A stretch of 64,000 nt of DNA from Sulfuricurvum sp. (GTDB lineage Bacteria > Campylobacterota > Campylobacteria > Campylobacterales > Sulfurimonadaceae): positions 1-64,000 of the forward strand of contig NZ_JAQUHV010000007.1 in NCBI RefSeq assembly GCF_028681615.1, in the 5' to 3' direction. The notes beneath the pieces were generated by a model that was not told the origin of the DNA, ran no database searches, and saw only the letters and a list, made by a program, of their open reading frames with translations. Below, piece by piece: positions 1-64,000 of this stretch. Position numbers and translations under genes: made by a program. Position 1 is the first letter of the stretch. Every line of letters starts with the position of its first letter.

Positions 1-59
1 CATCCGGCTAAACCAGCTCCGACAATCACCGCATCATAAGTATAAATGGGAATACTCAT
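1..59 (-). CDS. FAD-dependent flavoprotein, N-terminal fragment
   Basis: Only the first 19 codons are present; the gene runs off the left edge. The peptide begins MSIPIYTYDAVIVGAGLAG, a beta strand followed by a GxGxxG dinucleotide-binding loop, as at the start of FAD proteins such as succinate dehydrogenase/fumarate reductase subunit A. The flavoprotein class is well supported by this motif. The SdhA/FrdA assignment is only an inference from the overall look of the N-terminus. The 199 bases upstream (60-258) hold its promoter region and a short hairpin, and no other gene. Confidence 0.6.
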   Translation of the reverse strand, partial: MSIPIYTYDAVIVGAGLAG

Positions 60-197
60 ACGCCTTCCTTGTTGATAAAATCTGTGGATGATTATAGCGC
101 GCCACTCCTTGTCCAAGATTAAAAAGGGTTATAGAACTCTCTTAGGACGTAAAGTGTGATTTGTTGTCCAAAATAGTAACAATATTGGGATTGATTC

Positions 198-212
198 CAC
201 CCACAATGGGTG
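198..212. other. short perfect hairpin in the 60-258 intergenic region
   Basis: CACCCA (198-203) and TGGGTG (207-212) form a 6-bp stem around a CAA loop. It lies downstream of the minus-strand GGDEF-like gene and upstream of the flavoprotein gene. There is no T-run on the exit side in the minus direction, so it is not a convincing intrinsic terminator. It could be a weak terminator or a protein-binding dyad. Confidence 0.35.
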
Positions 213-258
213 AAAAAGTTACATTTTAGGGAATGAAGAATCGTACTGTTTTGGAAGG

Positions 259-1428
259 TTATCGTAGTTGAGCGACGCGATTTCCTCCGCCTTCTTTGGC
301 TTTTTCGATCAATTTACTTGCATCTTCTATGGTTTCTTCGATGGATTTTGCAGGAGTTTTAAGAATGAAACCGGCACTTAACGTAATTTTGATCGGTCCA
401 AGCTGAGCGTTAAAACTGGATTCTTCGACAGATTGGACGATGGTTTCACACTCTTGTAATGCAGTTTGCTTACTGCTTCGTGACATGATGAATACAAGAC
501 GGTCATCTTCCAAATGGCCGATCAGATCCAACGGCTGTTCATAGAGGGAAATAATTTCTCCTAATTTTATGAAAAGATTTCCAATATCTTCTTTGGATAA
601 GGTGCTGTTAATCAATTCGTATTGATCAATTTCAAAGAGTGCGAGAAATACGGTATTTCCGGATTTACCCGTTTTTTTAGTATTAAAAAGACTGGAAAGT
701 CCTTTTAGATTATTAAGCCCACTTAATGGATGTATAAGTGTTGGATTGAGCATATTTTGGGGTGATTGGCGTAAGATCTTTTTTAGTATGAAATCAACCT
801 CTTTTGTACTTGCTTCTTTTTTGCTTCCGTCAATGTCTATTGAAGATATTTTATTAAGATCATGATAAATTTGATTTAAACGATAGCGATAGAAAATAAG
901 TAGAAACACACAGGTGAAAAATAATAGTATTGCAGTTATTCTAGCGGTTATGATGGATTGGTTAATAATATGAATCTGATAGTCTATCATTCGGTCAATG
1001 TCGGCTAAAAAAGCTGAACGTGCAGTCATCATCCTGCTATTTTGGGAAGAACGTGACATGGCGAGAGATTCACTCCAGATTAAAGCGCTGTCACTAAACG
1101 CTTCTGAAGAGAGTTCTAAAGAACGGAGCAAAGAAGCCTGTTCTTCATTGGACGAGACAAATATATCTAATAATGCTTCCTGACCGGAGAGTTTGACCGA
1201 AAGAGCAATCTCAGATACGGCACCGTTGATTAAGATGGAAGCCATTTTTGGATCGCTCAAATCAGTATTGATGATTTTTTCAATCAGTAGATGCTGATTT
1301 TTTAAAGCACTTAAGCGTTCACCGTATTGCGATATATGAAAGAGTTGCACACTTAATACGGTTATCCCAATACCGAGAAGAAGTAAGGCCATTTTTAGGT
1401 TGAAAAAGACTTTTCGAATTGAAATCAT
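259..1428 (-). CDS. membrane sensor with degenerate GGDEF domain
   Basis: A 389-residue protein with a membrane segment near residues 12-30, a helical periplasmic-type region, a second membrane segment near 160-180, and a C-terminal domain of diguanylate cyclase fold from about 225. The fold is recognisable by LALFEIDQYELIN early in the domain and by the closing ASKLIEKAKEGGGNRVA helix. The catalytic GGDEF signature is replaced by EDDRL in the context GHLEDDRLVFIM. It is therefore probably not an active cyclase and may act as a nucleotide or c-di-GMP binder or a purely structural output. It is transcribed away from thiL. The fold is clear; the signal and partner are unknown. Confidence 0.75.
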   Translation of the reverse strand: MISIRKVFFNLKMALLLLGIGITVLSVQLFHISQYGERLSALKNQHLLIEKIINTDLSDPKMASILINGAVSEIALSVKLSGQEALLDIFVSSNEEQASLLRSLELSSEAFSDSALIWSESLAMSRSSQNSRMMTARSAFLADIDRMIDYQIHIINQSIITARITAILLFFTCVFLLIFYRYRLNQIYHDLNKISSIDIDGSKKEASTKEVDFILKKILRQSPQNMLNPTLIHPLSGLNNLKGLSSLFNTKKTGKSGNTVFLALFEIDQYELINSTLSKEDIGNLFIKLGEIISLYEQPLDLIGHLEDDRLVFIMSRSSKQTALQECETIVQSVEESSFNAQLGPIKITLSAGFILKTPAKSIEETIEDASKLIEKAKEGGGNRVAQLR

Positions 1429-1537
1429 GATGATAGGTACTCCCGTTAAATTGGGTTTTTATAAATGAATTGAATATATTCTATCATAGAAATAACTATA
1501 AAATTCAATATTAACGGTTTCATAATCTAATTTTGTT

Positions 1538-1543
1538 TATAAT
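1538..1543 (+). promoter_or_regulatory. -10 box for the thiL-truD-psd operon
   Basis: A consensus TATAAT lies 33 bases upstream of the thiL GTG start in AT-rich DNA, within the divergent gap to the GGDEF-like gene. No good -35 hexamer is visible, so the promoter call rests on the -10 box alone. Confidence 0.45.
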
Positions 1544-1576
1544 AAGATCATTTTATTTAACAGACGGATACTTGGC

Positions 1577-2401
1577 GTGAATGTTGAAAACTATTTTATC
1601 TCCACTTTCCGTTCTTCTCAAAAGTATATTGGTGATGATGGTGCATGCATCGGAAAATGGGTCTATAGCAAGGATCTTTTTTTTGAAAATGTCCATTTTA
1701 AACGGAAGTGGCTGACCCCGTATCAGATCGGGTATAAGGCGATGATCATCAATATATCCGATGCAGTTGCTATGAATGCAACTCCAAAATACGCATTACT
1801 TGGTGTTGCGATGCCAAAATCCATGAGTCTTCATGAGATGGATGAACTCTCGCGAGGAATGCAAGAGGCTACTTCACAATACGGTGTTGAGATTATCGGC
1901 GGAGATACGATCGGTAACAGCAAACTCGATTTATCGATTACGATTGTCTCGCATGCAAGCCATCCTCTTTTGCGCCGAGGGATAAAAAAGGGGGATGTGA
2001 TCGCATACACCGGGACGATAGGACAATCGGCAAAAGAGCTGAATTATCTGCTCTCCGGAGGAAAAACGCATTCGAAAAGCCGTTTTGTTGCACCTCGTCT
2101 GCGTCAAGGGTTCGTCCGTCGATCTCGCCGTTATTTACGTGCCGGAATGGATATTTCCGATGGACTTTTCAGTGATGTCGAGAAGTTGTGCAGTGTAAAC
2201 CGGATGAGAATCCGTTTTGAGAAAAAAATTGCCAAAAAAATTGGATGCAGCGGAGAAGAGTATGAGATGCTGATTGCATTTTCTCCTAAGCGTCTATCAA
2301 CAATTCGGCGTATAGCCGCAGTATCTCGAACACCTGTTACCGTTGTCGGCAAAGTGCAACGGGGAAGATTCACCAATCGCTGTAAGCGTCATCATTTTTA
2401 G
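1577..2401 (+). CDS. thiL: thiamine-monophosphate kinase
   Basis: ThiL phosphorylates thiamine monophosphate to thiamine pyrophosphate with ATP in the cytoplasm. The 274-residue protein shows the family motifs in order: IGDDGAC near residue 20, NISDAVAMNATPKYAL near 60, GGDT near 107, and MDISDGL near 190, which hold the Mg-ATP and substrate residues. It starts with GTG. It is slightly shorter than the usual ~310-330 residues, which is common in this phylum. It heads an operon with truD (gap 7 bases) and psd. The motifs make the assignment secure. Confidence 0.9.
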   Translation: MNVENYFISTFRSSQKYIGDDGACIGKWVYSKDLFFENVHFKRKWLTPYQIGYKAMIINISDAVAMNATPKYALLGVAMPKSMSLHEMDELSRGMQEATSQYGVEIIGGDTIGNSKLDLSITIVSHASHPLLRRGIKKGDVIAYTGTIGQSAKELNYLLSGGKTHSKSRFVAPRLRQGFVRRSRRYLRAGMDISDGLFSDVEKLCSVNRMRIRFEKKIAKKIGCSGEEYEMLIAFSPKRLSTIRRIAAVSRTPVTVVGKVQRGRFTNRCKRHHF

Positions 2402-2408
2402 GAGTTTC

Positions 2409-3500
2409 ATGGAACGTCAATATTATTTACCGCATAGCCCTATCGAATTTCATTTTCGTCAATCTGCCCGGGATTTTGTGGTAGATGAGATCCCTTTATA
2501 TCCTTTTAGCGGGGATGGAGAGCACTTGGTACTGCATGTCCGCAAAAAAAATCTTTCAACATGGCAAATGATTGATATTTTCAGCAATCATTTGGGAATC
2601 AAAGGGCGTGATATCGGTTACGCAGGTCTAAAAGATAAAAATGCTCAGACCAAACAGTATATCTCTCTTCCGCGAAAGTTTGAATCGGTATTGGAAAACT
2701 TCGAACATGAGGGGATCAAAATCCTCGAAAAAACGTACCATAACAATAAAATAAGAGTCGGACATCTCAAAGGGAACCGATTTTTTATCCGTTTGAAAAA
2801 AGTCAATCCGACAGCGGCGAAGAAAATTCAAGAAGCCCTTAAAATGATCAAGCAAAACGGGATGCCGAATTATTTTGGATTCCAGCGATTCGGATTGGAC
2901 GGTGAGAACTATAAAAAAGGGCAGGCCATTTTAGCCGGTACGTTAAAAGAACGTAACAAAAAATTAGCTCAATTTTATGTGAACTCGTATCAGAGCTATC
3001 TGTTTAACGATTGGTTAAGTCGTCGAATCCAGATATCCAAGTTGGTTGAAGGATTCGGTATTGACGAATTGTGCAGTGTTTTGCCTTTGCCAAAAGACGA
3101 ACTAGAAGCGATGAAAGCCCAAAAACATCCGTTTAAATTAATACACGGGGATGTGATGATGCATTATCCGTACGGAAAACTGTTTCATTACGAGAGCAGT
3201 GAAGAAGTTGAGCGGTTTAACAAACGGGATATCTCAGTCAGCGGGCTTCTCAGCGGTAAACGTGCGACTCGTGCCGTCGGATTGGCGGAGAGCGTTGAAA
3301 AAGAGTACGATACCATTACCAGCGGGATTGACGGGGCACGTCGATACGGATGGATTTTCCCTGAAGAGATCGAAGGGGAATACAAAGAGAATGATGCATG
3401 GTTTGAACTTCATTTTACCCTTCCAAAAGGGTGTTATGCCACCGTTTTGATCGAAGAGATCGCTAAACGCCCAATTCAAACCGACGAAACTCAGGAGTAA
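2409..3500 (+). CDS. truD: tRNA pseudouridine(13) synthase TruD
   Basis: TruD isomerises U13 of tRNA to pseudouridine. The 363-residue protein carries the catalytic-aspartate motif GYAGLKDKNAQTKQY (Asp76) and the NYFGFQRFG motif near residue 155, both diagnostic of the family. A longer open frame exists upstream. The ATG at 2409 is preferred because TAGGAG lies 5-9 bases before it and the conserved N-terminus (YLPHSPIEFHFRQSARDF) begins there. It sits between thiL and psd; the stop at 3500 is two bases before the psd start, indicating translational coupling. Confidence 0.93.
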   Translation: MERQYYLPHSPIEFHFRQSARDFVVDEIPLYPFSGDGEHLVLHVRKKNLSTWQMIDIFSNHLGIKGRDIGYAGLKDKNAQTKQYISLPRKFESVLENFEHEGIKILEKTYHNNKIRVGHLKGNRFFIRLKKVNPTAAKKIQEALKMIKQNGMPNYFGFQRFGLDGENYKKGQAILAGTLKERNKKLAQFYVNSYQSYLFNDWLSRRIQISKLVEGFGIDELCSVLPLPKDELEAMKAQKHPFKLIHGDVMMHYPYGKLFHYESSEEVERFNKRDISVSGLLSGKRATRAVGLAESVEKEYDTITSGIDGARRYGWIFPEEIEGEYKENDAWFELHFTLPKGCYATVLIEEIAKRPIQTDETQE

Positions 3501-3502
3501 GT

Positions 3503-4321
3503 ATGAAGCAACATTTTACCTCGGCATTGTCCCAAACTTTTGGACGTTTTGCGTCTAAAGAGCATGGGAGAACTTTTCAAAATATGATTAATCGCACCTA
3601 CGTACGGGCGATGGGATTGGATATGTCTGATTTTGAATCACCCGAATCGTATCCGAGTCTTAATGCTCTCTTTACCCGAAAGTTTCGTCATAAACGATCA
3701 TTTTCTAACGATCCTCTTGATATGATCAGCCCGTGCGATTCATTGATTACGGAATGCGGAGCGATCAAAGAAGATTTGGCATTACAGATCAAAGGGATGA
3801 GCTACAGTGTCGACGGTGTGTTGGGTGAGGGAATTTCAAGTGATTCGAAAAAAAGCATCCGTAACGGAACATTTGTTAATTTTTATCTCTCTCCGCGCGA
3901 TTACCACCGTTACCATGCCCCGATCGATATGCAGGTACTTCATGCAGTGCATATTCCCGGAAAACTGTATCCCGTTAATATCCCTTCACTCAAAAAACAG
4001 GTGAATCTTTTTATCGAAAACGAACGGGTTGTTTTGGAATGTTTAAGTGCTCAGGGAAAACGCTTTTTTTTGATCCTTGTAGGTGCGCTTAATGTCGGTG
4101 AAATGGAAGTGAGTTTTGAGCCGCGTATACAAACAAATACCGTATCAACACCGAGTCAATACAGCTATAGAGACCTTTACCTGAGTAAAGGCGATGATTT
4201 CGGGTGTTTTCGAATGGGCTCGACTATTGTTATGCTGTGCGAAAAAGAGATGCTGGAACTCGGAGTCTCGACTGGGCACAATGTCCGTTTTGCTCAGACG
4301 ATTGCACGGATTAACGCTTAG
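3503..4321 (+). CDS. psd: phosphatidylserine decarboxylase proenzyme
   Basis: Psd converts phosphatidylserine to phosphatidylethanolamine at the inner membrane. It self-cleaves to create an N-terminal pyruvoyl group from a serine in an (L/M)GST motif. Here the motif is FRMGSTIV with the reactive Ser at about residue 240 of 272, leaving a short alpha chain of typical size. The conserved SPRDYHRYHAPID segment near 130 supplies the His/Asp residues of the catalytic triad. It is the last gene of thiL-truD-psd, starting after AGGAGTAAGT. Its 3' end overlaps the convergent gene at 4311 by 11 bases. Confidence 0.93.
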   Translation: MKQHFTSALSQTFGRFASKEHGRTFQNMINRTYVRAMGLDMSDFESPESYPSLNALFTRKFRHKRSFSNDPLDMISPCDSLITECGAIKEDLALQIKGMSYSVDGVLGEGISSDSKKSIRNGTFVNFYLSPRDYHRYHAPIDMQVLHAVHIPGKLYPVNIPSLKKQVNLFIENERVVLECLSAQGKRFFLILVGALNVGEMEVSFEPRIQTNTVSTPSQYSYRDLYLSKGDDFGCFRMGSTIVMLCEKEMLELGVSTGHNVRFAQTIARINA

Positions 4322-4913
4322 CAATAATATCCAAACGTAATTGCAGATGTCCATCTTCTTCATGGATATCGATGCTGCTGTCGATCGGTGGATGCAGTTT
4401 GTTTAGTGCACCTTGGACAGAATGAAAAACGTGCATAAATTTTTGGAACATCGGAGCCTTGATATAATCAATGTGTCCTTGTTTGATTTCATTCGCTATG
4501 ACATTGATTCCGGCATAGTAGACTGCTTTATTGACGGAGCGGCTGATTTGATAATTACGCATTAACTCAATATTACGTATCAGGACATCACGTTCTTCAT
4601 CTCCCAAAACTTTGTTCTCATGTGCACGTTTTAATTCATTCGCTATCTCATTTTCTGCAATTTTACGGCGTTCTTCGATCTGATCAACAAGGGTTGCATC
4701 TTTGCTTTTGATAAGATTGAAGATGATATCGGCATTCAGCGGCTCGGCTTTTGCAAGATAGGTATACCGTTCATTGGCCTGATAGTTGTGATCGAGTGCT
4801 TGAATCAGCTCTGCAACGATACTGATATAAGCGAATTTGTCTTCTTTATTTAGATCAAATGTAATTCCGTGAGCTGAGATTAGAGGTTTTGGTCCGGCGT
4901 ACTGAAGAGGCAT
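4311..4913 (-). CDS. conserved hypothetical protein, mainly helical
   Basis: A 200-residue soluble protein with no signal peptide or membrane segment. It is predicted mostly helical, with a charged central segment (KDATLVDQIEERRKIAENE) that could form a coiled coil. The ATG at 4913 is chosen because AAGGAG lies 8 bases upstream; an in-frame GTG three codons earlier overlaps that ribosome-binding site. I recognise no domain. It is convergent with psd (11-base overlap) and sits 55 bases downstream of ychF on the same strand, so it may be cotranscribed with ychF. Its function is unknown. Confidence 0.65.
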   Translation of the reverse strand: MPLQYAGPKPLISAHGITFDLNKEDKFAYISIVAELIQALDHNYQANERYTYLAKAEPLNADIIFNLIKSKDATLVDQIEERRKIAENEIANELKRAHENKVLGDEERDVLIRNIELMRNYQISRSVNKAVYYAGINVIANEIKQGHIDYIKAPMFQKFMHVFHSVQGALNKLHPPIDSSIDIHEEDGHLQLRLDIIAKR

Positions 4914-4968
4914 GTAAATCACTCCTTGACAATGTATGCCCCACTATCTGAGGCAATAATTTTAATTA

Positions 4969-6069
4969 TTATACATTAAATCTAAAGTGCATGATATCAC
5001 CGTCTTGCACAATATACTCTTTACCTTCTAAACGCATTTTCCCAGCTTCTTTCGATTTGGCTTCGCCGCCGCAGGCAACGAAGTCTTCATATCCGATTAC
5101 TTCGGCGCGGATAAATCCTTTTTCAAAGTCGTTATGGATAACGGCCGCCGCTTTTGGTGCAGTCGTATTTTTGTGAATAGTCCAAGCACGCACCTCTTTG
5201 ACTCCGGCGGTGAAGTAGCTCATGAGACCGAGTTTATCGAATCCTTTGCGGATGATTTGCTCTAGTCCTGATTCTTCGACACCCATGTCACGTAGGAACT
5301 CATCACGCTCGTCATCTTCCATACCGACGAGTTCTTCTTCGATTTTTGCGCAGAGTTTGATCACTTCACAGCCGTGTTTAGCAGCGTGTTCGCGAAGACG
5401 TACAACATATTCATTATCTTCGGTGAGACCGTCTTCATCAACGTTGGCACCGTACATGATCTCTTTAGCACTCAAAAGTCGAGTTTCACTCATCAGTTTT
5501 TCATACATTTCCGAATCGGCTTTCGGGAAATTGCGCGCAAGGTTCCCTTCCGCCAAAAACTCTGCCAACTCTTCGGCAAACGCCATCATCGCTGCGGCAT
5601 CTTTTTCGTTTTTCGCCTGTTTTTTGAGACGCTCGATACGGTTGGTCAACACTTCGATATCGGCGAAAATCAGCTCGTTTTCGATGATCTCAACGTCAAG
5701 CAACGGATCGATACGCCCTTCGGTATGGACGATATTGTCATCTTCGAAACAACGGACGATTTGCAGGATTACTTCGGTTTCACGGATGTTTGAGAGAAAT
5801 TTGTTCCCCAAACCTTCACCTTTGCTCGCACCCTTAACGAGTCCTGCGATATCGACGAAATCAAGAGTCGAGTATTGGATACGTTCAGGGTTGACGATTT
5901 TGGCAAGTTCATTCAAACGGACATCTGGTACCGGAACGGTCGCTTTGTTCGGCTCGATCGTACAGAACGGATAGTTCGCCGCTTCGGCGTTTTGTGCTTT
6001 GGTAAGTGCGTTAAAGGTGGTCGATTTTCCGACGTTTGGTAATCCTACGAGTCCGATTGATAAGCCCAT
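4969..6069 (-). CDS. ychF: redox-regulated ribosome-binding ATPase YchF (OLA1)
   Basis: A 366-residue P-loop GTPase-fold protein that prefers ATP and binds the ribosome. The P loop GLPNVGKST begins at residue 8. The switch II region reads DIAGLVKGASKGEGLGNKFL around 70. The nucleotide-specificity position reads NVDE rather than NKxD, as expected for the ATP-specific YchF/OLA1 family. A C-terminal TGS domain ends the protein (KEYIVQDGDIMHFRF). A perfect -10 box lies upstream on the minus strand at 6120-6115. Inference: the gene was once read from the pepA operon before the toxin-antitoxin cassette came between them. Confidence 0.95.
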   Translation of the reverse strand: MGLSIGLVGLPNVGKSTTFNALTKAQNAEAANYPFCTIEPNKATVPVPDVRLNELAKIVNPERIQYSTLDFVDIAGLVKGASKGEGLGNKFLSNIRETEVILQIVRCFEDDNIVHTEGRIDPLLDVEIIENELIFADIEVLTNRIERLKKQAKNEKDAAAMMAFAEELAEFLAEGNLARNFPKADSEMYEKLMSETRLLSAKEIMYGANVDEDGLTEDNEYVVRLREHAAKHGCEVIKLCAKIEEELVGMEDDERDEFLRDMGVEESGLEQIIRKGFDKLGLMSYFTAGVKEVRAWTIHKNTTAPKAAAVIHNDFEKGFIRAEVIGYEDFVACGGEAKSKEAGKMRLEGKEYIVQDGDIMHFRFNV

Positions 6070-6114
6070 TTAGTGTGTCCTTGATAGTGTTTCGATATGT
6101 CAATAATTGGCGCA

Positions 6115-6120
6115 ATTATA
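6115..6120 (-). promoter_or_regulatory. -10 box for ychF
   Basis: On the minus strand this reads TATAAT, within TGTATTATAATTGCG, 45 bases upstream of the ychF start. No strong -35 lies at a standard distance. It would allow ychF to be expressed independently of the genes beyond the toxin-antitoxin cassette. Confidence 0.45.
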
Positions 6121-6167
6121 ATACAGTGTTGTTGATAAGGGACTGAGGGGGAAAATGAGAAAGGGAT

Positions 6168-6186
6168 TTCCCGATCGAGTCGGGAA
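6168..6186. repeat. palindromic TTCCCGA/TCGGGAA hairpin, left flank of TA cassette
   Basis: TTCCCGA (6168-6174) and TCGGGAA (6180-6186) form a 7-bp stem with loop TCGAG, followed by TGACG. Read on the minus strand it gives CGTCATTCCCGACTCGATCG. This resembles the CGTCATTCCCG-type palindromic repeats scattered through many proteobacterial genomes. A related hairpin lies at 6741-6758 on the other side of the relB-relE pair. Confidence 0.55.
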
Positions 6187-6201
6187 TGACGAAAAAAATA
6201 A

Positions 6202-6238
6202 ATGATGCAATATCATCATGATGCAATTATGCTATAAT
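6202..6238 (+). promoter_or_regulatory. autoregulated promoter/operator of the toxin-antitoxin operon
   Basis: Two direct copies of ATGATGCAAT (6202-6211 and 6218-6227) are spaced 16 bases apart. The perfect palindrome CATCATGATG (6214-6223) lies between and over them. A consensus TATAAT -10 box follows at 6233-6238, with a ribosome-binding site AAAAGGAG before the ATG at 6259. This fits ribbon-helix-helix antitoxin autorepression, where dimers bind a short palindrome over the promoter. Confidence 0.6.
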
Positions 6239-6258
6239 GCTAATAAAAAGGAGATGCT

Positions 6259-6483
6259 ATGAGTGTACGTACCACCATTACCCTCGATGAGGATATCCTC
6301 AAACTCCTCAAACTAAAAGCGTTGGAGACCTCCGAATCGCTTTCCTCACTCGTCAATAATATCGTTATCGACGCATTTCGAGAAGACGCAAGCGACTTAA
6401 AGGTATTTGATGAACGTAAAAATGAAGAGACGTTATCGTTCGAGTCATTTTTAAAACAGCTGGAAGCAAATGGTAAGCTATAA
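6259..6483 (+). CDS. ribbon-helix-helix antitoxin (RelB/CopG-like)
   Basis: A 74-residue protein whose N-terminus RTTITLDEDILKLLKLKALE is a typical ribbon-helix-helix DNA-binding strand and helix. The acidic C-terminus (NEETLSFESFLKQLE) would wrap the toxin. Its 3' end overlaps the toxin start by 14 bases, the usual antitoxin-first coupling. It probably represses its own promoter through the palindrome at 6214-6223. It could equally be placed in the DinJ, ParD or CopG subfamilies. Confidence 0.8.
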   Translation: MSVRTTITLDEDILKLLKLKALETSESLSSLVNNIVIDAFREDASDLKVFDERKNEETLSFESFLKQLEANGKL

Positions 6484-6733
6484 AATCGAGATCAAAAAAT
6501 CGGCGGCGAAAGAGATAGAAAATCTCCCCTCAGTTGTTTTGAAAAGGGTTGTTTCTCATATCCAAGAACTCGCTAATGAACCAAGACCGCTCGGGTGTAA
6601 AAAACTGAGCGGTGATGAAAAATATCGGCTTAGAGTAGGGGATTATCGGATTTTATACGAGATCGAAGATGAAATCGTGACGGTATATGTCGTTAAAGTG
6701 GCGCACCGAAAAGAAGTTTATCGGATGTTATAG
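6470..6733 (+). CDS. RelE/ParE-family toxin
   Basis: An 87-residue RelE-superfamily toxin, probably a ribosome-dependent mRNA interferase. Diagnostic segments are KIEIKKSAAKEIENLP at the N-terminus, LANEPRPLGCKKLSG in the middle, YRLRVGDYRILYEIED, and the C-terminal VYVVKVAHRKEVYR with the basic and Tyr residues of the active-site strand. It is translated from an ATG inside the antitoxin gene. The pair sits as an isolated plus-strand cassette within a minus-strand housekeeping series and ends 33 bases before the convergent pepA stop. Confidence 0.85.
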   Translation: MVSYKIEIKKSAAKEIENLPSVVLKRVVSHIQELANEPRPLGCKKLSGDEKYRLRVGDYRILYEIEDEIVTVYVVKVAHRKEVYRML

Positions 6734-6740
6734 AGCCGAA

Positions 6741-6758
6741 TTCCCGCTGGTGCGGGAA
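6741..6758. repeat. palindromic TTCCCGC/GCGGGAA hairpin, right flank of TA cassette
   Basis: TTCCCGC (6741-6747) and GCGGGAA (6752-6758) form a 7-bp GC-rich stem with loop TGGT, between the relE stop and the convergent pepA stop. It could serve as a terminator for either gene, although the neighbouring homopolymer (GAAAAAAG) follows on the plus strand as A rather than T. Its similarity to the 6168-6186 hairpin suggests related repeats bounding the cassette. Confidence 0.5.
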
Positions 6759-6766
6759 GAAAAAAG

Positions 6767-8203
6767 TTATTTGCAGTGCTCCATGAGCCAGTTGAGCGTC
6801 ATACGGACACCTGCACCCGTACCGCCGTAGGTATGGACATCCCATGCGCTTTCGGTATAGGCAGAACCCGCGATATCGAAATGAACCCATTTCTCTTTCA
6901 TATCCTCATCGATGAAGTTATCGAGGAACAGCGCGGCCGTGATCGCTCCGCCGTAAGGTTTGCTAGAGACGTTGCACACATCGGCAAGGTCGCTTTTGAT
7001 CAGTTTTTTGAGGTGGCGGTTGAACGGCAGCATACCGCAGTATTCGCCTGCAGAAGCACCCGCTTCGATAAACGAATGTTTAAGCGCTTCGTTATGCCCC
7101 ATAACTCCTGTCGTGTACGGCCCAAGAGCAACCATACAAGCACCTGTGAGGGTCGCGAAATCGAAGAGATAGTCCGCTTTAACATTTTCCTGCGCATAGC
7201 CGAGAACGTCTGCTAGGACAAGGCGGCCTTCTGCATCGGTATTGCGTACTTCGATCGTTTTTCCGTTTTTGGCACGGAGGACGTCATCGGGTTTGTAGGC
7301 GTTACCGCTGATCATGTTTTCAACGGCACCGACAAACGCGTGTACTTCGATATCGAGTTCCAGCTCACTGATCGCTTTGATCATCCCCATGACGGCACAG
7401 CCGCCGGCTTTGTCCATTTTCATCGTGACCATCGAGGTCGCAGCTTTGAGGCTGAGCCCGCCGCTGTCGTATGTGAGACCTTTACCGACGAGGGTAATGA
7501 CCTTTTTTGGGTTCTCAGGTTTGTAGGCGAGATGAATCAGGCGGGGAGGGTGGGCAGAACCTCGTCCGACAGAGAGCATCGCAAACATTTTTTCGTCTTC
7601 AAGTCCGTTGACATCTAAAATGGTACATTCGAGGTTGTTGCTTGTCGCGAGAGCATCCGCCGTTACGGCCATCTGCTGAGGCGTCATATCATCGGGAGTT
7701 TGGTTGACCAGATTACGGACAAAATTGGTCGCTTTGGAAATGATGAGAGTTCGGTTTAAAACGGCTTCCAATGCGTCGAAATCGTTCGATGATCCGTCAT
7801 TGTTTTCATGCGAAAAGATGACTTCGGAAAGTTGTGAAGGTTTCGGCTCGGATTTATAGCTTTCAAATTTGTAACTGCCCAGCACTACCCCTTCGATCAA
7901 CGCACAGAAGCGTTCAGCGGAATATTGGGCACATTTGAGTGATGTGTAAGCGTAGTTCATGGCGGCTTTGACGGCGACTGCCATTGCGGAGCGATAGAGC
8001 TCGTCGCTTTCTTCTTTGTCTATACCGCAGATGAGAAGACGGTGTTCATGCAGGGCACAGAGTTGTTCCTGTTCCGCTTTGAATCCTGCCTGCGATAATA
8101 GTGCATGGTGGGGATGAAATTCGAGTGTTTTGGAACTTACAAATTCCAGTGTAAGTTCGGCCCCGATTTGTTCAAGTGGTTGATTATACAGTTTGACGTT
8201 CAC
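6767..8203 (-). CDS. pepA: cytosol leucyl aminopeptidase
   Basis: An M17 leucyl aminopeptidase of 478 residues that removes N-terminal amino acids from peptides using two metal ions. The family signature NTDAEGRLVLADVL is present, as are VGKGLTYDSGGLSLK and KMDKAGGCAVMG, which carry the metal ligands and catalytic lysine. The GTG at 8203 is preferred over an ATG nine codons upstream: GGAGAA lies 5 bases before the GTG, and the protein then starts NVKLYNQPLEQ. The start overlaps the end of the DedA gene by 20 bases, so the two are translationally coupled. Confidence 0.93.
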   Translation of the reverse strand: MNVKLYNQPLEQIGAELTLEFVSSKTLEFHPHHALLSQAGFKAEQEQLCALHEHRLLICGIDKEESDELYRSAMAVAVKAAMNYAYTSLKCAQYSAERFCALIEGVVLGSYKFESYKSEPKPSQLSEVIFSHENNDGSSNDFDALEAVLNRTLIISKATNFVRNLVNQTPDDMTPQQMAVTADALATSNNLECTILDVNGLEDEKMFAMLSVGRGSAHPPRLIHLAYKPENPKKVITLVGKGLTYDSGGLSLKAATSMVTMKMDKAGGCAVMGMIKAISELELDIEVHAFVGAVENMISGNAYKPDDVLRAKNGKTIEVRNTDAEGRLVLADVLGYAQENVKADYLFDFATLTGACMVALGPYTTGVMGHNEALKHSFIEAGASAGEYCGMLPFNRHLKKLIKSDLADVCNVSSKPYGGAITAALFLDNFIDEDMKEKWVHFDIAGSAYTESAWDVHTYGGTGAGVRMTLNWLMEHCK

Positions 8204-8777
8204 GGCGTTTCTCCAAAAGATTTTTTTCAAGTCGATTCATACTGCTAACGATTCCCCAAACCGCTAAAGCGATCAGAGGAATGGCAAAAAACCAGTGTCC
8301 TTTTATCCATTTGAGGATATTTAGAATAGCATCACCGTAGTAATAGGCAGGGATGATCGTGATACTTGCCCAAAATATAGCACTAATAAAGTTAATAAAA
8401 GCAAACTGCCGGCTGGAATATTGGGTCAGGCCGATCGCCATAGGGATGACGGTACGCATTCCGTACATATAACGTTGGACAAAGATGACCGGCCAGCCGT
8501 ATTTTTTGAGTAATAGGTGGGCAATGGCAAATTTGCGGCGCTGTGAACGGAGTTTGTTGTGGATGTAGCGTTTGTTAAATCGACCGATATAGAAATAAAT
8601 CTGATCTCCGATAAATCCGCCGAATCCGCCGACTGCAATCGAGACAGGCAGAGACATGTCCCCCATATGGGAAAAGATACCGGCCATAATAAGACCCATT
8701 TCCCCTTCTAAGATACTCCAAAAAAAGAGGACGATGTAGCCGTATTCTCTAAGCCACCCAATTAACAGATCTTCCAC
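8184..8777 (-). CDS. DedA-family membrane protein
   Basis: A 197-residue inner-membrane protein with several hydrophobic segments. It has the DedA/SNARE-associated pattern: an acidic residue in the first helix (SILEGEMGLIMAG), GGFGGFIGDQIYFYIGRF near 50-70, and FVQRYMYGMRTVIPMAIGL near 100-118, matching the family F-x-R-x-x-P-x-x-R motif. DedA proteins act in proton-dependent lipid (undecaprenyl phosphate or phospholipid) flipping. It lies 8 bases after trpB and overlaps pepA, inside the housekeeping operon. Confidence 0.85.
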   Translation of the reverse strand: MEDLLIGWLREYGYIVLFFWSILEGEMGLIMAGIFSHMGDMSLPVSIAVGGFGGFIGDQIYFYIGRFNKRYIHNKLRSQRRKFAIAHLLLKKYGWPVIFVQRYMYGMRTVIPMAIGLTQYSSRQFAFINFISAIFWASITIIPAYYYGDAILNILKWIKGHWFFAIPLIALAVWGIVSSMNRLEKNLLEKRRERQTV

Positions 8778-8785
8778 GGATAGCC

Positions 8786-9985
8786 TTAATTATCGAAATT
8801 TAAAATTTGTTTTGCCTGCATCATATCTTTGTCACCTCGACCTGAGAGGTTGACAATGATGAGTTTGTCTTTGATATCACCCATTTTTTTCAGGTATGCA
8901 ACGGCATGAGCCGTTTCAAATGCCGGGATGATTCCCTCGGCCCGACTAAGCCATACAAAGGCATCGAGCGCTTCTTGGTCGGTGATGTTGTCATAAGTGA
9001 CATTATCATTGTCTTTGTGGAACGCATGTTCCGGCCCGATACCCGGATAATCGAGTCCGGCAGAAATGGAGTGGGCTTCAAGAATCTGACCGTCTTCGTC
9101 TTGGAGAAGGTAACTCATTTGTCCGTGCAATACACCGGGACGCCCTTTGAGAAGAGAACAGCCGTGTTTGTCGGTATCGACTCCCAATCCTCCCGCTTCG
9201 ATCCCGATACAGCGAACCTCTTTGTCTTCGAGGAAATGTTGGAACGTCCCAATGGCATTGGAGCCTCCGCCGATACAGGCGATGACGTAATCGGGAAGAC
9301 GTTTCTCTTTTTCAAGGATCTGGGCGCGTGCTTCGCATCCGATGATTGCCTGAAAGTCACGTACCATCATCGGATACGGGTGTGGGCCGGCAACGGTACC
9401 GATAATGTAGAATGTATCGCGCGCATGGGTGACCCAGTGGCGGATCGCATCGTTCATGGCATCTTTGAGTGTTTTACTTCCGCTTTCAACGGCGTGGACT
9501 TTCGCTCCGAGGAGTTTCATCCGAAAGACATTGAGTTCTTGTCGGGCTACGTCTTTCGCTCCCATGAAAATTTCACATTCCAATCCGAGCAAGGCAGCAA
9601 TGGTCGCAGTAGCGACACCGTGTTGTCCGGCACCCGTTTCAGCTATGACTTTCTTTTTGCCTAAACGTTTAGCCATAAGCCCTTGTGCAATAACGTTGTT
9701 GACTTTGTGCGCACCGGTATGGTTTAGATCTTCACGTTTGAGATAGATTTTAGCACCGAGTTCCTCTGAAAGGTTGGTCGCGTAGTACAAGGGGCTCGGA
9801 CGGCCGACGTAATCGGTGAGATATCCGTCTACCTCGCTCCAAAATGTTTCGTCAAAACGGATCTCTTTGTAAGCCTCTTCGAGCTCCAACAGAGCCGGCA
9901 TCAATGTTTCCGGAACATAGCGTCCGCCGAAAATTCCGAAATGCCCGTCAACAGGGTCGAATTTAGAGGGTTTAGGGATGTACAT
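8786..9985 (-). CDS. trpB: tryptophan synthase beta subunit
   Basis: A 399-residue PLP enzyme joining indole and serine to make tryptophan. The PLP lysine is Lys94 in [10 protein letters not shown], and the phosphate-binding glycine loop is GGGSNA near 230. Length and N-terminus ([21 protein letters not shown]) match the classical TrpB1 type that works with TrpA. No trpA is adjacent; the gene lies between apt and the DedA gene, so trp genes are dispersed. The start codon shares its A with the apt stop (TAATG), indicating tight coupling. Confidence 0.95.
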
Positions 9986-10533
9986 TAATCAACTCCAATA
10001 ACAGTATAGACTTCAACTAGATCACGCAGTTTGGATTGTCCGCTCAAGAAATCGAGTCCCATGACAAAACACGCTTCGATACACTCCGCACCTACTTTGT
10101 TGATAAGGTTGGCTGCGGCATACGCTGTTCCGCCGGTAGCAATCAAATCATCGATGAGGAGGACACGCGGTTTTTCAACTCCTGAAAAGGCATCGATATG
10201 GATTTCGACTTCATCCACACCGTATTCGAGAGCGTATTTTTCTGAAACAGTCGTGTAGGGAAGTTTCCCTTTTTTTCGAATAGGGACAAAGCCGACACCC
10301 AACATCTGTGCCAAAGCCGCACCGAAGATAAAACCGCGTGCATCGATTCCGGCAACGTGGGTGAGGTCATAGGACGCATAACGGTCGTGCAGATGCTGCA
10401 TTAAAACACCGAATGCTTTACCGTCTGAGAGGAGGGTTGTGATGTCTTTAAAAATAATGCCCGGTTTTGGAAAATCGGGAATATCGCGAATTGCGTTGAT
10501 CAAAATAGCTTTGTCACTGATGCTGAGACTCAT
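9985..10533 (-). CDS. apt: adenine phosphoribosyltransferase
   Basis: A 182-residue type I phosphoribosyltransferase that salvages adenine to AMP with PRPP. The PRPP-binding motif is [14 protein letters not shown] near residue 125, the typical N-terminus is [18 protein letters not shown], and [13 protein letters not shown] near 64 follows the family. It is joined to trpB by a TAATG overlap. Upstream (10534-10585) lies a short region containing a hairpin remnant of the dispersed repeat. Confidence 0.95.
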
Positions 10534-10559
10534 GGGCCATTCCTTGTTCTAAAATTTTC

Positions 10560-10575
10560 TGCCTCGAATGAGACA
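10560..10575 (+). repeat. degenerate hairpin-only copy (D) of the dispersed structured repeat
   Basis: TGCCTC (10560-10565), loop GAAT, then GAGACA (10570-10575) gives a stem with one C/A mismatch. It is preceded by TTC, matching the TTCTGCCTCG start of copy A at 18785. The downstream AAGCTTTAG core is missing. It lies between the coiled-coil gene and apt. On its own it would be weak; it is listed because its opening bases match the better copies. Confidence 0.35.
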
Positions 10576-10585
10576 AATGTTTATA

Positions 10586-10918
10586 TTAAATGAGTGCGTC
10601 AATACGCCCTTCGAGCTCTTTGATTTTACTTTGGAGTCGGTCGGTTTCGGAACGGTGTTTAGAGTTGCGCTGTTTAAGCGATTTAAGCTCATTACGCAGA
10701 TTATTGAGTTCTTCACTCAGAATATCAACATTACCAAGTGCTCTTTGGAGCTGAATTTGATATTTCCGGATCAATACTTCAGCCTCTTTGAGGGTCAATT
10801 TCATCATTTCACTGGTACGCTGTTCTTTAACGGTAATGCTCCGAAAATAGAACATTTTGACTAAAAAGAAAAGAGCCCCTAATGTGACAACCGTGAGCAA
10901 TGACCACTCTAAAAACAT
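10586..10918 (-). CDS. small membrane-anchored coiled-coil protein
   Basis: A 110-residue protein with one N-terminal transmembrane segment (LLTVVTLGALFFLVKMFYF, residues 7-25) followed by a long charged coiled coil with heptad-like leucines (DILSEELNNLRNELKSLKQ and LQSKIKELEGRIDALI). It has no cysteine or catalytic motif. Topology suggests the coil faces the cytoplasm. It lies 3 bases after rpiB and 52 bases before apt, so it is read in the housekeeping operon. I do not recognise a characterised family; a scaffold or division-associated role is possible but unproven. Confidence 0.7.
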   Translation of the reverse strand: MFLEWSLLTVVTLGALFFLVKMFYFRSITVKEQRTSEMMKLTLKEAEVLIRKYQIQLQRALGNVDILSEELNNLRNELKSLKQRNSKHRSETDRLQSKIKELEGRIDALI

Positions 10919-10921
10919 GCG

Positions 10922-11359
10922 TTATCCTTGTATAGCTTCGATTTTATCCACTCGGCCGCAGTGACGGCCTCCTTCAAATTTCCCGGCAATCCATGCATCA
11001 AGGATGGATTCGGCAACACCTTGCCCTACAATCCGTTCACCATAGCACAGTACATTAGCATCGTTGTGCCCTCGTGCAACAGTTGCGGTATAGGCATCAT
11101 GACACAGTGCTGCACGGATACCGTGGAAGCGATTAGCTGCCATGCTCATCCCGATTCCTGAACCGCAGATCAAAATCCCTTGCGCAGTTGGATCGGCAAG
11201 GACGCTTTCACATACTTTTACCGCGTAATCGGGATAATCGACTCTCTCTTTTGAAAAAGGTCCTAAATCAATGACTTCGTGACCTTTCTGGCGCAGTAGT
11301 TCTACACTAAAATCTTTCAGATCAATTCCGGCATGGTCGGTAGCGATATAAAATTTCAT
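10922..11359 (-). CDS. rpiB: ribose 5-phosphate isomerase B
   Basis: A 145-residue RpiB/LacAB-family sugar isomerase interconverting ribulose 5-phosphate and ribose 5-phosphate in the pentose phosphate pathway. The N-terminus FYIATDHAGIDLKDF and the motif ILICGSGIGMSMAANR near 65-80 (containing the nucleophile-region residues) are diagnostic. The downstream RAALCHDAYTA and ARGHNDANVLCYGERIVG also match. It starts 8 bases after the M50 protease gene, inside the minus-strand operon. Confidence 0.95.
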   Translation of the reverse strand: MKFYIATDHAGIDLKDFSVELLRQKGHEVIDLGPFSKERVDYPDYAVKVCESVLADPTAQGILICGSGIGMSMAANRFHGIRAALCHDAYTATVARGHNDANVLCYGERIVGQGVAESILDAWIAGKFEGGRHCGRVDKIEAIQG

Positions 11360-11367
11360 ACAATTCC

Positions 11368-12045
11368 TTAGTTTAATAATAAATGTAACAGTGCCTCAAT
11401 AGGCCACATAACCAGTGGTATTTTGAGCGGAGTAACCAATATGATGATGATAACAATCATTCCATAAGGTTCGGCTTTGGCGAAAAATTCGGCAACGGCA
11501 CGTATGTTATATTTTAGCGCCAGATAGCTGATGAAATGGGCGCCGTCAAAACTTGGTATCGGGAGGAGATTGAACACTGCCAATATGACGTTAATCAGCA
11601 TCAGTTTCATAACCAACAGATAGAAGAAAAGGTATCCGATTCCATCGGCTTCCGTCGGCTGTGCAAGTGAAAGCAGGACAATTGACATGAGGGTAGCTAA
11701 AAAAAGATTGTATACGATTCCTGCCAGACTCACCTGCATAGCCGCGTTATATCCGCCGTTTCGGATGACGGTCAGAAGATTGACCGGAACAGGCTTCGCC
11801 CACCCGAATAAAAAACCGCTTGAAGCACCTAAAAGTAATGGGATGAAATACGTCATTAAAGGAACAAGGATAGATCCGAAAGGGTCAATATGGATGAGGG
11901 GGTTGATACTGAGACGTCCGCTGTTTTTTGCAGTCGTGTCTCCGTATTTGTAAGCGACCCAGCCGTGCATGATCTCATGGCCGATGATGGCAATGAGCAA
12001 TGCGATAATAGCGGCGGGAATTTCGAGCAGATTAATAGAGTTCAT
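11368..12045 (-). CDS. site-2 protease family (M50) membrane metalloprotease
   Basis: A 225-residue polytopic membrane protein with the zinc motif HEIMH (His23-Glu24...His27) in the first helix and the third-ligand motif LLPIPSFDGAH (Asp167) near the C-terminus, the two hallmarks of intramembrane site-2 proteases. GRLSINPLIHIDPFGSILVP between them matches the minimal S2P subfamily lacking a PDZ domain. Substrates are unknown. Its start overlaps the end of lepB by 14 bases, so it is coupled to signal peptidase. Confidence 0.9.
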   Translation of the reverse strand: MNSINLLEIPAAIIALLIAIIGHEIMHGWVAYKYGDTTAKNSGRLSINPLIHIDPFGSILVPLMTYFIPLLLGASSGFLFGWAKPVPVNLLTVIRNGGYNAAMQVSLAGIVYNLFLATLMSIVLLSLAQPTEADGIGYLFFYLLVMKLMLINVILAVFNLLPIPSFDGAHFISYLALKYNIRAVAEFFAKAEPYGMIVIIIILVTPLKIPLVMWPIEALLHLLLN

Positions 12046-12868
12046 GATCGTTGGCGTCTTCGCGTATCCGCTCTGCTATTGCGCGGCTTAACGGTCCTTT
12101 TTGCTCCAAATCAGCAGGTGTTTTACCGATTCGGTCCCAACGTACTTTATAATCGGCATCAAGACTGAAATAAACAAACCAAGGTGTTCCTTCGATCAAA
12201 CCGTACGGAACGGCTCCCCAGAATCGGCTGTCATTAGAGTGATCACGGTTGTCACCCATCATGAAATATTGTTTGTCGGGTACAATCGTAGGGGGAAAAT
12301 CAAAGATGTAGTCCCCGTTTTGGATAAAGGCGATATTCGGGTCGTCTTTGGTAATACGCTCATCATGATGAATCCCCGGATGTTCTTTGGTATAGGGATC
12401 TTTAACCCACAGTTTCCCGTCTTGTTCGATCAATTCATAATTCGGGAATGCTTTTTTTGCATATCCGTCCCCTTCACGAGGGTGAAGGTAGAGAACTTTG
12501 TCTTTTAAAAAGAGTTCATCGCCTGCGAGCGCGACACAACGTTTGACGTAATGGAGCTGTTGGTTGTTCGGATAGCGAAAAATGACGATATCTCCGCGTT
12601 TAGGTTCATCACCGTTTAAAATATGTCCGTCTGTTCCCGGAATCAGGGGAATTTCCAAAAACGGGAGATGGGGAGTCGATATCCCATAAGCAAATTTTTT
12701 AGCGAAAAGGTGATCGCCGACAAGGAGGGAGTCTTTCATTGATCCGCTGGGAATACGAAACGCCTGTGCAACGAAGAAAATAACGAATAGGACAATAATG
12801 ACCGTTCCTGTCCAGGTATTGGAAAAACGGTAGGCGCGATGAGCGGCATGGAATATTTTTTTCTTCAT
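12032..12868 (-). CDS. lepB: signal peptidase I
   Basis: A 278-residue type I signal peptidase that cleaves Sec/Tat signal peptides at the periplasmic face. One N-terminal membrane segment spans residues 20-36. The catalytic Ser43 is in IPSGSMKDSL and the general-base Lys109 is in HYVKRCVALAGDE. Box D (RGDIVIFRYP) and box E (MGDNRDHSNDSRFWG) are also present. It lies 8 bases after folD and overlaps the M50 protease gene. Confidence 0.95.
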   Translation of the reverse strand: MKKKIFHAAHRAYRFSNTWTGTVIIVLFVIFFVAQAFRIPSGSMKDSLLVGDHLFAKKFAYGISTPHLPFLEIPLIPGTDGHILNGDEPKRGDIVIFRYPNNQQLHYVKRCVALAGDELFLKDKVLYLHPREGDGYAKKAFPNYELIEQDGKLWVKDPYTKEHPGIHHDERITKDDPNIAFIQNGDYIFDFPPTIVPDKQYFMMGDNRDHSNDSRFWGAVPYGLIEGTPWFVYFSLDADYKVRWDRIGKTPADLEQKGPLSRAIAERIREDANDHELY

Positions 12869-12876
12869 AAGGGGGG

Positions 12877-13737
12877 TTATTTACTCTCTTCTTTGGCATG
12901 AATTTGGGCGGCTTTGAGGGTATTGCTGAGCAACATAGCGATTGTCATCGGTCCGACACCGCCCGGAACCGGGGTGATGTAAGATGTTTTAGGGGCAACG
13001 GCATCGTAATCGACATCCCCGACGAGTCGTCCGTCTGGTGCTCGGTTGATACCGATATCGATAATGATGGCATTTTCTCGCACCATGTCCTCTTTGATCA
13101 AGTTGATCACCCCTGCACCGACGAGGATAATGTCGGCGGCAAGAGTGTGTTTTTTGAGATCATCTGTAAAAATATGGCAGATTTCGACGGTAGCATTCGC
13201 GTTGAGTAAAAGTGCGGCCATCGGTTTTCCGACGATGTTCGAAGCACCGATGACACAGCAGTTTTTTCCTTTCGGATCGATATTATATTCGGCCAAAAGC
13301 TCCATAACACCCAGCGGAGTGCACGGAACAAACCCGTCTAACCCCGTAGCAAGACGACCGACGTTATAGGGATGGAATCCATCGACATCTTTCGTAGGGG
13401 CTACGACTTCGAGGATTTTTGTGGTGTCAATATGTGCAGGGAGAGGCAATTGGATCAAAATACCGTCGATATTAGGGTTTAGGTTCATCATTTCGATGGT
13501 TTTTATGATGGCTTCCTGGGAAATATCTTCGGGCATTTCGTGAGTAACTGAGTAAAATCCGGCACGGTCACATGCCTTTTTTTTCATTCCGACATACGCT
13601 TGACTTGCTGGATCGTGTCCGACCAAAACCACTGCTAAACCGGGAACTCTCCCTGTGAGGGATTTGAGTTCTTTGGCTCCTTCGGAGACTTTTCCTTCGA
13701 TTTTTTGTCCGAGCGCTTTACCGTCAAGTATTTGCAT
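12877..13737 (-). CDS. folD: bifunctional methylenetetrahydrofolate dehydrogenase/cyclohydrolase
   Basis: A 286-residue FolD interconverting methylene-, methenyl- and formyl-tetrahydrofolate with NADP. It contains GHDPASQAYVGMKKKACDR (catalytic Tyr and Lys around residues 48-56), DGILIQLPLPAHID, DVDGFHPYNVGRL, the nucleotide-binding GASNIVGKPMA near 165, and the closing TPVPGGVGPMTIAMLL. It appears to be the first gene of the minus-strand series that continues through lepB to pepA. Upstream it faces the cytochrome gene across 68 bases. Confidence 0.96.
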   Translation of the reverse strand: MQILDGKALGQKIEGKVSEGAKELKSLTGRVPGLAVVLVGHDPASQAYVGMKKKACDRAGFYSVTHEMPEDISQEAIIKTIEMMNLNPNIDGILIQLPLPAHIDTTKILEVVAPTKDVDGFHPYNVGRLATGLDGFVPCTPLGVMELLAEYNIDPKGKNCCVIGASNIVGKPMAALLLNANATVEICHIFTDDLKKHTLAADIILVGAGVINLIKEDMVRENAIIIDIGINRAPDGRLVGDVDYDAVAPKTSYITPVPGGVGPMTIAMLLSNTLKAAQIHAKEESK

Positions 13738-13805
13738 TTAATCACCGTCAAATTGTTTTTGGGTATGATACCGAGTAAAGACTAATAATTGGTTAAAGGG
13801 ATCAA

Positions 13806-14168
13806 GTGCGCGGGGTTTTTGTTCTGTTTTTAGCCTTCATGATATCGCATGCCGATTCGTTTATTACGAAAGAGGAATATGCGAGCGGGTTGTACCATAA
13901 TCCCCGTGGAGTGGGATGTCATTTATGTCATGGCGAAGCGGGAGAAGGGAAACTGATCGCCCGCTATAAGGAGGAGGGAGAGGTGAAAGTTTTTGCGGGT
14001 AAACCGATCAATAAACTTTCATTCAAAGAGTTTGACGAAAAAGTTAACAGTCGGATTGTAGGGATGCCTCGCTACTATTTGACCGACAGCGAGATACAAA
14101 TTCTCTATTATTATCTTCATCGTGAGGAATTTCAACGTGCTGCTCAAAAACATCCAAAAACTCACTGA
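13806..14168 (+). CDS. small secreted monohaem c-type cytochrome
   Basis: A 120-residue protein with an N-terminal signal peptide (residues 1-16, ending near SHA) and one haem-binding motif CHLCH at residues 38-42. A possible axial methionine lies in RIVGMPRYYL near 95. It is expected to be a periplasmic electron carrier. The start is a GTG; AAAGG lies about 8 bases upstream. The final 47 bases overlap the longest frame of the next gene. The cytochrome class is clear but the partner is not. Its coupling to a CitE-like gene is unusual. Confidence 0.8.
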   Translation: MRGVFVLFLAFMISHADSFITKEEYASGLYHNPRGVGCHLCHGEAGEGKLIARYKEEGEVKVFAGKPINKLSFKEFDEKVNSRIVGMPRYYLTDSEIQILYYYLHREEFQRAAQKHPKTH

Positions 14169-15069
14169 TCTCTTAGAATCCGGCAATTTGCAAGGACTAA
14201 AGGAACTGGTCGTTCCTCAATTTCGGCAGATAAACCGCTCGCAGTCATTTCGCTCTGCAATGATGCTCTCCACTCATAACCTCAAACATCTCTCCAAAAT
14301 CCCCTCGCTCAGCAGCGAATGTTTAATGCTCAATCTCGAAGACGGAGTAAGTCCTGAGCAAAAGCCGTATGCGTTGGTTTTGTGCGCGATGGTTTTAGCC
14401 TCTAATCCGGTATCCGAAAAAAAACTGGTAGTGCGGGTCAATCCGCTCGATGAGGGGGGAGTCGAAGAGATTCTATATCTCAATCCCTTTATGCCTGATG
14501 CGATCCGTGTACCAAAAATCCGTTCGCTAGAGGATGTACATCGCATCCTTACTTTAGTGGATGACGGGATTGAAATTCATCTCTCTATCGAAACAAAAGA
14601 GGCGTGGCTGGCCCTCTCGAAACTATCCTTTGATCCGAGAATCAAGGCATTCTATTTGGGAATACTTGATCTATTTGCCGATCTAGGGTTTTCGCAAACA
14701 CTTTTGCTCCCTGAAAATCCGACGGTCCAATATCTCCTCTCCCATTTTTTAATCACGACGCGCGCATGCGGTGTGAAAGCGGTCTCGTTTGTCTATCAGG
14801 ATTATAAAAATAGTGAAGGGCTGCGTAACTGGCTGGAATTGGAAAAAATGATGGGATTTGATGCCAAAGGGTGTATCGCACCGGCTCAAGTAGAACTGAT
14901 ACATGAAGTCTTTGGGTATAGCGAACACGAGATTGCCCGTTGTCATGAGATCGTAATGTTATTTGAAGAACACGCTGCACGCGGTATTACCGGATTTACG
15001 GATGTGCAGTACGGATTTATCGATGAACCGATTTATAAGGGTGCGTTGGCAGTTTTGGCATCACGATAG
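14137..15069 (+). CDS. CitE-like HpcH/HpaI aldolase/lyase
   Basis: A TIM-barrel protein of about 310 residues of the citrate lyase beta/HpcH-HpaI family, which cleaves or condenses acyl-CoA 3-hydroxy acids with Mg. Family features are CLMLNLEDGVSPEQK (Mg-binding acidic residue), VVRVNPLDEGG, DAIRVPKIRS, HLSIETKEA, and FYLGILDLFADLG. The opening RSxLxxPG motif is degenerate (RSAMMLSTHN), and the ~45-residue N-terminal extension is not typical. The start is uncertain: GTG at 14137 has GAGG 8 bases upstream and is preferred over an in-frame GTG at 14122. It overlaps the cytochrome gene. Substrate is unknown; no citD/citF are adjacent, so classical citrate lyase is unlikely. Confidence 0.75.
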   Translation: MLLKNIQKLTDLLESGNLQGLKELVVPQFRQINRSQSFRSAMMLSTHNLKHLSKIPSLSSECLMLNLEDGVSPEQKPYALVLCAMVLASNPVSEKKLVVRVNPLDEGGVEEILYLNPFMPDAIRVPKIRSLEDVHRILTLVDDGIEIHLSIETKEAWLALSKLSFDPRIKAFYLGILDLFADLGFSQTLLLPENPTVQYLLSHFLITTRACGVKAVSFVYQDYKNSEGLRNWLELEKMMGFDAKGCIAPAQVELIHEVFGYSEHEIARCHEIVMLFEEHAARGITGFTDVQYGFIDEPIYKGALAVLASR

Positions 15070-15070
15070 T

Positions 15071-15769
15071 TTATTTCGTGAGTATCCATACCCGTATGCG
15101 AATCAATGTCGTCTGTTTCGGTCGCGGATATTGTGTGTGTGCCAATTCGATCGTCTCCAGCGTTAACTCATCCAATAACGATCCTTCTCTCTCTTTGGAG
15201 AGTGTCAAATCTGATATGGAACCGTCAGGATGGAGATAAAATTCGACGATATTGTTCTCTTTTGTATCGATTTCTTCATCGGATTTACTCTGCAACAATC
15301 GATTTCCAACTATATCATTGATTCGACGGATTTTTTGGAGATTATCGAGCAGGTAATGCTGTTCAGGTGCCGATAACTCAAAAAAATCATTTCCGTAATG
15401 GTGGAGAATTGACTTTGGCAACAGATTAATATCATTTCGGGTTAATTTGCGATTGTCATTGTCGGGCGGCACCGTTACTGAGGTATTGGCTTCGTCCTTT
15501 TTTTCAGAAAATAAAAAAGATTTAGTTTGTTTGTCGGGTATAGGCACCACCTGCGGTTTTCGAGGATGTAACAATGTGGTGATCGCCGGTTGTGAAAGAT
15601 GTGGGTGAGACAATGTAAGAGCCATCCGTTTTTCATAGATCGGATGTATAGGTTTACTCGGCGGAGTCTGCCGAAATGCAAAGAAAAACACTATGAGCAA
15701 AAGGATATGAATGGCTATAGCAAGAATAAAAGAAGGGAATAAAAAAGGTTTAGACGATTTCATACTCAA
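15071..15769 (-). CDS. TonB-family protein (second of tandem pair)
   Basis: A 232-residue protein with an N-terminal membrane anchor (residues 10-32), a central linker with prolines, and a C-terminal TonB-like domain (HPDGSISDLTLSKEREGSLL ... TQYPRPKQTTLIRIRVWI). TonB couples the proton-motive force to outer-membrane receptors. The C-terminal region is clearly paralogous to the upstream gene at 15803, differing mainly in linker length. No exbB, exbD or receptor gene is adjacent. It lies 33 bases downstream of its paralogue and convergent with the CitE-like gene, with one base between them. Confidence 0.78.
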   Translation of the reverse strand: MSMKSSKPFLFPSFILAIAIHILLLIVFFFAFRQTPPSKPIHPIYEKRMALTLSHPHLSQPAITTLLHPRKPQVVPIPDKQTKSFLFSEKKDEANTSVTVPPDNDNRKLTRNDINLLPKSILHHYGNDFFELSAPEQHYLLDNLQKIRRINDIVGNRLLQSKSDEEIDTKENNIVEFYLHPDGSISDLTLSKEREGSLLDELTLETIELAHTQYPRPKQTTLIRIRVWILTK

Positions 15770-15802
15770 TTATATCGACAAACGAAATAATAGTGGAGAA
15801 TT

Positions 15803-16663
15803 TTAATATCCGAGGTTATACCAAACACGATATCGGATCAGTGTTTTTTGCTGCGGGCGAGGGTATTTAGCGTAAGCTAACTCGATCACCTCTTTGGTTG
15901 TATCGTCCAAAATAGAGAGTTGGCTGTTTTTCAAGAACCGAAGATCGGAGATACTTCCGTCAGGATGGAGGTAAAACTCGATCATATTGGTGTCATTTGT
16001 ACGAATATTGTCAGGAATGCGAGAATGGCCGTAACGATCAAGTACTTCTTGTGTAATACGCCGCATTACCTCTTGATTATCGATAATGTATTTTTGTTCT
16101 CCAGCAGAGAGATCGTTGAACTTGTCTCCATAAAGGCGTTGGATACTGTCCGAAATTTTGGTGGTACTCTGAGTTGGTCTCTCCTGCGCTGAGGGATCAG
16201 GTTTAGAGAGAATATCATAGAGTCCCTGACTTTTCTTGATTGGAGTTCTGTCGATGGTTGCAACAGTTTTTGCAACGTGCTGTTCAAATGCTTTTCTTGG
16301 TTCCGGAGGTACGGGGACCGGTTCGCTGACCGGTTGTTTCACCGGCGGTTTGGGTTGCGCAACAGGTAGAGCTTTTGGCAACGGAGGGATGTTTTTAGGC
16401 GGTTTAATGATTTGTTCACCGCGCGGAATCGGGAGTTTGGTAGGAGGTTTCGGGATATCATTTTTGATGATTGCCTCTTTTTTAATACTCGGTTGATTTT
16501 TAAGCGAGAGTTTGAATCGTTCTTCTTGCGGTGGGGGAGGATTAACCGGCGGGCGAAGTTTCGGTTTGATCTGATTCAATAAAATAAGCAATAAAATAAC
16601 GATAATATGAACCAATAAAGCGATTATTAATGCGTAAAGAGAAAAAGATTGGGTTCGCTTCAT
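15803..16663 (-). CDS. TonB-family energy transducer, proline-rich
   Basis: A 286-residue protein with a membrane anchor (residues 9-30), a long proline/lysine-rich periplasmic spacer (repeated PKPP-type segments around 40-125), and a C-terminal TonB domain (HPDGSISDLRFLKNSQLSIL ... AKYPRPQQKTLIRYRVW). It has the classical three-part TonB layout. It is first in a two-gene unit with its paralogue at 15071. The upstream gap 16664-16746 has a small GCACA/TGTGC hairpin but no recognised operator. Confidence 0.85.
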   Translation of the reverse strand: MKRTQSFSLYALIIALLVHIIVILLLILLNQIKPKLRPPVNPPPPQEERFKLSLKNQPSIKKEAIIKNDIPKPPTKLPIPRGEQIIKPPKNIPPLPKALPVAQPKPPVKQPVSEPVPVPPEPRKAFEQHVAKTVATIDRTPIKKSQGLYDILSKPDPSAQERPTQSTTKISDSIQRLYGDKFNDLSAGEQKYIIDNQEVMRRITQEVLDRYGHSRIPDNIRTNDTNMIEFYLHPDGSISDLRFLKNSQLSILDDTTKEVIELAYAKYPRPQQKTLIRYRVWYNLGY

Positions 16664-16746
16664 GGTCTCAAAAAGTATTTAGATAAGGCACATCTGTGCG
16701 CAATGAGGGGAATTGTACCTTGAAATTACTAATGGAGGATATGGTT

Positions 16747-16977
16747 TTACGAAAAATGGTCGGTATAGTCGCAAGAGGAGTCGATTTCGATCATCTCCTG
16801 TGCGACACGTTTCAAATCTTCCGCATAATCTTTTAATAATGCGGCATCACAACCGCATGAAGCGGCAATGTCACAAATTTCATCGTGAGTGATCTGTGGA
16901 TCGCGCAGACGTTTAAACTGATCTGCGGTGATATCAATATGTACGGTATCCGCCAGTGACCGGAGAGTGAGGATCAT
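16747..16977 (-). CDS. unknown 76-residue protein of the nif-accessory operon
   Basis: A small acidic soluble protein with a CGC motif (AASCGCDAALL near residue 42), otherwise helical. A longer frame extends upstream inside the preceding gene. The ATG at 16977 is preferred because it forms an ATGA overlap with that gene's stop (16974-16976), the coupling used throughout this operon. It is the last of five minus-strand genes beginning with a NifX-family protein. I recognise no family. A metal-cluster-related role is only inferred from context and the cysteines. Confidence 0.65.
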   Translation of the reverse strand: MILTLRSLADTVHIDITADQFKRLRDPQITHDEICDIAASCGCDAALLKDYAEDLKRVAQEMIEIDSSCDYTDHFS

Positions 16978-17459
16978 CCTTCCATACTCTCTAATGCTTC
17001 GTTGATTTGTACCAATGCCAATGATTTTGCATTTTCGATCTCTTTGTTGTCCCACCAATATTCGATAATGGCATGTTCAATTTGTTCGATCTGTTCCATT
17101 CGGAGATTGGCAAAAACTTCATAGGAACTGACTTCTTCTTTTGAAACACTTTTTGCAGCGGCTACTTTATTCAGAGTCTCGATGATACTCTCTTCAAGCG
17201 GTTTAGGGTTGATCTCTAGGCGGGCATGATCGATCCATGCACTGATCTCATCTTCGAGGTAATCGTGCCCCCACACTTGATAGCACAAAATGCGATTTGG
17301 GCTGTAAACGATTTTTTCATCTTCGCTTAAAACGTCGCTTGTTTTAACCGCACCGTCATATAGATAGACTTCAATCCGTTCGTTATCGTGTAAGGTACAT
17401 GCCCGTTCAAAAGCGTTTCGTGCATGTTTTAAGATTTCACTTCGTAGATTTTCATTCAT
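16974..17459 (-). CDS. unknown 161-residue protein of the nif-accessory operon
   Basis: A soluble, acidic protein predicted alpha-helical in its second half (MEQIEQIEHAIIEYWWDNKE), with a mixed N-terminal half (ERIEVYLYDGAVKTSDVLSE and NRILCYQVWGHDYLEDEISA). It has a single cysteine and no known nucleotide or metal motif. It lies 15 bases after the 199-residue gene and ends in an ATGA overlap with the 76-residue gene. Presence beside NifX, NifU-like and ferredoxin genes suggests a role in nitrogenase assembly or protection; that is inference only. Confidence 0.65.
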   Translation of the reverse strand: MNENLRSEILKHARNAFERACTLHDNERIEVYLYDGAVKTSDVLSEDEKIVYSPNRILCYQVWGHDYLEDEISAWIDHARLEINPKPLEESIIETLNKVAAAKSVSKEEVSSYEVFANLRMEQIEQIEHAIIEYWWDNKEIENAKSLALVQINEALESMEG

Positions 17460-17474
17460 TTCTGACTCCTAGGT

Positions 17475-18074
17475 TTAATTCATATACGGTATATCAAGAT
17501 TCGAATCACGATCACTCGCTTCGTAATCATAGGTGAGCACTTCCTGTATCGAAGCGATTTTTTTCTCCAACACAATACGTTGCAGCGGATGGAGAAGCGA
17601 TTGATTAATTACTTGTTTAATCATACTTCGATAATGCATCGTAATGATCGGATGCCATCGATGTTGATTCTCATTGATCTGATCAATAAATGTTTGTAGC
17701 GCATCGCGATCATCACTCTCGATCCGAGGGAGTTTTCGCATGACATTACGGACAAATTGTCGTGTGAAATAGGGCTCGCCCATCTCCAAAAGTTCGGATG
17801 CCGCGTCAATATTTGCGCTGTTTTCACTGTAACTGTAAGCATAGCGAAAATGTTCACAGACCGCTTCGATGTATTTGGGATAATGGCGAAGAACCATTAC
17901 TAGATGGGTTAAATCTTGATCGATCAAAACCTGAAACAGGGTGATCGTATTTTTTCCCATACTCGCCCAATGGGGTTCACCGCTCTTTACGTTGTCTTTG
18001 TCTAAAATCCGCCGATATTGGTCGATTTCACCGATATCGGTAAGCAGACGTCCATCGGATGAAAAGGTGCTCAT
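17475..18074 (-). CDS. unknown 199-residue protein of the nif-accessory operon
   Basis: A soluble protein with no signal peptide or cofactor motif, mostly helical from about residue 45 onward (TLFQVLIDQDLTHLVMVLRHY; ASELLEMGEPYFTRQFVRNV). The pattern of short amphipathic helices could be a HEAT/TPR-like solenoid, but I see no clear repeat period. Its start forms an ATGA overlap with the upstream 75-residue gene. No named family is recognised. Confidence 0.65.
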   Translation of the reverse strand: MSTFSSDGRLLTDIGEIDQYRRILDKDNVKSGEPHWASMGKNTITLFQVLIDQDLTHLVMVLRHYPKYIEAVCEHFRYAYSYSENSANIDAASELLEMGEPYFTRQFVRNVMRKLPRIESDDRDALQTFIDQINENQHRWHPIITMHYRSMIKQVINQSLLHPLQRIVLEKKIASIQEVLTYDYEASDRDSNLDIPYMN

Positions 18075-18298
18075 GACGCTCTTGATCGGCCGTTATGATA
18101 ATCCCATAAACGTTTATAATGGCTATCGAGTTCGCTCAATGTCGAATCCACTGTGATAAGCTCATTGGTTCGGGCAAAACGTTTACTGTGTGCTTCATAC
18201 CATTGCGCCATTTCGGTTTTAAGAGCATTGCGTTTTGCAACGGTTTCGGCGATAAGACGACGGATTTCCTCCATCTCGGATGTAATAATCTCAGTCAT
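18071..18298 (-). CDS. unknown 75-residue helical protein of the nif-accessory operon
   Basis: A small, highly charged helical protein (MEEIRRLIAETVAKRNALKT ... DSTLSELDSHYKRLWDYH), probably a two-helix hairpin. A longer frame runs upstream through the NifX-family gene in another phase. The ATG at 18298 is preferred because it overlaps the NifX-like stop by 8 bases and gives a compact product. Small helical proteins of unknown role are common in nif regions, but I cannot match this one to a named family. Confidence 0.6.
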   Translation of the reverse strand: MTEIITSEMEEIRRLIAETVAKRNALKTEMAQWYEAHSKRFARTNELITVDSTLSELDSHYKRLWDYHNGRSRAS

Positions 18299-18686
18299 GA
18301 GTACACCCGCATTCGCACGCGCCGGCAGCGGTGCCCGGATCAAGATAGAGAGCGGCATTTTCCGTCGTAACATGTACTAACGACTCAGACAGTGCGGTTT
18401 CAATGGCTTTGTCCAAAGGCATAGTCTCTTTACCGAGCCAGTAAACATTTATTCCGCCCCGAACCATAACATGAAACGGTCCGTCTCCTAAAAAACCGTA
18501 TAAAGCAGAAGAAGCACCTTGTTCTAACAAATAGTTAGCCGTTTGGATACCGTTACCGCACCCTTCGTTAGCAATTATGGTGTATTCCTTGCTCTTTGGT
18601 TCAACCATAGCAAAAAATTTAGCGTTACCGAAGAGTTTGGTACTCATAGGGGTACCGTTATCGGATTCCACAGGGATGGCGATCAT
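18291..18686 (-). CDS. NifX/NafY-type dinitrogenase iron-molybdenum cofactor protein
   Basis: A 131-residue single-domain protein of the Nitro_FeMo-Co family (NifX, NafY, NifB C-terminus), which carries nitrogenase cofactor precursors between assembly proteins. Family features are the opening IAIPVESDNGTPMSTKLFGNAKFFAMVE, the central CGNGIQTANYLLEQGASSALYGFLGDGPF, and a glycine-rich interior. Unusually it ends in a cysteine-rich tail (GACECGCTHD) that could bind a metal or Fe-S cluster. It is the first gene of a five-gene minus-strand operon and divergent from the NifU fusion gene. Confidence 0.82.
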   Translation of the reverse strand: MIAIPVESDNGTPMSTKLFGNAKFFAMVEPKSKEYTIIANEGCGNGIQTANYLLEQGASSALYGFLGDGPFHVMVRGGINVYWLGKETMPLDKAIETALSESLVHVTTENAALYLDPGTAAGACECGCTHD

Positions 18687-18785
18687 TGCTGTTCCTTTGT
18701 GTGTATTTTGAAACGGTTATGCATTTTTTATTCATAGCATTTAGAACGGCAATTGCAAGGTGAAATTAAATTAGAGATAAAAATT

Positions 18786-18854
18786 CTGCCTCGTTATGAG
18801 GCAAGCTTTAGTGCCATAGCGGCTAGCGTAGCAAATCGGGGCTTTGCTCCGATT
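18786..18854 (+). repeat. dispersed structured repeat, copy A (leader of the NifU fusion gene)
   Basis: Hairpin 1 is TGCCTC (18787-18792), loop GTTAT, GAGGCA (18798-18803). A core follows: AAGCTTTAG (18803-18811), then TGCCATAGCGGC and AGCGTAGC ending at 18832. A distal hairpin, AATCGGGG (18834-18841) with CTCCGATT (18847-18854), has loop CTTTG and one G-U pair. The 30-base core 18803-18832 matches copy B (minus strand, 21049-21020) at 28 positions. The distal hairpin shares its apical GGGCTTTGCTC with copy E at 36.97 kb while the lower stems differ. It lies just upstream of the ATG at 18882, so it would be transcribed as a leader. Confidence 0.75.
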
Positions 18855-18881
18855 GTGTTCAAATCAATAAAAGAGTTAGCA

Positions 18882-19772
18882 ATGGAAGAGCTTCGTACCC
18901 ATTATCACTATTTCAGTAATGAAGAGGGGGACGGTTATGAGATTTATAGCTGTGATTATCCGGATATAAAAGGGTATGGCGATACTTATGAAGAAGCAAT
19001 GTCGGATTTACGTAAAAATTTAAAACGAAACGAGGAGAAAATAATGGAAGCACAATCATTGATGGAGGAAGCGATAGCCGCCTATGATCGTAAAGATTAT
19101 ATGGTTGCAAAATCGATTTGGGAAGGATTGGTCCATACCAATGCGGATGCAATGGTCAATCTCGGAACCATGTATGTCAAAGGATTAGGTGTTGCTAAAA
19201 GTATCACTACCGCATTCACTCTGTTTGAACGTGCGGCATCTATGGGGCATGAAGTGGCATCGTTTTATCTTGGCGGGATGTATGAAAACGGGATCGGCGT
19301 TGCTGCGGATAAAGATCAGTCGATCTGTTATTATACGGTTGCGGCAGAAGCGAATATGCCTACTGCACAGCTGAAACTCGGAATTTTGTTACGTAACGAC
19401 GATATATTGAATTCTATGAAATGGATGATCAGAGCGGCTCATGCCGGAGAAGCTCAAGCACACTCTCTCCTCACCTATGTCAGTAATCAAAATGATGCGT
19501 CCGACATAAATGTCGCATTTCGAATGATGGATGAATCCTCTCAACGAGCCAAAGTCGAAATGGTCGTTGCCGAAAATCTCGCTCCGATCCTCGCAAGTGA
19601 CGGCGGCGGGGTAGAACTTGTGAATTATGTCAGCGGAGATACTCCTGAAATCTGGCTCCGTTATTTGGGTGCGTGTTCGGGATGCCATTTGGGGCCAACC
19701 TCGACAGCAGGGATGATTTTAGAGCAATTTGAAAATGTCATTGATAAAAGAATAGTAATCTATCTTTGGTAG
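18882..19772 (+). CDS. HicB-like / Sel1-repeat / NifU C-terminal fusion protein
   Basis: A 296-residue three-part protein. Residues 5-50 resemble the HicB antitoxin fold (EGDGYEIYSCDYPDIKGYGD then EEAMSDLRKNL). Residues 60-200 contain Sel1/TPR repeats (NLGTMYVKGLGVAKSITTAF; YLGGMYENGIGVAADKDQSI). Residues 220-296 form a NifU C-terminal scaffold domain with CSGC (Cys265, Cys268) after LASDGGGVELV. The NifU domain holds a transient Fe-S cluster for nitrogenase maturation. The ATG at 18882 is chosen because the upstream frame runs through repeat copy A. An alternative ATG at 19044 has a stronger GAGGAG and would omit the HicB part. It heads the plus-strand nif-accessory operon. Confidence 0.75.
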   Translation: MEELRTHYHYFSNEEGDGYEIYSCDYPDIKGYGDTYEEAMSDLRKNLKRNEEKIMEAQSLMEEAIAAYDRKDYMVAKSIWEGLVHTNADAMVNLGTMYVKGLGVAKSITTAFTLFERAASMGHEVASFYLGGMYENGIGVAADKDQSICYYTVAAEANMPTAQLKLGILLRNDDILNSMKWMIRAAHAGEAQAHSLLTYVSNQNDASDINVAFRMMDESSQRAKVEMVVAENLAPILASDGGGVELVNYVSGDTPEIWLRYLGACSGCHLGPTSTAGMILEQFENVIDKRIVIYLW

Positions 19773-19781
19773 GAGAGTATT

Positions 19782-20234
19782 ATGAATGCAATGGTTGCAC
19801 GGGTGGAAGATATTAAAAGCGATGAGTTTTTCAGTTGCATTACCGTACGGGTCAATAATACGGACTTGAAACTGCTTAAAACTGAAGCCCCGAAATGGCT
19901 TCGTGTCGGTGATGAAGTCGAATGCCGTATCCAAGAAGCGGCCATTGCACTTTGTACCGGGAGCAAAGAGGGAAGCGTATCGATCGAAAATCATTTAAGT
20001 GGAGAATTGCAACATTTTCGTAAGGGTGTAGTCCTCAGTGAGGTAAGTGTCAATACTCCGTGCGGACAACTTAATTCTCTTATCACAACGGATGCGTTTG
20101 AACGGATGGAACTTTGCGAGGGGTGTTCGGTCACTTTGCTGCTTAAAGCCGTCGATATCAAACTTCTTCCGGTATTGGATTCAACCTCGTATGAAAATTG
20201 CAAAGATAAATTATATCTAGCCACCAAGGAGTAA
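19782..20234 (+). CDS. di-Mop molybdopterin/molybdate-binding protein (molbindin-like)
   Basis: A 150-residue protein made of two tandem Mop/TOBE-type domains of about 70 residues. First: NAMVARVEDIKSDEFFSCIT ... LRVGDEVECRIQEAAIALCT. Second: FRKGVVLSEVSVNTPCGQLN ... CEGCSVTLLLKAVDIKLLPV. Each has the small beta-barrel pattern with the variant of the V-x-S-x-I-T segment used to bind molybdate or tungstate. In this operon it probably stores or delivers molybdate for FeMo-cofactor synthesis. It lies 9 bases after the NifU fusion gene and 3 before the ferredoxin gene. Confidence 0.8.
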   Translation: MNAMVARVEDIKSDEFFSCITVRVNNTDLKLLKTEAPKWLRVGDEVECRIQEAAIALCTGSKEGSVSIENHLSGELQHFRKGVVLSEVSVNTPCGQLNSLITTDAFERMELCEGCSVTLLLKAVDIKLLPVLDSTSYENCKDKLYLATKE

Positions 20235-20237
20235 ATT

Positions 20238-20612
20238 ATGGCTGTATTAATAACTGATTTATGTATCAACTGCGACGCTTGTGTCGAAGTATGTCCTGTA
20301 GGAGCAATCGCAAGTGAAGGTGATTCACCGCGTGATGACTGGGAATATACTTATGTAAAACCGGAAAAATGTATCGAGTGTGTCGGTCATGCTGAAACAC
20401 CTGCTTGTGCTGCTGAGTGTCCTACTGAGGGTTGTATCGTATGGGATATGCCGTATACGGCAGATTACAACGACTACTATGTCAACAGTTCTGAATATGT
20501 GATCGGTTCGAGTAAAAAACGGGGTGTTCTTACTCCGGAAGTTTCTCCTCAACCGTTCCGTGATGATATCTCTATCGCAATGCGTGAAGCGCGTGAAGCG
20601 GTAGCGGTCTAA
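20238..20612 (+). CDS. 2[4Fe-4S] ferredoxin of nif type (first copy)
   Basis: A 124-residue ferredoxin. The first cluster motif is CINCDACVEVCP near residue 11. The second has the extended spacing of Alvin/Nif ferredoxins: CIECVGHAETPACAAECP, in which nine residues are inserted between the second and third cysteines, then CIVWD. The 40-residue C-terminal tail is hydrophilic. It is probably an electron donor to nitrogenase or to the cofactor-assembly radical enzyme. It is closely related to the ferredoxin at 21083. Genes are spaced 3 bases before and 10 bases after. Confidence 0.88.
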   Translation: MAVLITDLCINCDACVEVCPVGAIASEGDSPRDDWEYTYVKPEKCIECVGHAETPACAAECPTEGCIVWDMPYTADYNDYYVNSSEYVIGSSKKRGVLTPEVSPQPFRDDISIAMREAREAVAV

Positions 20613-20622
20613 AGGATAAGTC

Positions 20623-21006
20623 ATGCTTATCGCGTTTGCTTCATCGGATGGGATCACTGTCAATCAGCATTTTGGATGGTCGAAGAGTTTTGAGCTTTAC
20701 CGTATCACCGAAGATAGTGCCGAATTTGTCAAAACATTGGACAGTTCCCAAGATGCGATTGAAGACGAACACGAAAAACTGGCTTATAAAATAAGTACGG
20801 TCAAAGAAGCAGACATCATGTACTGCTCTCAAATCGGGCCAACCGCTTCCAAAATGGTGTTGGCATCAAAAATATATCCGATGCGCTCTGGAGAAAACGA
20901 TCGAATCGATGAGACGATCGTAAAACTCCAAGAGCTGTTACTGGGCAATCCGCCGCCGTGGTTACAGCGTATTGTTCACACGTCCAAAGATAATAATGCT
21001 ATCTGA
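20623..21006 (+). CDS. nifX: nitrogenase cofactor carrier NifX
   Basis: A 127-residue Nitro_FeMo-Co family protein. The N-terminus MLIAFASSDGITVNQHFGWSKSF is the typical NifX opening, including the conserved DQHFG-like segment (here NQHFG). MYCSQIGPTASKMVLASKIYPMR is the conserved second half with a cysteine that could ligand a cluster. It carries NifB-cofactor or FeMo-co precursors. It is more canonical than the divergently encoded homologue at 18291. Its stop codon at 21006 lies within the distal hairpin of repeat copy B. Confidence 0.87.
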   Translation: MLIAFASSDGITVNQHFGWSKSFELYRITEDSAEFVKTLDSSQDAIEDEHEKLAYKISTVKEADIMYCSQIGPTASKMVLASKIYPMRSGENDRIDETIVKLQELLLGNPPPWLQRIVHTSKDNNAI

Positions 21007-21065
21007 ATACATCCAGATAGCTACGCTTGCCGCTAAGGCACTAAAGCTTGCCCCTATGGGGCAGA
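20999..21065 (-). repeat. dispersed structured repeat, copy B (between nifX and the second ferredoxin)
   Basis: Read on the minus strand: hairpin 1 is TGCCCC, ATA, GGGGCA (21063-21049). The core AAGCTTTAG...AGCGTAGC (21049-21020) follows, with 28 of 30 positions identical to copy A. A distal hairpin, CTATCTG/CAGATAG (21020-21014 with 21005-20999, loop 8), comes last. It fills the only sizeable gap (76 bases) in the plus-strand operon and lies antisense to its transcript, so a hairpin would also form in the sense RNA and could modulate expression between nifX and the ferredoxin. Confidence 0.75.
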
Positions 21066-21082
21066 TTTGCTAAGGAGATAAA

Positions 21083-21478
21083 ATGTCTGTAATTATTGAT
21101 GATACCTGCATCACATGTGATGCGTGTTTGCAACAATGTCCGGTCAATGCGATCGTGGATGATTTGAACAACCCTACCGGGAATAAACGTTATTACGTCC
21201 AACCGGAGAAGTGTATCGAGTGTGTCGGTGTGTATGATGACCCGCAATGTGCGGCGATTTGTCCAAGTATCGGATGTATTACATGGGATATGCCGTTTAC
21301 TAAAGAGTTTGATGCTCATTTCTTGAATGCAGAAATGTATAAACTCGGAGAGAAAAACGGTGTTCCTAAATCTCCGGCATTCCGAGAGAAAAAATATCGT
21401 AAAGATATTCCGAATGAGATGCGCGGTGTCGGACATCTTGTTCAAGAAGAACCTGAGAATCTCGAAGAAGTAGGGTGA
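21083..21478 (+). CDS. 2[4Fe-4S] ferredoxin of nif type (second copy)
   Basis: A 131-residue ferredoxin paralogous to the one at 20238. Cluster motif one is CITCDACLQQCP. Cluster motif two is CIECVGVYDDPQCAAICP with the same inserted loop, followed by CITWD. The shared segment WDMPFTKEFDAHFLNAEMY corresponds to WDMPYTADYNDYYVNSSEY in the first copy, showing tandem duplication with divergence in the tail. It is preceded by AAGGAGATAAA. Its stop overlaps the start of the 115-residue gene (GTGA). Confidence 0.88.
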   Translation: MSVIIDDTCITCDACLQQCPVNAIVDDLNNPTGNKRYYVQPEKCIECVGVYDDPQCAAICPSIGCITWDMPFTKEFDAHFLNAEMYKLGEKNGVPKSPAFREKKYRKDIPNEMRGVGHLVQEEPENLEEVG

Positions 21479-21822
21479 GTGTGAAGCCGATCGAGAAGGT
21501 AGCTTCTGATCTGGATATCTTTGCACGGGACTGTGCCGTAACGGTCGCTTTAAAGATTACCGATGACTCATGTAAAATGGATGATGAGCAACGAGCCGTA
21601 TTTATGGCGCTTTACGATGCTCTTGATCCGTATGAGAGTCAAATATTCGATGAAAGTATTCATACTCTGATCCGTGAAGCTCGGAGTACCCCTACGGCCG
21701 CTCTGTATGCACAGATCAAAAAAGAGCGTGAAATGGCTATGGCCATCATCACTCAAGAGAAAATGAAATCTTTCAAATCGTTTGTCCGTGCTTCATTACT
21801 CATAGCAGAGCTTTCTGCCTGA
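21475..21822 (+). CDS. unknown 115-residue helical protein ending the nif-accessory operon
   Basis: A soluble, probably all-helical protein with two cysteines (Cys in FARDCAVTVALK and in TDDSCKMDDEQR). The GTG start overlaps the ferredoxin stop (GTGA); a second in-frame GTG two codons later is possible. I recognise no family. Its position, translationally coupled to a nif-type ferredoxin, suggests an accessory or protective role. The stop codon lies inside a hairpin (21818-21834). Confidence 0.65.
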   Translation: MSVKPIEKVASDLDIFARDCAVTVALKITDDSCKMDDEQRAVFMALYDALDPYESQIFDESIHTLIREARSTPTAALYAQIKKEREMAMAIITQEKMKSFKSFVRASLLIAELSA

Positions 21823-21834
21823 ATTTTTTTCAGG
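21818..21834. terminator. short hairpin between convergent genes
   Basis: CCTGAA (21818-21823) and TTCAGG (21829-21834) pair around a T5 loop, across the adjacent stop codons of the 115-residue gene and the convergent Sel1 gene. It could act in both directions. The stem is only 6 bp and no T-run follows the stem, so the call is weak. Confidence 0.3.
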
Positions 21835-22138
21835 GAGCGTCATAGCTTAGGGCCATATTACTGCATCCCAATGCTTCTCCGCCTCTACAAGCCTGTGCAT
21901 ACAATGTCCCGGCTTCATATTTGTTTTGTGCTACCCCTGTACCGTTTTCATACATTTTCCCTAATTCATAACACCCTTTGAAATTATTTTCACTGCACGC
22001 TTTTGTAAATGCTTCGACTGACTTTGAATACATTTTTGCATCGAGAGCTTTTTTCCCGTCTGCATAACTATCGGCATAACACGAGGAAATCACTCCTACT
22101 GCCATTAACAATGCAACTATTTTTTGTGCCTTTTTCAT
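21830..22138 (-). CDS. Hcp-like cysteine-paired Sel1-repeat exported protein
   Basis: A 102-residue protein with a signal sequence ending at VISSC, which fits a lipobox (Cys20), so it may be a lipoprotein. Two or three Sel1-like repeats follow, each with a cysteine pair separated by seven residues (CSENNFKGCYELGKMYENGTG; CRGGEALGC). This spacing is typical of Helicobacter cysteine-rich proteins (Hcp) whose repeats are disulfide-bonded in the periplasm. At ~80 mature residues it is much shorter than most Hcp proteins. It is convergent with the nif-accessory operon. Confidence 0.75.
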   Translation of the reverse strand: MKKAQKIVALLMAVGVISSCYADSYADGKKALDAKMYSKSVEAFTKACSENNFKGCYELGKMYENGTGVAQNKYEAGTLYAQACRGGEALGCSNMALSYDAP

Positions 22139-22168
22139 GATTCTCTTCCTTTTTATCTGTTGTGTTCT

Positions 22169-22209
22169 CTGCCTCGAAAGAGGCGACTAAGTGCCATTGC
22201 GGTTAGTGT
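22169..22209 (+). repeat. dispersed structured repeat, copy C
   Basis: The hairpin GCCTC (22171-22175), loop GAAA, GAGGC (22180-22184) follows TCT. The core segment is AAGTGCCATTGCGG (22189-22202) then TTAGTGT. After the shared GTGCC, 11 of the next 17 positions match copy A. CTAA (22187-22190) and TTAG (22203-22206) can pair around the core. It lies between the Hcp-like gene and the end of the efflux operon. The distal hairpin is not evident. Confidence 0.6.
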
Positions 22210-22214
22210 TATTA

Positions 22215-23117
22215 TTACTGTGCAGCACCCCTTTGGTCGGATTTATTCGGGAGGATACTGACCGAACAGGTCATCCCTGCAGAGAGTGTCAAACCCTTTG
22301 GAACTTCATCGATATGAATACGCACGGGAATACGTTGAGCAAGACGAATCCAGGTAAAGATCGGATTGACATTTGCCAAGAGTCTTCCGTCCGTCGTATT
22401 GTCACGGTCGGATATCCCTCTTGCAATACTTTCAACATGCCCTTTAACCGTGAATTTTGTCCCTAACATATTCATTTTGGCTTTGTCTCCGATATGAATC
22501 ATCGAGAGTTTATGCTCTTCAAAATATCCGTATACCCAGAAGGATCCGGCGGTAATGATCGCCATATGTTTTTCTCCGGCATTGAGATAATCTCCTCTGC
22601 GTAAGAGAAGGTTTGATACCCATCCGTCTGTCGAAGCGCGTACGCTGGAACGTTCCAAATCCAGCTTCGCCGTTTCGACCTGAGCGAGCGCTTCTTGGTA
22701 TTTGGCATAGGCCATCTGGGCATCAAATGAGGTATCGTCACGGTTCTCTGCTGAGACGACGTCGTCATCGGCGGCGTTACGGCGTGCGGCTTGGTGTTTT
22801 TTCATGTCGTATTCGGCTTTGCGTGTGTGCGCAACAGCTTCGGCTGCACGGAGTGCATGGAGGAACCGCTCTTTATCGATCTGAAAGAGGATATCCCCTT
22901 TGTGAACGAATTGGTTGTCCACAACGTTTACTTGTGAGACCAACCCGCTGACATCGGGGGCGATCATGACGACATCGGCGCGGACACGGCCGTCACGTGT
23001 CCACGGACTGTTCATGTAGTTATGCCAGAGCATAAGACCGAGAAATACGGCCAAAGAGACGACGGAAAACGTAATGACGTAGCGGATAAGCTTCGTATAT
23101 CGGTTATTTTTATTCAT
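22215..23117 (-). CDS. HlyD-family periplasmic adaptor of an AaeA/EmrA-type efflux system
   Basis: A 300-residue membrane fusion protein. One N-terminal membrane segment (residues 10-30) precedes the biotinyl-lipoyl half-motif WTRDGRVRADVVMIAPDVSGLV. A short alpha-helical hairpin follows (AEAVAHTRKAEYDMKKHQAA), then the second lipoyl half and beta barrel (YFEEHKLSMIHIGDKAKMN). It links the inner-membrane FUSC transporter to the outer-membrane channel. It is the last gene of the MarR-NodT-FUSC-DUF1656-HlyD operon, 9 bases after the DUF1656 gene. Confidence 0.88.
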   Translation of the reverse strand: MNKNNRYTKLIRYVITFSVVSLAVFLGLMLWHNYMNSPWTRDGRVRADVVMIAPDVSGLVSQVNVVDNQFVHKGDILFQIDKERFLHALRAAEAVAHTRKAEYDMKKHQAARRNAADDDVVSAENRDDTSFDAQMAYAKYQEALAQVETAKLDLERSSVRASTDGWVSNLLLRRGDYLNAGEKHMAIITAGSFWVYGYFEEHKLSMIHIGDKAKMNMLGTKFTVKGHVESIARGISDRDNTTDGRLLANVNPIFTWIRLAQRIPVRIHIDEVPKGLTLSAGMTCSVSILPNKSDQRGAAQ

Positions 23118-23126
23118 AATATTTCC

Positions 23127-23327
23127 TTAACGGTAGATCAGTAAACATGGAATGGTGAACAAACAGACGAAAATTCCCGTCCGAAACAGCCCCGGATGCC
23201 ATACATGCTGATACACGCCGGCATCCGACATCAGTCGATCCAATAAAATCTGCAATATCGCCGTAATGACGAAGATGGGAAGCAACGTCGGCATTTGGAT
23301 GCCGAACAAAGTGATATCTAACGGCAT
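23127..23327 (-). CDS. DUF1656 (AaeX-like) small membrane protein
   Basis: A 66-residue hydrophobic protein with two membrane segments (residues 13-32 and 48-64). It opens with PLDITLFGIQMPTLLPIF, the pattern of the DUF1656/AaeX proteins encoded with AaeA/AaeB-type exporters. Its ATG at 23327 overlaps the end of the FUSC gene by 10 bases. A much longer frame extends upstream in the same phase but lies antiphase within the FUSC coding region and is not real. Confidence 0.8.
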   Translation of the reverse strand: MPLDITLFGIQMPTLLPIFVITAILQILLDRLMSDAGVYQHVWHPGLFRTGIFVCLFTIPCLLIYR

Positions 23328-25510
23328 GAATCCTCCGTTGCGATCGGTAAAGAGAGATCGTTTTGCAAAACGGTATGGATGAGTGCCAGTTCGGTGATCA
23401 GATGTTTCATCCGTTTCATTTGTATATTCTCCGTAGGTATGTTCTCTTCTCGGAGCATCCGGATTGTTTCCGAAAGACTCTGCAACAGCGTTTTTCGGAG
23501 CTCCAAAGACGGCGCATCGAAAAAGTTTTTGATGCACAGCAGCGATGATTCGATCTTCGGATGGCGGTAATGGCTGTAAAGGCGTTGCTGGCTTCGACGT
23601 ATGGCCAAAATAGCCCGTCCGATCTCCAGTGTCGAGAGGAGCCATTCGTACACGAGACGACTCGAACGCATATTTAACCGCCCCTGGGTAGAGAACTGTT
23701 GAACCAGATCTCGGCCGGTGCTCTCCAGGGCACTCCGTTCCACAGCGATCGATCCGTCGCACAGGTTGACGATCTGGCGGCGCAGAATCTTGGCGACACG
23801 CTGTTGCGTCAAAGAACACGACCAGAAGTTGACCAGAAGATAAGCCAAGCCGCCGAACATGATTCCGATGAGCGATGCCAATGACGCTTCCATAAATTTG
23901 GTCGGTTCGATCTTATAATACGGATCGAGGGCGCATTGGCTCATAAACATGAAGACAAAACCGAATGCAAAAATCCCCAGTTTCGGTTTGGTCGTCATCC
24001 ACCCTACGAAAGCTAAAACCGGAGCGATCAAGAGGCTGAGGGTCAGCATGTCCGATGTGTACTGCGGGATCAGATAAAAATCGTACAAAGCCGCCAGCAT
24101 CAGGGCGAGTACCGCCCCTTTGAAAAAGTTGACGACTCCGTCCAATGGACTCGGCAACGTCCCCAGAAGCAATCCGATAACGACCGCCAGCGTGATGGTC
24201 AGCGTCGCGAACGGCCATGCCGTCCATATCCAGAACATCATGGTCACCAGCAATACTCCGCTTCCACGCAATGCAGCCAGAGCGACGAGGACATTATCGG
24301 TATGGGTCGAAAACCGCACGGCACGGCTCAGTTCCAAGGATGATTTTCCCGACAAACGGTGTTTGAGAAGCGAGAGATAGGTAACACAATGGCTGTGAAG
24401 CTCATCAAGCAAACGGATCATCAGATACCCTGCCGAAGTAAACTGATCTTCCCACTCTTCATCCATCGTTTCACGGATTGCGGCGTATTTGGTCTCAAAA
24501 TCTTCCTGAATCGTGTTTTTGACTTCCAAAAGCTTTTGAATGACACCTTCGAGTTCCTCAGGCGTCATCGGTGAAGAGGGTAGGGTTTTCAGCGCCGCGG
24601 AGATCGGAGCATATAACGCTTCCAAGGTTGATAACGCCTCTTTTCCCCCGCGTATTTTTATCGCCGTCAGAATGCTTTTGAGCGAGTGAAACGTTGTTGA
24701 GAGATTCATGTACTGATGATTCAGATGCTGATAATGCTGACGCTCTTTTTGATCGCTTCCGCTCTCAAAACTGCTGTTGATGCGGACGGCATTCAGCCCG
24801 ACCACCCCGCTTGAGAATCGGGCGACTCCGCCGTTTGCTTCACTGATCGGGGCAAATACCTCTTTGGGATCCGCCAAAGTCGTGAGGACATTGAGAAAAC
24901 GTTCGCGTTCGCTGGCGATCAATGAATCGAGCAATCGGCGGGGAAAGATGATATCGCTGATCAGCGTTGCACAGATAATACCAACAAGAACTTCCGAAAA
25001 TCGTGACGTCGCGATATCGAAAATGTCCAATGGTGTTTCGATAACGGGGAGGGCGACGATGCACAGGGTGTATCCTGCCAAAACGAATCCGTACGATTGA
25101 AAATTGCGGTATTTGAATCCCGCCGCAGTGGCGATACCGATCCACAGAGCGAAAAACGAGATAAACCATACCGGGTCCTGTGCAAACATCCCCATCAGGA
25201 TCAGCGACATTCCCACACCCGCAACCGTTCCCAAAACACGGTAATAGCTTTTGGAGAAAACCAAACCGCTTTGGGGCTGCATAACGATAAATACGGTGAA
25301 AATCGCCGTTCGCGGATCGGGAAGATTCAGCGTCATCGAAATCCATAATGCCAAAAGTCCCGCAAGCGTTGCTTTTGCCATATAGATGAGTGTCGGAGCG
25401 TCATTGGTCCGCCATTCATACAACCCCCGTTGCCATGGAAAACTTTTGATGTTTGTGAGGAGTGCGCTATTTGGTTGCATTGTTCTCCCCTTTATCGGAA
25501 TACCCGCCAC
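23318..25510 (-). CDS. FUSC-family inner-membrane efflux transporter (AaeB-like)
   Basis: A 730-residue transporter with two clusters of membrane segments (about residues 30-190 and 400-550). They are separated by a long cytoplasmic helical region and followed by a cytoplasmic tail, the architecture of AaeB/FUSC exporters of aromatic carboxylic acids. Conserved pieces include FTVFIVMQPQSGLVFSKSYYRVLGT near 75 and the matching second-half segment ATLTITLAVVIGLLLGTLPS. It overlaps the NodT gene (25467-25510, 44 bases) and the DUF1656 gene. The exact substrate cannot be told from sequence; hydroxybenzoate-like acids or biocides are plausible. Confidence 0.88.
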   Translation of the reverse strand: MAGIPIKGRTMQPNSALLTNIKSFPWQRGLYEWRTNDAPTLIYMAKATLAGLLALWISMTLNLPDPRTAIFTVFIVMQPQSGLVFSKSYYRVLGTVAGVGMSLILMGMFAQDPVWFISFFALWIGIATAAGFKYRNFQSYGFVLAGYTLCIVALPVIETPLDIFDIATSRFSEVLVGIICATLISDIIFPRRLLDSLIASERERFLNVLTTLADPKEVFAPISEANGGVARFSSGVVGLNAVRINSSFESGSDQKERQHYQHLNHQYMNLSTTFHSLKSILTAIKIRGGKEALSTLEALYAPISAALKTLPSSPMTPEELEGVIQKLLEVKNTIQEDFETKYAAIRETMDEEWEDQFTSAGYLMIRLLDELHSHCVTYLSLLKHRLSGKSSLELSRAVRFSTHTDNVLVALAALRGSGVLLVTMMFWIWTAWPFATLTITLAVVIGLLLGTLPSPLDGVVNFFKGAVLALMLAALYDFYLIPQYTSDMLTLSLLIAPVLAFVGWMTTKPKLGIFAFGFVFMFMSQCALDPYYKIEPTKFMEASLASLIGIMFGGLAYLLVNFWSCSLTQQRVAKILRRQIVNLCDGSIAVERSALESTGRDLVQQFSTQGRLNMRSSRLVYEWLLSTLEIGRAILAIRRSQQRLYSHYRHPKIESSLLCIKNFFDAPSLELRKTLLQSLSETIRMLREENIPTENIQMKRMKHLITELALIHTVLQNDLSLPIATEDSCR

Positions 25511-26903
25511 CGAGCGCTTTGATCAGGAAGATTTGAAGCTGCGATTTGGTTTCATCCAGTGTCAATGCCTCCATCTCGCTCTCATATGCCGTTTTATCCG
25601 CAGTCAAAAGCGGAAGCTTATTACTCAGTCCCAATGAATACTGTTTGCGGCGGATAGAGACATTGGCGTATTTGGCATTCAAATCATCATGATGGAGGTC
25701 GATTTGAGACTCGATCAGTTTGGTTTGTTTGATCAGTACGACGACTTCGTTTGCCGCTTTGATCACCACTTGGTTGTAATCGTACACAGAACTGTTGTAG
25801 TCGCCTACATTGCTTTGGAGGTTCGCATTTCTTTCACCCCAATCCAATAACGGCAACGAAAGAGCGACACCTGCCGATGGAGTATATGAGGAGTGATCCA
25901 ACAGCCTCGCCCAGCTGAACGAGGTAAACCCGATAAGCCCTGAGAGGCTGATATTCGGATAAAACTTGGCTTTGGCATTTTCTATCATATGACTTTTACT
26001 CAGCGCCATGTATTTAGCGATAGCAACGTCTGAACGGTGTGCGAGGAGATTGAGCACAATCTCTTTCGGCAAAGGGACATTGAACGTATTACTGATATGA
26101 GGGCGCTTCATGGTATCGATATACGATGGCAGAAACCCTCCCAAAACGCAAATACTCTCCTTTTTCCCTTCGATCACACGATGAAGCTCCGCACTGCGTT
26201 GAGCTATTTGAGACAGTTCAGCCTTTTTCGTGTTGATTTCCGTAGCGTCGATCAGTCCAAGACGATACTGCTTTGTGATGATGGAAAGTTCTTCCATGGT
26301 CGTTTTTTCCAACGTACTCAAAAGAACCAGTTTCTGTTCATCAAAATTCCATGAGAGATACGTTTCGCAAATGGCACTTGATAAAGCGATTTTGGATGCT
26401 TCAATCGTTGCTTTTTGGGCGTAAGCACTGTTTGTAGCCGCAAGAATGCGGGAGCTGCGTTCGTTCCAAAAGTCAAAATCATAATCGAGCGTCAAAGAGG
26501 GCTGATACTGATTGTTCGTACTTCCTCCCAAAGGTGCCGGAAAGATATGATTTTCGCTGAAGCGTTCTCTGATAAGACTTGCATTTGCAGCGATATGCGG
26601 CATGTTACGTGACTCAACGGATTTGATAATGCTGTTGGCCTGAGAGTATCGAGCTTCAACGCTTTTGAGCGACGGGGCGTTGGAGAGTGCCTTATCAATA
26701 ATGGTATTGAGCTGCGGGTCATTGTAGTCTTTCCACCAATCGGATACGAGTCGTACATCGGCGGTCTCATAGTCGTTGATATTTTTTTCGATATCGCAAG
26801 TAATGGTATCTTCCGAAAGCGGTACGGCCTTATCGATTTTTGGTACGCATCCTGTCAGTAACAGAATCGGTAGAAGTGTAAGCAGTTGCCTTTTGTATCT
26901 CAT
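25467..26903 (-). CDS. NodT-family outer-membrane efflux lipoprotein (TolC-like)
   Basis: A 478-residue outer-membrane factor. The signal peptide has a lipobox LLTGC (Cys19). The body has the two-fold repeated TolC architecture of long helices and short beta strands, with typical phrases WWKDYNDPQLNTIIDKAL near 55, RLGLIDATEINTKKAELSQI near 215, and the duplicate RRKQYSLGLSNKLPLLTADK near 430. It forms the outer channel for the FUSC/HlyD exporter. Its start overlaps the MarR gene stop (ATGA). Confidence 0.92.
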   Translation of the reverse strand: MRYKRQLLTLLPILLLTGCVPKIDKAVPLSEDTITCDIEKNINDYETADVRLVSDWWKDYNDPQLNTIIDKALSNAPSLKSVEARYSQANSIIKSVESRNMPHIAANASLIRERFSENHIFPAPLGGSTNNQYQPSLTLDYDFDFWNERSSRILAATNSAYAQKATIEASKIALSSAICETYLSWNFDEQKLVLLSTLEKTTMEELSIITKQYRLGLIDATEINTKKAELSQIAQRSAELHRVIEGKKESICVLGGFLPSYIDTMKRPHISNTFNVPLPKEIVLNLLAHRSDVAIAKYMALSKSHMIENAKAKFYPNISLSGLIGFTSFSWARLLDHSSYTPSAGVALSLPLLDWGERNANLQSNVGDYNSSVYDYNQVVIKAANEVVVLIKQTKLIESQIDLHHDDLNAKYANVSIRRKQYSLGLSNKLPLLTADKTAYESEMEALTLDETKSQLQIFLIKALGGGYSDKGENNATK

Positions 26904-27337
26904 TGTTTTGTACTTTTTAGATTCTCATGTACGGATTGCAACAGTTTTGCAAGTTCTTTTTTTTGTGTATCATCGACTCCGCGTAACGCTTTTTCCATTA
27001 CATTCTCACCCATTTGGACCAATGCATCTTTCAGCTTTTTCCCTTTGGGGGTAATTGTGACGAGATACGCTCTTCGGTCACTCTCTTTTTGAACCCGTTC
27101 CACCAGCCCTTTGTGTTCCAACTTATTGAGCATCAGAGTAAGGTTTGACTGCTCGAAATAGGTGTCCTCCGCCAAATCTTTTTGGGTTAAACCGTCTTTT
27201 TCGCATAATCGAATGAGAATAATACGGTGAGCATAGGAAAGCGAATAGGGTTTGAGCTCTTTTTCGAATTCATTTTTGAGGACGTTCCGTGCTTTTGCAA
27301 TGAGAAAGCCTATTGACTTGTCGGATTCGAAACTCAT
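26900..27337 (-). CDS. MarR-family transcriptional regulator
   Basis: A 145-residue winged-helix protein. It contains LCEKDGLTQKDLAEDTYFEQSNLTLMLNKLE (helix-turn-helix) and the wing KESDRRAYLVTITPKGKKL, the classic MarR DxRxxxxxLTxxG region. MarR proteins repress efflux operons and release DNA on binding phenolic ligands. It is first in the efflux operon, coupled to the NodT gene by ATGA, and lies beside a 22-bp palindrome at 27384-27405 that is a likely operator. Confidence 0.92.
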   Translation of the reverse strand: MSFESDKSIGFLIAKARNVLKNEFEKELKPYSLSYAHRIILIRLCEKDGLTQKDLAEDTYFEQSNLTLMLNKLEHKGLVERVQKESDRRAYLVTITPKGKKLKDALVQMGENVMEKALRGVDDTQKKELAKLLQSVHENLKSTKQ

Positions 27338-27383
27338 AACAATCCTTGTTAAAATTTTCGGGATTGTAGAATAGGGGAGCTTA

Positions 27384-27405
27384 AATACTTATTATAATAA
27401 CTATT
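27384..27405. promoter_or_regulatory. palindromic operator candidate for MarR
   Basis: The perfect 12-base palindrome TTATTATAATAA (27389-27400) is extended by AATA on the left and TATT on the right across a C/C mismatch, giving a 22-bp AT-rich dyad. It contains TATAAT on both strands. Located 47 bases upstream of marR, it fits MarR autorepression of the efflux operon. Confidence 0.55.
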
Positions 27406-27538
27406 ATGTATGTAATTATATTATTTCTAAAAGGGACGATAATAGGTGTACAGTTTCTGTTGTGTTTTTTTTGTTTAAAAATATTGGATAAAATACGCCT
27501 ATCTTTGTTAGATAAGTGTTGCGATAAAAGGAGTTTGG

Positions 27539-27841
27539 ATGCAGCGATTTAAGTATTTACTCATTTTTGCGATTGTGTTGCTGCTGTTTAAAGCATTTTT
27601 TTTAGATGAGTATTTGGAAAAGAGAGCAATGGAGAATAATACGTCATCTGAAACATCAGAAGTGGTGGAAGAAGAACCCAATCAATCCATAGTGCTAGTA
27701 GAACCTAATCAATCAAATGTGCAAGATATGAATATAACGGGAATGAGCGCAGAAAAAAAATCGATACCGCAAATACCTGAAGATAAAAAAATGCCTTTGG
27801 ATCAGTTAGGGGATTCATTGACAAAACATATAAAATTATAA
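27539..27841 (+). CDS. small single-pass membrane protein, unknown function
   Basis: A 100-residue protein with one N-terminal membrane segment (YLLIFAIVLLLFKAFFL, residues 6-22) and a hydrophilic, acidic, low-complexity exterior. That part repeats PNQS (EEEPNQSIVLVEPNQSNV) and ends in a more ordered segment (MPLDQLGDSLTKHI). AAAGGAG precedes the ATG. It is a single gene between the MarR region and a convergent EamA gene, 4 bases away. No family is recognised. Confidence 0.65.
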   Translation: MQRFKYLLIFAIVLLLFKAFFLDEYLEKRAMENNTSSETSEVVEEEPNQSIVLVEPNQSNVQDMNITGMSAEKKSIPQIPEDKKMPLDQLGDSLTKHIKL

Positions 27842-27845
27842 TATT

Positions 27846-28727
27846 CTATTTTTGTCTTGAAAGAATCACTCCGCTAAGTACGATTAATAACCCTCCCGCA
27901 ATGACCATCGGCGTCGGGAGGACATCACCCAACATCATTCCGAACAATGTTGCAAACAGTATGACCGAATAGCTTACCGTACTGACGATTCCCGCTTTTG
28001 CATAGAAATAGGCGCGTGTCATATAAATTTGTCCATATGCCGCCGCAACCCCCATCAGTATGATCCAGATCCACTCTACACCATGAGGAACAATAAAGTT
28101 CGAGAGGGCAAAGGCAAAGAGCTCGGAAGTCGTATATTCCGAAAGAATCATTAAAAATGCCGGAATCAGTACACCTGAGAGCATAAAAGAGAGGACGACG
28201 GTCCGCTCGTCATAATAGGCTTTAAGACTTCGGACACTCGTGTACGCCAATGCAGAGAGCAAACCCGTCAAAATTCCCATAACATGAAGATACCCCATAC
28301 TCATACCGCTTAGCATCGCGACGCCTGCAAATCCGATGAATACGGAAAAAACGGCAGGTAGTTTTAATTTTTCACCGAGCAAAAAAAAGGCGAGCAACGA
28401 GGTAAAGATAGGTTCTGTTTTAGCATAAACGATGGCATTGGAGAGGGTAGAGGTACTGATGGTGTAAAAAAATGTCAAAAGTGCTACGGTTCCTATGACT
28501 CCGCGAAAGATGAGGGTAAAGGGTTTGCCACCGACATTTTGGATTGGTTTTCGCAGTACAAACATCCCTATCGCGATCAAACCGATGGCATTACGCCAAA
28601 ACGTGACCTCTACCGACCCCATCGAGCTTGAAAGGAGTTTTGCAAACAGCATTGTAAGGGCAAACAAAAAAGAGGCAACAAGCATATAGGTTATGCCTCT
28701 GCGGGTATCGGTGCGGTCTGTTTTCAT
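27846..28727 (-). CDS. EamA/DMT-superfamily transporter
   Basis: A 293-residue membrane protein with ten predicted helices in two EamA repeats (first about residues 10-135, second about 150-290). Typical motifs are VTFWRNAIGLIAI near 40 and NAIVYAKTEPIFTSLLAFFLLGEKL near 92, where the conserved P-x-x-x-x-L-x-x-x-x-L-GE pattern is visible. Substrate is unknown; drug/metabolite exporters of this type handle amino acids or nucleotides. It is divergent from the SulP gene, 79 bases from that gene's start. Confidence 0.88.
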   Translation of the reverse strand: MKTDRTDTRRGITYMLVASFLFALTMLFAKLLSSSMGSVEVTFWRNAIGLIAIGMFVLRKPIQNVGGKPFTLIFRGVIGTVALLTFFYTISTSTLSNAIVYAKTEPIFTSLLAFFLLGEKLKLPAVFSVFIGFAGVAMLSGMSMGYLHVMGILTGLLSALAYTSVRSLKAYYDERTVVLSFMLSGVLIPAFLMILSEYTTSELFAFALSNFIVPHGVEWIWIILMGVAAAYGQIYMTRAYFYAKAGIVSTVSYSVILFATLFGMMLGDVLPTPMVIAGGLLIVLSGVILSRQK

Positions 28728-28776
28728 GGATGGGATTGTACCATGATATCGGTTTTTGGGTACAATAGATTTCTTT

Positions 28777-28782
28777 TATAAT
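28777..28782 (+). promoter_or_regulatory. -10 box for the SulP gene
   Basis: A TATAAT lies 25 bases before the ATG at 28807. This supports 28807 as the start rather than the upstream TTG frame at 28756, which would lie before the promoter. Confidence 0.45.
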
Positions 28783-28806
28783 TTTAGAAATTTTGGGATT
28801 GCTTTG

Positions 28807-31005
28807 ATGTTTAAAACAGCTAACTTTGCAGGTGATTTTTGGGGCGGAACAGCGGCTATGTTGGTGGCGATGCCCTCAGCAATCGCTTTTGGGGTGACCA
28901 TTTATGCGACGATGGGTGAAAGCTACGGAGCTTACGGTGCGATTGCCGGAATTTTAGGAGTTGCGGTCATCGGTATTACGGCATCGCTGGCCGGGGGGAC
29001 ACACCGTTTGATCTCGGCTCCGAGTGCACCGGCAGCAGCGGTTTTATCCGCGTTTGCCCTCAATTACGCTAATCTTGATTTTGGTCCTGATTTGATCATC
29101 GTGATGTTGATGGTCGTTGCACTTCTTGCCGGCATTTTTCAGGTACTTTTCGGGGCTATCGGATTGGGACGCTTGATTAAATACATGCCTTTTCCTGTCG
29201 TCAGCGGCTATCTTAGCGGAGTCGGTTTATACATCGTTGCATCACAGACGCCCAAATTTTTGGGGATTCCTCAGGGAGGGCATTTTTGGAAGTCTCTCCA
29301 ATACCCGGCCCTATGGCAATGGCAAAGTATTACGGTAGGGCTTATCACGATAGGTACGATGCTGTATGCGGATCGTTTGTTCCGGGTTATACCTGCGGTA
29401 ATTATTGCGTTGTGTGTCGGGGTAGTTGCTTATTTCGGTATAGGGATGATTGATCCGGCTTTGCTTCAGCCTAACAACCCGTTTGTTATCGGAGCGCTTG
29501 GAAGCAATGCCGGAAGCGGTGATTTTATCCACTCCCTGTTGGTCCATTTTCAAGAGATGGTGCATCTGTCATGGCATGATATCTATCTTCTCTTTTTCCC
29601 GGCATTGACCCTTGCAGCCTTGCTATCGATTGATACACTGAAAACCTGTATCGTTTTAGACTCAATGACCCACTCTTTTCACAACTCTAATCGAGAACTT
29701 ATAGCGCAAGGATCGAGTAATATCCTTACATCATTAGTGGGAGGAATGCCGGGATCGGGGATGATGGGGGCAACGATGGTAAATCTGACCAGCGGTGCGA
29801 CGACCCGTCTTTCAGGGTTGATCGAGGGGATAACGGCCATTATCGCATTTGCACTGTTAGGCTCGTTCGTGGCGTGGATTCCGGTGGCCGCATTGGCGGG
29901 AATTTTGATCGTTGTCGGATTCCGGATGATAGACCGTCATAGTTTCAAACTGCTTCGAACACGTCAAACGGCTTTGGACTTTTTTATTATCGTCGCGGTT
30001 GCAATCAGTGCTCTTACCATCAGTCTTATCGCTGCAGCCGGAGTCGGGTTGTTGCTGGCTATTCTTTTGTATATCATCCAGCAGATAGGGGCTTCGGTTG
30101 TCTATCGCCATCAAGACGGTACGGATGCTCGAAGCAAAATCGTCCGTAGCAAGGACGAGGAAGCTATATTACGTGAAAAAGGGGATGAGTTTTCGATCTA
30201 TGAGTTGCACGGAAGCCTCTTTTTCGGAACGGCCAATCAGCTCTATACGATGCTGCGTGAGGATTTACAAAACAAAAAATACATTATTATCGATATGAAA
30301 AGGGTTCAGACCGTTGATTTGACGGCAGCCCATATTCTATTACAGATTAAAGACATCCTTCACGATAAAGAGGGGTACCTTCTCTTATGCCGACTGCCTC
30401 ACAAGTTACCGACTGGGGAAGATGTAGAGAGTTATTTCAATCATGTCGGACTTTTAAAACACTTGAGCCCGATCAAAGTATTTGATGACCTTGACGATGC
30501 CATCGAATGGACGGAAGACAAAATTATCCGTGAAACGATAGCTGAAGATACTACCGAAACACCGCTGGAGTTGGAGGAGTTTGACCTTTTCAAAGGGCGT
30601 AAAGCAGATACGATTGAGGAAATTCGCAGTTTGGTCGAGTGCCGATCGTACAAAAAAGGGGAAATCATTTACAACCAAGGTGAAGGAAACGGAGAAATAT
30701 TCCTAATCCGACGCGGATTGGTTCGGATTATGCTCCCGTATCCAGAACGAAAGAGCGTTCACCTCAGTACAGTAGGCAAAAACAATTTTTTTGGAGAGTT
30801 TTCATTTTTAGAAGGGGTGCCGCATTACACTAACAGCATTGCCGGAGCGGATACTGATGTCTATTGTATAAAACGTGAAGCGTTTGATCTGTTTTCCGAA
30901 CATCATAAAAAAGCGTCATTTCATTTTATGTTGTCGCTTTCTGCCGTATTGGCAGAGCGGCTTAGATTGACACGCTCTGAACTCGGCGAAGAGTACGATG
31001 TATAA
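28807..31005 (+). CDS. SulP-family anion transporter with STAS and cyclic-nucleotide-binding domains
   Basis: A 732-residue protein. Residues 1-430 form a SulP/SLC26 membrane domain (LVAMPSAIAFGVTIYATMGE; GGTHRLISAPSAPAAAV; GGMPGSGMMGATMVNLTSGA) for sulfate, bicarbonate or similar anions. A STAS domain follows (SIYELHGSLFFGTANQLYTM; KYIIIDMKRVQTVDLTAAHI). A Crp-type cyclic-nucleotide-binding domain closes the protein (KKGEIIYNQGEGNGEIFLIR; FFGEFSFLEGVPHYTNSIAG). The third module is not found in most SulP proteins and suggests ligand gating. The ATG at 28807 follows a -10 box at 28777. Confidence 0.9.
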   Translation: MFKTANFAGDFWGGTAAMLVAMPSAIAFGVTIYATMGESYGAYGAIAGILGVAVIGITASLAGGTHRLISAPSAPAAAVLSAFALNYANLDFGPDLIIVMLMVVALLAGIFQVLFGAIGLGRLIKYMPFPVVSGYLSGVGLYIVASQTPKFLGIPQGGHFWKSLQYPALWQWQSITVGLITIGTMLYADRLFRVIPAVIIALCVGVVAYFGIGMIDPALLQPNNPFVIGALGSNAGSGDFIHSLLVHFQEMVHLSWHDIYLLFFPALTLAALLSIDTLKTCIVLDSMTHSFHNSNRELIAQGSSNILTSLVGGMPGSGMMGATMVNLTSGATTRLSGLIEGITAIIAFALLGSFVAWIPVAALAGILIVVGFRMIDRHSFKLLRTRQTALDFFIIVAVAISALTISLIAAAGVGLLLAILLYIIQQIGASVVYRHQDGTDARSKIVRSKDEEAILREKGDEFSIYELHGSLFFGTANQLYTMLREDLQNKKYIIIDMKRVQTVDLTAAHILLQIKDILHDKEGYLLLCRLPHKLPTGEDVESYFNHVGLLKHLSPIKVFDDLDDAIEWTEDKIIRETIAEDTTETPLELEEFDLFKGRKADTIEEIRSLVECRSYKKGEIIYNQGEGNGEIFLIRRGLVRIMLPYPERKSVHLSTVGKNNFFGEFSFLEGVPHYTNSIAGADTDVYCIKREAFDLFSEHHKKASFHFMLSLSAVLAERLRLTRSELGEEYDV

Positions 31006-31017
31006 ATACCATAGGAC

Positions 31018-31560
31018 TTATCGTCCGTAGTACGATACCATCGTCGCTTTTTCGATCGAATGGGCATTGATCATATACCCTGCCAACGCAGGAGAAACTT
31101 TCGAATCCAGATCGAGATGATCGACATTGAGGGCATGGACGGTAAACATATATCGATGAGGTCGGTCGCCTTTAGGCGGGCAGGCTCCTCCGAATCCTGC
31201 TTTACCGTAATCGGTGAGTGTCTGAAGAGCCGGTATTTTTTGAGTTTTTGCACTATTGCCAAAATCAGCCGGAAGAGATGTTACCGAAGCGGGGATATTG
31301 ACAACAACCCAATGCCACCATCCACTCCCTGTCGGCGCATCAGGATCATAGACCGTTACCGCAAAACTTTTTGTCCCCTTCGGGGCATCACTCCAATGGA
31401 GTTCGGGAGAGATATTTCGTCCGTCACATCCAAATCCGGAGAACTCCTGAGTCTTGGTCAATTGGCCTGAGAGGTCATTACTGTGGAGGGTAAATTCTCC
31501 TGCCATAAGGGAAGTTGTACCCGCGAATAGGATACTTGTAACCAGGGATAAAAGACGCAT
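31018..31560 (-). CDS. exported YbhB/YbcL-type PEBP protein
   Basis: A 180-residue phosphatidylethanolamine-binding-protein homologue with a signal peptide (residues 1-20, ending SLMA). The family motifs are GRNISPELHWSDAPKGTKSFAVTVYDPDAP (ligand pocket), WWHWVVVNIPASV, and the GKAGFGGACPPKGDRPHRYMFTVHAL segment with the conserved CPP and HRY residues. Bacterial members are of unclear function. It stands alone, convergent with the SulP gene. Confidence 0.9.
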   Translation of the reverse strand: MRLLSLVTSILFAGTTSLMAGEFTLHSNDLSGQLTKTQEFSGFGCDGRNISPELHWSDAPKGTKSFAVTVYDPDAPTGSGWWHWVVVNIPASVTSLPADFGNSAKTQKIPALQTLTDYGKAGFGGACPPKGDRPHRYMFTVHALNVDHLDLDSKVSPALAGYMINAHSIEKATMVSYYGR

Positions 31561-31727
31561 TCGAAACTCCTATGAAAAAAGTATGCTTATTGTAACATCT
31601 TGAAATAAACAGTTTCTTTATATTAAATTATGCAAGGAATAATTTATATAAGTATGTTAAAATCAACAATAAAAGCGACATCTAAATCGGAGTAGGGTGT
31701 ATAAACTCTTTTCTAAAAGGGGTAGAT

Positions 31728-32444
31728 ATGAAAACAGTTCTTCATAAAGCCGATGAACGGGGTTCTGCTGAGCACGGCTGGCTTCACAGTAGATTTAGTT
31801 TTAGTTTTGCCGATTACCATAACCGAGATCGGATGGGATTCGGTGCTTTGCGCGTTATCAATGATGACATTATCGAACCGGAGGGCGGCTTTAGAATGCA
31901 CCCTCATCAAGATATGGAGATCATTACGATTGTGTTGAGAGGCGCTCTCGAACATGAAGATACTGTGGGCAATCGAGGTATCATTTCAGCCGGCCAAATA
32001 CAGTATATGTCGGCGGGAAGCGGTATTCAGCATTCAGAATTCAACCCGTCTTTTACCGAAAGGGTCGAACTTTTCCAAATATGGATCCATCCGAATGAAA
32101 AGGGTCTGATCCCCCGCTACACACAGCGCGATTGCAATGACTTGGACAGTATGAACCGATGGTCACTTATTGCGAGCGGCGACGGACGAAAAAAGTCGAT
32201 GCAGATTTCACAGGATGTCACGATTAAAACATCACGTCTTTATCCCGGGCATACATTGGTTTCCGATCCAATCAAACCGGGACACGGCAGGCTTCTCTTT
32301 GTCGTCGACGGAGAGGTAAACGCCTGCGGACATACTCTAAAACGTCGGGATGAACTTCAGGTGATCGGGGATGATACATTTGAAATCACGGCAGAAAAAG
32401 ATGCCCATTTGATTTTATTTGACGTTCCCTTGGACAGACCGTAG
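31728..32444 (+). CDS. pirin family protein (YhhW-like)
   Basis: A 238-residue bicupin. Residues 10-120 form the metal-binding cupin, with FGALRVINDDIIEPEGGFRMHPHQDMEIITIVLRGALEHEDT (His58 and His60 near HPHQDME, Glu63) and AGSGIQHSEFN (His101 region). The second cupin is non-metal. YhhW-like pirins have quercetin 2,3-dioxygenase activity in vitro and may sense redox state. AAAAGGGGTAG precedes the ATG. It appears to be monocistronic. Confidence 0.9.
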   Translation: MKTVLHKADERGSAEHGWLHSRFSFSFADYHNRDRMGFGALRVINDDIIEPEGGFRMHPHQDMEIITIVLRGALEHEDTVGNRGIISAGQIQYMSAGSGIQHSEFNPSFTERVELFQIWIHPNEKGLIPRYTQRDCNDLDSMNRWSLIASGDGRKKSMQISQDVTIKTSRLYPGHTLVSDPIKPGHGRLLFVVDGEVNACGHTLKRRDELQVIGDDTFEITAEKDAHLILFDVPLDRP

Positions 32445-32458
32445 AAGCATAAAGAATT

Positions 32459-33409
32459 TTATTTATTAAGCGGTGAATCACTGTGATAGGGTACTTTGCC
32501 TGAGGGGACATCGTCTGATGCGCTGTCGAGATGAACATCCTGATCGTCGAAAAAGATATGAGGTTTAAACGCTTTTAACACACGGCTCTTTTCCACCCCG
32601 CCGAGAAAAAATGCTTCATCAACGTACACGCCCCATTCACGCAATGTTTTGATCACCCGCATCTCTGCCGGAGAGTTGCGTGCCGTGACGATCGCAATGC
32701 GGATAGGGGAATACTCGACACGGATCGGGAGGCGGTCTTGCAGGCGGGAGAGCTTTTTGAGCAGGGTCGCATACGGTCCTTCTCCGAGCGGTGTATTCTG
32801 TGCCGCATCTTCGGCGGCATGAAACGCTTCGATGCCGTGTTGTTTGTAGAGGAGCTCGCTGCTCTCATCGAACAGCACCGCATCCCCGTCAAAGGCGATC
32901 CGAACCTGTCCCTCTGGGATCGAGTCCATTTGCTTGGGCGGAGCTTTGACGACGGCGGCCGCACAGGTACGGCTGTCGATCACCTGTTGTGCATCGGCTA
33001 CATCGGTCGTGAGAAAAAGATCGACATCGAACGCGTCCAGATAATCGACGACGGTTTCTCCCGCGGTAAATGCCGAGCGTGAGATCGGCAGGTTCATCTG
33101 CCGTACCGTATGGAGTACCCGCAGTCCTGTTTCGGGGCTGTTTCGCGACATAATTACCACTTCGACGAGCGGAGTATCTCCCGATTTTTGATAACGGTTG
33201 AGTTCGAGGAGCGCTTTGACGAGCGGAAATCCCGTCCCTGCGTTTAGAGGCTCGTTTTCCCGTTCCGACATGTACTGACGGTAGACTTCGATTGCGGTGT
33301 CGGGGTCATTGCGGTACTGTTCTTTAAAGACACGATCTTCTTCCGAGAGATCGAACAATGCCGTTGCGGTGATGCCGACGACGAGAGTATCGGAGAGATC
33401 GAGTGCCAT
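32459..33409 (-). CDS. cytosolic 5'-nucleotidase, NT5C1-type
   Basis: A 316-residue protein of the bacterial 5'-nucleotidase family (PF06189 type). It has LVVGITATALFDLSEEDRVF at the N-terminus, VEVVIMSRNSPETGLRVL, and VRIAFDGDAVLFDESSELLY, the HAD-like DxDxV acidic loop. IAIVTARNSPAEMRVIKTLREWGV and KPHIFFDDQDVHLD supply the remaining motifs. It is predicted to dephosphorylate nucleoside monophosphates in the cytoplasm. It is convergent with the pirin gene and divergent from the DUF2167 gene. Confidence 0.88.
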   Translation of the reverse strand: MALDLSDTLVVGITATALFDLSEEDRVFKEQYRNDPDTAIEVYRQYMSERENEPLNAGTGFPLVKALLELNRYQKSGDTPLVEVVIMSRNSPETGLRVLHTVRQMNLPISRSAFTAGETVVDYLDAFDVDLFLTTDVADAQQVIDSRTCAAAVVKAPPKQMDSIPEGQVRIAFDGDAVLFDESSELLYKQHGIEAFHAAEDAAQNTPLGEGPYATLLKKLSRLQDRLPIRVEYSPIRIAIVTARNSPAEMRVIKTLREWGVYVDEAFFLGGVEKSRVLKAFKPHIFFDDQDVHLDSASDDVPSGKVPYHSDSPLNK

Positions 33410-33557
33410 AGAAAGTTCCTCTAAGTGTTTGAAGAGATTGTATCCAATCTTATGCTCAAAATGAATTTTAGAATAAATTTATTTTAAAATCGATATAGTA
33501 ATTCAAAATATTAAAAAAAGTTAATCATTGGTTTTGATTGGCAAAAAAAGTGAAATA

Positions 33558-34475
33558 ATGAAGTGGCATGTTGGAAAAATAGTAACGATTTTTTTGTTAT
33601 TACTATTACCTTTGTTTGGTGATGAAGCGTATGAACAGGAGATAAAAACGGCATTTGCAGCAGCGGAAAAGGTGATGGAAAAAGGACCGCAACAAATCAA
33701 AGTGTTCGACCAAGCTACACTTGACTTACCAGAAAAGTTCATCTTCATACCGAACCCTGAAGCCACTAATATTATGCGTGCCATGGGAAATCCCGTATCC
33801 GAGGGGTTCGCAGGAATGATTCTGCCTGAAAAAATGGATACATGGTGGTTTATTACAGTCAATTACGATAATGCGGGTTATATCAAAGATGATGATGCAA
33901 AAAACTGGAAGAGCGATGAGATGCTTCAGCAAATGAAAGAGAATGCCGTTCAAATCAATGAAGAACGGGTAAAAAGACACATGCCGGAAGTCGATGTGGC
34001 AGGATGGGTGCAGACTCCGATGTATTATGGAGATAATCATGAGGTTATTTGGTCGGTAGCTACTAAGGCAAAAGGGGTTGAAGACGATCAGGCTCAGGGT
34101 GTCAATTACAATACGTTGGTGTTAGGACGCCAAGGATATATAGGACTCAATCTGATTACGTCTCTTGCATCGGTCGAGTCGTTGAAACCGACGAGTAAAA
34201 TGTTGATCGATCAACTCCATTTTGTCGATGGAAAACGATACAGTGATGTCAATTTTGATACGGATAAAATCGCCGAATACGGTTTGGCGGCATTGATTAC
34301 GGGAGCCGCGGCAAAGAAACTGGGATTGATAGCGCTTGCTGCCGCATTCTTAGCGAAATTTGCGAAGGTAATTGCATTGACGCTTTTCGGAGGGACTCTT
34401 TGGTATAAAAAATGGGCGGCTAAAAAGAAGCAAAAGGAGACTGCTTCCACAATCGATACAACGAATAAATTCTAA
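33558..34475 (+). CDS. DUF2167-type membrane-anchored protein
   Basis: A 305-residue protein with an N-terminal signal or anchor (residues 8-18), a long extracytoplasmic domain with the DUF2167 pattern (WWFITVNYDNAGYIKDDDAK; VAGWVQTPMYYGDNHEVIWS), and one or two C-terminal membrane segments (LAAAFLAKFAKVIALTLFGG). It ends in a lysine-rich cytoplasmic tail. An in-frame TTG at 33528 exists, but the ATG at 33558 begins just before the hydrophobic stretch. It is directly followed, 3 bases later, by an M50 protease gene. Function of DUF2167 is unknown. Confidence 0.78.
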   Translation: MKWHVGKIVTIFLLLLLPLFGDEAYEQEIKTAFAAAEKVMEKGPQQIKVFDQATLDLPEKFIFIPNPEATNIMRAMGNPVSEGFAGMILPEKMDTWWFITVNYDNAGYIKDDDAKNWKSDEMLQQMKENAVQINEERVKRHMPEVDVAGWVQTPMYYGDNHEVIWSVATKAKGVEDDQAQGVNYNTLVLGRQGYIGLNLITSLASVESLKPTSKMLIDQLHFVDGKRYSDVNFDTDKIAEYGLAALITGAAAKKLGLIALAAAFLAKFAKVIALTLFGGTLWYKKWAAKKKQKETASTIDTTNKF

Positions 34476-34478
34476 TCT

Positions 34479-35192
34479 ATGAAGACGCTATTGGCTCTTC
34501 TTGCCGCCGGAAAACTTGGGAAAGTTGCATTAACCGGCGGCAGTATGCTTATTTCGATTGTCGCATATTCGTTTATTTTCGGGTGGTGGTATGCAATCGG
34601 ATTCGTGCTGCTGATTTTTGTCCATGAGATGGGACATTTTATTGCGGCAAGACAACGTGGACTGGATGTCGGTGCTCCAACGTTTATCCCTTTTGTCGGA
34701 GCATGGATCGCATTAAAAGAACAACCTCTTGATGTCGAGAACGAAGCCTATATCGGTTTTGCAGGTCCGTTTGCCGGAACACTGGCGGCGTTGGTCGTCT
34801 ATTATCTGTCGAGAACGTATGATAGTAATCTTTTGCTTGCACTGGCGTATTCAGGATTCTTTATCAATCTGTTTAATCTAATTCCCGTCTCTCCGCTTGA
34901 CGGTGGCCGGATCAGTGCCGTTTTAACTCCGAGGATTTGGTTCTTAGGTGTACCGATGCTTTTAGGTTTCTTTTTCTATTTTCCTAGCCCGATGTTACTT
35001 GTTTTGGCAATATTGGCATTTCCGCAATTAAAGCTTGCATGGAATTATGACCCGGAAGATGAGAACAACAAAGGCTATTATGCAATCAGTGCCGAAGACA
35101 GACTGACCTATAGCCTGTATTACATCGGTCTTGTTGTTTTCTTATCGGTAATGACCTATAACATTCATCAGGTATTGGGTAGAGGATACTAA
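34479..35192 (+). CDS. site-2 protease family (M50) protein coupled to DUF2167
   Basis: A 237-residue polytopic membrane protein with zinc motif HEMGH (His49-Glu50...His53) and the third ligand in PVSPLDGGR (Asp141), the two hallmarks of intramembrane M50 metalloproteases. It has about six membrane segments and a C-terminal cytoplasmic stretch (NYDPEDENNKGYYAIS) before the last helix. It begins 3 bases after the DUF2167 stop. Inference: the DUF2167 protein may be its substrate, regulator or anchor. It differs clearly from the lepB-linked S2P at 11368. Confidence 0.87.
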   Translation: MKTLLALLAAGKLGKVALTGGSMLISIVAYSFIFGWWYAIGFVLLIFVHEMGHFIAARQRGLDVGAPTFIPFVGAWIALKEQPLDVENEAYIGFAGPFAGTLAALVVYYLSRTYDSNLLLALAYSGFFINLFNLIPVSPLDGGRISAVLTPRIWFLGVPMLLGFFFYFPSPMLLVLAILAFPQLKLAWNYDPEDENNKGYYAISAEDRLTYSLYYIGLVVFLSVMTYNIHQVLGRGY

Positions 35193-35206
35193 AAGATATG
35201 CTTTTT

Positions 35207-35728
35207 TTAAGTGTTTGCAACTAACTTTTTGCTCAGAACCGCCAATTCCAGAGCATCGATCTGTCTATCCCATAAATTCGATTCGGGAAACGGGATCATC
35301 TCACCCGTCCTGACATAGCCTCTGCGTTCATAATACTCGATCAGCTCACTGCGGTGGGTGATGACTTCCATGATTGCGGTATTAATTCCCCATCGTTTAT
35401 GCGCTTCGGATTCTGCGTAGGCTAAAAGAGCTTTTCCGATCCCATGTGCTTGCATAGTCGGCTCGACGGCAAACAGTCCGAAATGGACGGTATCCGCTTC
35501 ACGGTGGGCATGGATGGTGGCGAGGATTGTTTCGTTTGAACGGGCGATCAGGATGAGGGAATCAGGATCATTGAGCAGTTGGGTAAGCCCTGCCTCATCG
35601 ATCCGTTTACCGCTGAGTAGATCGGCTTCAGTCGTCCATCCCGCGCGGGAACTATCCCCGCGATAGGAGCGGTTTAGGAGGGAGGTGAGGGCAGGGATGT
35701 CGTTTGGTTCAGCGTGAGTGAATTTCAT
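35207..35728 (-). CDS. GNAT-family N-acetyltransferase
   Basis: A 173-residue GNAT protein using acetyl-CoA. The N-terminus FTHAEPNDIPALTSLLNRSY is typical. The acetyl-CoA-binding motif A is FAVEPTMQAHGIGKALLAYAE (V-x-P-x-x-x-x-x-G-x-G/A pattern). Motif B follows with EYYERRGYVRTGE. Substrate is unknown. It is the last of three closely spaced minus-strand genes after the AhpD-like gene and the membrane gene, and convergent with the M50 gene, 14 bases away. Confidence 0.88.
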   Translation of the reverse strand: MKFTHAEPNDIPALTSLLNRSYRGDSSRAGWTTEADLLSGKRIDEAGLTQLLNDPDSLILIARSNETILATIHAHREADTVHFGLFAVEPTMQAHGIGKALLAYAESEAHKRWGINTAIMEVITHRSELIEYYERRGYVRTGEMIPFPESNLWDRQIDALELAVLSKKLVANT

Positions 35729-35761
35729 GATGAGATTGTAGCAAAGTTTGTATATAGTGTA

Positions 35762-36226
35762 TTAAAATATCCGTAAATACGGTCTGCTGACCAACGGTGA
35801 AAACTCCCACGGAATTGCGGCAAGTATGAGCAAAAGGGCGATACTAAACCAAATAGCGATGGTTTTAAACTTTTCTCTGTCGATAGATTTTCGTTTTGCG
35901 AGTGCCGAACCTATGGTGATGAGGAGAATCGCGATCAGCATGGTGGAACTGTGCTCGATCCCGAAGAAGCGAATCTCCCGAACATGGACGGCATCTGCGA
36001 AATGGTGGAAAAAAAACGTCGTGATAGGGCTGATGAGGTAGAGCCATATACCGGCGATGAGCTGGATATGGGCTATCGTCGTGGTGTTGTGGCGCACGCG
36101 ATCCTCAAAAATGCCAAATTCACTTCCCTTTAACCACCCTTTATAGGCACGATAGAGGGCATAGATCAGACTGATGAGTACCAACCATCGAAGCCATGAG
36201 TGGAGCGTTAACAGTATCAGTTCCAC
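35762..36226 (-). CDS. four-helix membrane protein, cytochrome b-like topology
   Basis: A 154-residue protein with four predicted membrane segments (about residues 10-28, 50-70, 88-106, 124-142). Several histidines lie in or near helices (TLHSWLRW, TTIAHIQL, FFHHFADAVH, GIEHSSTML). The pattern resembles small haem-b or quinone-linked membrane proteins, but no diagnostic motif settles it. It lies between the AhpD-like and GNAT genes and may be controlled by the same TetR-type promoter. Confidence 0.6.
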   Translation of the reverse strand: MELILLTLHSWLRWLVLISLIYALYRAYKGWLKGSEFGIFEDRVRHNTTTIAHIQLIAGIWLYLISPITTFFFHHFADAVHVREIRFFGIEHSSTMLIAILLITIGSALAKRKSIDREKFKTIAIWFSIALLLILAAIPWEFSPLVSRPYLRIF

Positions 36227-36266
36227 AGGAACTCATTGCAGACTTTATTGGATGATACAGCCATAG

Positions 36267-36806
36267 TTAGAGAATATTATTATTTTCGATTTTGAATGTA
36301 TTAAAGATGATATCGGTCGCGAGCATCCGCGTCGCATGGTTGACCGCATCGAAAATATCTCCATCACTCCATCCCATCTCACGCAGAGTATCGAGATCGT
36401 CCGCATTAACCGAGTGTGCGATTCGGATCGCTTTGATCGCCAGTAAGAGCATCGCTATCTCACGTTCAGGGAGATTCGCTGATTTCGGATCTTTTCGCAT
36501 GGCTGTGACCTGATCAAACGTCCACCCCGCCATATTTATCAACATCCCCGTATTGTAATCGATACAGAATTGACACTCTTCACCGCTGGAGACCATGATG
36601 CGGATAGCGGCGAGTAGCGGCATCGAGAGGGTTGGATGGTTCATATAATATTTGATGAAATCCATCTGCTGACGCAGTAACTCGGGACTGATGCTAAAAA
36701 GCTGTGCGTTGTTGCCGACACTTCCGCGCATTGTTTCGATAACCTTGTAGATTTTCGCTAACTCGCCCGTCGCATTTTCGGGTGCTATGGTCTGAATGAG
36801 TGGCAT
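36267..36806 (-). CDS. AhpD/carboxymuconolactone decarboxylase-like protein
   Basis: A 179-residue helical protein of the AhpD/CMD superfamily. The redox motif is EECQFCIDYN near residue 77, giving CxxC followed by an aspartate where AhpD has a histidine, so it may be an alkylhydroperoxidase-like disulfide enzyme. The ATG at 36806 (AAGGA 6 bases upstream) is preferred over an upstream in-frame ATG that lies within the operator DNA. It is transcribed from a near-consensus promoter (-35 at 36878, -10 at 36855) overlapped by TetR-type dyads. Confidence 0.85.
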   Translation of the reverse strand: MPLIQTIAPENATGELAKIYKVIETMRGSVGNNAQLFSISPELLRQQMDFIKYYMNHPTLSMPLLAAIRIMVSSGEECQFCIDYNTGMLINMAGWTFDQVTAMRKDPKSANLPEREIAMLLLAIKAIRIAHSVNADDLDTLREMGWSDGDIFDAVNHATRMLATDIIFNTFKIENNNIL

Positions 36807-36828
36807 GAGGAATCCTTTTTGGATGATG

Positions 36829-36893
36829 TTGACTGTTTGGTCAAGTGGCATTATAAAACGATTTGACCAATTAGTCAAGAGGTGTGATACAAT
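36829..36893. promoter_or_regulatory. overlapping face-to-face promoters with two TetR-type operators
   Basis: Two related dyads TTGACTGTTTGGTCAA (36829-36844) and TTGACCAATTAGTCAA (36863-36878) lie 34 bp apart. The left dyad holds the -35 (TTGACT) of a plus-strand promoter with TATAAA at 36852-36857, spacer 17, toward tetR. The right dyad, read on the minus strand, holds the -35 (TTGACT) of a promoter with TATAAT at 36855-36850, spacer 17, toward the AhpD-like gene. The two -10 boxes share bases. One regulator could switch both directions. TACAAT at 36888-36893 is a further possible tetR -10. Confidence 0.7.
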
Positions 36894-36907
36894 TGCGTTT
36901 ATATATC

Positions 36908-36991
36908 TTCCGCATCAATGCGGAAAGCTTTAGGGGGATGTAAGGGACATGATTGTCCCTGCCACCTAAGCGGGCTTTGCTCGTTTAGGTG
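36908..36991 (+). repeat. dispersed structured repeat, divergent copy E (tetR leader)
   Basis: Hairpin 1 is TTCCGCA (36908-36914), loop TCAA, TGCGGAA (36919-36925), then AAGCTTTAG (36925-36933). A middle hairpin AGGGACA/TGTCCCT spans 36943-36960. A distal 12-bp hairpin, CACCTAAGCGGG (36963-36974) with CTCGTTTAGGTG (36980-36991), has loop CTTTG. The junction AAGCTTTAG and the apical GGGCTTTGCTC are shared with copy A; the rest differs. It would be the leader of the tetR mRNA, ending 11 bases before its ATG. Confidence 0.6.
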
Positions 36992-37002
36992 ATAGCAATA
37001 AA

Positions 37003-37578
37003 ATGAAAGAAAATACTAGACAGAGATTAATCGACGCCACGTATGAAGAAGTATATTCACACGGCTATCAAGGTGCTGCACTTGCGGATATCCTCGCCAA
37101 TGCCGGAGTACATAAAGGCTCGATGTACCACTTTTTCCCGAACAAAAAAGAGATGGCATTAATGGCGATCAAAGAAAAAATAGCAGAGCGGTTCGGAACA
37201 CGTTATTTGGCAATAGCCAAAGGTGACGGTGATTATTTAGCGCAATTTTTTGATGGTTTGCGAGATCTCAACCAACGAGATTTCCGTCGTGGATGTCCGG
37301 TTGCGAATATCGTGCAGGAGATGTCAAATATCGATGAAGATTTTAATATAGCGATGAAAGAAATATACGCAAAATTTCGTCAAAGTGTCAAAATCATTTT
37401 TGATAAAGCGGTTAGCGTCGGTGAACTGCGTCCCTGTGATACAGATAAACTTGCCCTTTTTACGACATCGACATTAGAGGGGGCAATCCTCTCAGCGAAA
37501 GCATCGGGCAATTCTCAAGACTATTTGGATTGCGTTGAATGTTTGATTACTTACATCGAGAGTTACAAACATGGATAA
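37003..37578 (+). CDS. TetR-family transcriptional repressor
   Basis: A 191-residue regulator. The N-terminal helix-turn-helix reads RQRLIDATYEEVYSHGYQGA then LADILANAGVHKGSMYHFFP with KKEMALMAI, standard for the TetR family. The C-terminal half is a ligand domain with two cysteines (FRRGCPVANI, LRPCDTDK), possibly redox or electrophile responsive. The likely operators are the two dyads at 36829-36878. It is unusual in carrying a long hairpin-rich leader (copy E). It overlaps the EamA gene by 8 bases. Confidence 0.92.
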   Translation: MKENTRQRLIDATYEEVYSHGYQGAALADILANAGVHKGSMYHFFPNKKEMALMAIKEKIAERFGTRYLAIAKGDGDYLAQFFDGLRDLNQRDFRRGCPVANIVQEMSNIDEDFNIAMKEIYAKFRQSVKIIFDKAVSVGELRPCDTDKLALFTTSTLEGAILSAKASGNSQDYLDCVECLITYIESYKHG

Positions 37579-38467
37579 CACGAAAAATACGAACAAATAT
37601 ATTATTTTGATGATTATCGCGATGCTCTTTTGGGGGTTTGCTTGGACGGCGGGCAAGGTTGCGGCGGAACACTCCAATGCTCAGGTCGCCGCTTTTTGGC
37701 GCTATGCGATCTCATTTATTACGATACTTCCGGTGATCTGGTATCTCAAAACGCCGCTGAAAACAGATCGGGTCGGTTATATGTACATGGTTGCGGCGGG
37801 TGTGTTGACATCTTTGTTTAACTATCTTTTTTTTGCCGGACTTTCACACGGTCAGGCGGGATACGGTGGTACAATGGTCACGTCGCTCGCTCCGATCATT
37901 ACCTATATCCTTTCTATCTTGTTTTTAGGGATAACCGTTTCGTTTCGACAGTTAGGGGCTCTGTTCATCGGGATTTTGGGAGCGCTGATTTTATTGCGTG
38001 TCCCTCTGGACGGATTTGCATTTTTAAATGTCGAGAGCTCGTATTTCCTCGGATGTGCCATAGTGTGGGCATTGGTCACGGTGATCGCCCAAAAAGCGTC
38101 TAAACGGGCTCATCTGATGTTTCATACGGTGGTCGTATTCGGTATTACCGCATTTATCAATATGCTTTTTGCCCTGCCGCACCATCCGTTCGATTTTGAG
38201 GCCTATGATGAGACGTTCTGGATCACGATTTTCTTGATAGGGCTGATCCCCGGGACGTTCAGTACTGCCCTTTATTTTGTCTCAGCGGGTAAAGTCGGAG
38301 CCCATCGGACGGGCGTGTACATGTTTATCGTCCCAGTTGGGGCAATCGTTTCGAGCTGGGTTGTGTATGGCGAGGCATTAGAGCTTTCGACGCTCATCGG
38401 GTGTTTGTTGGCGTTTGCGGCAGTCATTTTGTTTAATATGAAGAATTCCTCAAAAGCTTTGGAATAA
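37571..38467 (+). CDS. EamA/DMT-superfamily transporter (TetR-linked)
   Basis: A 298-residue ten-helix DMT transporter with two EamA repeats (residues 10-140 and 155-290). Signature phrases are FWGFAWTAGKVAAEHSNAQVAAFWRY near 17-42 and GGTMVTSLAPIITYILSILFLG near 97. The second-half equivalent is HRTGVYMFIVPVGAIVSSWVVYGEAL. The start ATG lies inside the tetR gene, so it is translationally coupled and likely regulated by the TetR protein. The exported compound is unknown. Confidence 0.9.
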   Translation: MDNTKNTNKYIILMIIAMLFWGFAWTAGKVAAEHSNAQVAAFWRYAISFITILPVIWYLKTPLKTDRVGYMYMVAAGVLTSLFNYLFFAGLSHGQAGYGGTMVTSLAPIITYILSILFLGITVSFRQLGALFIGILGALILLRVPLDGFAFLNVESSYFLGCAIVWALVTVIAQKASKRAHLMFHTVVVFGITAFINMLFALPHHPFDFEAYDETFWITIFLIGLIPGTFSTALYFVSAGKVGAHRTGVYMFIVPVGAIVSSWVVYGEALELSTLIGCLLAFAAVILFNMKNSSKALE

Positions 38468-38473
38468 GAGAAA

Positions 38474-38941
38474 ATGACCCCGGCTATAAATATCGCAAAA
38501 AAAGCGGGTATCGCTTATCAAATCCACTCCTATACCCATGATCCCTTATGTGAGTCCTACGGTACGGAAGCCTCGGAAAAATTGGGGATTCCCGCTGAGC
38601 GGGTCTTTAAAACTCTGGTCGTTCTCATCGATTCCAAAGTGATGGCGGTTGCAGTGATCCCCGTTTCATCCATGCTCTCGATGAAGCAGATCGCCAAAGC
38701 TGCTGGGGGTAAAAAAGCGGAAATGGCTGCGGGAGCCGATGTCGAACGCTCTACGGGCTATATTTTAGGCGGAGTCAGCCCGTTGGGGCAAAAAAAGCGG
38801 CTCAAAACGTTTATCGATGCGTCGGCGGAAAATTTTGCGAGTATCTATGTCAGTGCAGGGCGCAGAGGGTTAGAAATCGATCTAAACCCGAATGACCTTC
38901 GGACTCTGAGCAACGGAATGTTCGCGTCATTATGCGGGTAG
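38474..38941 (+). CDS. ybaK: Cys-tRNA(Pro)/Cys-tRNA(Cys) deacylase YbaK
   Basis: A 155-residue trans-editing protein that hydrolyses mischarged Cys-tRNA(Pro). YbaK/EbsC features are AYQIHSYTHDP, ERVFKTLVVLIDSKVMAVAVIPV with the catalytic-region lysine (FKTL), STGYILGGVSPLGQKKRLKTFID (conserved GG.SP.G), and GRRGLEIDLNPNDL. It follows the EamA gene by 6 bases and ends 5 bases before the convergent kinase gene. Confidence 0.93.
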   Translation: MTPAINIAKKAGIAYQIHSYTHDPLCESYGTEASEKLGIPAERVFKTLVVLIDSKVMAVAVIPVSSMLSMKQIAKAAGGKKAEMAAGADVERSTGYILGGVSPLGQKKRLKTFIDASAENFASIYVSAGRRGLEIDLNPNDLRTLSNGMFASLCG

Positions 38942-38946
38942 GATAA

Positions 38947-40137
38947 TCAGTGTTTTTGTTCCGTTGAATTGACAACCAATGAGCGATTGAACGTGTAGGT
39001 AAAGGTTGACCCTTTTAAATAGGTGGATTGGATATCCAGGGTAATGTCGCTTTTGTCGATGATGGATTTGACGATATTCATGCCGATACCGAATCCCGTT
39101 TTATGTTCATGCTCGCGGTAATAGGGATTGGTGATTTTCTCGGGATGTTTAATCCCTTGCCCGTAGTCTTGGACGACAAGGCTGATTCCGCCGTTTTCAT
39201 TTTTGTGGATGTAGACGTCGATCTTGCCGTTTTTATGCGAAAACTTGATCGCGTTGGAGAGGGTATTGTCGACGATCCGCTGAAGTTTCGTCGGGTTAAA
39301 GCGGATGTGTGTCCGTGTATCGGCATGCAGGGATAATGTGATGTTGTTGAGCTGGCAGATCAGTTCAAAATACTCAACACGCTCTTTGACGAACGCTTCA
39401 AAATCGATCAACTCGTCTTTATACTCAATACGGTTTTGTTTGATGAGGTAATCCATATCATTGTAGATGGTTGCCAGTGATTTGGTTGCGGATTTGATGC
39501 GGCTGAGGTATTTGTTGGACTCGTAGATGCTATTAAAGAGGTCCACGTTGACATTGATGATGCTCAGCGGCGTATTCATCTCATGCATCGATTCTTTGAT
39601 GAACTCATCGAGTTTCTCATTGACACGTTTGAACGGTACGGAGAAGCTGTTTAAAAAATAAAACGATAGCAGGAGGATCAATACGAGGATGCCGAATGCG
39701 ATGATGCTGGCTTCAAGAAAAATATCGGTGTAGGAGATCGTCGTTTCGGTAATGAGATAGTCGGCAAAAAAATATTTTTGGGGCGGGAGAGCCGTGATGA
39801 GAAACCGGCTCAGCCCTTCGCTGTGATACCCCGGCATAAAAGAGGGCAAAGGTTCTTTGATTTGGGAGTAGATCGTGGAAAATGTATTGGAGTAGAGGCC
39901 GGATTGATAGGAATTGAATTTCGGAAACTCGAACGTACCGTCGGGATTATTGCCGAAAGAATCCATAGCATTGATGATATGCGATTGGATCGATTTGAGC
40001 TCGACTTCGGTGCGTACTTCCTGCATATTGATTTTATGCTTGACATAAAAATACAAGGGTGCCAGCAATATGACAGAGACGATACACGTATAGATCAAGC
40101 TATAACGGCGAACGAATTTTTTTTCATCGACAATCAA
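38947..40137 (-). CDS. sensor histidine kinase
   Basis: A 396-residue kinase with two membrane segments (about 14-32 and 143-163) enclosing a ~110-residue periplasmic domain. The phosphoacceptor His185 is in ESMHEMNTPLSI. The N box is NTLSNAIKFS, G1 is DYGQGI, and G2 is GFGIGMNIV. There is no HAMP-length linker beyond a short FKRVNEKLDEFIKE. It overlaps the response-regulator gene by 14 bases and forms one operon with it and the sensor protein upstream. Confidence 0.93.
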   Translation of the reverse strand: MIVDEKKFVRRYSLIYTCIVSVILLAPLYFYVKHKINMQEVRTEVELKSIQSHIINAMDSFGNNPDGTFEFPKFNSYQSGLYSNTFSTIYSQIKEPLPSFMPGYHSEGLSRFLITALPPQKYFFADYLITETTISYTDIFLEASIIAFGILVLILLLSFYFLNSFSVPFKRVNEKLDEFIKESMHEMNTPLSIINVNVDLFNSIYESNKYLSRIKSATKSLATIYNDMDYLIKQNRIEYKDELIDFEAFVKERVEYFELICQLNNITLSLHADTRTHIRFNPTKLQRIVDNTLSNAIKFSHKNGKIDVYIHKNENGGISLVVQDYGQGIKHPEKITNPYYREHEHKTGFGIGMNIVKSIIDKSDITLDIQSTYLKGSTFTYTFNRSLVVNSTEQKH

Positions 40138-40786
40138 GACGATATCCTAACCCATAGATATTTTTAATCAGATTTTTCGGGAGTTTTCTCCGCAGATTAT
40201 TGATTTGAACCCGCGCATTTGCCGCATCGACATTGTTTTCCCAGATTTTTTCATAAAGCATTTCCAAGGTGAGAACCCGATTTCGATTCATGAGGAAAAG
40301 ATTTAGAATTTCGCTTTCGGTTTTACTGAGCGAAACCGGTACGCCATTGCACGTAAGCTCATAGGTCGTGACGTTGTAGCGGTAATCATCGGGAAGTATG
40401 AGAAACTCTTCTTGGGTTTTAAAGCAGTTGGATTTGAGAGCATGCCGTACCCGAAGCATGAGTTCGGTCAGATCGAACGGCTTTTTGATGTAATCGCAGC
40501 ATCCGTGTGCGTATCCCTGGATGAGAGCGTCGGCACTGGACATCGACGTGACGAAAATCGTCGGGATGTTTTTGTTCTCGTCCGCCAATGCTTTTCGCAG
40601 CGAAAAACCGTTGAATTCGCCGGGAATGTTAACATCCAGCAGCAGAAGATCGTAATCAACGGAAAAAATAGCATCGTATGCGTCTTCACTGTTTTCAAAA
40701 CTGTCGACGTTATAGTTCTGTGCACTCAAAAATTCCTCGATGCTGTCTTTTAAAATAACATCATCTTCGAGTAAAAGCAATCTCAT
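40124..40786 (-). CDS. OmpR-family response regulator
   Basis: A 220-residue regulator. The receiver has the acidic pocket LLLEDD (Glu7, Asp8, Asp9), phospho-acceptor Asp51 in LLLLDVNIPG, and Lys in YIKKPF near 101. The C-terminal winged helix includes SKTESEILNLFLMNRNRVLT, MLYEKIWENNVDAANARVQI and a final KNIYGLGYRLD. It is coupled to the upstream sensor gene by an ATGA overlap and to the kinase downstream. Confidence 0.95.
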   Translation of the reverse strand: MRLLLLEDDVILKDSIEEFLSAQNYNVDSFENSEDAYDAIFSVDYDLLLLDVNIPGEFNGFSLRKALADENKNIPTIFVTSMSSADALIQGYAHGCCDYIKKPFDLTELMLRVRHALKSNCFKTQEEFLILPDDYRYNVTTYELTCNGVPVSLSKTESEILNLFLMNRNRVLTLEMLYEKIWENNVDAANARVQINNLRRKLPKNLIKNIYGLGYRLDCR

Positions 40787-41874
40787 TTTATGTGTCCTCT
40801 GGATTTCTGGTTGGAGTTCGTATCGAGTAGAAGTGAGATGAGTTCATCTTTGCTGTAGTGCCCAAGATCGGTTCGCAGTCTCTCTTCAAGAGCGGTTTTG
40901 TCCTCGGGATGGACACACTTTTTAAGAGAAAGGAGCTCTGCAGCCGTATAGTTGTTCCATAGGTTTGCAGAAGGATCGTGATTGATAACCGAGAGGTATA
41001 AATCTTTTCTCGAATAGGTCAAAAAGGTGTCCAGTTCCTCTTCAAAAGCATTGAAAAGTTTCATCTTTTTCTTGGAGAGAACCAGTACGAACGAACCGAT
41101 ATTTTGACCGTCGGCATTGAGAATTGATCGTGAAAAGTAAACATAATTATCTCCCTCATGTACGCCGTTTGTCAGTAAATCGGTTAAACCGGCGCGTTTG
41201 AGATAGGAGATGTGGTGAATGTTCGCATCGTCGTTTGCGACGATCATGTTTTCAATACGGGGGTTGTTTTTGAGTAAAACGGCCTGATCTTTGTATTTGT
41301 CATCCATCAAGACCAAAAGATCGATATCGTAGTTGGCAAAATAGTTTTTCATCGCATCGAGCTTTTGGATCACTTCGATGAACCCGATGAGATGTTTTTC
41401 TTTGATTACCGGGATCGATGCGATCAATACAAGACGTCTCGCGGCTTCGAAGGAGAGGTGGGGCTTATGCGTCAAAACAATATCCTCCAAATCCGGGCGA
41501 TACGCTTTAATACTCAGGCCGGTACTGGTATTTTCCCAGTTTCGTGCGAGGATAATAAAATCTTTGGTAACGATTTGGGCGTGGACTTTGGAACCGCTGA
41601 AGACCTCCAGTGTGGAGGTATATTGTTTGAGGATTTCGGTCGCTTTCTTGGAATTATTGGTTTCGATAGCCGTTTGCAGCGTCTCGTTTTGAGCCAATGC
41701 GAACGCGAAAGCAAAACTTTCCGCTTTCTCCTGTTCGATCTGTTTGTCCAGAAGGTTCATCAGAACGATATCGATCCTGTTGACAAACTCCTGTTTCTTC
41801 TGCACATAAAAATAGACAATCATAGTGAGTAATATCAACAGTAATAATGTTAAATACTTTTGATAGAGTCGCAT
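40783..41874 (-). CDS. stand-alone double-Cache-type periplasmic sensor protein
   Basis: A 363-residue protein with one N-terminal membrane segment (residues 7-24). A ~270-residue extracytoplasmic sensing region follows, of the double Cache/PAS-like type seen in chemoreceptors and kinases (VHAQIVTKDFIILARNWENT; GFIEVIQKLDAMKNYFANYD; YVYFSRSILNADGQNIGSFV). It lacks any kinase, GGDEF or methyl-accepting domain; the C-terminal ~90 residues (TYSRKDLYLSVINHDPSANL) are of unknown nature. It is the first gene of the sensor-regulator-kinase operon and is probably an accessory ligand sensor for the kinase. Confidence 0.7.
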   Translation of the reverse strand: MRLYQKYLTLLLLILLTMIVYFYVQKKQEFVNRIDIVLMNLLDKQIEQEKAESFAFAFALAQNETLQTAIETNNSKKATEILKQYTSTLEVFSGSKVHAQIVTKDFIILARNWENTSTGLSIKAYRPDLEDIVLTHKPHLSFEAARRLVLIASIPVIKEKHLIGFIEVIQKLDAMKNYFANYDIDLLVLMDDKYKDQAVLLKNNPRIENMIVANDDANIHHISYLKRAGLTDLLTNGVHEGDNYVYFSRSILNADGQNIGSFVLVLSKKKMKLFNAFEEELDTFLTYSRKDLYLSVINHDPSANLWNNYTAAELLSLKKCVHPEDKTALEERLRTDLGHYSKDELISLLLDTNSNQKSRGHIK

Positions 41875-41936
41875 GCTAACCTTTGTCCATTATTATAATT
41901 TTTAAAAATAAAATAACGGACTGTTTCCTTGATTTT

Positions 41937-42431
41937 TTATCGTATTTTTATATAGGCATAGCCGCTGCGCTGCAAATCGATGATTTTAACGATTCCGGCA
42001 GGTGTGGTTGTCGCAAAATCCTCGATCTGATTATCGGCTACATGGTTTTTATCCATCGTATTTTTACACGCATAAATTTTAATCTTGTCGCCGCCATCAA
42101 GCTGAAGAGCTTTTAGACGTGAGCGTGTTCCGGCACCTGTAGGTCCACCCTGTGTGATGTAGGGCTTTTCTTCAAAGCCGGTATTGTTAAAGTCTTTCAT
42201 GACATATTGTAGACACGGCCCGAGTGCTACGAGATCGATCTCATACTGTATGAAGTTTTTATTGTAATACTCAACCGCATTATTGATCGTGTTGAGCATC
42301 AGATGGATACGGTCCGCTTCGAGGAAATCGCATTGATAGACCACTTTGACGACATCATCATCCTTTTCACTTGCGGCGAGAGGAAAAGCTGTCACGCTCA
42401 GTACGATAAAGAGAAAGTTTATTAGTTTCAT
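41937..42431 (-). CDS. exported DsrE-family protein
   Basis: A 164-residue protein with a signal peptide (residues 1-20, ending PLAASEK) and a DsrE/F-like fold (KVVYQCDFLEADRIHLMLNT; QYEIDLVALGPCLQYVMK; IKIYACKNTMDKNHVADNQI). The cysteine in YACKNTM is in the position of the active cysteine of DsrE proteins, which handle persulfide sulfur. The ATG at 42431 has AAGGAT upstream and begins at the signal peptide. It follows the porin gene by 13 bases. A periplasmic DsrE homologue beside a porin suggests handling of a sulfur compound, which is inference. Confidence 0.78.
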   Translation of the reverse strand: MKLINFLFIVLSVTAFPLAASEKDDDVVKVVYQCDFLEADRIHLMLNTINNAVEYYNKNFIQYEIDLVALGPCLQYVMKDFNNTGFEEKPYITQGGPTGAGTRSRLKALQLDGGDKIKIYACKNTMDKNHVADNQIEDFATTTPAGIVKIIDLQRSGYAYIKIR

Positions 42432-42444
42432 GGTTTGATCCTTT

Positions 42445-43812
42445 TTAAAAAGCATAGGTTACTTGGATTTCGGCACGGTTACCCATGTTGTCCAAAACAG
42501 TTTGTGCACTTGCATTGCCCGGCGCTTTGGCATCTCTGATAAGATAGTTGAAATCGATCCGGGTAGGACCGTTAAATCGGTACGATGCACCGAGTGTCGT
42601 CGTCGTAAAGTCGCGCTCGCCTTTGACATCATTGGTCAGACGGTTCAGGAAATCGTAACGGCCGAAGACTTCGAATTTTTGCGGTATAAGTTCATATTGG
42701 AGATTGACATACCCGCCGTTGGCTTTATTTTCGTTTCCTGATGCAAATTGAAGCTCCCAATCCTGTACCAGCGGGTTGGCGTCGACATCTTTGGCACCGA
42801 CGTAGATCATCCCCTGCGCCATCATGTATTCGGCTTCAAATCTGAGCCCGTGGTTGTAGTAGGTCATCCCCAATCCATAACGTTTACGGTCGGCATCGAT
42901 CAGTGTCGTAGCATTGGAAACAAACTTACGTTTTCCGTTTTGTCCCCATACATAAAATTTCATGGCATTGGTGTAAAACCCTTTACCGCCTCCGAAATTA
43001 TTTTCGAGTGCCAAATACCCGTAATGGGTACCTTGAGTATCCGTATTCGAGTTTGAAATTCCGGTTCCATTCCCGTACATATAAGCGTAACTAAAGGTCC
43101 ATGAATTGACAAGCGGTATGGTGTCAAAAACCTCTGCACCTGTATCTCTGAATGCTCCGACCGGATTGTCGACGGAAGTGGTCGTATAATGGAGGGTAGA
43201 AGCACCGCCGGCCGCTGCACCGGTTTGTGCCGCTGTAGCATTGGTTATACGTCGTTCAAGCAGTTGCTGATCGCTCATCGTTGTAAAATCGATATAAGGA
43301 GAGAAGTATACGGCTTCCATCCCTTCTTCACTTCCCGGATATTTGAATCTACCGACGCGAATTTTCGCATCCGGAATGTATTTGAGCGTTACCGAAGCAT
43401 CGGTGAGATAGGTTGGGGTACTGTGGTTTGCCAGATTGTTAATACCGTTGTTCCCAAAATCAGTCATAACAAAATAGTTGACCATGTTGTCATCATCCGC
43501 GATGCCCCGCACTGCCAGACGGGCTCTTGCGATATTAAATCCGGATTGATCTTCGAGGTTAGGCGTTAAAAGTGAAAAAGGGGTGGTTGTCTTCCCGCCG
43601 GATGAGGCAACCGTGCCGTAATCTTTGGCATAGTTAATCTGTGCAAAACCCCAGAGTTTAGGCGTTTTATTTCGATTAGGGACGATGACCCCCTGTGGAG
43701 CTACAGTCTCAGGTTCCGCACCTTGGAGCATCAACCAATCTGCCGCATTCAGCTCAACACAAGAGCTGAACAATATCACACTTAACAGCGCTGATCTAGA
43801 AACACTTTTCAT
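42445..43812 (-). CDS. outer-membrane porin (phosphate-selective O/P-like)
   Basis: A 455-residue protein with a signal peptide (residues 1-23, ending LNAAD) and a beta-barrel body. The C-terminus ends RAEIQVTYAF with terminal phenylalanine, as required for outer-membrane assembly. LWGFAQINYAKDYGT, FNIARARLAVRGIADDDNMVNYFVMTDFG and IRVGRFKYPGSEEGMEAVY match the OprO/OprP-type porin family. It is the first gene of the porin-DsrE unit, which lies just upstream of the sensor-regulator-kinase operon on the same strand. Confidence 0.85.
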   Translation of the reverse strand: MKSVSRSALLSVILFSSCVELNAADWLMLQGAEPETVAPQGVIVPNRNKTPKLWGFAQINYAKDYGTVASSGGKTTTPFSLLTPNLEDQSGFNIARARLAVRGIADDDNMVNYFVMTDFGNNGINNLANHSTPTYLTDASVTLKYIPDAKIRVGRFKYPGSEEGMEAVYFSPYIDFTTMSDQQLLERRITNATAAQTGAAAGGASTLHYTTTSVDNPVGAFRDTGAEVFDTIPLVNSWTFSYAYMYGNGTGISNSNTDTQGTHYGYLALENNFGGGKGFYTNAMKFYVWGQNGKRKFVSNATTLIDADRKRYGLGMTYYNHGLRFEAEYMMAQGMIYVGAKDVDANPLVQDWELQFASGNENKANGGYVNLQYELIPQKFEVFGRYDFLNRLTNDVKGERDFTTTTLGASYRFNGPTRIDFNYLIRDAKAPGNASAQTVLDNMGNRAEIQVTYAF

Positions 43813-43956
43813 ATGTTTTCCTTATATTAGATGGGAAAATTGTAAGGAAAGAACGAAAAGAAAATGAAAAGAGATTATAGACGAAAGAAATACTTAGGAG
43901 AATGTTTGCAATCTATAGAAAAAAAGGAGACAATATTATTTCAAACAGGAGTTAAT

Positions 43957-44245
43957 ATGTTTATTATCTCACTTACCTACATTGAAACCTCTAGAAGCGG
44001 TTGATGCTCTGCTCGATGAGCACGTTGCGTATCTCAAAGAGCAGTATGCTTTAGGAAATTTTCTCGCATCGAGGTGCAAAGTTCCCCGAACCGGAGGGGT
44101 GATTTTGGTTCACGGAGCATCTAGCAAAGTGATTGAAGACATTCTTTCTCCTGATCCGTTCTATAGTCACGGTATGGTGGAGTATGAGATCACCGAGTTC
44201 TGTCCAACGATGACGAGTCATGAATTGTCATTTTTAAAAGAATAA
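43957..44245 (+). pseudogene. YciI-family gene disrupted by a one-base insertion
   Basis: An ATG at 43957 with AGGAG 6 bases upstream encodes MFIISLTYI, a normal YciI start. The reading frame then shifts by one base at about 43984. From there the frame beginning at 43982 continues KPLEAVDALLDEHVAYLKEQ, the conserved YciI continuation, to a stop at 44245. Deleting the G at 43984 would give one continuous 95-residue protein, including LVHGASSKVIEDILSPDPF. YciI proteins are small dimeric alpha-beta barrels. It is either a genuine frameshift or a sequencing error. It leads the NAT-beta-lactamase operon. Confidence 0.8.
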
Positions 44246-44262
44246 ATATCAAAAGGAAAGTT

Positions 44263-45015
44263 ATGACAGCATCCAATTTTAGCCTCTCCGATTATCTCTT
44301 CCGTATCGGTTATGAGGGGGCTGTAAGTGCCGACGTCGCGACACTGACCCGATTGATGCAGCAACAGCTGCGAAGTATCCCGTTTGAAAATACCGAGGTT
44401 CAGGCAGGACGAATCCCGTCTATGGTTCCCGAAGATATCGTCGAAAAAGTGATCAATCGTCGGCGCGGCGGATACTGCTATGAAGTCAACGGCGTATTTT
44501 CGATGGCGCTCAGCGCTATCGGGTTCGAGTGGTATTTCGCGGGAGCACGTTCGATGCTCTATCCGACACGCCGTCCCAAAACGCACATGGTGCTCATCGT
44601 TCGCCTCAATGGACGCAATTATCTGTGCGACTGCGGATTCGGTGGGTACGCATTGCGCTCTCCGATGGAAATCCGAGAGGGTGAAGCGGTTCAGGACAGT
44701 GATAGCTATCGACTGGAACTGATCGATGGAGAATACGTTCTCGGTGCAATGGTGCAGGGGGAATGGCAGCGTTTATACGGTTTTGCCCTCCAGAATCAGG
44801 AATGGATCGAATTTACTCTGGCGAACTATTTTAATGCCACAAGTCCCGATACGGTATTTACCCAAAAGAAGTTGGCGATCATGCAGACACCGAAAGGACG
44901 TAAAATCTTAGTAGACAACGAGCTGAAGCTGATCGAAAATGGGAAAATGGAAAAACTCGAGGTCGAGTATGAGAGTGCTTTAAAAGAGTATTTTAGTCTA
45001 ACCCCATTTATGTAA
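44263..45015 (+). CDS. arylamine N-acetyltransferase
   Basis: A 250-residue NAT that transfers acetyl from acetyl-CoA to aromatic amines and hydrazines. The catalytic triad is visible: Cys72 in RRRGGYCYEVNGVF, His108 in PKTHMVLIV, and Asp123 in YLCDCGFGG. SIPFENTEVQAG near 38 is the family N-terminal motif. It lies 17 bases after the broken YciI gene and 9 before the beta-lactamase gene. It is a possible detoxification enzyme. The full family set makes the call secure. Confidence 0.93.
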   Translation: MTASNFSLSDYLFRIGYEGAVSADVATLTRLMQQQLRSIPFENTEVQAGRIPSMVPEDIVEKVINRRRGGYCYEVNGVFSMALSAIGFEWYFAGARSMLYPTRRPKTHMVLIVRLNGRNYLCDCGFGGYALRSPMEIREGEAVQDSDSYRLELIDGEYVLGAMVQGEWQRLYGFALQNQEWIEFTLANYFNATSPDTVFTQKKLAIMQTPKGRKILVDNELKLIENGKMEKLEVEYESALKEYFSLTPFM

Positions 45016-45024
45016 AGAATAAGT

Positions 45025-45744
45025 ATGAGATTGTTGTTTTGGCTTTTGATGACATTGCCTTTATTGGCTGCTGAACCTGACTTCGGCAAGTTTGACGGTA
45101 CTGCAGTCATCATAGATTTGAATACTTCAGCAAAAACGATCTATGGAAAACATGCTGATGAGAGGGTCAACCCCTGCTCGACGTTTAAAATACTCAATTC
45201 CATGATCGCTCTCGATAGCGGTGTGGTGCGGGATGAAAACGAGACAATCAAATGGGATGGAGTTGTGCGGGGATATCCTGCGTGGAATCAAGATCATTCG
45301 ATGAGATCGGCAATTTCGGTCTCGGTAGTATGGTTTTATCAAGAAATGGCTCGGCGTGTGGGAGCGGAGCGGATGGCTCGGATGGTTGCTCAGGCACATT
45401 ATGGAAATGAGGATACGTCTCGTACACTTACTGATTTTTGGTTGGGTGGAGGGAGCCTTTTGATCTCTCCGGTTGAAGAAGCAATGTTTGTAAAAGCACT
45501 CGTGGAAGAAAAACTCCCCTTTTCCAAACGCTCTATGAAAACGGCGAAAGAGATCATTACTTTGCAAAAAGACGAACAGTCTATTTTGGCGGGTAAAACG
45601 GGAAGCTGCAACGCAATAGGGTGGTTCGTCGGATTTATCGAAAAAGACGATGAGTCACAGGTTTTCGCATTTCAGATCAGAGGCGAGGGTGCCAACGGTG
45701 CGGAAGCAAAAAAAATCGCGCTTGAGTATCTCAAAAATCAATGA
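45025..45744 (+). CDS. class D (OXA-type) beta-lactamase
   Basis: A 239-residue secreted serine enzyme with a signal peptide (residues 1-16, ending LLAAE). All class D motifs are present: STFK (52-55, with the carbamylated Lys55), SVV (100-102), YGN (126-128), FWLGGG (138-143) and KTG (191-193). It is expected to hydrolyse beta-lactams in the periplasm. It lies in a chromosomal operon with NAT, with no integron or insertion sequence nearby, so it looks intrinsic rather than recently acquired. Confidence 0.93.
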   Translation: MRLLFWLLMTLPLLAAEPDFGKFDGTAVIIDLNTSAKTIYGKHADERVNPCSTFKILNSMIALDSGVVRDENETIKWDGVVRGYPAWNQDHSMRSAISVSVVWFYQEMARRVGAERMARMVAQAHYGNEDTSRTLTDFWLGGGSLLISPVEEAMFVKALVEEKLPFSKRSMKTAKEIITLQKDEQSILAGKTGSCNAIGWFVGFIEKDDESQVFAFQIRGEGANGAEAKKIALEYLKNQ

Positions 45745-45755
45745 GAGGATGATCC

Positions 45756-46373
45756 ATGAATTTGCAAAAACTCAAAGAAGCCGAGGTCGATTTTTTCGCC
45801 TTTTATCCCAAAGGGTTTGAGGACGAGGGGCTGTTGCCGATCATCAAACGGCACAATACCGAGGGGATCGGCAAGAGCATGCGAGAACTATTTGCTCCGG
45901 AGCGTTTTTCGCGTACCGAAGAGATTTGTGAAAGTTTCGCCAAGATCGTCTCTAAATCCTCTTTGATCTCGCTTTTTGAAAAACCGAAAGTCAGAGATAT
46001 GGTAAAACAGATGAGTATGGAACAGCAGGATATGCTGGCTATAGGGCTGTATGAACTTTTACATGCCAACCAAGAAAAAGGGTTTGGCATCCTCGTCGAT
46101 ATACTCAGCATCTACAAGCTCGCAAAATGGTCGATTGTGACATTAATCCCGTATTACTATGCGAGAGATAAAGCGTTTTTTATCAAACCGACTACGACGA
46201 AAGATATCATCAAATTTTTCGATCTTGAGGGATTGGTGTACAAACCCCGTCCGACGTACGAGTTTTATACAAAATATACAAAGATGCTCGAAGAGATGAA
46301 ATCGCACGTATCACCTTTGATCGGTGAGGACAATGCCGGATTTACCGGATTTTTGATGATGACGATGAAATAA
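45756..46373 (+). CDS. unknown 205-residue protein
   Basis: A soluble protein, mostly helical (VRDMVKQMSMEQQDMLAIGL; LVDILSIYKLAKWSIVTLIP), with an aromatic middle (PYYYARDKAFFIKPTTTKDI) and a methionine-rich C-terminus (GFLMMTMK). It has no signal peptide, cysteine motif or nucleotide-binding motif. It starts 11 bases after the beta-lactamase gene with GAGAGGATG upstream, as the last gene of that operon. Its function is not recognised. Confidence 0.65.
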   Translation: MNLQKLKEAEVDFFAFYPKGFEDEGLLPIIKRHNTEGIGKSMRELFAPERFSRTEEICESFAKIVSKSSLISLFEKPKVRDMVKQMSMEQQDMLAIGLYELLHANQEKGFGILVDILSIYKLAKWSIVTLIPYYYARDKAFFIKPTTTKDIIKFFDLEGLVYKPRPTYEFYTKYTKMLEEMKSHVSPLIGEDNAGFTGFLMMTMK

Positions 46374-46390
46374 AAAGATTTATTGTCAAA

Positions 46391-46409
46391 TTGTAACTCA
46401 GTGTTACAA
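46391..46409. terminator. inverted repeat after the beta-lactamase operon
   Basis: TTGTAAC (46391-46397), loop TCAGT, GTTACAA (46403-46409) is a perfect 7-bp stem 18 bases after the last stop codon, followed by TAATTAAATAT. It may be a weak terminator or a regulator site for the PAS-GGDEF gene downstream. There is no T-run. The rest of 46410-46545 is AT-rich with no further gene. Confidence 0.4.
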
Positions 46410-46545
46410 TAATTAAATATATATTTACATATTTACACATAGATTTTATTTTTTTTGATAGAATATTTTATATTAATACCTTTTGTTTTGTATTATTACT
46501 TATTATGTGCTATTCATTGAGAAAGAGTAGTGAAGGAGTTGCGGG

Positions 46546-48216
46546 ATGGGAAAAGACAAACAAACTCTCCAAAACGATCCTATTCACACTTTTACTATTC
46601 AGAGCACAACGAATCCTAATTTACTTCAAGCTATTTTAGAAAGTTCTCCAAATGTAATAATTTTCGCACTGGATACGGCATATGAGTATTTAGCTTTTAA
46701 TCACGAACACAAAAAAGCAATGCAGGCGATTTGGGGGAAAGAGATTGAACCCGGTCTGAATATGCTTGAGATCATAAGTCGAAAAGATGATTATCAAAAA
46801 GCCAAAACTCTTTTTGACAGAGCACTCGGCGGAGAATTTTTTGTCGATGAAAGCGAATACGGTGATGAAGTATTGTCACGAAAGTTCTGGCAAACCTATT
46901 ATTCGCCGATCTATGACGATACAGAACAAAAGATAATCGGTTTAACCTGCTTTAATCTAGATATTTCGGAACGACGTAACATTGAGAATCAGTTCCAATT
47001 AGCGGACTTGGCGTTAAATATGATCACCGATGCCGTCTATCTATTCAACGATAAACGAGAAATTATCTATGTGAATCATGCCGCTTGCGATTCACTGGGG
47101 TACTCAAAAGAGGAACTGATCGGTAAAACACCTTTCGATATTGATCCGGTGATCACAGTGGAAGCGTTGCAAAACATAAGAGAAACGATCAGGCTCAAAA
47201 AAGTAAAGCATTTCGAAAGCAAACATAAGCGAAAAGACGGTTCTGTTTTTGATGTGGAAATCACTACCTATCCGTATAATGAAGGTCAGTACGGGTTGCA
47301 TATTGTCACAAATATCACGGAGCGAAAAAAAACCGAAGAGAAATTAAAACTTTTGGCAAGCGTTTTTACGAGTGCAAAAGAGGGTATCGTTATCACCGAT
47401 ACAAAAGGGGTAATAGTCGAAGCCAATGAAGCGTATAGCCTTATTACCGGATATTCAAATGATGAGGTCGTAGGGCAAAATGCGGGATTTTTAAAATCGG
47501 ATAAGCATGACAAAGCATTTTATAAAAATATGTGGAATGAATTAATCCGAAACAAGTATTGGATTGGCGAGATTTGGAACCGGCGGAAAAGCGGAGAGAT
47601 TTTTGTCGAGAGATTGACCATCTCAGCGATCAGTGATTCGGAAGGGAAAATTTTAAGCTATGTCGGATTGTTGACGGATATAACGACGGGTAAAGATTAT
47701 GAATCGACGTTGGAGCGAATGGCGTTTTATGACTCTTTGACGGGGTTGCCGAATCGTTTGTTATTTGCTGAGAGAATTAATCAAGCTATGATGATTTCAA
47801 AACGTTTACATTCTATTTTGGCTGTGTGTTATCTGGATTTAGATGAATTTAAACCTGTAAACGACAGTTTCGGACATAATGTCGGCGATAAGTTATTGCT
47901 TGAAATTTCGAATCGGATGAAAAACCATGTAAGGGAAAGCGATACGATAGCAAGAATCGGCGGTGACGAGTTCGCTATCTTGCTTGTCAATATCAAAAGT
48001 ATTGAAGAGTGTGAAACGATCATAACCAAAATCTTGGACAGTATTAATGAACCCTACATTCTCCCAAATAATGAAGAAGTCAATGTAACTGCAAGTATCG
48101 GCATAACTCTGTATCCGCATGACAATGTTCCATCGGATATATTGCTTCGACATGCTGATCAGGCGATGTATTTAGCAAAAGAAAGCGGTAAAAACCAATA
48201 TATTTTTCACAATTAA
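46546..48216 (+). CDS. cytoplasmic diguanylate cyclase with three PAS domains
   Basis: A 556-residue protein with no membrane segment. PAS 1 spans about 25-145 (AILESSPNVIIFALDTAYEY), PAS 2 about 150-265 (MITDAVYLFNDKREIIYVNH; YPYNEGQYGLHIVTNITERK), and PAS 3 about 270-385 (KEGIVITDTKGVIVEANEAY). The GGDEF domain (390-556) has an intact signature IARIGGDEFAILL and the inhibitory I-site RESD five residues before it. It should make c-di-GMP under product inhibition. The ligand or redox cue is unknown. Confidence 0.93.
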   Translation: MGKDKQTLQNDPIHTFTIQSTTNPNLLQAILESSPNVIIFALDTAYEYLAFNHEHKKAMQAIWGKEIEPGLNMLEIISRKDDYQKAKTLFDRALGGEFFVDESEYGDEVLSRKFWQTYYSPIYDDTEQKIIGLTCFNLDISERRNIENQFQLADLALNMITDAVYLFNDKREIIYVNHAACDSLGYSKEELIGKTPFDIDPVITVEALQNIRETIRLKKVKHFESKHKRKDGSVFDVEITTYPYNEGQYGLHIVTNITERKKTEEKLKLLASVFTSAKEGIVITDTKGVIVEANEAYSLITGYSNDEVVGQNAGFLKSDKHDKAFYKNMWNELIRNKYWIGEIWNRRKSGEIFVERLTISAISDSEGKILSYVGLLTDITTGKDYESTLERMAFYDSLTGLPNRLLFAERINQAMMISKRLHSILAVCYLDLDEFKPVNDSFGHNVGDKLLLEISNRMKNHVRESDTIARIGGDEFAILLVNIKSIEECETIITKILDSINEPYILPNNEEVNVTASIGITLYPHDNVPSDILLRHADQAMYLAKESGKNQYIFHN

Positions 48217-48349
48217 AATAGTTATAAAAATAGCCTAGATAAAAGTATTGGTGTTTAATATGTGTGGAAGCTGTATAAAGAAAGAAAACAAATTGTGGTG
48301 TCATTTATGAAAGAGGAGTAAGATTGTACCTATTATTTTAGGAGTCCAC

Positions 48350-48859
48350 ATGTTACAACGTATTCTCGTATTTTCTACGGCTTTTCTTTTTGTCTCCTCA
48401 CTTTCAGCTGCACCGCTTCCGGATATGAAAATGCCGGATAACGGATTGCCATTTAAAATGATCGATGGGTATCAGGATTATAAAATTGTTGCGACTCACT
48501 GGCGTATCGATAAGCATGAATTACGCTATGTGCTAGCAAATCCGATTGCCTATGATGCCATCAAAGCAAAAAAACTCCCGATGCCTGAGGGGAGTAAAAT
48601 GGTTAAAATCGGCTGGAGCGTCAAACCTATGGCAGCTTATCCGGATGCACTGGAAGCGGATACACTCCAGCGGATCGAATTTATGGTCAAAGACTCGAAA
48701 CATTTTGATCAAAACGGTGATCACTGGGGCTATGCACGATTTGTTAAAAAGGGAGACGGTTATGTGCCGTATGCGAAAGGTTCGGAGGAATGTGTCGCCT
48801 GCCATGCTTCAGTCTCTCAAAATGATTACCTGTTTTCATCTTTCCAAGAGACGTTTTGA
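48350..48859 (+). CDS. periplasmic cytochrome P460-family protein
   Basis: A 169-residue exported protein with a signal peptide (residues 1-21, ending LSAAP). A beta-rich P460-like domain (DYKIVATHWRIDKHELRYVL; EFMVKDSKHFDQNGDHWGYA) precedes a C-terminal c-type haem motif CVACH at 148-152, in the context YAKGSEECVACHASV. Some P460 proteins oxidise hydroxylamine; others bind nitric oxide (cytochrome c'-beta). Without the cross-linking lysine identified, either is possible. It lies alone, convergent with the MerR gene. Confidence 0.8.
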   Translation: MLQRILVFSTAFLFVSSLSAAPLPDMKMPDNGLPFKMIDGYQDYKIVATHWRIDKHELRYVLANPIAYDAIKAKKLPMPEGSKMVKIGWSVKPMAAYPDALEADTLQRIEFMVKDSKHFDQNGDHWGYARFVKKGDGYVPYAKGSEECVACHASVSQNDYLFSSFQETF

Positions 48860-48865
48860 GGAGTA

Positions 48866-49552
48866 TCAGTCTTTTTTCCCTCGGATTTCTTCTTGCAGGA
48901 CTTCCACTAGCCCTTTGTGGGTATAGCGGCTGAAAAGATACGACTTTGCATTAAAAAGCGTTTCGAACATAATCTTCCATAGGGTCGAAAAATTTTCATC
49001 GGTTCGTCTTTTGCAGAGTTGTTTTTGCAATTGACACTCTAAGTCAGCCATTACTTTTGCTTGGTCGACATATGTTTTGAGCAGCGTGTAATCCAAACCT
49101 ATTTCAATGTAGTCTTCAATCAGGCGAATAATGGACGCCTCTTTATCCGTGAAATCATCTTTGTTTGTCGGAACCAGAATATCGTCTTCCAGCAGTTGTT
49201 CCAACAAGTCAGGTTCGACATCGAAATAATCGATAAATTCGTCTTTTGTGTAATGTTTTGCGGTGGAGGGGATACCGCTTAGTGTCTCCATGAGCGGTGC
49301 CAGCATCGAAAAAGAACTTGCCATTGATTGATTTTTATTTTGCAAAATCCCTTTGATCTGCTCGATGGAACTTCCCATCTCCTGCTGCATGTATTTGATG
49401 TATTTGATCAGTTCGACATGCTCTTCGCTGTAGCGGTGTACATTGGATTTGAGCTTTTGAGCTTCGGGAAGCAGCCCCTCTTTGATGTAATATAAAATTG
49501 TGGACTTCGGAACATGGGTGAGTTCGACGAGTTCTGAAATTTTATAATCCAT
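48866..49552 (-). CDS. MerR-family transcriptional regulator
   Basis: A 228-residue regulator with the MerR helix-turn-helix and wing at the N-terminus (DYKISELVELTHVPKSTILYYIKEGLLPEAQ; VHRYSEEHVELIKYIKYMQQ). A long coiled coil follows, then a helical C-terminal domain of about 150 residues, longer than metal sensors and lacking their cysteine pattern. It is therefore likely to sense an organic ligand. It is divergent from the deformylase-like gene and has a 19-bp imperfect dyad in the gap. Confidence 0.9.
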   Translation of the reverse strand: MDYKISELVELTHVPKSTILYYIKEGLLPEAQKLKSNVHRYSEEHVELIKYIKYMQQEMGSSIEQIKGILQNKNQSMASSFSMLAPLMETLSGIPSTAKHYTKDEFIDYFDVEPDLLEQLLEDDILVPTNKDDFTDKEASIIRLIEDYIEIGLDYTLLKTYVDQAKVMADLECQLQKQLCKRRTDENFSTLWKIMFETLFNAKSYLFSRYTHKGLVEVLQEEIRGKKD

Positions 49553-49581
49553 GATTTTCCTTGATTAATACGAATGTAAGA

Positions 49582-49621
49582 ATTATACCCTATAATTCAA
49601 AACGTTAAGTGTTGCTTTACG
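49582..49621. promoter_or_regulatory. divergent promoter region with MerR-type dyad
   Basis: TATAAT occurs on the plus strand at 49591-49596 and on the minus strand at 49587-49582. An imperfect dyad CGTTAAG/TGTTG/CTTTACG spans 49603-49621 (6 of 7 arm positions symmetric, 19 bp). This would suit MerR binding between merR and the deformylase-like gene. The -35 boxes are not clear. Confidence 0.4.
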
Positions 49622-49654
49622 CTTTTTGTTATCTGTAACTATCGAGGTTCTTAT

Positions 49655-50461
49655 ATGGTTCAACCGCTGCTCAAATATCCGGATTCGCGAATCCGTCTGA
49701 TTTCGGCAAACGTCCGTTTTTTTAATGATGAATTACTTCAATGGATCACCGACATGGTCGATACGATGAAGGCAAACGATCTGGATGCGCTCAGTGCGAT
49801 TATGATCGGAGTCCAATACAACATTATCGTTATTAAAAAGGGGGATGAATACCTTCCGTACATTAATGCACGTCTGATCAAATGTAGCGGAAAATCGACC
49901 CAAACCGAGCGGAGTACCTATTATGAGGCGATTAGTGTCGATGTGGAACGTTTTGATAACGTAACGGTCATTTATGAAGATGAAAAAGGGGAGCCTCATC
50001 ATCAGGATCTCTCCGGTGATCCGGCTCACATTTTCCAGCAGCAACTCGATTACAGCTTCGGAAGTACCTTCGTCGATCGGGTTGATCGGGAGATGAAACA
50101 GCGGATCAACGACCATCTCGAATTCGGTCTGGTTGCCAACGGAAGTACATGTCCGATGGTATTCGTCCGCGATTATTTCAAACGGGGAGCGAAATATGTA
50201 ATGCTGCTTATCGCTCTGAGTTTCATTATCCCGTTTTTCGCTTCGGAGGAAGTGCGTGCGTTGATCTATCGGATCGATATTTATCTGCTCCTCGCCGTAC
50301 CGGTATTGATGATCGCCTACTTTTTCTATGCCCTTTATGAATCCAGACTCTATAAACAGTGCACGAGCTGTCAGATAGGCAACATCATAGGAACGACGGC
50401 AATTATGGCAACGCAGCTGCTGATCGTCGCATTCGGTGTCTTTTTCTGGGTTGCACCGTAA
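49655..50461 (+). CDS. membrane-bound, catalytically degenerate peptide deformylase homologue
   Basis: A 268-residue protein. Residues 3-150 align by eye to peptide deformylase along its length (LLKYPDSRIRLISANVRFFN; NIIVIKKGDEYLPYINARLI; STFVDRVD). All three catalytic motifs are changed: GLAAxQ becomes ALSAIM, the EGCLS cysteine motif reads YYEAIS, and HExxH becomes QQLDY. No iron site or catalytic Glu remains. Residues 179-265 hold three membrane helices and a CTSC pair (Cys236, Cys239) at the membrane edge. It is followed 35 bases later by an AhpD-like gene. A binding or redox role is inferred; deformylase activity is not expected. Confidence 0.75.
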   Translation: MVQPLLKYPDSRIRLISANVRFFNDELLQWITDMVDTMKANDLDALSAIMIGVQYNIIVIKKGDEYLPYINARLIKCSGKSTQTERSTYYEAISVDVERFDNVTVIYEDEKGEPHHQDLSGDPAHIFQQQLDYSFGSTFVDRVDREMKQRINDHLEFGLVANGSTCPMVFVRDYFKRGAKYVMLLIALSFIIPFFASEEVRALIYRIDIYLLLAVPVLMIAYFFYALYESRLYKQCTSCQIGNIIGTTAIMATQLLIVAFGVFFWVAP

Positions 50462-50496
50462 TCTACCAGACTTTCAATCACATACAAAGGAAAACC

Positions 50497-51027
50497 ATGG
50501 CACATATAGCATTACCCGAATTTGAAGAGATGTCTCCCGCGATTCAGGAAAAAGCACGACCGATTTTGGAAAAAACGGGAAAACTCGGGGAGATTTTTAA
50601 ACTGTTGGCATTGGATGAAAAGATCTATTTTGCGACGGACGGGATGATTCAGCGCTTTTTGCTGGATGAGACGACGCTCTCGTATGATATAAAAGAGTCT
50701 ATCGCTCTGTTGATCTCAAAAGAGAACGGCTGCAAGATGTGCGTCGATGTCCACAAAGGGATCGCAAAGATGTTGGGACTCTCCGAGCAGCGGATCGAAG
50801 AGGTTTTGGAGGGGGTAGATTCTATTTCGACGAGTGACGCCGAAAAAGCGCTTTTGAACTTTTGTATCAAAGCCTCCAAAAAAGAGAACTATAAAATCCT
50901 CAAAGAAGAGATCGACGAACTCAAAACATTGGGATATACCGATGTGCAAATCGTTGAAGCGGTCGCGATTACCGGATATTTTAACTATATCAATACCCTC
51001 TCAAACGTATTCGCTCTGGGGCAATAG
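50497..51027 (+). CDS. AhpD/carboxymuconolactone decarboxylase-like protein
   Basis: A 176-residue helical protein of the AhpD/CMD family. The redox motif CKMCVDVH (near residue 75) gives CxxC followed by H three residues later, closer to canonical AhpD than the homologue at 36267. ATG at 50497 is chosen with AAAGGAAAACC upstream; the longer frame extends into the preceding gene. It pairs with the membrane deformylase-like protein and is convergent with ogt. Probably a disulfide or peroxide-active enzyme. Confidence 0.85.
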   Translation: MAHIALPEFEEMSPAIQEKARPILEKTGKLGEIFKLLALDEKIYFATDGMIQRFLLDETTLSYDIKESIALLISKENGCKMCVDVHKGIAKMLGLSEQRIEEVLEGVDSISTSDAEKALLNFCIKASKKENYKILKEEIDELKTLGYTDVQIVEAVAITGYFNYINTLSNVFALGQ

Positions 51028-51035
51028 CCTTAGAA

Positions 51036-51500
51036 TCAGAAATCATCTTTCTCTAACGACAGTAAAAACTCTTTTCTCCAGAGCCCTCCGCTGTATCCTC
51101 CGAGACCTCCGCCTGTCGCGATAACACGGTGGCAGGGGATTAAAATAGCGATGGGATTGCGTCCGTTGGCATTGGCGACTGCACGGGTCGCTTTAGGGTT
51201 TCCGAATCGTTCGGCTTCCGAGGCATAGGAGATCGTTTTTCCGTAGGGGATAGTGAGTAGAGTCTCCCATACCTCTTTTTGAAACGACGTTCCGTTTGGA
51301 TTGAGAGGGAGTGTAAAAACGGTTCTATTTCCGGCAAAATACTCCTCCAATTCGTTTGAGAGCTGAAGGAGCAGGGGATGATCGGAAGGCTCAATCTTAG
51401 GTGCATCGTCAGCAAAGTCGAGAATTCTGATGGCTTCACCGTCCGTTACGGCGATCAACGTACCGATTGGGGTCTCTATCAAACGTTCATAGTGTTTCAT
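51036..51500 (-). CDS. ogt: methylated-DNA-protein-cysteine S-methyltransferase
   Basis: A 154-residue DNA-repair protein that removes O6-alkyl groups from guanine in a suicide reaction. The acceptor Cys123 is in AILIPCHRVIATGG. The helix-turn-helix region has SFQKEVWETLLTIPYGKTISY and RAVANANGRNP with the arginine finger. It is short (Ogt type) and lacks the Ada N-terminal domain. It is convergent with the AhpD-like gene and next to tag, so alkylation-repair genes are clustered. Confidence 0.94.
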   Translation of the reverse strand: MKHYERLIETPIGTLIAVTDGEAIRILDFADDAPKIEPSDHPLLLQLSNELEEYFAGNRTVFTLPLNPNGTSFQKEVWETLLTIPYGKTISYASEAERFGNPKATRAVANANGRNPIAILIPCHRVIATGGGLGGYSGGLWRKEFLLSLEKDDF

Positions 51501-51615
51501 ACTAAAATTATAGTGTGTTTAAAGATACAGATGAGATTTATTTCATAGTGTCATACAAATACAGGGTTGAATGAGTTGTGCTATGATAGTTCCAATTAAA
51601 AAAGTGGAGAACGTA

Positions 51616-52185
51616 ATGTCTGTTTCACGCTGCGGATGGGTCAAATTGAGTGATCCGGTGTATGTCGCTTATCATGACGAAGAGTGGGGACGGGCGTTGC
51701 ACGATGAGCGTGCCCTTTTTGAACTTTTTTCTTTGGAAACGCAATCAGCCGGACTCAGCTGGCTGACCATCCTCAAAAAACGTGAAGGGTATCGCGAAGC
51801 ATTTGAGGGCTTTGATCTGAACAAGGTGGCACATTATGGCGAGGCAGATATCGATCGTATCCTCAACAGCGGACTGGTGGTAAAAAGCCGTCCCAAAATC
51901 GAAGCGATTATCGCGAATGCACGAGGATTTTTAGAGATTCAAGATGAGTATGGTTCCTTGGATGCGTATTTTTGGGGAAAAGTGGATGGAAAAGCGATCA
52001 TTAACGATGTTACTGATTACAAAGAGGCGGCATGTACCTCAGATATTTCCGATACCATTACAAAAGAGCTCAAAAAACAGGGATTTAAATTTATCGGAAC
52101 GACCACCGTATATGCATTTATGCAGGCGTGCGGGATGGTAGACGATCATGAAAACAGCTGTATGTGCAAACAAAGAAGGAAATAA
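51616..52185 (+). CDS. tag: DNA-3-methyladenine glycosylase I
   Basis: A 189-residue Tag enzyme that excises 3-methyladenine from DNA. Family features are RCGWVKLSDPVYVAYHDEEWG (N-terminal zinc-binding Cys and His), LFELFSLETQSAGLSWLTILKKR with the catalytic glutamate, and the C-terminal zinc residues in CGMVDDHENSCM. ATG at 51616 is preferred because GGAG precedes it and the family begins there; an upstream frame adds 15 residues. It heads a three-gene set with an ABC ATPase and a Cdd1-like protein. Confidence 0.94.
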   Translation: MSVSRCGWVKLSDPVYVAYHDEEWGRALHDERALFELFSLETQSAGLSWLTILKKREGYREAFEGFDLNKVAHYGEADIDRILNSGLVVKSRPKIEAIIANARGFLEIQDEYGSLDAYFWGKVDGKAIINDVTDYKEAACTSDISDTITKELKKQGFKFIGTTTVYAFMQACGMVDDHENSCMCKQRRK

Positions 52186-52191
52186 TTTTAA

Positions 52192-52989
52192 ATGAATTCG
52201 ATCGTATTATTCGACAATGTCCAACTCACCTACACCGAAAAGCCGGTTCTGAAAAACATTTCGCTTCGGATCGAGGAAGGGGAACACTGCGTCATCCTCG
52301 GAGCCAACGGTTCGGGGAAATCGAGTCTTATCAAACTGATTAATTGCGAACTTTATCCATCGTATATTAATGAGCCGTTTCGACGGGAAATACTGGGTAA
52401 CGAGCGATGGGTCGTCACTGAACTGCGCAAACATTTAGGGGTTGTGACCAACGATCTGCATACACGTTTTGCATTTGAGAGCGGCTATCTCAGCGGGTTT
52501 GAAACGGTACTGAGCGGTTTTTTCGGAACGATCGGATTGTTTGATCATTTGGAAGTGACAGCTGAGCAGATCGAAGCGGCTGGCCGTGCATTTGAGCGGT
52601 TGGGGATCGAACACCTGAGAGAAAAGCGTTTGAGCGAGATGTCGACGGGCGAATTGCGTAAATGTATCGTAGCCCGTGCGTTGGTACATCCGGTCAATGC
52701 GATTTTACTGGATGAGCCTACGGTCGGATTGGATATCAAAGCACAGCTCGATTTTATAGAAATGATGCGCACTCTTGCTCGCAGCGGTACGACCGTCATT
52801 TTGGTGACCCACCATATCGAAGAGGTTTTTGAAGAGATACAAAAAGTAGTGTTGATTAAAGAGGGGAGACTCTATGCGCAAGGGAATAAGGATGAGGTGT
52901 TGAACAGTGACAACCTGTCGGAAGTTTTTAACATACCTCTGGAAGTACACATAGAACAGGGACGCTATTCAATACGTCCGAAGATCTAA
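52192..52989 (+). CDS. stand-alone ABC transporter-type ATPase
   Basis: A 265-residue nucleotide-binding protein. Walker A is GANGSGKSS near 41. The signature region is EMSTGELRKCIVARAL near 165, where LSGGQ is replaced by MSTGE. Walker B is AILLDEPTVGLD near 185, with H-loop LVTHHIEE near 210. No permease is adjacent; this class (YlmA/ModF-like) may function outside transport. It lies 6 bases after tag and 11 before the Cdd1-like gene, so a DNA-repair or stress role is suggested by context only. Confidence 0.83.
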   Translation: MNSIVLFDNVQLTYTEKPVLKNISLRIEEGEHCVILGANGSGKSSLIKLINCELYPSYINEPFRREILGNERWVVTELRKHLGVVTNDLHTRFAFESGYLSGFETVLSGFFGTIGLFDHLEVTAEQIEAAGRAFERLGIEHLREKRLSEMSTGELRKCIVARALVHPVNAILLDEPTVGLDIKAQLDFIEMMRTLARSGTTVILVTHHIEEVFEEIQKVVLIKEGRLYAQGNKDEVLNSDNLSEVFNIPLEVHIEQGRYSIRPKI

Positions 52990-53000
52990 GGAGTCCGCTC

Positions 53001-53300
53001 ATGAATCCGGCAAAAGTTATCCGTGAAAAGGTCGAAAAACTGACCGATCTTCCCAATGTCGGCAAAACGGTTGCCGCCGACTTTGCCCAAATCGGGATCA
53101 CTCGTCCCGAACAGCTTCGCGGAGAGGATCCGTATGATCTGTATGTCCGATTTTGTAAAGCATTTGGCGAACGGCAAGACCCGTGTATGCTCGACGTGCT
53201 GATGTCGATCACCGATTTTATGGATGGCGGGGAGCCGCGAGTCTGGTGGGATTATACGCCTGAGCGCAAGATGCGCTACGGAGAAAAAATCAGAGTTTAA
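53001..53300 (+). CDS. Cdd1-like helix-hairpin-helix protein
   Basis: A 99-residue protein of the Cdd1/pathogenicity-locus family, built on helix-hairpin-helix motifs (LTDLPNVGKTVAADFAQIGI; PEQLRGEDPYDLYVRFCKAF) with a conserved C-terminal tail (RVWWDYTPERKMRYG). Such proteins are thought to bind DNA. It follows the ABC ATPase by 11 bases and its stop is directly adjacent to the convergent dehydrogenase stop. Confidence 0.85.
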   Translation: MNPAKVIREKVEKLTDLPNVGKTVAADFAQIGITRPEQLRGEDPYDLYVRFCKAFGERQDPCMLDVLMSITDFMDGGEPRVWWDYTPERKMRYGEKIRV

Positions 53301-54446
53301 CTAAGCGTTTTGGAGTATGGTGGCGATTGTCTGAGAAGAGTATTCTTCCCCCATTCCCCATAATACTGCTAGCCCATGTGCATTTTCGGCAATGTCGCCG
53401 ATGCGTTCACGTGAAATATTGGCAGCGGCTAAGGAAACCGGTGCACCGATAGAGTGAAACCAGCTTTCCAATGCCGCGATTCCCTCATCCGCATTATTAA
53501 GTCCGAAAACTTCTTTGGCAAAGCGTTCAAATTGAGCCGGATTTTGCCCTTTGTACCATTTCATCCATGCCGGAATAACAATGGCCAATCCTGCACCGTG
53601 GGCAATGTTAAAGAGTGCGGATAGGGCATGTTCGATCATGTGGTTCGGGAAACTCCCACCGCCTGTTCCTGAACTTGTCAAGCCGTTGAGTGCCTGGGTG
53701 GAAGCCCATGCAAACTCGGCACGCGCGTCGTAATTCAACGGATCTTTGAGGAGGATTTCGGTTGTTTCGATAACCGTTTTGATGATGGATTCGACAAGCC
53801 GGGACTGAAAATGGGGATGATCATCGGCGGTAAAATAGACTTCGATCGTATGGGCGATGATGTCGGCTGCTGAATAGGCGAGATACTCAGGGGTGACTGT
53901 CATCATCAGTTCGGGATTGATGATCGAGATTTTAGGATTGACCAGCACGGATGAAATGGAGTATTTTTGTTTGGTTGTGTCGTTCATCACTACCGAGTTT
54001 CCGTTCATCTCACTGGCGGTTGCTGCGAGGGTCATGACGGCATAGACGGGGAGGGCTGCGGTGATAGAAGCTTTCTGGATGAAAAAATCCCATACATCCC
54101 CCTCATAAAGAGCCCCTGCGGCGATCGCTTTGGCCGAATCGACGACCGATCCTCCGCCTACACCGAGAACGGCTTGGAGATCATGCGATTTTACCATTTC
54201 AATACCGTCATGGACGCGGGAGAGGAGAGGGTTGCTCACCACGCTGTCCAGCTCTTCGTAAGCGATTCCGGCTGTTTTGAGGCTCTGTATGATTCTGTCG
54301 TACAAACCATTTTTCTTGATCGAACCGGTTCCGTAGACGAGGAGAAGACGTGTAATTCCCTGCTCGGCGATCATTTTTCCGATATTGTTTTCTTTATCGC
54401 GTCCGAATTCGATACGGGTAGGGTTGTAATAGGTAAATGCATTCAT
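53301..54446 (-). CDS. iron-containing alcohol dehydrogenase (YqhD/butanol dehydrogenase type)
   Basis: A 381-residue group III dehydrogenase that reduces aldehydes with NAD(P)H. GVGGGSVVDSAKAIAAGALY is the coenzyme-binding GGGSxxD loop. Metal ligands lie in YSAADIIAHTIEVYF, NHMIEHALSALFNIAHGAGL and related histidines. The 'HAGLAIVIPAWMKW' region supports the YqhD-like subgroup. It lies 12 bases downstream of the nitroreductase gene on the same strand, suggesting joint control by the divergent HxlR regulator. Confidence 0.9.
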   Translation of the reverse strand: MNAFTYYNPTRIEFGRDKENNIGKMIAEQGITRLLLVYGTGSIKKNGLYDRIIQSLKTAGIAYEELDSVVSNPLLSRVHDGIEMVKSHDLQAVLGVGGGSVVDSAKAIAAGALYEGDVWDFFIQKASITAALPVYAVMTLAATASEMNGNSVVMNDTTKQKYSISSVLVNPKISIINPELMMTVTPEYLAYSAADIIAHTIEVYFTADDHPHFQSRLVESIIKTVIETTEILLKDPLNYDARAEFAWASTQALNGLTSSGTGGGSFPNHMIEHALSALFNIAHGAGLAIVIPAWMKWYKGQNPAQFERFAKEVFGLNNADEGIAALESWFHSIGAPVSLAAANISRERIGDIAENAHGLAVLWGMGEEYSSQTIATILQNA

Positions 54447-54458
54447 AAAATTCCTTGT

Positions 54459-55064
54459 TTAAATATAGGTTACGAGTTCGCTAAGCTCGGAGCGATGCAA
54501 CGACGGTTGTTCATTGACGCGATAGCCGAATGGGATGAGTAAGGGGACTCCATACACGCTTGTATCGATTCCCATAATCTTCTCTACTGTATCACGGTCA
54601 AATCCCTCCATCGGACATGAATCGATTCCGATCGATGCGGCAGCGGTCATCATGTTCCCTGCAGCGATGTAAACTTGGCGGGATGACCAGCATTCGAGTG
54701 TTTCATCTGAACGGGGATCAATCCATTGTGCGTACATTGGCAGAAGATAGTCGGGATAATGAAATTTTTCAAATTCGCTTTGAATGTAGGCGTCAGTACT
54801 GCGGACTTGTTTCTTGTATGCGACAGCGATCAGCTCTGATGCAGTCGTAACTTGGGGTTGGTTCCAAGCGACTGCTTGGATCGCTTCGCGCATGGCAGTG
54901 TCACGGATAACAAAAAATTGCCACTGCTCCATACCGAATGAACTCGGACTGAGTCGTCCCGCTTCGAGGATAAAGGTCAAATCTTCATTACTTATAGGTT
55001 TCGTTGTATCGAACAGTTTGCACGCATGGCGGAAGTGCATTGCTTTTTCAAAATCGTTTCGCAT
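54459..55064 (-). CDS. oxygen-insensitive nitroreductase (NfsB-like)
   Basis: A 201-residue FMN-dependent nitroreductase acting on nitro compounds and quinones with NAD(P)H. Family features are FRHACKLFDTTKPISNEDLTFILEAGRLSPSSFGMEQWQF (FMN-binding Arg and Ser-Ser), AWNQPQVTTASELIAVAY, and the C-terminal GYRVNEQPSLHRSELSELV. ATG at 55064 (AAAGGAC upstream) is preferred; a longer frame adds a hydrophobic stretch that is probably not translated. It is divergent from the HxlR gene. Confidence 0.9.
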   Translation of the reverse strand: MRNDFEKAMHFRHACKLFDTTKPISNEDLTFILEAGRLSPSSFGMEQWQFFVIRDTAMREAIQAVAWNQPQVTTASELIAVAYKKQVRSTDAYIQSEFEKFHYPDYLLPMYAQWIDPRSDETLECWSSRQVYIAAGNMMTAAASIGIDSCPMEGFDRDTVEKIMGIDTSVYGVPLLIPFGYRVNEQPSLHRSELSELVTYI

Positions 55065-55130
55065 TAATGAGTCCTTTAGGGTTTTATCAGGAGAGATTCT
55101 ATAGCATACGGTAAATAAAATCAAGAACAC

Positions 55131-55162
55131 ACTAAAAAGTACCATACATACTAAAAGGTAAC
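55131..55162. promoter_or_regulatory. direct-repeat operator candidate for HxlR
   Basis: ACTAAAAAGTACC (55131-55143) and ACTAAAAGGTAAC (55150-55162) are direct repeats with a 19-base period, just upstream of the HxlR gene at 55169. Each half also shows internal ACT/AGT symmetry. HxlR/YodB-type repressors bind such TACT/AGTA elements. It lies in the gap to the divergent nitroreductase gene. Confidence 0.5.
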
Positions 55163-55168
55163 TATATA

Positions 55169-55522
55169 ATGATCCAATCCCCTTTTAATTGCCATTTTGA
55201 ACTGACCCTCGAACTGATCGGCGGAAAATGGAAAGGGCTTATTCTGTGGCATTTGCATGAAAAAAAAGTGCTTCGCAATGGCGAAATGCTCCGTCTGATG
55301 CCGCGGATCACCCAAAAAATGTTGACGCAGCAGCTGCGGGAGATGGAAGAAAACGGGCTGATAAATCGAGTGATTTATGAGCAGGTCCCACCGAAAGTCG
55401 AATACAGTCTTACACCGCACGGAGAGGCGATTCGTCCGATCTTGGAGATGATGATTGATTGGGGAGTAGACTATGCGAGGGATAAAAATATCGTAATTGC
55501 CTGTAGTAAGAAAAAGGATTAA
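55169..55522 (+). CDS. HxlR-family transcriptional regulator
   Basis: A 117-residue winged-helix regulator. It reads NCHFELTLELIGGKWKGLILWHLHEKKVLRNGEML, the typical HxlR opening with its single N-terminal cysteine, then PRITQKMLTQQLREMEENGLINR and YSLTPHGEAI. The N-terminal cysteine (Cys8) may sense electrophiles or quinones, as in YodB. It is divergent from the nitroreductase-alcohol dehydrogenase pair, which it probably represses through the repeats at 55131-55162. Confidence 0.93.
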   Translation: MIQSPFNCHFELTLELIGGKWKGLILWHLHEKKVLRNGEMLRLMPRITQKMLTQQLREMEENGLINRVIYEQVPPKVEYSLTPHGEAIRPILEMMIDWGVDYARDKNIVIACSKKKD

Positions 55523-55523
55523 A

Positions 55524-55748
55524 ATGGTTTCAGTCAAATATCTGCATCAAGTGCAAGCGGCATTGCTATCAGGTTTTATGAGCTTTATTATGTCGGGTGC
55601 CATAACATTGATCAATTTGGGATTGGTCAAGGGATTTGTCGGAATATGGCTTCATGCTTGGCTGGTGGCGTATGCCATCGCATTTCCGACGATCCTTCTT
55701 GTTTTCCCTTTTGCCCGTAAACTGGCGATGAAAATTGCTTCTAAATAG
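55524..55748 (+). CDS. DUF2798 small membrane protein
   Basis: A 74-residue protein with two membrane helices (about residues 8-32 and 40-62). The phrases QVQAALLSGFMSFIMSGAIT and WLHAWLVAYAIAFPTILLVF match DUF2798. ATG at 55524 follows the HxlR stop by one base and has AAAGGATTAAA before it. Its function is unknown; genes of this type are often next to HxlR regulators. Confidence 0.82.
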   Translation: MVSVKYLHQVQAALLSGFMSFIMSGAITLINLGLVKGFVGIWLHAWLVAYAIAFPTILLVFPFARKLAMKIASK

Positions 55749-55841
55749 TGTTTAAATATCGAACAAAAAATAGCAATTTTAGAATAGTTTTGTCTGTTTA
55801 AATCTCATATAATAACAGGGAGATTTTACATAGGAGAAGCT

Positions 55842-56735
55842 ATGAAAGGCAAACGATTTGGATTAGGTATCGTCATTGCGGTGCTACTGGCAGGGTCAAC
55901 GACGGGAAATGCAGGAATACTCCGAGATGCTCTTCAAAAGCGTGCCGAAGCACGTAATGCGACAGGCGCACAAACTTCAAATACCATGATGGACGTTGCC
56001 TACGGCAGTGACAAAAAACAGCGTCTTGATGTCTATCTTCCCTCAAACCCCCAAAATGCCCCTGTGATTGTTATGGTACACGGCGGTGCGTGGAAAATAG
56101 GGGATAAACGTTCTGAAAACGTTGTCAATAATAAAAAAGCGCGCTGGAACCCCAAAGGGATTATTTTCGTATCGGTCAATTACCGCCTCTTGCCCGATGC
56201 CGATCCGCTTAAGCAGGCGGACGATGTTGCTTCCGCGCTTGCGTATGTTCAAAAACATGCCTCCGAATGGGGTGGGGATACGAATAAAATCGTACTGATG
56301 GGACACTCTGCCGGAGCGCATCTGGTTGATTTACTTTCATCCGATCCTAATCGTTATCCAAACCTCAAACCGTGGCTGGGAACCGTTTCGCTCGACAGTG
56401 CCGCGATGGATATTCCAAAGGTGATGAGTATGAAACATTACGATTTCTATGATGAAGCCTTCGGAACCGATCCTGCGTATTGGGCGGATGCGTCGCCGTA
56501 TCAGCGTCTTAGCTCACATGCAGTACCTATGCTGTTGGTATGTTCGACCGAACGGCCGGATAAACCGTGTGGACAGACTGAATCTTTTGTTCAAAAAGCC
56601 AAATCCATGAATCTGCGAGCCGAAATGACACCGCAGGCATTGAAACACAAAGAGATTAACGATGAGTTGGGTTTGGAGAGTAACTATACCAAAGTAGTTG
56701 AAGATTTTATGAGATCGTTAGGTATGGCAATCTAA
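55842..56735 (+). CDS. secreted alpha/beta hydrolase (esterase-like)
   Basis: A 297-residue hydrolase with an N-terminal signal peptide (residues 1-23). The oxyanion-hole motif VMVHGGAWKIGDKR and nucleophile elbow GHSAGAH are visible. SLDSAAMDI lies near the acid region and KHKEINDELG near the expected histidine. It resembles BD-FAE/kynurenine-formamidase-type esterases. Substrate unknown. A consensus -10 TATAAT lies at 55808-55813. It starts a three-gene unit with the unknown secreted protein and the broken AraC gene. Confidence 0.85.
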   Translation: MKGKRFGLGIVIAVLLAGSTTGNAGILRDALQKRAEARNATGAQTSNTMMDVAYGSDKKQRLDVYLPSNPQNAPVIVMVHGGAWKIGDKRSENVVNNKKARWNPKGIIFVSVNYRLLPDADPLKQADDVASALAYVQKHASEWGGDTNKIVLMGHSAGAHLVDLLSSDPNRYPNLKPWLGTVSLDSAAMDIPKVMSMKHYDFYDEAFGTDPAYWADASPYQRLSSHAVPMLLVCSTERPDKPCGQTESFVQKAKSMNLRAEMTPQALKHKEINDELGLESNYTKVVEDFMRSLGMAI

Positions 56736-56747
56736 AAAGGAGAAAAA

Positions 56748-57554
56748 GTGATGCGATTCGTATTTGCAGCATCGCTTTTAGGGATAATGTCAGTGTTAGC
56801 AGGCAGTGAGACTGTCCGTTCGGACGATCTTTTGGAGGGGAAGTTTTCAACATCGACCCCTGTGTATAAAGTGCATAAAGGAGCGACTCTTATTGCAGGA
56901 AAGGGAGATAATGGACTTTTTACTTCAAACGGTTCAGGAGAGATAACATTTCGTGAGTTACCGAATGTTCAAAAAGCTCATAACGATTATACAATCGTTT
57001 TAAAGGAGGCAAACAACGAGATAATAGTATCGCTTCGGGTCATGAATGATGTGATCGATTTGGGCAAAGAGGGGAAACTGATTGCTCCCATCCATATCGG
57101 CAAACAGTGGTTTTATTATTGGGACCGTTCGGGTGACGGTACGAGCGATAACAGCGGAATTTTGAATGGTGGTGCCGATTTTGTCAGTTTTGACCATTTG
57201 AATGCACTTTTTAACCACGATGCGAGAGGCAAAGTTCGCAGAGAAGGGATCAATAATCTTTATCGCTACGGAACGATCAACGGCATACAGCTAGCACTTC
57301 CGACTAGCGGAACGGGTAAAAAGGACGAAAGCTCTCCTAGTCACGCTTATACAGTCGATCGTTTGGGAAAATATAGTGATCTTTGCGCTGTCTGGTCAGC
57401 ATCGGGCTTCGCAGAACCTACAGGATGGATAGCAAACCGTTACGCTACAGCGACACCGTCAGGTCTTGGGTATTCGGCACTTAATTTAGCAAACGGCGAA
57501 ATGAGTGAGATGATTCATTATAATACACCGTATGTCGCCCTTGAAGTGTTATAA
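56748..57554 (+). CDS. secreted protein of unknown function
   Basis: A 268-residue protein with a signal peptide (residues 1-19, ending VLAGS). Residues 20-110 are a beta-rich module. The second half contains IGKQWFYYWDRSGDGTSDNS, SFDHLNALFNHDARGKVR and GTINGIQLALPTSGTGKKDE, ending with WIANRYATATPSGLGYSALN and YVALEVL. The second half reminds me of a beta-rich domain in large secreted or adhesin-like proteins; this is a weak impression. It follows the hydrolase gene by 12 bases and precedes the AraC pseudogene by 5. Confidence 0.6.
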   Translation: MMRFVFAASLLGIMSVLAGSETVRSDDLLEGKFSTSTPVYKVHKGATLIAGKGDNGLFTSNGSGEITFRELPNVQKAHNDYTIVLKEANNEIIVSLRVMNDVIDLGKEGKLIAPIHIGKQWFYYWDRSGDGTSDNSGILNGGADFVSFDHLNALFNHDARGKVRREGINNLYRYGTINGIQLALPTSGTGKKDESSPSHAYTVDRLGKYSDLCAVWSASGFAEPTGWIANRYATATPSGLGYSALNLANGEMSEMIHYNTPYVALEVL

Positions 57555-57559
57555 GAGAT

Positions 57560-58402
57560 ATGAAAGATTCGACACAAAAAACGTATTTTCAGAGCGTCTA
57601 TCGATCAGTAAAGCATATCGAAGAACACAGTGGCGAAAATCTTTCTTTGGATGAATTAGCAAAAATCGCCGGATTTTCAAAATACCATTTTCATCGAATT
57701 TTCAAATCAATTGTTGGGGAAAGTGTCGGGGATTACATCAGACGAGTCCGTTTGCAAAAAACGACGATCAAGTTTAAAACAGACCGCAATATCACCTCGA
57801 TAGCGATGGAGAGCGGATAGGAGACGAGTGCCGCTTTTTCCAAAGTATTTAAAGAGCATTTCGGGCAGACACCTTCAGAGTTCTCACGTAGTGCCAAACA
57901 GATTAACTCTGCTGTTATACTTTCCCCTCATTTTGTTGAAATTGAGCCTTTTGATGTACTCTACGTTCGTCGCATGGGTCCGTATTACATTGCATGCAAC
58001 GAGGCATGGGATGTATTGCTCGCATTTGCGAAAGAACAAAAAAAACAATACAAAAAAAATCTCCTGATGAAAGAGGCGATAGCTTTGGGAATCGGACATG
58101 ACAACCCAAATGTTACTTCACCCGATAAATTACGATGTGATGCATGTATCAGCTATAACGATAAAAGTGTTATACCCTCCGGTGAAGTGATGAGTAAAAC
58201 AATCGATGGAGGCAAATATGCCGTATTCTTACACAAAGGAGCCTATGAAGAGATGCGCGAAACCTATCGCCTCATCGGTGACTGGATCGTCAAAAGCGGT
58301 GCAATGGTACGCGGAGGACCGATGTTCCATTATCTTAACCGTGCACCGAGACGAACTAAACCGGAAAATCTCCGTACTGAGATATATATCCCAATATCAT
58401 AA
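57560..58402 (+). pseudogene. AraC-GyrI-type regulator interrupted by one in-frame amber codon
   Basis: A single reading frame from 57560 to 58402 encodes a 280-residue regulator except for one TAG at 57818-57820 (codon 87). The first part is an AraC helix-turn-helix (LSLDELAKIAGFSKYHFHRIFKSIV; DYIRRVRLQ). After the stop, the frame continues ETSAAFSKVFKEHFGQTPSEFSR, the rest of the AraC motif in which GY normally precedes E. A GyrI-like ligand domain follows (FDVLYVRRMGPYYIACNEAW; FLHKGAYEEMRETYRLIGDW). The stop replaces the conserved tyrosine of GYxxxxxF, one base change from TAC or TAT. It is probably a recent nonsense mutation. Confidence 0.85.
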
Positions 58403-58520
58403 AAAATATTTATACTTTCTACTTTGATTATTTCATATCAACATTACTAAATATTATTCATAAATATATCAATCGTATTGTGGGACAATGGGGCTACTAT
58501 ACTGGATAAAGGAGCTCGAC

Positions 58521-59588
58521 ATGGATTTGTTCTCCCCTATAAGAATCGGAAATTATCCTTTGCGCAATAGAATATTTATGGCACCGATGACACGCTGCCG
58601 CAGTGTTCAGAACAATGTCCCCAATGATATGATGGCGCGTTATTATGCCCAGAGAGCTTCTGCGGGACTAATTATTACCGAGGCCACCCAGATTTCGACG
58701 AAAGGGATCGGTTATCCTTATACTCCCGGTATTCATACGCCTGAGCAGGTGCAGGGATGGAAAAAAGTGACCAGAGCGGTACACGATCAAGGGGGGAAGA
58801 TCTTTTTGCAGCTTTGGCATGTCGGAAGAATTTCCCATCCTTCGTTTCATAACGGTGAACTGCCCGATGCTCCCTCAGCCATCAAGCCCTCAGGGAGTAT
58901 TTATACCTATGAGGGGATGAAGGAATTTGTTACACCGCACGCTCTTACAATCGATGAGATTAAAAGTGTTGAACAAGATTATGTCCAAGGGGCCGTCAAT
59001 GCGATGGAAGCCGGATTTGATGGTGTGGAAGTACACGGTGCCAACGGTTATCTGATCGATCAGTTTTTACGTGATGGAAGCAATCACAGAGAAGATGAAT
59101 ACGGAGGCTCTATCGAAAATAGAGCACGGTTTCTTTTGGAGATTGTGAAAGCGGTTTGTTCTGCTATCGGTTCAGACTGTACCGGTGTTCGGCTCTCTCC
59201 CAGCGGCACGTTCAACGATATGAAAGACTCCGATCCGAAGCTCCATTTTTCCTACGTCTGCGAAAAGCTCAATGCTTTCGATCTGGCATATCTCCATATT
59301 ATCGATGCACTCGAGGGGGATATTCGGCACGGGGCGAATGTCGTTGATCTCAGCGTTTTGAGGAAAGCATATAACGGTATTTTGATTGCAAACGGTGCGT
59401 ACACTTTGGATCGGGGGAATGAGGCGATTAAAAACGGTCTTGCCGATGCAGTAGCCTTCGGAGCTCTTTATCTAGCCAATCCGGATCTTCCTGAACGTTT
59501 TAGAAGTCATGCCGAACTGAATACTCCAAATCCGGACAGCTTTTATACTCAGGATGAACAAGGGTATTTGGATTATCCGACTCTGTAA
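58521..59588 (+). CDS. Old Yellow Enzyme-family NADH:flavin oxidoreductase
   Basis: A 355-residue FMN TIM-barrel ene-reductase of the NemA type. Features are IGNYPLRNRIFMAPMTRCRS, ATQISTKGIGYPYTPGIHT, FLQLWHVGRISHPSFH, EVHGANGYLIDQFLRDGSNH with the catalytic His/Asn pair, and RDEYGGSIENRARFLLEI-like RSIENR. ATG at 58521 has GGAG 6 bases upstream and begins MDLFSPIRIG, as in homologues. It reduces electrophilic alkenes or nitro compounds. It overlaps the convergent methyltransferase gene by 16 bases. Confidence 0.93.
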   Translation: MDLFSPIRIGNYPLRNRIFMAPMTRCRSVQNNVPNDMMARYYAQRASAGLIITEATQISTKGIGYPYTPGIHTPEQVQGWKKVTRAVHDQGGKIFLQLWHVGRISHPSFHNGELPDAPSAIKPSGSIYTYEGMKEFVTPHALTIDEIKSVEQDYVQGAVNAMEAGFDGVEVHGANGYLIDQFLRDGSNHREDEYGGSIENRARFLLEIVKAVCSAIGSDCTGVRLSPSGTFNDMKDSDPKLHFSYVCEKLNAFDLAYLHIIDALEGDIRHGANVVDLSVLRKAYNGILIANGAYTLDRGNEAIKNGLADAVAFGALYLANPDLPERFRSHAELNTPNPDSFYTQDEQGYLDYPTL

Positions 59589-60499
59589 ATTTCTTTCTTA
59601 AATATCAGATTTTTAAGACTTCGCTCTTCCTCAATTTCGGGGAAGCTCTCCAAATTCTCCAGCCTCTCGACATACTGAAACTCCGGAGCGTTTTCTCGGA
59701 AAAGTGTTTTGATAAACTCACTGTCTAATTCAGGGGCATTGAGCGCCGATAACACGATGCACTCCTCCGCTGCAAACTCATGCAGCCGCCTTATAATCTT
59801 CTCATAATCGCTTGTCGCGGCAAATGAGCCTTTTTGAAAGCTCGGAGGATCGATGATGATCAGATCATAAGGGCCGCTTTTACGGATTCGACTCCATGAT
59901 TTGAGGATATTGTAGGGCATAAATTCGACTTTCTTGGTATCAAGAGCATTGAGTCGATGGTTTTCTCTCCCCATCGAGAGGACATTTTTGTTCATATCGA
60001 CATTGACGACTGACGCGGCACCTCCCGCTATTGCGGCTACCGAAAAAGCACAAGTATAGGAAAAGAGGTTTAAGATATTTTTCCCTTTTGCATGTTCACG
60101 GATGAACTCGCGTCCAAGCTTCATATCGGGGAAGAATCCGATGTTTTGGGCATTAAGGAAGTTGATGTGGTATTTGAGACCGCTCTCTATCGCGAAACAC
60201 TGCTCCGGGAGTTCTCCCGCAACCACAGTTGATGGTGAGGAGGGGAGATAGCGCTGTTGGACGACCAATGCCTCCCATTTGCCCTCGGCGGTATAGAAAT
60301 CACGTAACATCGAGACGATGGCATATTCTTCTTCATCCGCGTCAAACAATACGGCAAAGAGCACTTTATCGACACTGTCCACGGTGAGAAAGCGATATCC
60401 GCCATACGTATTGCCCCGCCCGTGAAAAAGTCGGGTGTACTCTTCGGTTACGTTAGTAGAGTTTGTCCGTAAAAGGTGTTGCAAATCGTCTAAGTTCAT
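59573..60499 (-). CDS. class I SAM-dependent methyltransferase, RlmI-like
   Basis: A 308-residue enzyme of the 23S rRNA/cytosine methyltransferase-like family (RlmI/RlmK type). After an N-terminal region, NIGFFPDMKLGREFIREHA leads into the SAM fold with motif I NILNLFSYTCAFSVAAIAGG. ASVVNVDMNKNVLSMGRENHRL follows, then the catalytic IIIDPPSFQKGSF and YEKIIRRLHEF. No PUA domain is visible at the N-terminus, unlike RlmI. Exact substrate unknown. It is convergent with the OYE gene. Confidence 0.85.
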   Translation of the reverse strand: MNLDDLQHLLRTNSTNVTEEYTRLFHGRGNTYGGYRFLTVDSVDKVLFAVLFDADEEEYAIVSMLRDFYTAEGKWEALVVQQRYLPSSPSTVVAGELPEQCFAIESGLKYHINFLNAQNIGFFPDMKLGREFIREHAKGKNILNLFSYTCAFSVAAIAGGAASVVNVDMNKNVLSMGRENHRLNALDTKKVEFMPYNILKSWSRIRKSGPYDLIIIDPPSFQKGSFAATSDYEKIIRRLHEFAAEECIVLSALNAPELDSEFIKTLFRENAPEFQYVERLENLESFPEIEEERSLKNLIFKKEIYRVG

Positions 60500-60563
60500 A
60501 CATATGTCTTTGATAAAAGTGTTGAAAGTATAGCAGATGGATTTTTGCTTGGAACATCATAGA

Positions 60564-60591
60564 TTATTCCCAACGGAAAGGCTGGGAATAA
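60564..60591. terminator. 9-bp hairpin after the RND efflux gene
   Basis: TTATTCCCA (60564-60572) and TGGGAATAA (60583-60591) pair perfectly around a 10-base loop, starting 7 bases after the RND stop codon on the minus strand. The exit side is not T-rich, so intrinsic termination is only possible. The adjoining AAGCTTTA resembles the repeat junction, but the rest does not match. Confidence 0.45.
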
Positions 60592-60597
60592 GAAGCT

Positions 60598-63500
60598 TTA
60601 TACTGTTGGATCTTTTTTAATCGTATAGAGCTTACGAAGTTTTGCATCGAGCGGTGCTAGGACTTTATAGAGTGCCGGAACGACGAGGAGGCTGGTGAGG
60701 GTCGAGAGGAGCAGTCCGCAGATGACGGCTACCCCCATCGGTCCTTTGACCCCTGAGCCTTCTCCGACCGAGAGGGCTAGAGGGAGCATCCCGAAACACA
60801 TCGCCGTCGTTGTCATCAGGATCGGGCGCAGACGTGAGAGTCCCGCTTCGACGATCGCCTCATCGAGGGGCATCCCCGTATCTCGGAGACGGTTAGCGGC
60901 ATCGACGACGAGGGTGGAGTTTTTACCAACGAGTCCGAGCAGGAGCATCAGCCCCATCATACTAAAGAGCGACATATTCATCCCTGCCGCCCACAGACCG
61001 ATAAACGCCCCAGTAAAGCTCAGAGGCAATGCACTCATGATGATGAGCGGTTGCAGCGGCGATTCGTACAACGCGGCGAGGATGAGATAGATCATCACGA
61101 GCGCTGCACCGATAGCCACGCCGAACGCTTCGTTACTCTCTTGCATGTGTTTGGCATCACCGTCGAGCTCATAAGCGACCCCTTTGCCCAACCACTCGTT
61201 TTGGCGTTCGTTGACGATTTTGACGAGTTTATCGAGCGGGAGTGCTTTGGTGATATCGGAACCGACGATCACCTTTTTGAGACGGTCGAATCGTTTGATT
61301 GTGGTCGGTGCATAGCTTTGTGTGATCGATACAACCGCAGAGATAGGAACGGTGATCCCTGAAGAGGTACGGACATTTAGGCTATTAAGAGCGTCGATAT
61401 TTTCACGTTTGGTATCACCCAGGCGCATCACGACATCGTATTCTTTGCCCCGTTCACGGATAAAAGTGATCGTAGCATCTCCCGAATAGGCACTGGCGAC
61501 GGTACGGGCGATCTCATCGACGTTGACACCGAGGCGGGTAGCGTTTTGGGTCAGGACGGTGATGCTCAGCTGCGGTGCTTTGGGCTGAATGTTGCTTTGT
61601 ACATCTGTCGTTCCTTCAATACTTTTGAGCAGTTTCATCAGTTTCAGAGCCGAGGCTTCTGCATCGTCCATATTTTGGGCTTTGAGGATCACTTGATACG
61701 GGGTGTTGATTTCGTAGCCGCCGATGTCGTTGACCTCGGTGACACTGGTCATCGTAAACCCTTTGAGACTCTCCAACATCACACGGGTCTCTTTCATGAC
61801 CTCACCTTGGCTGCGGGTACGTTCTTTGATCGGTTTGAGTCGGACATAGAGTGCCGCTTCATTCGCTTTTTGATCATTCCCCCGTCCGACATAGAGGGTA
61901 CAGTATTCTACTTCGGACATTTTTCCGATGCGGTGTTGCGCATCGAGAGAGAGCCGTTTCATCCCTTCTACACTCGTTCCGACAGGAGCTTTCAGGGTGA
62001 TGTCGAACTGGCTTTTATCCTCTTTCGGCATAAATACCATCCCAAGTGTTCCCGAAAGGACGATCGAGACGATAAAAATACCGAGTGCACCAAAGAGAGT
62101 GGTCTTTTTGTATTTAAGTACGGTGAGGATGAGTGAACGGTATGTGTTCTCCATCGCGACGAAGAAGTGCTCGGTTTTATGGTAAAAACGGCTATGTTCG
62201 CCTTTTGCGATCTGCGAAGCGATCATCGGGATAAGGGTTACCGCAATGACAAACGATACGACGATGGCGGCGATGATCGTCACCCCGAAGCTGGTAAAGA
62301 AGCGTCCGACAATCCCGCTCATTTTAGCGATAGGGACGAAAACCGCTAAGAGCATGGAAGAGATGGCGACGATGGAGAAGATGATTTCGCTTACCCCTTC
62401 GATGGCGGCATTGATACGGTCACGACCTGCTTCGAGTCGTTTGAAGATGTTTTCGATAACGACGATCGCATCGTCGATGATGATCCCGATTGCGAGGGTG
62501 AGGGCGGTTAGGGTGAGGAGGTTAAACGTCTGGCCGCTCCATCCCATGATCGCAAATACCCCGAAAATAGAGACAGGCAGAGATACGGCGGCGATAAGGG
62601 TTAGGGTGAAATTGCGTAAAAATAAAAAGATGACGAGTGAGGCGAGGATCGAACCCAAGATAAGGTCAAATTGGACTCCGCTGAGGGTATCACGAATATA
62701 TCCCGTCGTATCTTGCAACGGCGTGAGGGACATACTCGGTTCCAACGCCGCCAATGCAGGAAGCTGCGCCCGAACGGCATCGGCGATGGCGATGTCATTG
62801 GCTCCCGTCATCTTTTTGACCATAAGCAGAACTCCTGCTTTGCCGTCCAGGGACGCAAAACTGCGCTCTTCGGCCAACGTGTCACTCACTTTTGCGACAT
62901 CGCCTAAACTGAGCCCCTCTCGTATCCGAAGGGCGGAGAGAGCTTCTACGGTTTTACTGTCGTTATCTATGAGTATTTGGGTCTCGTGTGCCGGGTCAAC
63001 CGTTTTTCCTCCGTCGAGGCGGATGTTTTGAGCACGGATAATTCCGGTCAGATCACTCATGGTTAGGGAATATTTGGCGAGGAGGGCGGGATCCGGAGTG
63101 ATGAGGATCTGTTTTTTACGCAATCCGGCGAGGGTGACACCGCCGACCCCTTCAATCCGCTGAAGGCGCGGTTTGAGAATCTCATCGGCATGTTTCATCA
63201 CTTTTTGAGTATCGTTACCCGCTAAAAAGAGGGTAATGACAGGGGAAGCGGTGATCGAGTATTTGTCGACGGAGGGCTTGTCCACTTCATTGGGGAGTTG
63301 GATACTGGAAACTTTGTCGCGGACGTCGTTGACCGCTTCGTTGAGGTCTTTTGAGAGTTTAAACTGGGCAACGACGACACTGATCCCTTTGGAACTGTCC
63401 GAGCTTAGGGTATCGAGTCCTGAGATTCCGCTCACGGCTTCTTCGATCTTGTCGCTTACCTTACTCTCGACGATGTCGGCATTGGCTCCCTTATAGGTGG

Positions 63501-63639
63501 TAGTGACGATAACGATCGGAAAATCGACGTTGGGATAAAGTGCGGATGGCATACCGCCGCGTTCGACCAGCCCGAAAAAGATCAGGGCAAGTGCGAACAT
63601 AAGGGTCGTAATAGGACGGAGAATGGCAAATTTATGCAT
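60598..63639 (-). CDS. RND-family multidrug efflux permease
   Basis: A 1013-residue HAE-1-type RND transporter using proton-motive force. It has a first membrane helix (residues 9-27), two large periplasmic loops and twelve membrane segments. Conserved pieces are ALYPNVDFPIVIVTTTYKGANADIVESKVSDKIEEAVSGI near 32, GIIIDDAIVVIENI near 385 with the paired aspartates in helix 4, and the second-half repeat LLGLVGKNSTLVVDAANRLRD. It is the second gene of a pair with the adaptor gene 8 bases upstream. Specific substrates cannot be told. Confidence 0.93.
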   Translation of the reverse strand: MHKFAILRPITTLMFALALIFFGLVERGGMPSALYPNVDFPIVIVTTTYKGANADIVESKVSDKIEEAVSGISGLDTLSSDSSKGISVVVAQFKLSKDLNEAVNDVRDKVSSIQLPNEVDKPSVDKYSITASPVITLFLAGNDTQKVMKHADEILKPRLQRIEGVGGVTLAGLRKKQILITPDPALLAKYSLTMSDLTGIIRAQNIRLDGGKTVDPAHETQILIDNDSKTVEALSALRIREGLSLGDVAKVSDTLAEERSFASLDGKAGVLLMVKKMTGANDIAIADAVRAQLPALAALEPSMSLTPLQDTTGYIRDTLSGVQFDLILGSILASLVIFLFLRNFTLTLIAAVSLPVSIFGVFAIMGWSGQTFNLLTLTALTLAIGIIIDDAIVVIENIFKRLEAGRDRINAAIEGVSEIIFSIVAISSMLLAVFVPIAKMSGIVGRFFTSFGVTIIAAIVVSFVIAVTLIPMIASQIAKGEHSRFYHKTEHFFVAMENTYRSLILTVLKYKKTTLFGALGIFIVSIVLSGTLGMVFMPKEDKSQFDITLKAPVGTSVEGMKRLSLDAQHRIGKMSEVEYCTLYVGRGNDQKANEAALYVRLKPIKERTRSQGEVMKETRVMLESLKGFTMTSVTEVNDIGGYEINTPYQVILKAQNMDDAEASALKLMKLLKSIEGTTDVQSNIQPKAPQLSITVLTQNATRLGVNVDEIARTVASAYSGDATITFIRERGKEYDVVMRLGDTKRENIDALNSLNVRTSSGITVPISAVVSITQSYAPTTIKRFDRLKKVIVGSDITKALPLDKLVKIVNERQNEWLGKGVAYELDGDAKHMQESNEAFGVAIGAALVMIYLILAALYESPLQPLIIMSALPLSFTGAFIGLWAAGMNMSLFSMMGLMLLLGLVGKNSTLVVDAANRLRDTGMPLDEAIVEAGLSRLRPILMTTTAMCFGMLPLALSVGEGSGVKGPMGVAVICGLLLSTLTSLLVVPALYKVLAPLDAKLRKLYTIKKDPTV

Positions 63640-63647
63640 AATAAGTC

Positions 63648-64000
63648 CTATTTAGCCATGATCATGCCGTCGCCGAACGTGCCGGGGCGGAGACCTGAAC
63701 CATCGGCTTCAGCCGTCATCTGACGGTTTTTGGTGTTGATGGAAGGGTAGATTTTGATGATTTTTGAACATTTGCCTGTCGATTTTCCGTCGATAGAACT
63801 GCAGAAGCGATCCCCAATCTTCACTTGTGAGCCGAATTTGGAATCGTATTGGATGAGGAGTTTGGTTTGATCACTGATGAGTTTAAACAGCGGTGATCCT
63901 CCCATAGAAGAGACCATATCACCCAGCTCGATATTTTTTTCCGAGATACTCCCTGAAAACGGTGCCACGAGCCGCATTTTAGAGAGTTTTTGTTCGGCAT
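63648..64000 (-). CDS. RND periplasmic adaptor (membrane fusion protein), C-terminal fragment
   Basis: The gene extends beyond the right edge; 117 codons are in view. The visible part is the second lipoyl half and beta barrel of an HlyD/AcrA-type adaptor (MRLVAPFSGSISEKNIELGD; FKLISDQTKLLIQYDSKFG; GKCSKIIKIYPSINTKNRQM; GLRPGTFGDGMI). The reading frame continues upstream without a stop to 64000. It is coupled to the RND permease gene (8-base gap). Confidence 0.88.
   Translation of the reverse strand, partial: AEQKLSKMRLVAPFSGSISEKNIELGDMVSSMGGSPLFKLISDQTKLLIQYDSKFGSQVKIGDRFCSSIDGKSTGKCSKIIKIYPSINTKNRQMTAEADGSGLRPGTFGDGMIMAK

Follow-up and report, generated by a model that had tools for sequence, protein, structure and literature searches.

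The 64,000-nucleotide stretch of Sulfuricurvum sp. DNA that was analysed here (the window) carries two short, similar sequences on opposite strands, and the question is whether they serve the genes around them or belong to a repeat that merely happens to lie there. A sequence-only reading had left three options, a non-coding RNA, a cis-regulatory leader and a small mobile palindromic unit. The two sequences, copies A and B (Table 1), are the only strong copies within the window. Their cores read AAGCTTTAGTGCC[A/T]TAGCGGC[T/A]AGCGTAGC and are identical at 28 of 30 positions, with A on the plus and B on the minus strand and the two substitutions at 18816 and 18824, just as had been described. 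Both copies also have the first stem that differs between them and still pairs, and both have the second hairpin. The neighbourhood does look nif-accessory, as that reading had proposed, with genes for two Nitro_FeMo-Co proteins, a NifU-like/Sel1 protein, a TOBE protein and two ferredoxins around the copies, and hairpin 2 of copy B contains the stop codon (21004-21006) of the upstream gene. Both the ferredoxin genes (window positions 20238-20612 and 21083-21478) and the Nitro_FeMo-Co (NifX-like) genes (18291-18686 and 20623-21006) are duplicated in this same cluster.

Table 1. Copies A and B of the element and their parts, in window coordinates
Feature	Position	Strand	Remarks
Copy A, whole element (TCTG ... 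GTGTTCAA)	18785..18862	+	in a divergent gap, with a Nitro_FeMo-Co gene (minus) on one side and a Sel1/NifU-like gene (plus) on the other
Copy A, hairpin 1, TGCCTC-GTTAT-GAGGCA	18787..18803	+	six helix pairs, each with double changes among 99 copies
Copy A, invariant 30-base core	18803..18832	+	inner helix GCC (18813-18815)/GGC enclosed by GCT/AGC
Copy A, GTAG tag, directly 5' of hairpin 2	18828..18831	+	
Copy A, hairpin 2, AATCGGGGC-TTT-GCTCCGATT	18834..18854	+	has the family's conserved G.U wobble
Copy B, whole element	20995..21066	-	antisense; flanked by a Nitro_FeMo-Co gene and by a ferredoxin gene, which are codirectional
Copy B, core	21020..21049	-	
Copy B, hairpin 1, TGCCCC-ATA-GGGGCA	21049..21063	-	
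Copy B, hairpin 2, CTATCTGGATGTATTCAGATAG	20999..21020	-	

The element is about 75-90 bases long and is composed of hairpin 1, an invariant core that encloses a small inner hairpin, the tag GTAG, hairpin 2 and a closing CGTT. The earlier suggestion that covarying stems around a fixed core reflect selection on structure is borne out by a comparison of 99 diverse copies, in an alignment that was fitted to the structure: 96.4% of the cells pair, 15 of the 22 pairs have undergone double changes, and covariation scores 0.526, compared with 0.149 (sd 0.007) after shuffling and 0.08-0.11 when the partners are slid (0 of 500 shuffles reach the score). An independent plain MAFFT alignment contains nine pairs with double changes. 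Within the inner core helix, there is one compensatory swap, from GCC/GGC to GGC/GCC, in the copy at L271. Pairing is also kept in place at orthologous sites. The sixth pair of hairpin 1 at the site of copy B is C-G in the genome of the window and in its relatives G070, G084 and G078 and T-A in G110, G074 and G062, and hairpin 2 at L025 has different outer pairs in the own genome and in G070, with pairing kept in both. Nearly every copy has G[TC]AG in front of hairpin 2, and one G.T wobble of this hairpin is conserved in 104 of 160 copies. In stem 2 as a whole, mismatches of the G.T type number 175 and those of the A.C type four (with symmetric acceptance). Since a double-stranded palindrome would lack this asymmetry, there is strong support for folding of the plus strand by itself, either as RNA or as single-stranded DNA. 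The consensus contains no T tract for termination, and terminator-like matches are about as frequent as expected by chance.

A search of the genome and its relatives and a covariance model, both of which had been proposed with the sequence-only reading, show that A and B belong to a dispersed repeat family. The core with at most three mismatches matches the 2.66 Mb genome at 26 places, divided equally between the strands (13 each), whereas a reversed control pattern has 0 matches, and the model, built from 24 copies, gives about 32 matches in this genome at E <1e-3 (copy A, E=1.4e-18; copy B, E=1.3e-17). The copies are neither an isolated pair nor a case of chance covariation, two of the three outcomes that had been named as fatal to the idea. 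The element is present in 128 of the 151 genomes of its own bacterial family, with 1 to at least 29 copies each. A survey of 298 genomes across the phylum recorded it in the own family (f1) and also in three others of the order, f10, f11 and f4; absences in this survey are soft, since the filters were strict. When 84,980 species were scanned for the pattern, the matches listed all belonged to Campylobacterota, and the named records among those matches are Sulfuricurvum, Sulfurimonas, Sulfurospirillum and related MAGs or unclassified relatives. A plasmid BLAST with copy A gave no match. The absence of any recognised riboswitch or named RNA, remarked upon earlier, agrees with an Rfam search in which no family matched the element at gathering or permissive thresholds, and a description of it was not found in the open-access literature searched; by these two measures, the repeat family is apparently undescribed. 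Carriage by phages was considered and rejected: the sole match on a viral contig, L209, sits between chromosomal-type genes (a two-component regulator, a thiE-like gene and flagellin) with an integrase adjoining, so it is host flank and provides no evidence for phage carriage.

The orientation of the copies relative to genes is random. In a set of 126 copies, 43 are sense and 47 antisense (P=0.75), 25 lie in convergent and 11 in divergent gaps, only one lies in a long ORF, and the median distances to the next ORF are 21 and 14 bases. Joined flanks of 22 copies of the own genome were searched in three relatives, and in the closest of them, G070, 20 of the 22 sites match continuously, that is, they are without the element. 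The site of copy B is filled in six congeners and cleanly lacks the element in 18, where the gap measures 11-13 bases; the site of copy A is filled in G070, the only informative congener to have this copy, and empty at the loci of nine congeners. In each lineage, the insertions occupy many different AT-rich intergenic places in either orientation. Judged by these empty and lineage-specific sites, and by the copies that relatives have within RNase P RNA (see below), the element is mobile, and among the options offered at the outset it is the small mobile palindromic unit that fits. Most copies cannot be a conserved non-coding RNA gene with a fixed locus, and the cis-regulatory leader fails because orientation to genes is random and orthologous sites cleanly lack the element. 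The element is neither a leader nor a riboswitch, nor is it specific to nif. Since the remaining copies adjoin unrelated genes, the nif surroundings of A and B are incidental, and a site-specific function, for example at nif, is not required.

In G074, the more distant relative, L009 carries the element, and in G070 and G084 it does not; copies are therefore sometimes lost, or a site is used repeatedly. At L010, one intergenic gap carries the element in opposite orientations in the own genome and in G084 (L320); some gaps have therefore been struck more than once. Copies also lie head to tail in arrays of two to six units (6 x 74 bp at most), and a near-identical genome pair displays mixed junctions, internal deletions and copy-number changes. 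Arrays were seen at L268 (G025; 6 x 74 bp), at L270 (G111; 3 x 94 bp) and in G201 and G340 near 2.68/2.74 Mb, and their copy number differs between the near relatives G201 and G340.

These observations are probably best accounted for by a non-autonomous element that is mobilised in trans through its folded single strand, of the kind that includes REPs, MITEs and "mobile repeat candidates". A putative enzyme encoded elsewhere in the genome would recognise the folded strand by its core and the shape of its hairpins, not by the sequence of the stems, and would copy or excise it and then insert it at new places. Recognition of the fold would account both for a constant shape built from freely varying stems and for the irrelevance of the orientation relative to genes. 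The element carries no gene of its own. Against mobilisation in trans stand the failure to identify a mobilising enzyme, the uneven ends of the element, the loss or repeated use of sites such as L009 and the divergence among the copies, which simple copy-out does not predict: the lineage-specific copies of the own genome are not near-identical, and the nearest sibling differs at about 9-10 of ~70 positions, mostly in hairpin 2 (on average, hairpin 2 diverges by 38% and the core by 9%). The shared copies A, B and L019 have barely changed since the split from G070. The divergent recent copies may come from a diverse source pool or from arms that are rewritten in concert.

More specific mechanisms can be weighed against the same data. 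If hairpin 2 with its tag were a GTAG-REP, it would be moved via single-stranded DNA by a Y1 (HUH) RAYT transposase, as GTAG REPs are thought to be (PMC3733652). The single-stranded folding of the plus strand, the GTAG directly before a variable hairpin, which matches the tag of that superfamily (PMC3733652), the tandem arrays, which resemble REPIN clusters (PMC3116915), and the presence of Y1_Tnp genes in 81 of the 151 family genomes are all consistent with such a REP. We nevertheless consider it unlikely, as Y1_Tnp is lacking in the own genome, despite its recent insertions, and in the copy-rich genomes G070, G078 and G110. One weak element match is all that 28 Y1_Tnp loci (157 kb) contain, so these Y1 genes are not flanked by copies, and Y1 carriers have no more copies than other genomes (means 11.2 and 13.1, P=0.40); linkage to and correlation with Y1/RAYT genes were rejected on these grounds. 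Moreover, IS200/IS605 transposition targets the lagging strand (PMC6006769), whereas in eight genomes with a contig starting at dnaA, with the terminus assumed to lie opposite, the copies have no replication-strand bias (46 leading, 46 lagging), and the signal of target duplication is weak.

A MITE whose double-stranded ends are acted on by a DDE transposase also seems to us improbable. The similarity of flanks adjoining the element ends exceeds that of permuted pairs (z=3.5; control windows 1.2 and -0.1, not significant), as short target duplications would give, and single sites have imperfect direct repeats of 7-9 bp. When the test was rerun without tandem arrays, which had inflated its exact-substring version, the signal was still weak. 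The excess, significant though weak, is suggestive of short, imperfect target duplications, but these would have no uniform length or position, the ends of the element are not uniform either, and some insertions contain 10-20 extra non-conserved bases. Terminal inverted repeats were absent by reading (the ends, AATTCTGCC and GCGTTCAAA, form no inverted pair), and the asymmetry between G.T and A.C mismatches is unexpected under double-strand recognition. A longer relative sharing the 5' end was also not found, as the exact 5' halves in the own genome, G051 and G062 are all parts of whole-element matches.

The concerted rewriting of arms mentioned above would be the hallmark of a bacterial short retroelement or hairpin-copying element that moves via folded RNA or single-stranded DNA, with both arms of hairpin 2 rewritten together in each new copy. 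We regard this as rather doubtful; if true, it would be a mode of mobility undescribed for bacteria, and recent copies would share core and shape only. Still less probable is an RNA-mediated, SINE-like retroposition of a short structured RNA, to which the fold of one strand with G.U pairs, the RNA-like conservation of the core, the insertion in both orientations with weak duplications and no inverted termini and the tolerance of the element inside RNase P RNA (see below) could be attributed; it is opposed by the lack of a 3' tail and of a linked reverse transcriptase, and in bacteria no precedent is known apart from group II introns. That the element is a conserved regulatory RNA or a leader acting on adjoining genes is highly improbable, since the very strong conservation of core and fold and the compensatory changes in place are outweighed by random orientation, lineage-specific sites, frequent convergent gaps, unrelated neighbours and a consensus devoid of a terminator-type T tract.

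The element mobilised in trans can be compared with several known systems. IS200/IS605-derived miniature elements have subterminal hairpins. The present element is similar to them in having a hairpin near each end and no inverted termini, and single-strand recognition would fit, but it occurs without a Y1 transposase in the genome, without lagging-strand bias and without a parent element having been found. With GTAG- or CGTC-tagged REPs and with REPINs/BIMEs (PMC3733652, PMC3116915) it has in common the dispersed intergenic hairpins, an unpaired GTAG before a variable stem, tandem clusters and presumed non-autonomous mobility. However, REPs are single palindromes of 20-40 bp present in hundreds of copies, whereas the element has 75-90 nt, three helices and an invariant core and is present in tens of copies; the GTAG REP superfamily, in addition, has a RAYT gene flanked by the repeat, whereas no such gene is flanked by the element or occurs in its own genome. 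The multi-copy structured motif MRSC-65-2 likewise combines inconsistent orientation with strong covariation (PMC11109978). It was called selfish, consists of one long stem and is found in many phyla, sometimes near transposases (PMC11109978), whereas the element combines three helices with a fixed core and has been seen only in families of Campylobacterales. Many copies, inconsistent orientation and covariation, by which candidates for mobile or repeat sequences are recognised, are all features of the element. Such candidates frequently, though not invariably, adjoin transposase or integrase genes; Y1_Tnp is not linked to the element. It is a widespread, recently active and strongly structured repeat of environmentally important sulfur oxidisers, and it offers a clean system for studying how such tiny repeats are moved in the absence of a resident RAYT and why their shape outlasts the sequence of their stems. 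It also cautions that covarying structured repeats are not necessarily regulatory RNAs.

Parts of the element recur in other repeats. A sister family (L236, L355, L373 and L376) has only the 3' half in common with it (AGCGTAG-hairpin-CGT), while the 5' half differs (GAGCTCTCTGCTGAAG...CTCAGCGTTAGCGTAG), which suggests a modular architecture. Another module, likewise small and structured (AAAACAAGGGTACCGCTCGC-loop-GCGATGTTTCCTTGAGCTC), occurs within the element and within unrelated GTTCGCCCTGAGCCTGTCGAA palindromic repeats, so that hairpin elements are nested in both. It was seen at L225, L227, L233, L018, L364, L366 and L381 and also at L353, L356, L362, L377 and others, with two copies in the own genome and at most seven per congener.

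The element has also entered a structural RNA. Its core and hairpin 2 lie inside RNase P RNA at four loci in different MAGs, with Rfam scores of 227-245 bits over the whole model, at a place that we take to be the P12 helix by comparison with the E. coli molecule. These copies raise the question of how an essential ribozyme tolerates insertions. Rickettsia RPEs and cyanobacterial STRRs, the latter in rnpB, are short palindromic repeats that also enter structural RNA genes; they seem unrelated to the element in sequence and architecture. In two MAGs, the RNase P RNA gene contains two copies of the element, at L133 (5334-5878, inverted orientation) and at L108 (3097-3691).
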